DNA of 15,344 nt from an uncultured Rubrobacteraceae bacterium. GTDB taxonomy: Bacteria; Actinomycetota; Rubrobacteria; Rubrobacterales; Rubrobacteraceae. Positions 1 to 15,344 of the stretch are shown here, piece by piece. The position numbers and the translations under genes were made by a program. The notes beneath the pieces were generated by a model. That model searched no databases and had not been told where the DNA came from. It saw only the letters and a program-made list of their open reading frames with translations. Position 1 is the stretch's first letter; the number at the start of each line of letters is the position of its first letter. The stretch lies in assembly GCA_902805985.1 (NCBI GenBank), contig CADCUW010000321.1, positions 1-15,344 of the forward strand, given 5' to 3'.

Positions 1-106
1 CCACCGGGATCTCCGGTATGCGCTCCGTGATCAGGAGCCCGAAGAAGAACAGCACCGCCGTCAGGCCCGCTATCACAACCGACTTGGCCGAAGAACCTCT
101 GCCCAC
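1..106 (-). CDS. N-terminus of a membrane-anchored protein, cut by the window edge
   Basis: Only the first 35 codons are visible. After a short basic, Ser-rich head the protein has one strongly hydrophobic segment (VVIAGLTAVLFFFGLLI) followed by Glu/Arg/Pro-containing sequence, which fits a signal anchor or uncleaved signal peptide with the rest outside the membrane. I chose the GTG at 106 because a GGAGG-type ribosome site lies 8 nt upstream of it. An in-frame ATG at 136 would add ten residues but has no clear ribosome site; it would be almost at the 5' end of the mRNA if the -10-like TAACGT at 151-156 is used. The six-step array at 178-238 lies directly upstream. The family cannot be recognised from so little sequence, so no function is assigned. 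Confidence 0.6.
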   Translation of the reverse strand, partial: MGRGSSAKSVVIAGLTAVLFFFGLLITERIPEIPV

Positions 107-177
107 CTCGGAAACACCTCCGCGATCGAACCGCATCTGCCGTCCCAATGACGTTACACCGGGCTCTCGAGGCCTGA

Positions 178-238
178 GTTAAAGGTCCGTTTCTGGGTCG
201 TTAAGGTCGCCGACGGATTTCTGTAAGGTTTCTGTTAA
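178..238 (-). promoter_or_regulatory. Array 1: six-step 11-bp-phased OmpR/PhoB-type boxes
   Basis: On plus, GTTAA (178), GTTTC (189), GTTAA (200), a poor unit (212), GTAAG (223) and GTTAA (234) follow at steps of 11, 11, 12, 11 and 11 bp. The last two units lie in near-identical TTCTGTAAGG / TTCTGTTAAGG repeats, close to the E. coli Pho-box half-site CTGTCAT. Read on minus they contain TTAACA and CTTACA, as in Bacillus PhoP boxes. The orientation points to the minus gene starting at 106 or 136, with a -10-like TAACGT at 151-156, 21 nt beyond the nearest box. The divergent permease at 350 could also be affected. TTAAC-n6-GAAAC-n6-TTAAC on minus also resembles a GlnR box, so the identity of the regulator is open. 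Confidence 0.6.
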
Positions 239-349
239 GGACCGCGGCGCGGGACGTCCTCCGGTCCCCGGCGTGGTAGGTTTCGCCGTTGTGCGCGCAG
301 CCCTCACCACAAAGCTGGGCCCCGCTTGCAACGACGCGACAGGAGCCTG

Positions 350-1402
350 GTGACGGGGGCGACTCTTACCGACCGGGGGCTCTTGAGGGCCGTGTTGGTG
401 GGCTTCGCGCTGCTCGCCGCGTGGCGCTTCGCGGCGGCGGTCGCCACCGTGTCCCTGCTGCTCGCGACGGCGCTCCTGCTCGCGGTGGCTCTCTCGGCGC
501 CGGTCGAGGCATTGCACCGGCGGAAGATCCCGAGGCCCGCCGCGGTGGTGGCGATCGTCGCGCTCGTCCTCGTCGTTCTCGGCGTCGCCGGGTACCTGCT
601 TCTGCCGGTTCTCGTCCGGGAGGTGGCGTTGCTCGTTTCGTCGCTGCCGGACGCGCTGCAGCAGCTCGGGGACCGGGCGCGGGAGCTCGCGAACAGGCTG
701 GGTGTCCAGATCGGGGGCGGGAGCAGCGGGATCTCGCCGCAGACCATCGCCAGCGCCGCCCGCAGGGTCATCGGGGGCCTCCTCGGCCTCTTCGGCGGCC
801 TGGCCTCCCTCTTCACAGCCCTCCTGGTCCTGCTGTTCGTGCCCCTGTATCTGACGGCGATGCCAGAACCGGTGGTGGGGTGGTTGGTCAGACTCGTCCC
901 GCCGGACGGCAGGTCCACGGCGCGGAGCATCCTCTCCGAATCGCGCGACAGCCTGCTCGGCTGGCTCAAGGGGCGGCTCTTCTCGATGTTCGTCGTCGGC
1001 GTACTCGCAGCGGTAGCCCTCTACCTCATAGGCGTGCCGGGCGCGCTCTTTCTCGGTCTCTTCTCCGGGCTCGTCGCCTTTGTCCCGATAATCGGGTCCG
1101 TGGTCGGGGCGGTCCCGCCGCTATTTCTGGCCTTCGCCGGCAACCCCTGGGACGTTTTGTGGGTGCTGCTGGCCTTCGTCGCCATCCAGCAGGTAGAGAG
1201 CAACCTCCTGACACCCCTCGTGATGCGGAAGGCCATCTCCCTCCACCCGGTCGTGGTCATAGCCTCCGTCACGGTGGCGGGCGCGGCGTTCGGAGTCCTT
1301 GGCGCGCTGCTCGCCGTGCCGGCAGCGGTCGTGGGCGACGTCCTTATCAGGAGGCTGTGGTTCGAACGGGTGGAGAGGAACGGTGGGAATGATGTCCCCT
1401 AG
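350..1402 (+). CDS. AI-2E family transporter (PF01594-type integral membrane permease)
   Basis: The 350-residue protein has the family's usual length and layout: hydrophobic segments near residues 11-50, a long one at about 65-90, an amphipathic middle region (95-140), then a block of membrane helices from about 145 to the C-terminus. Family-typical stretches are VPIIGSVVGAVPP (245-257), QQVESNLLTPLVM (280-292) and GALLAVPAAVV near 318-328. Members were named for autoinducer-2 export, but many act in Na+/H+ antiport or have no known substrate, so the substrate is not assigned. The GTG at 350 follows AGGAG with a short 4-nt gap; a TTG at 326 would add eight residues but lacks a ribosome site. 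The stop overlaps that of the convergent channel gene. Family identification is firm; the start is moderate. Confidence 0.88.
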   Translation: MTGATLTDRGLLRAVLVGFALLAAWRFAAAVATVSLLLATALLLAVALSAPVEALHRRKIPRPAAVVAIVALVLVVLGVAGYLLLPVLVREVALLVSSLPDALQQLGDRARELANRLGVQIGGGSSGISPQTIASAARRVIGGLLGLFGGLASLFTALLVLLFVPLYLTAMPEPVVGWLVRLVPPDGRSTARSILSESRDSLLGWLKGRLFSMFVVGVLAAVALYLIGVPGALFLGLFSGLVAFVPIIGSVVGAVPPLFLAFAGNPWDVLWVLLAFVAIQQVESNLLTPLVMRKAISLHPVVVIASVTVAGAAFGVLGALLAVPAAVVGDVLIRRLWFERVERNGGNDVP

Positions 1403-2199
1403 CGTCGCGCCCGGTCGAGGATGCCGCGAAGGGTCTCGAGCTCTTCCCCGCTCAAGGTGACGCCGTCGCCCTGCCGGGCCCTCTTCTGGGTTCGTTGCCC
1501 GGCGTCGAGGCCGACGAGGACGGAGGCTATCGAGGCTATAAAGTACGAGAAGATGCCGACGGCGTAGAGCATGAGCGCGAAGCCGAGGGCGCGCCCGCCG
1601 GCGGTGACGGGGTAGAGCTCGCTGCCCACGGTCGTGACGAGGGCGCCGGACCACCAGAGCGCGTCGCCAAAGTTCTCTATCGTCGCGTCCCGGGCGTCGG
1701 CCTCTAGCACGAGCCCCGCGGAGGCGCCGATGAGAATCACCAGGACGGAGATCAGGGCGAGCTGGCCGAGCCTACGGCGCCTCAGGATGGTCACCGCGGC
1801 CCCGGAGCCCCGCCCGCCGAAGACGAGCAACCGGAAGACGGGCAGGGCACGGGTCGCCCTGAGGATCTGGAGCACCTTCAGAAAACGCAGGAATGGGACC
1901 GCCAGGATCAAGACGTCCAGCCAGTTGCGCCTGAGGTACTCCCGCTTGACGGGAGCCAGCGCGAACTTGGCCGCGAACTCGACGAAGAAGAGTGCCCACA
2001 ACGACCAGCCGAGCAGGACGAGCCTCCCGCGCCACGGACCCGCCACCTCCCCGCTAAGCTCCAGCACGGCCACGAGGACCATCACCACCGAGGCGAGGGC
2101 GAGCGGCACGTCCAGGTAGCGGTCCAGCCGCTCCCGCATCTCTTCCCTCCATGGACGATCTTCCTTCGGCCGCCCGTCCCCCGCGTCACCTGTTCCCAT
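1399..2199 (-). CDS. Voltage-gated-like ion channel with atypical pore filter
   Basis: This 266-residue membrane protein has the six-helix plan of a single-domain cation channel. S1 is at about 32-50 and S2 at 60-82 (FFVEFAAKFAL). S3 is near 93-102 and is followed by an Arg/Lys-spaced S4 (FLRFLKVLQILRATRALPVFR, 103-123). S5 is at about 146-166, the pore loop at 175-197 (FGDALWWSGALVTTVG) and S6 at 203-230. The filter reads TTVGSELYP (189-197) where potassium channels have TVGYGD, so TVG is kept but the YGD part is changed. The start is secure: ATG preceded by GGGAGG with a 6-nt gap. It ends tail-to-tail against the upstream permease. It may be co-transcribed with the ZIP-like gene 72 nt upstream. 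Ion selectivity cannot be read from sequence alone. Confidence 0.85.
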   Translation of the reverse strand: MGTGDAGDGRPKEDRPWREEMRERLDRYLDVPLALASVVMVLVAVLELSGEVAGPWRGRLVLLGWSLWALFFVEFAAKFALAPVKREYLRRNWLDVLILAVPFLRFLKVLQILRATRALPVFRLLVFGGRGSGAAVTILRRRRLGQLALISVLVILIGASAGLVLEADARDATIENFGDALWWSGALVTTVGSELYPVTAGGRALGFALMLYAVGIFSYFIASIASVLVGLDAGQRTQKRARQGDGVTLSGEELETLRGILDRARR

Positions 2200-2246
2200 G
2201 CCGATCCTCCCGCGTCTTCAGAGCGCCCGGGCACCCCCGCGTACCC

Positions 2247-2272
2247 GATGGGGCCTCCCGATGGGGCCTCCC
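2247..2272. repeat. Exact tandem duplication of a 13-bp unit
   Basis: GATGGGGCCTCCC occurs twice without a gap (2247-2259 and 2260-2272). The second copy runs into the stop codon of the ZIP-like gene (CTA on plus at 2272-2274). It looks like recent replication slippage; no function is apparent. Confidence 0.9.
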
Positions 2273-3012
2273 TAGAAGGCTAGCAGCAGCACGACCGAGT
2301 AGAGGGTGGCGTCCAGCGCGAAGCCCCAGAACCGGCTCTCGCGCTCCTCGGGCAACTCCTCCTTGAGCACGTTCATCACCACGCCGCCTGCCAAAAAGGC
2401 GAAGAGCACGGCCAGGGCGGCATCCGAGGTCTTGGACACGAGCCCCACGGCCCAGCCCGCCACCGCCGCCGCCGCCAGCACCCACCTCCTGGCCCGGTCG
2501 TAGGCGCCCTTGTGGTCCTCGCGCAACCCGAAGTCGTTCACGACGAAGTGGACCCCCATCGTAAAGGCGAAGAGGACGAGGCTGCCGAGCCCCGGCTCCT
2601 CGCGGTGGAGTATCAGGTAGCCGATAAGAGCGTTGTACAGTCCAAACGAGCCCACGTGCAGCCAGAAGACGCCCGGCCCGGTGGCGTCGACCCTGCCCGT
2701 CAGCCGCCTTCTCCCGCGCGCGAGCTTTGCGGCCCGCTCCAGTCCGTAGAAAGCAGCAAGCCCGGCGAGCGCCACGAGGTAGACGTGGTACTCGAGAAAG
2801 GAGAACGTCTCCCCCGGTGCCCGGCGGATCGTCTCCTGCTCCTCGGCGAGGTCGGGCATGAGGTGGACGAAGACGTAGGCCACGGAGACGCCGCCCGCCG
2901 CGGATAGCCAGCGGCTCCGTGGGGAGGCGCTCAGGAAATGCATCCCGCCGGAGAAGAGGTGGACGAGCGACAACCCAGCCACCAAGGCGAGCGACAGTAA
3001 AGCCGACGTCAC
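2272..3012 (-). CDS. ZIP-like polytopic membrane protein, metal ligands degenerate
   Basis: The 246-residue protein has about eight hydrophobic segments: 3-22, 36-55, 74-92, 114-135, 142-163, 176-193, 199-216 and 229-246. GVSVAYVFVHLMPDLAEE (41-58) resembles the second ZIP helix, and FLAGGVVMNVLKEELPEE (206-223) resembles the C-terminal ZIP motif ending in LPE. The characteristic HxxPEG/HxxxE metal site is not intact; only HFVVND (155-160) occupies the equivalent place. It may therefore be a ZIP-fold protein with changed metal use or a different role. The start is GTG at 3012, with no good ribosome site; a weak -10-like TACAGT at 3023-3028 would make the transcript nearly leaderless. It is followed after 72 nt by the channel gene. 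Confidence 0.7.
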   Translation of the reverse strand: MTSALLSLALVAGLSLVHLFSGGMHFLSASPRSRWLSAAGGVSVAYVFVHLMPDLAEEQETIRRAPGETFSFLEYHVYLVALAGLAAFYGLERAAKLARGRRRLTGRVDATGPGVFWLHVGSFGLYNALIGYLILHREEPGLGSLVLFAFTMGVHFVVNDFGLREDHKGAYDRARRWVLAAAAVAGWAVGLVSKTSDAALAVLFAFLAGGVVMNVLKEELPEERESRFWGFALDATLYSVVLLLAF

Positions 3013-3144
3013 ACCCGTCTCGACTGTAACCCACCCCTGGCAGCGTAGACGTTCGCCATCCCCGTCGGGTCACTCCTCACCGTAGCGTCCGCCGGCCTCC
3101 TACCCTGGGCAGAAGCCCGCCAATCTCCGGCGTTTGCGTTCTGC

Positions 3145-3163
3145 GATCGCATCGGCCGCGATC
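3145..3163 (-). terminator. Possible weak stem-loop after the solute-binding protein gene
   Basis: GATCGC and GCGATC form a 6-bp stem with a 7-nt loop, just past the stop at 3170 of the upstream minus gene. There is no T-run, so termination is only suggested. Confidence 0.3.
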
Positions 3164-3169
3164 ACCCCG

Positions 3170-4549
3170 TCAGGAGGCCTGATCCACGATCTCCTGCAGC
3201 CTGTCGTCCAGCGTATTCGCGGCCTCCTTGGGCGATTTGCTGCCCTTGACGCAGGCGTTGAACTGCTCGGCCATCACGAGCGACATGTCCGAGTAGTACG
3301 GGGAGAGGGGCCTGGGGCGGGCGTTCTTTATCGCGGACTCCCCGAGGTCTATGACGGGGACCTTCTCCACCAGCTTCTCGTCGTCGTAGAGCTCTTCGAG
3401 GGTCGGCAGGAACGAGCCGTTCAGCGCCCGGTACTTCTGCTGCTCGGGGGAGGTGGCGAACTTGACGAACTCGTAGGCCGCGTCCTTCTCCTCCTCGGAG
3501 GAGGTCGCGTTCAGGTAGAAGTTCCAGCCGCCGAGGCCACTGAAGCTCTCCTCTTGCCCGGCGGCAACCGGCAGGGACGCCACACCGACCTGGTCGGGCC
3601 CGATGTTGGACTGTCCCTGCTCGCCGGCGAGCGCATACATGTAGGGCCAGTTGCGGCAGAAGACGGCCCGGCCGTTCAAAAAGGCGGCCTGGCACTCCTG
3701 CTCGGTGTAGGTCGAGACCGCCCGGGGGGCGACCCCGCTCTCGACCATGCTCCGCTCGGTAGAGAGGCCGGCTATCGCCTGCGTACCGTCTATAATCACG
3801 TCGTTCAGGTCCTGTCCGGCCAACACGTCGCCCCCGTGGGTCCAGATGTACTCGAGGCCGTTGACCGTGCCGCCCTCGTACTCCGCCGCCTGGAAGACGA
3901 ACCCGTCCTCGGCGTCCGATTCACCCGTGATCTTTGTCGCCTGCTCTTTAAGCTCCTCCCATGTCTTCGGGGGATCGGAGAAGCCCGCGTTATCCAGCAG
4001 ATCCTTCCTGTAGTAGAGCATCCCGGCGTCGGTGAACCACGGCACGCCGTACACCGCGCCCTCGTAGGTGCAAGACTCGACGGGGGCCGGCAGGAAGGCC
4101 TTGCGGTCCTCTTCGGTGAAGCGGTCGGAGAGGTCCTCGATCCAGCCGTTCGCGGCGAACTGGGCCGGCCATACGACGTCGCCGCCGATCAGGTCTATCT
4201 CCCCGCCTCCGGCCTGGAACTCGGTCTTGACCTGGTTGAAGTACTGGCCGGTGTCGGCGGCCATCACGCGGTAGTTCGCCCTGTAGCGTCCCTCGAACTT
4301 CTTGTTGAAGCGGCGCACGATCTCCTCGAGGCTCCCGGAGTTGTCCGGCCCGAAGGAAAAAGTGAACTCGGTTGCCCCGGAGCTGTTCTGGTTCCCCGAA
4401 CCGCCGCAGCCAGCGACCCCGAGCAGCGCCGCCCCCGCGAGGGCCGAGCCGCCGACCTTCAAGAAGCCCTTCCGGCTAACCCTTCCCCCCGGTACCCGCA
4501 CGGGTGGTACCCGCACGGGTTTCCTCTTGGGCGAATCGCGGTGTTGCAT
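3170..4549 (-). CDS. ABC-type solute-binding lipoprotein, family 1 (sugar-type), orphan
   Basis: The 459-residue protein begins with a basic head, a Tat-like SRKGFLK (25-31), a short hydrophobic stretch and a lipobox ending GVAGC (Cys48). It is therefore probably exported and lipid-anchored, by Tat or Sec. The mature part shows the family-1 extracellular binding-protein pattern: an opening FTFSFGPDNSG, EIDLIGGDVVWPAQFAANGWIEDLSDRF, YGVPWFTDAGMLYYRKDLLDNAG, TWEELKEQATKI and a late GGWNFYLNATSS. Trp and Tyr richness suits sugars, but the ligand is not assigned. No permease or ATPase gene adjoins it, so it must share a transporter encoded elsewhere or act otherwise. The ATG at 4549 follows AAAGGGG. 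A phased box array and a -10-like TAGGAT lie upstream. A tandem 15-bp repeat sits in the signal-peptide region. Confidence 0.9.
   Translation of the reverse strand: MQHRDSPKRKPVRVPPVRVPGGRVSRKGFLKVGGSALAGAALLGVAGCGGSGNQNSSGATEFTFSFGPDNSGSLEEIVRRFNKKFEGRYRANYRVMAADTGQYFNQVKTEFQAGGGEIDLIGGDVVWPAQFAANGWIEDLSDRFTEEDRKAFLPAPVESCTYEGAVYGVPWFTDAGMLYYRKDLLDNAGFSDPPKTWEELKEQATKITGESDAEDGFVFQAAEYEGGTVNGLEYIWTHGGDVLAGQDLNDVIIDGTQAIAGLSTERSMVESGVAPRAVSTYTEQECQAAFLNGRAVFCRNWPYMYALAGEQGQSNIGPDQVGVASLPVAAGQEESFSGLGGWNFYLNATSSEEEKDAAYEFVKFATSPEQQKYRALNGSFLPTLEELYDDEKLVEKVPVIDLGESAIKNARPRPLSPYYSDMSLVMAEQFNACVKGSKSPKEAANTLDDRLQEIVDQAS
4491..4520. repeat. Exact tandem duplication of a 15-bp unit in a signal peptide
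   Basis: GGTACCCGCACGGGT occurs twice back to back (4491-4505, 4506-4520). In the minus-strand lipoprotein it encodes the doubled VRVP element before the Tat-like motif. The unit is a multiple of three, so the frame is kept. It looks like slippage that lengthens the basic head. Confidence 0.92.
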
Positions 4550-4631
4550 GATGCCCCTTTCCGCGCCGCGCCCCTCGGCGGGCGCTCGTCGAGTCTCTGA
4601 CCGGATCCTAGGCTCCGCGTGCGTGGCGAAC

Positions 4632-4668
4632 GTTAGTTACGGCAAGCCCGTGGTAAAGAAACGGTTAA
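4632..4668 (-). promoter_or_regulatory. Array 2: four phased boxes and -10 upstream of the solute-binding lipoprotein
   Basis: GTTAG (4632), GCAAG (4642), GTAAA (4653) and GTTAA (4664) on plus are spaced 10, 11 and 11 bp. On minus they read TTAAC, TTTAC, CTTGC, CTAAC toward the lipoprotein start at 4549. A -10-like TAGGAT (4605-4610 on plus as ATCCTA) is 21 nt beyond the nearest box, which predicts a transcript start near 4598. The leader can fold a 6-bp stem (4568-4573 with 4580-4585) a few bases before the ribosome site. Confidence 0.6.
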
Positions 4669-4681
4669 CGTTTGCCGGGCA

Positions 4682-5599
4682 TCACCCCGGGCCGGAGCTC
4701 TCGAGCAAGATCTCCGTCTCCGTGCCGACCAAGGAGCCGCCTTTGGGGTCCCGGCCGCCAACGCGCAGCGTCGCCAGGCCCTCGTAGCCGGAGAACTCCA
4801 GCGTGGCCTCGAAACGGCCCCAGGCGGGGGTCCGATCGTCTGTCCGAACCATCGTCGAGGCGAGCACGTCGCGTTCGCGATCGAGCAAAGAGACGGTCAC
4901 CTGGCCCTCCAAGGGCCGGGCGTAGCCGCTCACGTCGATGGGGCTTTCGACCTCCTCCGCCTCGCGAGGCTGGAGAACCACCGATCTGTCGCCCGTGGTC
5001 GGGGGGAAACTGATCTCCTCGGGGACCCCGCGAAGGTCCAACGCCAGGCGTCCGGGTTCGGGCAACTTCGTCACCCGGTAGCGGAACTCGTGCGTGGCGA
5101 AGACGTCCGCGAAGAGCCCGCCTCCGCGGTCCCGGACGACGTAAAGTTCGGTGAGCGTGGAGCCGACGAAATCTCTGTGCGCGACACGCGTCGGCTCGAC
5201 GCCGGGGAAGCGGAGGCGGACGTAGCCCCCTTCCTCCGGGCTCTCGACGGTCCATCGCGGGACACCGGCCTGTCCGTCTTTCCCTCCGAAAACCACGATC
5301 AGGCGCTCGTAGCCATCGAAGATCTGGAACCGCACATCTTCTATCCGGTCCGCGGCCCCCACCTCCCCGCCGCTGCTCGCGCGCGAGGCCACGAAGGCGC
5401 CCTCGCCGCCCTCCGGCTCCGCCTCGTCCTCGACACTCGTTCCCTGGGCGGGGTTGGTCTCCTGCGCATCCCCTTCGGCGGGCTCCCCAGGCTTCCTGGT
5501 CGAATCCCCCCCGCCGGCACCGCAGGCCACCGCCAGCACCAGCACCACCAGGAGCGTCGCCAACGTCCGGAGCGGGGCGCCTCGGGGCTGGCTTAGCAT
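4682..5599 (-). CDS. Lipoprotein with AMIN-like and Gmad2 immunoglobulin-like domains
   Basis: The ATG at 5599 is preceded by GGAGAGG with a 7-nt gap and gives 305 residues with a clean lipoprotein signal (hydrophobic 12-25, Cys26). A longer frame running up to 5743 only adds unrelated sequence before that signal. A low-complexity Gly/Glu/Pro linker (27-84) is followed by an AMIN-like beta domain at about 85-190 (VRFQIFDGYERLIVVF to RLALDLRG), then a Gmad2-type domain at about 206-298 (SVVLQPREAEEVESPIDVSGYA, EGQVTVSLLD, WGRFEATLEF). AMIN domains usually bind cell-wall polymers. Gmad2 is known from spore-germination and other surface proteins. An exported, membrane-anchored wall-associated role is inferred. 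It is last in the six-gene run, 76 nt after the preceding gene, with a strong hairpin in the gap. Confidence 0.85.
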   Translation of the reverse strand: MLSQPRGAPLRTLATLLVVLVLAVACGAGGGDSTRKPGEPAEGDAQETNPAQGTSVEDEAEPEGGEGAFVASRASSGGEVGAADRIEDVRFQIFDGYERLIVVFGGKDGQAGVPRWTVESPEEGGYVRLRFPGVEPTRVAHRDFVGSTLTELYVVRDRGGGLFADVFATHEFRYRVTKLPEPGRLALDLRGVPEEISFPPTTGDRSVVLQPREAEEVESPIDVSGYARPLEGQVTVSLLDRERDVLASTMVRTDDRTPAWGRFEATLEFSGYEGLATLRVGGRDPKGGSLVGTETEILLESSGPG

Positions 5600-5620
5600 C
5601 GTCTTGCCTCTCCAGAGGAG

Positions 5621-5649
5621 GACGCCCGCCGGTGGTGCCGACGGGCGTC
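5621..5649 (-). terminator. Strong hairpin between two operon genes
   Basis: GACGCCCG (5621-5628) pairs with CGGGCGTC (5642-5649), and CGG/CCG extends the stem after one mismatch. It lies between the stop at 5676 and the ribosome site at 5607-5613 of the next minus gene. With no T-run it may be an attenuator, partial terminator or RNA-processing site that lowers expression of the last gene. Confidence 0.5.
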
Positions 5650-5675
5650 GATGCCGGTCCCTGGGACTCATCCGA

Positions 5676-5990
5676 TCAGTCTTCTGTGAAACGCTCGGTG
5701 GGCATGTTGCGGAACCAGCCATCCACCGCGCGGTCAAAGGCATCGCCGGGGATCACGCCCTGGCCGACGAGGAGGCCGACAAACATCGCGGCCGTGCACA
5801 GAACGACGGCGAGCATGCCGAGCCTCCTGGCGCCCAGCGCGTAGCTGGTGATCCCGAGAAAGACCCCCACCGCGCCCGTTGCCACCGAGACGAACAGGGC
5901 CCCGAGCGGGACGCAGAAGACCAGAGCGATAACGGACAGCAGGCGTCCCGCGCTCAGCCTCAGACTAGGTTGTGTCTCGTTCGCCTGCAT
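5676..5990 (-). CDS. Small membrane protein, unknown function
   Basis: The 104-residue protein has a polar N-terminus, two or three hydrophobic helices (about 15-37, 38-50 and 55-78) and a charged C-terminal tail of about 20 residues (DAFDRAVDGWFRNMPTERF). I do not recognise a family. The ATG at 5990 lies 3 nt after the protease stop, and its ribosome site (ATGAGG) is inside the protease's last codons. This arrangement strongly suggests translational coupling and a shared transcript. A role alongside the protease at the membrane, for example as partner or modulator, is only inferred from this coupling. Confidence 0.75.
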   Translation of the reverse strand: MQANETQPSLRLSAGRLLSVIALVFCVPLGALFVSVATGAVGVFLGITSYALGARRLGMLAVVLCTAAMFVGLLVGQGVIPGDAFDRAVDGWFRNMPTERFTED

Positions 5991-5993
5991 CGG

Positions 5994-7109
5994 CTACCTC
6001 ATCTCCTCGAGATCTACGGTGAACACCCGGGCGTTGCCGTCGCAGGCGACCGTGATCTCCACGGGCTCGTTGGGGTCGAACCGGCGCAGCGCCGAGAGAA
6101 GATCCCCGGTGCTGGTCACCTTCTCGCCACCGACGGCGATGATCACCCCACCGGGCTCTATGCCCGCGTCGGAGGCCGGGCCGCCGGGCGCGACGTCCGT
6201 AACGATGGCGCCGGACTCGACGGAGGTGCCGAGCTCACGCGCGGCCTCCGGCGTCAGGTCGACCAGGGAGACCCCGAGGTAGGGGTGCTCAGCCCTGCCG
6301 TTCTCGATGATCTGGTCCGCCACGTCGGTGGCGGTTGCGGCGGGGATGGCGAAGGCTATATTGACGGCCCCCGTCTGGGCGGGCGGCAGGTAGGCGACGT
6401 TGATGCCCACCACGTTGGCGTTCCGGTCCACGAGCGCCCCGCCGGAGGAGCCCGGGGAGATCGCCACGTCCGTCTGGATGAGGTCCACGAGCGCGGTCTC
6501 CTGCGAGCCGCCCGTGATCTCCGGCGGTACCTCGCGGTTGAGGCCGCTTATGATGCCGGCGGTCACGGTGGACTGGAACCCGGAGGGGCTGCCCATGGCA
6601 ACGGCAAGCTGCCCGAGGTCGAGGTCGCCGCCCCCGAAGTCCGCGGCGGGGAGGTTGTTACGGTCCACCTTTACAACCGCTATGTCCGTGTATGGGTCGG
6701 CCCCAACCACGCGGCCGGTTTCGACGGACCCGTCGGCGAAGGCCACGTTCACCGTGCGGGCGCCCCGGACCACGTGGGCGTTGGTGATAATGTGGCCGTC
6801 CTCGCGGTAGATAACGCCGCTGCCGAGGCCCTCTGCCTCCTGCGGCCCGTAGGGCGTCGTCTGGATGGAGGAGACGTTTACCTGCACCACGCTGGGCTCG
6901 ATCTCCCGGGCAACCTCCGGGACGGGGTACGAAGCGGCGCTCGTCGCGGACGCCTCACCACGGGCTTCCTGCGAAGGCTTCTGTGAGGCCTCGCCGCTCC
7001 CGCATCCCGTAGCGAGCATGCCCACGGTCAGCAGACCCGTCGCTAGCAAAACCACCACCTTTCTCCCTAGCACTCGACGCGATCTCGCGTTCAAGAACGT
7101 CTTTGTCAT
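5994..7109 (-). CDS. htrA: HtrA/DegP-type serine protease with one PDZ domain, lipid-anchored
   Basis: The 371-residue product degrades or senses misfolded envelope proteins in this family. The trypsin-like domain (about 65-265) has the triad His112 (TNAHVV), Asp142 (DPYTDIAVVKV) and Ser222 in GSSGGALV, where the usual motif is GNSGG. VAMGSPSGF and NIAFAIP are typical flanking motifs. A PDZ domain follows (about 275-367: YLGVSLVDL, GAIVTDVAPGGPASDAGIEPGGVIIAVGGEKV). The signal is hydrophobic at 18-33 and ends LATGC (Cys36), so lipid anchoring is likely. I chose the ATG at 7109 because a perfect AGGAGG lies 7 nt before it; the frame could extend 19 codons further without support. It sits in the middle of the six-gene envelope run, divergent from a sensor kinase operon, as stress proteases often are. 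Confidence 0.95.
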   Translation of the reverse strand: MTKTFLNARSRRVLGRKVVVLLATGLLTVGMLATGCGSGEASQKPSQEARGEASATSAASYPVPEVAREIEPSVVQVNVSSIQTTPYGPQEAEGLGSGVIYREDGHIITNAHVVRGARTVNVAFADGSVETGRVVGADPYTDIAVVKVDRNNLPAADFGGGDLDLGQLAVAMGSPSGFQSTVTAGIISGLNREVPPEITGGSQETALVDLIQTDVAISPGSSGGALVDRNANVVGINVAYLPPAQTGAVNIAFAIPAATATDVADQIIENGRAEHPYLGVSLVDLTPEAARELGTSVESGAIVTDVAPGGPASDAGIEPGGVIIAVGGEKVTSTGDLLSALRRFDPNEPVEITVACDGNARVFTVDLEEMR

Positions 7110-7143
7110 ATGCGATCCTCCTGTCGTTCTTGCACTGTTATGC

Positions 7144-7347
7144 CTAGCTTGCCGTCGTCTCGTCATGGCGGACGGGCTCCTTCTCGGGGAGTTCCCCCGT
7201 GGTCTCCCCGTCGTTGAGCTCTCTGGGACTCAAGGTCGTCTCCTCGCCGCTCATCACCGGCGCTTCCTCTGCCGCGGATGGTCCGTTCCCCCCGCATCCG
7301 CCAGCTGCCATGGCGAGCGCGACCAGTACGACGGTTGCTTTCCTCAT
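7144..7347 (-). CDS. Tiny lipoprotein, unknown function
   Basis: The 67-residue product has a short basic head, a hydrophobic stretch (TVVLVALAMAAG) and a cysteine followed by Gly-Gly in a lipobox-like AAGGC (Cys18). The rest (about 49 residues) is acidic and Thr/Glu/Pro-rich, probably unstructured, with no recognisable domain. The ATG is preceded by GGGAGG with a good gap. It lies 34 nt before the protease start and 20 nt after the PRC-barrel gene, within the same run. It may be a small anchor or partner for the protease, but nothing in the sequence proves this. Confidence 0.75.
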   Translation of the reverse strand: MRKATVVLVALAMAAGGCGGNGPSAAEEAPVMSGEETTLSPRELNDGETTGELPEKEPVRHDETTAS

Positions 7348-7367
7348 GCCTCATTCCTCCCGCAGGT

Positions 7368-8102
7368 TCAGATAGTTTGCTGCCGGACCCAGTACGGCGT
7401 CCGGCCGTAGTGGACATGCAACTCCGTCTCGTAGCGGCGGTCTATGACGGTCCCGGGCTCCCACCCGGGCGCGGACCGGATCTCCTCGGCCGTCAGATCC
7501 ACCTCGACCCGCCCGTCGAACGGGCTGACCCCCGAGGCCCAGTCGACAGAAACGGGCACCTTCTTGCCCGGCAGCCAGTCGCGCGTGTCCACGATTAGGT
7601 ACCGGATCTCCCAATGCCGATCGTCGTAGACGAGGTCCTCGACGTGCCCGATCGAGCGGTCCCCGCTGCGGACCGCGTAGCCTCGCACCTCCTTCGCGCT
7701 CCTGAGGTGCGGATCGCCCTCTTCCTCCCTGCCGACCTGTGGGTCGACGTACAGCGGGAAGACCGGCACGGCGCTACCCCAATAGGGGGCGGTGGCAAGG
7801 TAAGCGTAGTAGTCCGCCTCCTGTCGGGCGGAGACGGGACGGTCCGCCCCGACGGGCGGGCTCTCCCAGACCTGCTCGCGGGTGAGGCCCACCTCGACGT
7901 TGGCGGGCATAGCCTCGTTGACCCCCTCGACGAAGCCGGGGAGCATCAGGACCCGCTCTCCCGGCAGCCGGCCGCCGGTGTCGACGACCAGGTAGCGCAC
8001 GCCCCAGGTCTCGTCGTCGAAGAGGACGCCGACGACCCGCCCCGCGGGGCCGTTCTCCGCCCGAACTAGGCAGCCTTCGAGCATCTTCGTTTCGCGCAGC
8101 AC
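7368..8102 (-). CDS. Tandem PRC-barrel domain protein
   Basis: The 244-residue soluble protein is an internal duplication. Residues about 8-80 and 135-210 each hold a PRC barrel, with matching cores GRVVGVLFDDETWGVRYLVVDT and GHVEDLVYDDRHWEIRYLIVDT, each followed by LPG(E/K). The segments after the barrels also match: TAPYW (104-108) and RTPYW (234-238). PRC barrels occur in RNA-processing, photosynthetic and many stress or membrane-associated proteins; no catalytic residues are seen. The start is GTG at 8102 with GGAG about 10 nt upstream; an ATG six codons in is the alternative. There is no signal peptide, so it is probably cytoplasmic. It follows the four-TM protein by 33 nt, suggesting co-transcription. 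Confidence 0.85.
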   Translation of the reverse strand: MLRETKMLEGCLVRAENGPAGRVVGVLFDDETWGVRYLVVDTGGRLPGERVLMLPGFVEGVNEAMPANVEVGLTREQVWESPPVGADRPVSARQEADYYAYLATAPYWGSAVPVFPLYVDPQVGREEEGDPHLRSAKEVRGYAVRSGDRSIGHVEDLVYDDRHWEIRYLIVDTRDWLPGKKVPVSVDWASGVSPFDGRVEVDLTAEEIRSAPGWEPGTVIDRRYETELHVHYGRTPYWVRQQTI

Positions 8103-8135
8103 CGTGTCGGATCTCCTTCCGGTTCCGGGATACGA

Positions 8136-8597
8136 TCAGGCGTCCGGCGGTTCGCCGAGCTTGCCGCCCACGTAGCCGCCCATGAGGTTAGCCAGGAAGA
8201 GCAGCAACCCCGCCGGGAGGGCCGCGCCCGCGAACCCGAAGCCCGCCGGCGGCACGGTCACGCCCTCGGAGAAGAGCACGCCGAAGGCGGCCAGGACCAC
8301 CGTGAGCACCAGGCCGACGGCGAGGCCGATCACGGCCGTCATGGCGCCGTTGACCCCCCCGGACACCCCCGCGAGTCTGCCGGCCACGTAGCCGCCGAGC
8401 AGGTACGCGACAAAACCGGAGACGAGGGAGATCGCGACGATCGTCGCGGTGAACTCGCCCCGCTCCGCCGGTGGCCCGGCGACGGCACCGTAGAGGAACC
8501 GGAAGGCGGGGCTCAAGAGCACGCCGGCGGCGCTGGCCACGATCCAACCCAGAGCCACAGCACCCCAGCGAACACCCCGGCCCCGCGAATTCTTCAC
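8136..8597 (-). CDS. Four-TM membrane protein with repeated GGYVxGxLxG motif, unknown function
   Basis: The 153-residue protein has four hydrophobic segments (about 12-38, 50-70, 84-108 and 118-142). The second and fourth each end in a Gly-rich motif, GGYVAGRLAG (68-77) and GGYVGGKLGE (140-149), which suggests an internal two-fold repeat. It resembles small TIGR04086/YrzE-like membrane proteins, but I would not assign it firmly. I chose the GTG at 8597, preceded by GGAGG at a 10-nt gap. The frame stays open to a TTG at 8702, but that start would run through the phased regulatory boxes and has no ribosome site. It is first in the six-gene envelope run. Confidence 0.7.
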   Translation of the reverse strand: MKNSRGRGVRWGAVALGWIVASAAGVLLSPAFRFLYGAVAGPPAERGEFTATIVAISLVSGFVAYLLGGYVAGRLAGVSGGVNGAMTAVIGLAVGLVLTVVLAAFGVLFSEGVTVPPAGFGFAGAALPAGLLLFLANLMGGYVGGKLGEPPDA

Positions 8598-8654
8598 GAT
8601 CTCCGCACCTCCACGGTCCTCGCCCGCCCGACTTACCAATTGTTCGCCGGCACC

Positions 8655-8691
8655 GTTAGCCTCCGGTAAAGGGTCGTTGCGTTTCGGTAAA
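8655..8691 (-). promoter_or_regulatory. Array 3: four phased boxes between the envelope operon and the sensor kinase
   Basis: GTTAG (8655), GTAAA (8666), GTTGC (8676) and GTAAA (8687) on plus are spaced 11, 10 and 11 bp. On minus the order TTTAC, GCAAC, TTTAC, CTAAC runs toward the membrane-protein gene at 8597, matching array 2, whose last box is also CTAAC. A -10-like TAAGTC (8630-8635) lies 19 nt beyond the nearest box. The kinase start is 84 nt away on the other side, so autoregulation is possible. Confidence 0.6.
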
Positions 8692-8733
8692 GGTTTGGCC
8701 AAGATACGAGGTTTCCCGATCGTGACGAGGGCT

Positions 8734-8768
8734 TTGACGAGGAACGGCCCCTAGCGTGGGTATAGAAT
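8734..8768 (+). promoter_or_regulatory. Candidate promoter of the kinase/regulator operon, leaderless
   Basis: TATAGAAT (8761-8768) resembles a -10 element, and the kinase GTG begins 7 nt after it, about where transcription would start. TTGACG (8734-8739) looks like a -35 but is about 21-23 nt away, longer than usual. No ribosome site precedes the GTG, which fits a leaderless mRNA. Confidence 0.45.
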
Positions 8769-8774
8769 CTGCGC

Positions 8775-10496
8775 GTGGGGTTGAGGTTTCGCATATGGAT
8801 GCCGCTGGCGGCCGTGTTCATCGTGCTGCTCTCCATAGCCCTGATGTTCATCTACGGCGTGCCGGCCGTGAGGGGGCGGCTCTCCGACTCCGCCCAGAGC
8901 CTGGTCGTCAGCCAGGCGGCGGCCACGGCAGATGCGGTCTCGGGGGCGCAGGGCGGGCCCGTCCTTGGCGACGAGCTGAAGCTCGCCTCGGACTCCACGG
9001 GCGGGGAGGCGATCGTGGTCGACACCTCGGGCACGGTGGTGGCCCGCGGGGGCGACGTCGGGGGCTTCGAGCCCACGCCGGAGATGGTCGAGTCCGCCGC
9101 CCGCGGCGACCGGATGACCAGCCGCAGCGACACCGTGAGCGTGGCCGTCGCCCCCGTCGTCCGGGACGGCGTCTCCGCGGGGGGCGTGATCTTCGCCTCC
9201 GACGAGCCGCAGACGACGGCATACCAGCTCTTCTTGCGCAGCGGTTTGGAGGCGGCGGCCATAGCCTCCGTACTCGGCGGCGGCCTGATGCTGCTGCTCG
9301 CAACCCTTCTCTCGCGCAGGGTCGAGCGCCTGACGCTCGGGGCGAAGGCCATCGAGCAGGGCGACCTCTCCTCGCGCATAGAGCCGGGCTTCAACGACGA
9401 GCTGGGCAACCTGGCCCAGTCGTTCAACGCTATGGCCGAGAAGCTGCAGGACTCCTTCGTGCAACTCGAAGAGAGAAACGAGACGCTCGACGCCGTCATA
9501 AACAACCTCGGCGAGGGCGTGCTCGCCACCAACCTCGAGGGCGAGGTCATGTTCGCAAACCCGACGGCGCGCAAACTGCTCGGCATGACGCAGGAGCGGG
9601 TTAAGGACATCTGGGAACCCCAGGAGCTGCCCGACCCGTGGGAAGACCTCGACCTGCCCCGGGCCGTTTCCCGCTGCGCAGAGGAGGGCGAGTGCGGGGA
9701 GGCCAGGGTGCGGGGCGATGAGACGTTCCTACGACTCTACCTCGAAAGGATGTCCGCCTTCGACGACCACAAGGGGGGCGTGCTCGTGGTCATGCAGGAC
9801 CTCTCCGAGGGACGGCGTCTGGAGGCGAACCAGCAGCGCTTCCTCGCCAACGCCGCCCACGAGCTGAAAACCCCCATTACCACCATCCTCGGGGCCTCCG
9901 AGCTCCTGCTGACCGGCGACGAGGACGAGGAGCTCCGTCGCCGCTTCCTGAACCACATCCACTCCGAAGCGGGCCGCATGCAAAGGCTCTCCGAGACGCT
10001 TCTCAAGTTGGCGCGCACGGGCTCGGACGGGCGTGAGCCGGAACCGGAGCCCTTGGACACGGGACGGGCCGTGCGCGAGGCAGCCGGTCGCATGGGGCCG
10101 CTCGCCGAGCGGGCTGGCCTCTCGGTCCGCGTCGAGGGCGCCGGGGGACGCGTCATCGCCGACAGGGAGTGGCTCGAGCAGGCCCTCCTGATCCTGACAA
10201 ACAACGCCATCCAGCACGGGGCCGAAGGCGACGAGGTGCGGCTGGATGCTGACGGCGGCACCATCGCCGTCGAAGACGACGGTGCCGGCATCCCGGAGGA
10301 GGAGCTGCCCTACGTCTTCGAGCGCTTCTACCGGGGTGGCGACGCGTCCGGCGGTTTCGGGCTGGGGTTGCCGATCTGCAAGGAGCTGGTGCAGCGGATG
10401 GGGGGGGAGATCTCGATCTGCTCCGAAAGCGGTTCGGGGACGCGGGTGGAGATCACGCTGCCCCAGGACGACTCGCCACGAGACGGAGGAGGATGA
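8775..10496 (+). CDS. Sensor histidine kinase with PAS and HAMP domains (PhoR/VicK-like)
   Basis: The 573-residue kinase has TM1 (about 8-28), an extracytoplasmic sensor region (30-148) and TM2 (156-179). Then come HAMP (180-232), a PAS domain (236-345) and HisKA with the phospho-acceptor His362 in AAHELKTPI. The ATPase domain has Asn476/477 (LTNNAIQHG), DDGAGIP (501-507), the F-box-like YVFERFYRG and GGFGLGLPI (526-534). It should autophosphorylate and pass the phosphate to the regulator encoded 1 nt downstream. Domain order matches PhoR/WalK-type kinases, but the signal is unknown. The GTG start lacks a ribosome site and is probably leaderless; an ATG at 8799 would cut into TM1. It is divergent from the protease run. 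Confidence 0.95.
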   Translation: MGLRFRIWMPLAAVFIVLLSIALMFIYGVPAVRGRLSDSAQSLVVSQAAATADAVSGAQGGPVLGDELKLASDSTGGEAIVVDTSGTVVARGGDVGGFEPTPEMVESAARGDRMTSRSDTVSVAVAPVVRDGVSAGGVIFASDEPQTTAYQLFLRSGLEAAAIASVLGGGLMLLLATLLSRRVERLTLGAKAIEQGDLSSRIEPGFNDELGNLAQSFNAMAEKLQDSFVQLEERNETLDAVINNLGEGVLATNLEGEVMFANPTARKLLGMTQERVKDIWEPQELPDPWEDLDLPRAVSRCAEEGECGEARVRGDETFLRLYLERMSAFDDHKGGVLVVMQDLSEGRRLEANQQRFLANAAHELKTPITTILGASELLLTGDEDEELRRRFLNHIHSEAGRMQRLSETLLKLARTGSDGREPEPEPLDTGRAVREAAGRMGPLAERAGLSVRVEGAGGRVIADREWLEQALLILTNNAIQHGAEGDEVRLDADGGTIAVEDDGAGIPEEELPYVFERFYRGGDASGGFGLGLPICKELVQRMGGEISICSESGSGTRVEITLPQDDSPRDGGG

Positions 10497-10497
10497 T

Positions 10498-11202
<705 letters not shown>

Positions 11203-11289
11203 GGGCCCTTAGAACGTCGACCCGTTCATGCGGGGGCCTCTTCCGGCTCGCGCGATCCGCGCGGGAGCCACGGGAGCGTTAGAAAGACG

Positions 11290-11321
11290 CGCGGACGGGC
11301 TCCATACGAAGCCCGTCCGCG
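11290..11321. terminator. Strong hairpin between convergent genes
   Basis: GCGGACGGGC (11291-11300) pairs perfectly with GCCCGTCCGC (11311-11320), extended by a C-G pair at 11290/11321, around a 10-nt loop. On minus it is followed by GCGTCTTTCT, so it best suits termination of the EF-hand gene, but it could also end the regulator transcript. Confidence 0.75.
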
Positions 11322-11359
11322 TCGTGGGTCCCTGATTCTGGCTCTCGATCCAGTGAGGA

Positions 11360-11833
11360 TCAGGAGGTCTGCTTATTGAACTCGTCCTCGGTTATTGCGT
11401 TATCGTTGTCGGCGTCCCAGTCGTCGTAGACGCCGGTGTCCGCTACGGACTCTTCGAATTCGCTTTCGTCCAACTCGTTGTCGTTGTCGGCGTCCCACTC
11501 GTCGTAGTCGTAGTCTTCGTAGTACGCGTTCACGCCGGCGTCGAACTCGTCGTCGTCGATGTACCCGCTGTCGTTCTCGTCCCAGCTCTCGTAGACGCCG
11601 CCGTAGAACTCGCCCTCCACAACTTCGTCGCTGCTGTCGGCGTCCCACTCGGCATAGGTGCCGTAGTCGTAGGCCCGGGTGTCGGCGTCGGCGGTCTCGG
11701 TGTCGGCCGCCTCGCTCTCGCCGCACGAGGCGAGCAGGACGGCCATCGCCATGGCCAGCAACAAGGCCCACACGGTGGTCAAGCCTCTGGATCTGGCGGC
11801 GCTTATCCCCTCGACGCTGCTTTTAGTTCTCAA
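11360..11833 (-). CDS. EF-hand calcium-binding lipoprotein
   Basis: The 157-residue protein has a basic head, a hydrophobic stretch (20-35) and a lipobox LLASC (Cys37). The acidic mature part carries four EF-hand-type loops beginning at Trp-Asp: 64-75 (DADSSDEVVEGE), 85-96 (DENDSGYIDDDE), 114-125 (DADNDNELDESE) and 140-151 (DADNDNAITEDE). All keep acidic or polar residues at positions 1, 3 and 5 and Glu at 12. Positions 7 and 9 vary, and loops 1 and 4 are the least canonical. It probably binds Ca2+ outside the membrane as sensor, buffer or adhesive. The TTG start at 11833 is supported by AAAGGAG with a good gap. A five-box array and two leader hairpins lie upstream; a strong terminator follows. 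Confidence 0.9.
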   Translation of the reverse strand: MRTKSSVEGISAARSRGLTTVWALLLAMAMAVLLASCGESEAADTETADADTRAYDYGTYAEWDADSSDEVVEGEFYGGVYESWDENDSGYIDDDEFDAGVNAYYEDYDYDEWDADNDNELDESEFEESVADTGVYDDWDADNDNAITEDEFNKQTS

Positions 11834-11868
11834 ACCTTCTCCTTTCGTCAGAACTCGCGTTCACGCGC

Positions 11869-11913
11869 AGGCCGCCGGACCCCGGCGGCCTAAGATCGGC
11901 CTTCGCGCCGATC
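11869..11913 (-). promoter_or_regulatory. Two adjacent stem-loops in the 5' leader of the EF-hand gene
   Basis: GATCGGC/GCCGATC (11894-11900 with 11907-11913) forms a 7-bp stem with a 6-nt loop. Directly beside it, AGGCCGCCGG/CCGGCGGCCT (11869-11878 with 11882-11891) forms a perfect 10-bp stem with a 3-nt loop. If transcription starts about 7 nt past the -10-like TAGAAA, the mRNA would begin with the first hairpin. They may stabilise the mRNA or act as an attenuator. Confidence 0.55.
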
Positions 11914-11935
11914 CCCTGCTTTCTACCTGCCGGAT

Positions 11936-11983
11936 GTGAAGGAGCCGTGAAGGGGCCGTAAAGCGTCGTTAGGGGCGCGCAAA
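11936..11983 (-). promoter_or_regulatory. Array 4: five phased boxes upstream of the EF-hand lipoprotein
   Basis: GTGAA (11936), GTGAA (11947), GTAAA (11958), GTTAG (11968) and GCAAA (11979) on plus are spaced 11, 11, 10 and 11 bp. On minus the nearest units read TTCAC, the core of the Streptomyces PhoP repeat GTTCACC. A -10-like TAGAAA (11920-11925) is 10 nt from the first box and 21 nt from the second. The downstream gene on minus starts at 11833. Confidence 0.62.
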
Positions 11984-12060
11984 GATGCACCCAAGTAGGA
12001 GTGAGGGCGGTTTCCCACATGTTGTGCCCGCCTTCTGGCGCAACTGGCCGGCGCCCAAAC

Positions 12061-12087
12061 GTTAAGGCGCGGTAAAGGAACGGTTAA
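12061..12087. promoter_or_regulatory. Array 5: three near-perfect phased boxes before the ABC operon
   Basis: GTTAA (12061), GTAAA (12072) and GTTAA (12083) are spaced exactly 11 bp and are the best-conserved set in the window. The array shares GTAAAGnAACGGTTAACG with array 2. It lies between the divergent EF-hand gene (minus, with array 4 about 78 bp nearer) and the ABC operon (plus), so either or both could be controlled. Orientation matches the minus-strand gene. Confidence 0.58.
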
Positions 12088-12117
12088 CGTTTCACCCGGA
12101 ACCGTGGAGGCGCCTGC

Positions 12118-12198
12118 ATGGTGGTCTATACACTCCTTGAGACGGTTCGGGGGTCTCTGCGGCGACTCCTGTTTGCTACGAGTGGCGCGACATGGTGA
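12118..12198 (+). CDS. Possible 26-codon leader ORF (doubtful)
   Basis: ATG at 12118 with GGAGG seven nt upstream opens a 26-codon frame, MVVYTLLETVRGSLRRLLFA and on to ATW, ending 37 nt before the permease start. The ribosome site is as good as that of real neighbours. Against it, a -10-like TATACA at 12127-12132 lies inside it. If that is the promoter, the frame is not transcribed from its start. Confidence 0.25.
   Translation: MVVYTLLETVRGSLRRLLFATSGATW
12127..12132 (+). promoter_or_regulatory. Candidate -10 element of the ABC operon
   Basis: TATACA matches four of six bases of TATAAT with the key TA and lies about 100 nt before the permease start. No -35 is seen at the usual distance; array 5 is 39 nt upstream. 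This reading competes with the small ORF at 12118. Confidence 0.35.
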
Positions 12199-12235
12199 CG
12201 CGGACGCCTGGAGGCGGACCAGATCGGAGGCACGT

Positions 12236-13708
12236 TTGAGGACGCGGGCCGTGATGGTGAAGGAGCTCTGGGAACTGGTACGCCAGCCGCAGTTGCTCCT
12301 GCTCCTGCTCGTCGGGCCGGTCCTGATCATGACGACCTTCGGCCTGAGCCTGGACGTTGAGAACATCCTAAGGCCGCGCGCCCTCGTGGTGGTCGAGCCG
12401 GGAAGCGAAGGGGCGAGGCTCTTCGAGCGGTTCCGCGGGGAGTTCACAGCCCGCACGCAGTTCGTCGGCACGACCGACGATCTGGAGGCGGCCAGGGAGA
12501 GGCTCCTCGAGGGCGAGGTCGACGCCGTCATCGTCGTGCCCGACCGGCCGCTCGGGACCGTGGCCGGGGGGAGCCAGGCGGTCCTGCGCGTCGTCTACAA
12601 CACGATAAACCCCGTCTTCGGGACCAGGGTGCCGAGCCGCTCTTACAGCCTCGTCCTCGACCTGAACCAGAACCTCGTGCAGGCCGCGATAGAGGAAGAG
12701 ATCGGGAACCTCCGCTCGGCGCAGGAGCGTATCTCGGTCCTCGACCGCCGCCTCGACCAGGGCAGCGCCGCGGCCGAGGCGCTCGCCTCCGAGGAGGCCC
12801 TCTCTACGACCGCGGAGCTGGACGAGGCCCTGGCGAACCTGGAGGATACGGGGAGGGCCTGGCAGGCCTTGAGGCCCGGGGAGGACCCGGAGGTCTCCGA
12901 GGCCCTGGAGCGAATCGATGCAGCCCAGCGGACCCTCGGGGAGGTGCGGGAGGCGCAGCAGGCGGGGGCCGAGGAGTTGGAAGAGCGGAGCGGCCTGTCC
13001 GGGCTGCGCGAAGACCTGGCCTCCCTGCAACAGGCGCTTGGGGCGCTGCCGGCCGAGGTCCCCGCCCGGGTGCTTGCTAACCCCTTCGCCCTTCAGGCGG
13101 AGAACCTGGCCTCCCCGCCTCCGGTCGTGGGCTTCTACGCGCCCGCGGTGCTCGCGGTCCTCGTGCAGCACATTGCCGTTAGCCTCGGATCCCTCTGCCT
13201 CATAAAGGAGCGCCTGGGCGGAACGTACGAGTTTTTCGAGGTCTCTCCTTTGGGCCCGGGGCGGCTGCTCGCCGGCAAGTTCCTCGCCTACTGCGCGCTG
13301 GTGCTCGGCACGAACGCGGCCGTGGCGGCCGCGCTCGCGGGCTTTCTCGGGGTGCCCGTGGAGGGAGGCTTCTCTCTTTTGGTCGTCGCGATGCTGCTGC
13401 TCACGGTCGCGTCGTTGGGCCTGGGGTTCGTGGTCTCGGCGCTCGCCCGGAGCGAGCTCCAGGCCGTTCAGGTCTCGATGCTCCTGCTCATCGCGAGCGG
13501 TTTCTTCGCCGGCTTCCTCTTCCCACTCGACCAGATGGACCAGCCCGCCGTCGGCGTCTCCTACCTGCTGCCCGCCAGCTACGGCATCAGGGCGCTGCAG
13601 GACGTTATGATCCGGGGCCAGGGCATCGCGGCATCCGACCTCATCCCGCTCCTCCTAATGGCGGCCGTAACCTTGGGCGCGGCGCGGTACCTGACCGGGC
13701 GCAAGTGA
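12236..13708 (+). CDS. ABC-2 type transporter permease with long extracytoplasmic coiled coil
   Basis: The TTG at 12236 has GGAGG exactly 5 nt upstream and gives 490 residues; the frame remains open upstream to 12104, but that part has no membrane-protein character. TM1 (about 19-38) is followed by a large external domain (45-290) containing a Glu/Ala/Leu-rich coiled coil (about 153-275). Five further hydrophobic segments follow (303-322, 347-372, 378-403, 412-430 and 466-484). This is the ABC2_membrane_3 layout with an unusually long helical insert, like YhgE/Pip- or DrrB-related exporters. It should form a complex with the ATPase whose gene overlaps its stop by 4 nt. The substrate (drug, lipid or wall polymer) is unknown. 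Array 5 lies upstream. Confidence 0.88.
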   Translation: MRTRAVMVKELWELVRQPQLLLLLLVGPVLIMTTFGLSLDVENILRPRALVVVEPGSEGARLFERFRGEFTARTQFVGTTDDLEAARERLLEGEVDAVIVVPDRPLGTVAGGSQAVLRVVYNTINPVFGTRVPSRSYSLVLDLNQNLVQAAIEEEIGNLRSAQERISVLDRRLDQGSAAAEALASEEALSTTAELDEALANLEDTGRAWQALRPGEDPEVSEALERIDAAQRTLGEVREAQQAGAEELEERSGLSGLREDLASLQQALGALPAEVPARVLANPFALQAENLASPPPVVGFYAPAVLAVLVQHIAVSLGSLCLIKERLGGTYEFFEVSPLGPGRLLAGKFLAYCALVLGTNAAVAAALAGFLGVPVEGGFSLLVVAMLLLTVASLGLGFVVSALARSELQAVQVSMLLLIASGFFAGFLFPLDQMDQPAVGVSYLLPASYGIRALQDVMIRGQGIAASDLIPLLLMAAVTLGAARYLTGRK

Positions 13709-14664
13709 CGGTAGGGATGGCCGCCATAGAGGCAAAGGACCTGACGAAACGCTTCGGCGGTACGGCGATCCTCAGGGGCGTAGACATCTCCGTCGCGCGG
13801 GGCGAGATCTTCGGCCTCGTCGGTCCTTCGGGGGCGGGCAAGAGCACCCTGCTCAGGATCCTGACCGGGTCCCTCACGCCAACGGAGGGAACAGTCAAGG
13901 TGCTCGGCAGCCCCCCGTCGGAGTTCAAGGACGAGGAACGGCGCAGGGTCGGCTTCATGCCCCAGGGCTTCGTGCTCTACGACAGCCTCTCCGTGCAGCA
14001 GAACCTGAACTTCGTCGCCGGCCTCTACGACCTCGGGGGCGCAGAACGGCGCCGTCGGGTGCAGGAGGTCCTCGAGTTCGTAGAGCTCTGGGAGCACCGG
14101 CGCAAGGCGGCGAGGAACATCTCCGGAGGCATGCGGCGCCGCCTCCAGCTCGCGGCGGCCGTCGTCCACGAGCCGGAACTGCTCTTCGTCGACGAGCCGA
14201 CCGCGAGCCTCGATCCCACCCTCCGCCGCCGCTTCTGGAAGGAGTTCGAGCAGATCCGGAAGGGTGGGCGCACCATCTTCGTGACCACCCAGTACGTCGG
14301 GGAGGCAGAGCTTTGCGACCGCGTAGGTTTTCTCGTGGATGGGCGGCTCGTCGCGGTCGGGACGCCCCGAGAGCTCAAGCGCCAGGCCTTCGGGGGCGAG
14401 GTCGTGCAGCTCACGCTGGCGGGCGACCCCGGCCACATCGGCGACTGCCTGAAGGCGGTAGAGTCCGTAGGCCACGTGATAGAGATCCGCCCCGACGAGC
14501 GCGCCGGGGAAGCGGTGAGCCACGTGCGCCTGATCTCGCAGGACGCCGACGCGGCGCTTCCGCCGGTGATGGAGGCGCTCGACGGGGCGGAGGTACGATC
14601 CGTAAACCTGCCGACGCCTTCCTTCGACGAGGTCTTCTTCCGGCTGGTCAAGGAGCATCGGTAA
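13705..14664 (+). CDS. ABC transporter ATP-binding protein, DrrA-like
   Basis: The 319-residue ATPase has Walker A GPSGAGKST (40-48), Q-loop Gln87 (FMPQG), signature ISGGM (139-143), Walker B with Glu164 (LLFVDEPTASLD) and D-loop SLD. The switch position reads TTQYVGEAE, with Gln196 where most have His; Gln occurs here in DrrA-type ATPases, so activity is not excluded. A C-terminal accessory domain (about 230-319, DUF4162-like, ending SFDEVFFRLVKEH) completes it. GTG at 13705 overlaps the permease stop as GTGA, indicating translational coupling; an ATG four codons later is the alternative start. It powers the adjacent permease, probably for export. Confidence 0.93.
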   Translation: MTVGMAAIEAKDLTKRFGGTAILRGVDISVARGEIFGLVGPSGAGKSTLLRILTGSLTPTEGTVKVLGSPPSEFKDEERRRVGFMPQGFVLYDSLSVQQNLNFVAGLYDLGGAERRRRVQEVLEFVELWEHRRKAARNISGGMRRRLQLAAAVVHEPELLFVDEPTASLDPTLRRRFWKEFEQIRKGGRTIFVTTQYVGEAELCDRVGFLVDGRLVAVGTPRELKRQAFGGEVVQLTLAGDPGHIGDCLKAVESVGHVIEIRPDERAGEAVSHVRLISQDADAALPPVMEALDGAEVRSVNLPTPSFDEVFFRLVKEHR

Positions 14665-14877
14665 CGACGGCCCGAAGCACGAGTTTTCGAAGAAGCTCCT
14701 ACGAGAAACCGAACAAGGGTTTTACCGTTTACCCACGGACGTTAGCACCCCGCTCGAGACATCTTGCCACCACAAGAGCAGGCTCGGGAGGTGGTGCCTC
14801 GCGTGGTAGGCAATAGGCGCGGGCGAGAACGTGCGTTCCGAGGCCTACCCGAGAACTCGAAGATGGTAGCGGGGAGG
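14665..14877. other. Convergent intergenic stretch, no gene seen
   Basis: This is the tail-to-tail gap between the ATPase and the DUF421 gene. A possible stem pairs TGCCACCAC (14765-14773) with GTGGTAGGCA (14803-14812), with one bulge and a 29-nt loop, and may contribute to termination. Two TTTACC-like words near 14732-14746 are 7 bp apart, not 11, and head no gene. I see no coding or RNA gene. Confidence 0.4.
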
Positions 14878-15344
14878 CTAGCTCACACCCTTCTCAGGGT
14901 CCGGTGGCTTCCCGACCACGTTGCCCAGAGCGGAGCCCCTTCCGAGGCCGGACCGTGGGACCACGGTCACGCTTCCGTCTGTCTCGAGGACCGCGGCACC
15001 GACGTCTTCCAGGTCGGCCATGCCTTGCTGCCGCAACGCCGCCTCGATCTCCTCTACGGTCACGCGCTCTGCCCGCAAGGCGTCGGGCAGGAGTTTCCCT
15101 TCGTAAACCATCAGTCTCGGCTCGTTCTTGACCAGCCGCCGGACGGTGGACGTCCTCGTCGAGAGCCAGGTCACGGCGAACTGGAGAAAGATCAGCACGA
15201 CGAAGGCGAGCAACCCCTCCGCGAGGGCGACGGCGCTCGAGAGCAGGATCGTCGCCAGCGTGGAGCCCAAGGCGACGGTCACCACCAAGTCGAACGCGTT
15301 CATCTTGGAGAGGGTCCGCTTGCCAGAGATCCTGAGCAAGAGCA
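14878..15344 (-). CDS. DUF421 / YetF-like membrane protein, N-terminus beyond the window
   Basis: About 154 residues to the stop are visible. They begin inside RISGKRTLSKMNAFDLVVTVALGS, the hallmark stretch of the YetF/DUF421 family that follows the first helix, so the true start lies beyond 15344. Two hydrophobic segments follow (about 17-34 and 39-59 of the visible part). After them comes the cytoplasmic domain with the typical sequence PRLMVYEGKLLPDALRAERVTVEEIEAALRQQGMADLEDVGAAVLETDGSVTVVP, split here by family-typical turns, and a Pro/Gly-rich tail. Family members are linked to spore or membrane functions in Bacillus, but their biochemical role is unclear. It is convergent with the ABC operon; its promoter is outside the window. 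Confidence 0.9.
   Translation of the reverse strand, partial: LLLRISGKRTLSKMNAFDLVVTVALGSTLATILLSSAVALAEGLLAFVVLIFLQFAVTWLSTRTSTVRRLVKNEPRLMVYEGKLLPDALRAERVTVEEIEAALRQQGMADLEDVGAAVLETDGSVTVVPRSGLGRGSALGNVVGKPPDPEKGVS

Follow-up and report, generated by a model that had tools for sequence, protein, structure and literature searches.

The locus analysed here raises the question of what five arrays of short GTNAA-like words are doing around a two-component system in an uncultured Rubrobacteraceae bacterium, and which regulator would read them. The window, by which we mean the whole 15,344-nucleotide stretch of DNA that was analysed, holds the arrays and genes listed below. Gene families were assigned by profile search, and the membrane stretches and lipoboxes of the minus-strand genes were read by eye in the translations. 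Array scores are those of a matrix trained on relatives.

178..240, plus strand: array 1, 6 units starting at 178, 189, 200, 212, 223 and 234, score 29.4; 5' of a minus-strand membrane gene truncated at the contig edge
326..1402, plus strand: AI-2E family permease (PF01594)
3170..4549, minus strand: extracellular solute-binding lipoprotein (SBP; PF01547) with a lipobox, proposed target of array 2
4632..4670, plus strand: array 2, 4 units starting at 4632, 4642, 4653 and 4664, score 27.0; 5' of the SBP gene (minus strand)
4682..5743, minus strand: Gmad2-domain protein (PF10648) with a lipobox read by eye, last gene of the array-3 operon
5994..7166, minus strand: HtrA/DegP-like serine protease with a PDZ domain (Trypsin_2 and PDZ), array-3 operon
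7368..8102, minus strand: PRC-barrel protein (PF05239), array-3 operon
8136..8558, minus strand: TM8136, a small membrane protein to which no Pfam family matched, first gene of the array-3 operon
8655..8704, plus strand: array 3, 4 units within 8655-8693 (starts 8655, 8666, 8676 and 8687) and a weak fifth, score 29.6; separates the membrane-protein/HtrA operon (minus) from the kinase-regulator pair (plus)
8775..10496, plus strand: sensor histidine kinase (HAMP, PAS, HisKA and HATPase in Pfam) with a PDC-like extracytoplasmic sensor flanked by two presumed transmembrane helices
10498..11202, plus strand: response regulator of the OmpR/PhoB family (Response_reg and Trans_reg_C), proposed array binder
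11360..11833, minus strand: EF-hand-like acidic lipoprotein, proposed target of array 4 and perhaps of array 5 too
11936..11985, plus strand: array 4, 5 units starting at 11936, 11947, 11958, 11968 and 11979, of GTGAAG type at its start, score 41.9 when 2 weak extra units up to 12007 are counted; 5' of the EF-hand-like lipoprotein gene (minus)
12061..12089, plus strand: array 5, 3 units starting at 12061, 12072 and 12083, score 31.9; between the EF-hand gene (minus) and an ABC-2 permease gene (plus)

The original prediction of five phased arrays in one orientation was borne out, with every array found on the plus strand and unit steps of 10-12 bp, mostly 11. The 17 steps between units inside arrays measure 11 bp in 13 cases, 10 bp in three and 12 bp in one, and GTNAA is matched exactly by 13 of the 22 units and in variant form by nine. 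Four arrays precede, as had been claimed, minus-strand genes for membrane or lipid-anchored proteins: the truncated membrane-anchored protein, the lipobox-bearing SBP, TM8136 and the EF-hand-like lipoprotein, whose EF-hand matches are sub-cutoff and whose lipobox was read as LLASC in the sequence.

Exact GTNAA pairs at 11 bp occur five times on the plus strand of the window and never on its minus strand, compared with a mean of 0.06 and a maximum of 2 in 500 dinucleotide shuffles searched on both strands. With a matrix built from the window's own units, none of 500 shuffles reached 25.3, the score of the weakest of the four window arrays scored in this way, and five reached 20. Since this test is circular, a matrix drawn from other genomes only provides the stronger one. 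Such a matrix, trained on 259 units with the sequences of the window's own genome excluded, recovered all five arrays at the scores given above; the sole further match of at least 12 in the window (12.1) lies on the opposite strand and overlaps array 5, and the reversed window contained no match of at least 12. Array 5 was also an exact match in the genome-wide pattern search. Across the 259 units, the information content is 1.0-2.1 bits at positions 1-5, 0.28 at position 6 and 0.04-0.23 at positions 7-11.

A -10-like hexamer had been predicted 21 nt from a box in three arrays, which holds in substance. Two of the arrays have it at 21 nt from the terminal box (TAACGT at 151-156 in array 1, TAGGAT at 4605-4610 in array 2), arrays 3 and 4 have one at 10 nt (AACAAT at 8639-8644 and TAGAAA at 11920-11925), and for array 5 the distances of 10, 21 and 32 nt were all without such a hexamer. 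The 10-nt spacing corresponds to the helical phase of 21 nt, one unit closer. The SBP orthologues in genomes G006 and G004 are preceded by an orthologous array with TAGCAT or TAACAT at 21 nt.

Arrays were further scanned in loci fetched from the window's genome and from relatives within the Rubrobacteraceae; many of these loci were fetched for array or system matches and several come from close relatives, and the counts are thus neither independent nor unselected. The array midpoint is intergenic in 64 of 66 arrays, in sequence that is 82% coding by the gene calls of this analysis. A -10-like hexamer at phase 10, 21 or 32 (+-1) accompanies 44 of 65 arrays (shuffle mean 12.8). After the removal of 15 of the 66 arrays that were similar to others or too close to an edge, it accompanies 33 of 51, against a mean of 10.1 and a maximum of 21 in 2000 shuffles; on the opposite side of these 51 non-redundant arrays, the phased hexamer was found in 8.

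The arrays are also kept at particular genes. Of the 15 loci with a full-length copy of the kinase gene, the window among them, 14 have an array within 350 bp upstream, and the locus in G037 is the sole miss. The other kinase rows comprise L142, whose start is lost at a contig end, and eight kinases with another N-terminus, of which one has an upstream array; one of these eight is the second kinase of its operon and one is truncated at its far end. The kinase searched against genome contigs returned 10 distant kinases that are 28-37% identical. Among 22 TM8136 homologues, the ten that score best have an array of score 20 or higher within 1.5 kb upstream and the other 12 have none, the array-bearing copies also being the most similar ones. 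One of the array-bearing copies belongs to R. xylanophilus and lies ~300 kb from the two-component system of that species, where a strong array before the HtrA operon is oriented oppositely and has no phased -10. The AI-2E permease orthologues in G004 and G006 have arrays in front as well, and in several relatives a sigma-70-family gene stands behind the same array. In 30 SBP loci among those listed, arrays occur at three close orthologues (window, G006 and G004) and a weak one at G037 (20.4), and 26 loci have none at a cutoff of 18; the G007 homologue (76% identity), one of these 26, cannot be judged because only ~112 bp of upstream sequence is present.

Together, these results suggest that the arrays are operators. 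They have the tandem same-strand 11-nt units, the conserved and loose half within each unit, the fixed promoter placement and the linked regulator gene of OmpR/PhoB-type operators. They fall between genes, exceed shuffled as well as reversed controls and persist in other genera at the orthologous promoters, and the proposal that the regulator at 10498-11202 is the candidate binder has withstood those refutations that could be run on sequence. Because relatives keep the array words at the same places, the words are very probably landing sites of the adjacent regulator. We therefore consider it likely that the arrays are 11-bp direct-repeat operators of OmpR/PhoB type, read by this linked regulator and serving a mostly local envelope/stress regulon.

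The predicted local character of the regulon holds in some genomes and fails in others. On the main chromosome of G042, seven of eight array places fall in 45 kb beside the regulator, and in G006 all three fall in 23 kb, the places having been merged by hand and the interval sizes picked after inspection. In the single-contig genomes G024 and G039, the pattern matches are dispersed far from the two-component system. A three-unit pattern gave 81 matches against 10 in the control in 16 genomes with the regulator, and 12 against 11, equal to background, in 8 genomes without it; overlapping matches within one array were counted apart in these totals, to which G002 alone contributes 20, and the genomes were picked from 39 by completeness (at least 90%, plus the window's own genome). 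A survey of all 39 genomes yielded 74 matches (control 0) in 19 genomes with the regulator and 28 (control 8) in 20 without it (Mann-Whitney p = 0.001; p = 0.023 for genomes at least 90% complete), and the contrast is weaker there than in the 24-genome set. No regulator was detected in G047 (83% complete), yet it has 11 pattern matches. In the window's own genome, a loose pattern with up to 3 mismatches gave 27 matches against 19 in the control; being near background, this suggests that the regulon is either small or ill-defined in this genome. On the same counts, we discarded the idea that such arrays are dense in it.

A different regulator might be the main reader, for example a WalR/MtrA-like or PhoB-like paralogue; the arrays would then be true OmpR-type operators, and the neighbouring pair one of several targets. 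We consider this unlikely. Candidates are available, as 5 to 15 OmpR-family regulators per genome were found at E<=1e-30 in 11 genomes, and the dispersal in G024 and G039 is as expected from such an arrangement, but the clustering at the window-type system in G006 and G042, the background level in the eight genomes without it and the split among kinase loci (14/15 window-type, 1/8 other) all point to the linked regulator. All ten pstS promoters read carry 11-bp arrays, including those of G011 and G012, in which no window-type regulator was detected, but their words differ: the sixth base is G in 63% of the 259 system-associated units and in none of 40 core pst units. Array 4, in its GTGAAG form, is similar to arrays next to a different regulator on replicon G006:C2, and it may answer to another regulator. 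Orthologues of the window regulator carry an ADV[HY][VI]Q core in the helix that we take to be the recognition helix, with Q where WalR-, PhoB- and MtrA-like paralogues carry R or A.

Less probable still is that the kinase is PhoR, the regulator PhoP and the arrays PHO boxes of a phosphate-starvation system. The PHO boxes of E. coli and Streptomyces PhoB/PhoP, as described in excerpts of PMC4415409 and PMC7866108, are like the window arrays in their head-to-tail 11-nt units, several per promoter; each unit has 7 well and 4 less conserved bases, and in some Streptomyces promoters units overlap the -35 region. The predicted sensor-domain model, used alone since the whole-kinase prediction was poor (pTM 0.35), is nearest to structure 3cwf, listed as B. 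subtilis PhoR, and the best kinase scores are to PnpS, WalK and PhoR. However, the proteins fall below the equivalog cutoffs of PhoB (206.9/296.2), PhoR (172.4/334.2) and PnpS (242.5/400), and there is no phosphate gene among those array-adjacent genes that were annotated. The window arrays use C-TTNAC, or GTNAAG when read on the opposite strand, whereas the same Rubrobacteraceae genomes hold a separate pst array with the words GTTAAA and GTAAAC, present also without the window-type regulator. The pst arrays were read in 10 genomes at one locus each (L090, a further strong match, was left out as the eleventh, and G002 gave a weak match only), and they score 18.6-28.3 with the window matrix. 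A Pho assignment based on these arrays was dropped because no window-type regulator was detected in two of the genomes and because the units differ. The phosphate theme implied by the original prediction is not supported, since those targets that were annotated are genes of envelope and stress functions and the pst arrays form a distinct class.

Helical phasing of A-containing words also fits curvature, but it is highly improbable that the arrays are curvature signals or structural or replication-related repeats, given that they sit in intergenic DNA, are specific in sequence over five positions, keep a fixed phase to a -10, are shared by orthologous promoters and go together with a regulator.

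Among known systems, CpxR is autoregulated and its targets include a DegP/HtrA-type protease. By analogy, the HtrA-like gene of the array-3 operon would parallel this target. The protease scores 266.5 bits against the Do-family subfamily model, under its cutoff of 416.2. The CpxR box, given as GTAAA-(N)4-8-GTAAA in an excerpt of PMC5063474, has nearly the word and spacing of the window arrays, but these, while built of GTNAA words, mix GTAAA with GTTAA and GTGAA. The window system differs in its HAMP- and PAS-containing kinase and in its arrays of 3-6 units instead of one pair, and it lies below the CpxR (146.7/341) and CpxA (93.4/486) equivalog cutoffs. CssRS of Streptomyces lividans, a secretion-stress two-component system that the excerpt of PMC5157995 connects with HtrA-like proteases of a Gram-positive lineage, is comparable by function only. 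By score, the window regulator is closest to the MtrA/RegX3/WalR family (RegX3 2oqr in the PDB, MtrA in NCBIfam), but its presumed recognition helix differs from those of the compared paralogues, and the MtrA (221.3/300), YycF (206.5/340) and WalK (233.7/725) cutoffs are not reached.

We then propose a model in which the linked regulator acts on the arrays as tandem head-to-tail operators, with a C-TTNAC unit on the target strand and an 11-nt period. Dimers of the phosphorylated regulator would bind at least two units in tandem, and the promoter-proximal unit would overlap or replace the -35 element, thereby recruiting RNA polymerase to a -10 whose distance to the last box is fixed at 10 or 21 nt. 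As putative targets, which would make up a small regulon, we list the array-3 operon (membrane protein, PRC, HtrA and Gmad2), the solute-binding and EF-hand lipoproteins and the gene at the left end of the contig; the kinase-regulator pair itself is probably a target too. We infer activation rather than repression, and an envelope-stress signal. With a sigma-70-family gene behind the array in several relatives, the circuit would there be a cascade. A pst-type array scores 25.8 with the window matrix, and there could be crosstalk among OmpR-family regulators. Read in this way, the locus is a genuine bacterial control circuit of a rather ordinary kind.

More tentatively, and with somewhat less than even confidence, one 11-bp operator grammar (an array with a -10 at 10+11k nt) may serve several paralogous OmpR-family regulators across the Rubrobacteraceae, distinguished chiefly by the sixth base of the unit and by how many units there are, with the envelope regulator feeding a sigma-70-family factor in some species. 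The classes in such a reading are pst (sixth base mostly A or C), envelope GTNAAG, and GTGAAG beside the G006:C2 regulator. In the species where the envelope regulator feeds a sigma factor, the result would be a stress cascade running from an OmpR-type regulator to sigma in an actinobacterial lineage that branches deeply.

Rubrobacter is known for its tolerance of heat, desiccation and radiation. Among the papers listed in searches on Rubrobacter and two-component systems, titles and the beginnings of abstracts name no study of response-regulator sites in Rubrobacter. The arrays offer an operator, a regulator and a set of targets by which a Rubrobacter envelope/stress circuit can be tested, the pst arrays are a candidate PHO box for the Rubrobacteraceae, and paralogous regulators with near-identical operators make a system for specificity studies.

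The original prediction placed five arrays of GTNAA-like units, repeated at steps of about 11 bp, in the window, and all five are borne out, at those positions and on the plus strand only; 13 of the 17 within-array steps are exactly 11 bp. Exact GTNAA pairs 11 bp apart occur five times on the plus strand and never on the minus strand, while 500 dinucleotide-preserving shuffles of the window gave a mean of 0.06 and a maximum of 2 with both strands summed. Since a matrix trained on the window would be circular, a second, independent one was derived from 259 units, all from other genomes, with own-genome loci left out. This relative-trained matrix recovers all five arrays; the sole further window score of at least 12 (12.1) overlaps array 5 on the opposite strand, and the reversed window yields no score of at least 12. 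The window is one entire contig of an assembly of 4.23 Mb in 707 contigs (88.6% complete).

Arrays and genes of the window
178-240, plus: array 1; to its left, a minus-strand gene for a membrane-anchored protein, truncated by the contig edge
4632-4670, plus: array 2
3170-4549, minus: solute-binding lipoprotein, behind array 2
8655-8704, plus: array 3
8136-8558, minus: small membrane protein, nearest array 3, first of an operon-like series
8775-10496, plus: sensor histidine kinase
10498-11202, plus: OmpR/PhoB-family response regulator
11936-11985, plus: array 4
11360-11833, minus: acidic EF-hand-like lipoprotein, behind array 4
12061-12089, plus: array 5
Other plus-strand genes: AI-2E permease, ABC-2 permease, ATPase

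The minus-strand genes at array 3 (small membrane protein, PRC-barrel, short frame, HtrA-like protease, small protein, Gmad2 protein) are spaced like a single operon. At 8761-8775, and in three other loci (L135, L140, L192), a -10-like TATAGAAT/TAAAAT lies about 6 nt ahead of the start codon of the kinase, an arrangement that a leaderless mRNA would show.

Conservation was examined in stretches surrounding the orthologous system or array matches, both in the own genome and in relatives; genes were called by a simple codon-based method, and arrays were counted from a score of 20. Array midpoints are intergenic in 64 of 66 cases, even though gene calls cover 82% of the sequence. An array precedes the kinase gene in 14 of 15 loci with full-length kinase alignment, window included (the exception is G037); where the kinase aligns in its core only, an array does so in 1 of 8 loci. 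Searching 20 genomes with the small membrane protein found 22 matches: an array scoring at least 20 lies in the upstream flank of the ten with the highest scores, and the other 12, split evenly between genomes with and without the regulator, have none at that score. The R. xylanophilus copy among these ten sits in a YflT-membrane protein-HtrA-solute-binding protein operon, with some 300 kb between it and the two-component system of that genome; the strong array there is in opposite orientation without a phased -10, and a weaker one, scoring 18.6, is oriented as usual. Named relatives of the window lipoprotein include Rubrobacteraceae, Rubrobacter xylanophilus and R. marinus, and the units are retained at its promoters in the window, in G006 and in G004, together with TAGGAT/TAGCAT/TAACAT at 21 nt. 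Elsewhere in the own genome (contig C385, L149:4259-4319), a strong array (38.0) precedes the gene of a 177-aa protein that looks secreted and matches no Pfam family. Secreted calcium-binding-type proteins behind arrays, RTX repeats (L187:2126-2704) and the window's EF-hand protein, are mutually unrelated and are a possible hint that divalent cations are involved.

Promoter geometry was scored by the distance from the terminal box to the best -10-like hexamer, reading toward the target gene, with 10, 21 and 32 nt (±1) counted as phased. Such a phased hexamer is present in 44 of 65 arrays (2000 shuffles: mean 12.8, maximum 23), and in 33 of 51 after removal of similar sequences (mean 10.1, maximum 21); on the opposite flank, the deduplicated set has 8 of 51. 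This geometry is what an activator overlapping the -35 region would give; a passage of PMC7866108 describes -35 overlap by Streptomyces PhoP at glpQ1/glpQ2. The CpxR site appears in an excerpt of PMC5063474 as GTAAA-(N)4-8-GTAAA.

The arrays are associated with the regulator across genomes. In 16 genomes that encode the regulator, the three-unit pattern has 81 matches, 20 of which fall in G002, and its reversed control 10; in eight genomes without it the figures are 12 and 11. A 39-genome survey gave 74 matches (control 0) in the 19 genomes with it and 28 (control 8) in the 20 others; one incomplete assembly accounts for 11 of the 28. Clustering, in line with the predicted local regulon, is seen on two main chromosomes, with 7 of 8 array places within 45 kb beside the system in G042 (binomial ~1e-13) and, in G006, 3 of 3 within 23 kb (~1e-7), both ranges picked post hoc, but not in G024 and G039, where matches are dispersed far from the system. 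These two related genomes share an array upstream of an MFS transporter gene (L199:4846-4896, L200:4694-4733), with the system distant; the family was assigned on the L199 gene. In some relatives the system, or a close paralogue of it, is present two or three times, and arrays lie near several of these (L189/L197 in G044, L143/L144/L145 in G002, L141 in G009). The second replicon of G006 (205 kb) has six further matches of GTGAAG type; such 11-bp arrays lie there at L146:7001-7029 and L147:3872-3911, where a separate OmpR-family pair and genes for DUF305, rhodanese-like and DUF4396 proteins are close by, and on that of G042 at 94453 and 95509. Array 4 opens with GTGAAG units like those beside the separate regulator on the second replicon of G006, and no -10 is seen at 10, 21 or 32 nt from array 5; therefore these two are the least certain of the five.

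The regulator has RegX3 as best PDB match, scores under the cutoff of each of the 25 best NCBIfam models listed, and shares with its orthologues the core ADV[HY][VI]Q in what is presumed to be the recognition helix, where the paralogues aligned differ. The kinase has HAMP-PAS-HisKA-HATPase domains and an extracytoplasmic domain modelled as a PDC-like fold (pLDDT 81), nearest to 3cwf (TM 0.70/0.79), given as B. subtilis PhoR in a passage of a review (PMC8534201).

Related 11-bp-phased arrays lie upstream of pstS in 10 of 10 loci read, each from a different genome of the family (L152:6829-6879; upstream regions in L079-L088). The own-genome copy reads GTTTAAC-ATTTAGC-AGTTTAC-TGCAAC on the coding strand, then TATTAT at 21 nt. 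pstS arrays also occur in G011 and G012, two genomes in which no window-type regulator was detected, and the sixth base is G in 0 of 40 core pst units versus 63% of system-associated units. On this evidence, pst is probably under another regulator and the window system would answer a non-phosphate signal, with the pstS array a candidate PHO box of Rubrobacteraceae distinct from the window arrays.

A sigma-70-family gene stands right behind an array at seven loci in six relatives (G004, G006, G009, G042, G044 twice, G049).

Sigma-70-family genes behind arrays
L136:11604-12485
L135:10217-11086
L186:11761-12591
L190:3026-3868
L189:1373-2164
L197:1495-2385
L141:5407-6282

These genes adjoin the window-type two-component system or a paralogous one. 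The window has no sigma-70-family gene behind an array at the corresponding place, though related sigma genes are present at other sites of the own genome. The arrangement in the relatives suggests a cascade. The sites, their geometry, their conservation and their association with the regulator are direct observations. We infer that the regulator binds the arrays and, with the divergent kinase-regulator pair probably autoregulated, would activate a putative envelope/stress regulon from tandem 11-bp operators.
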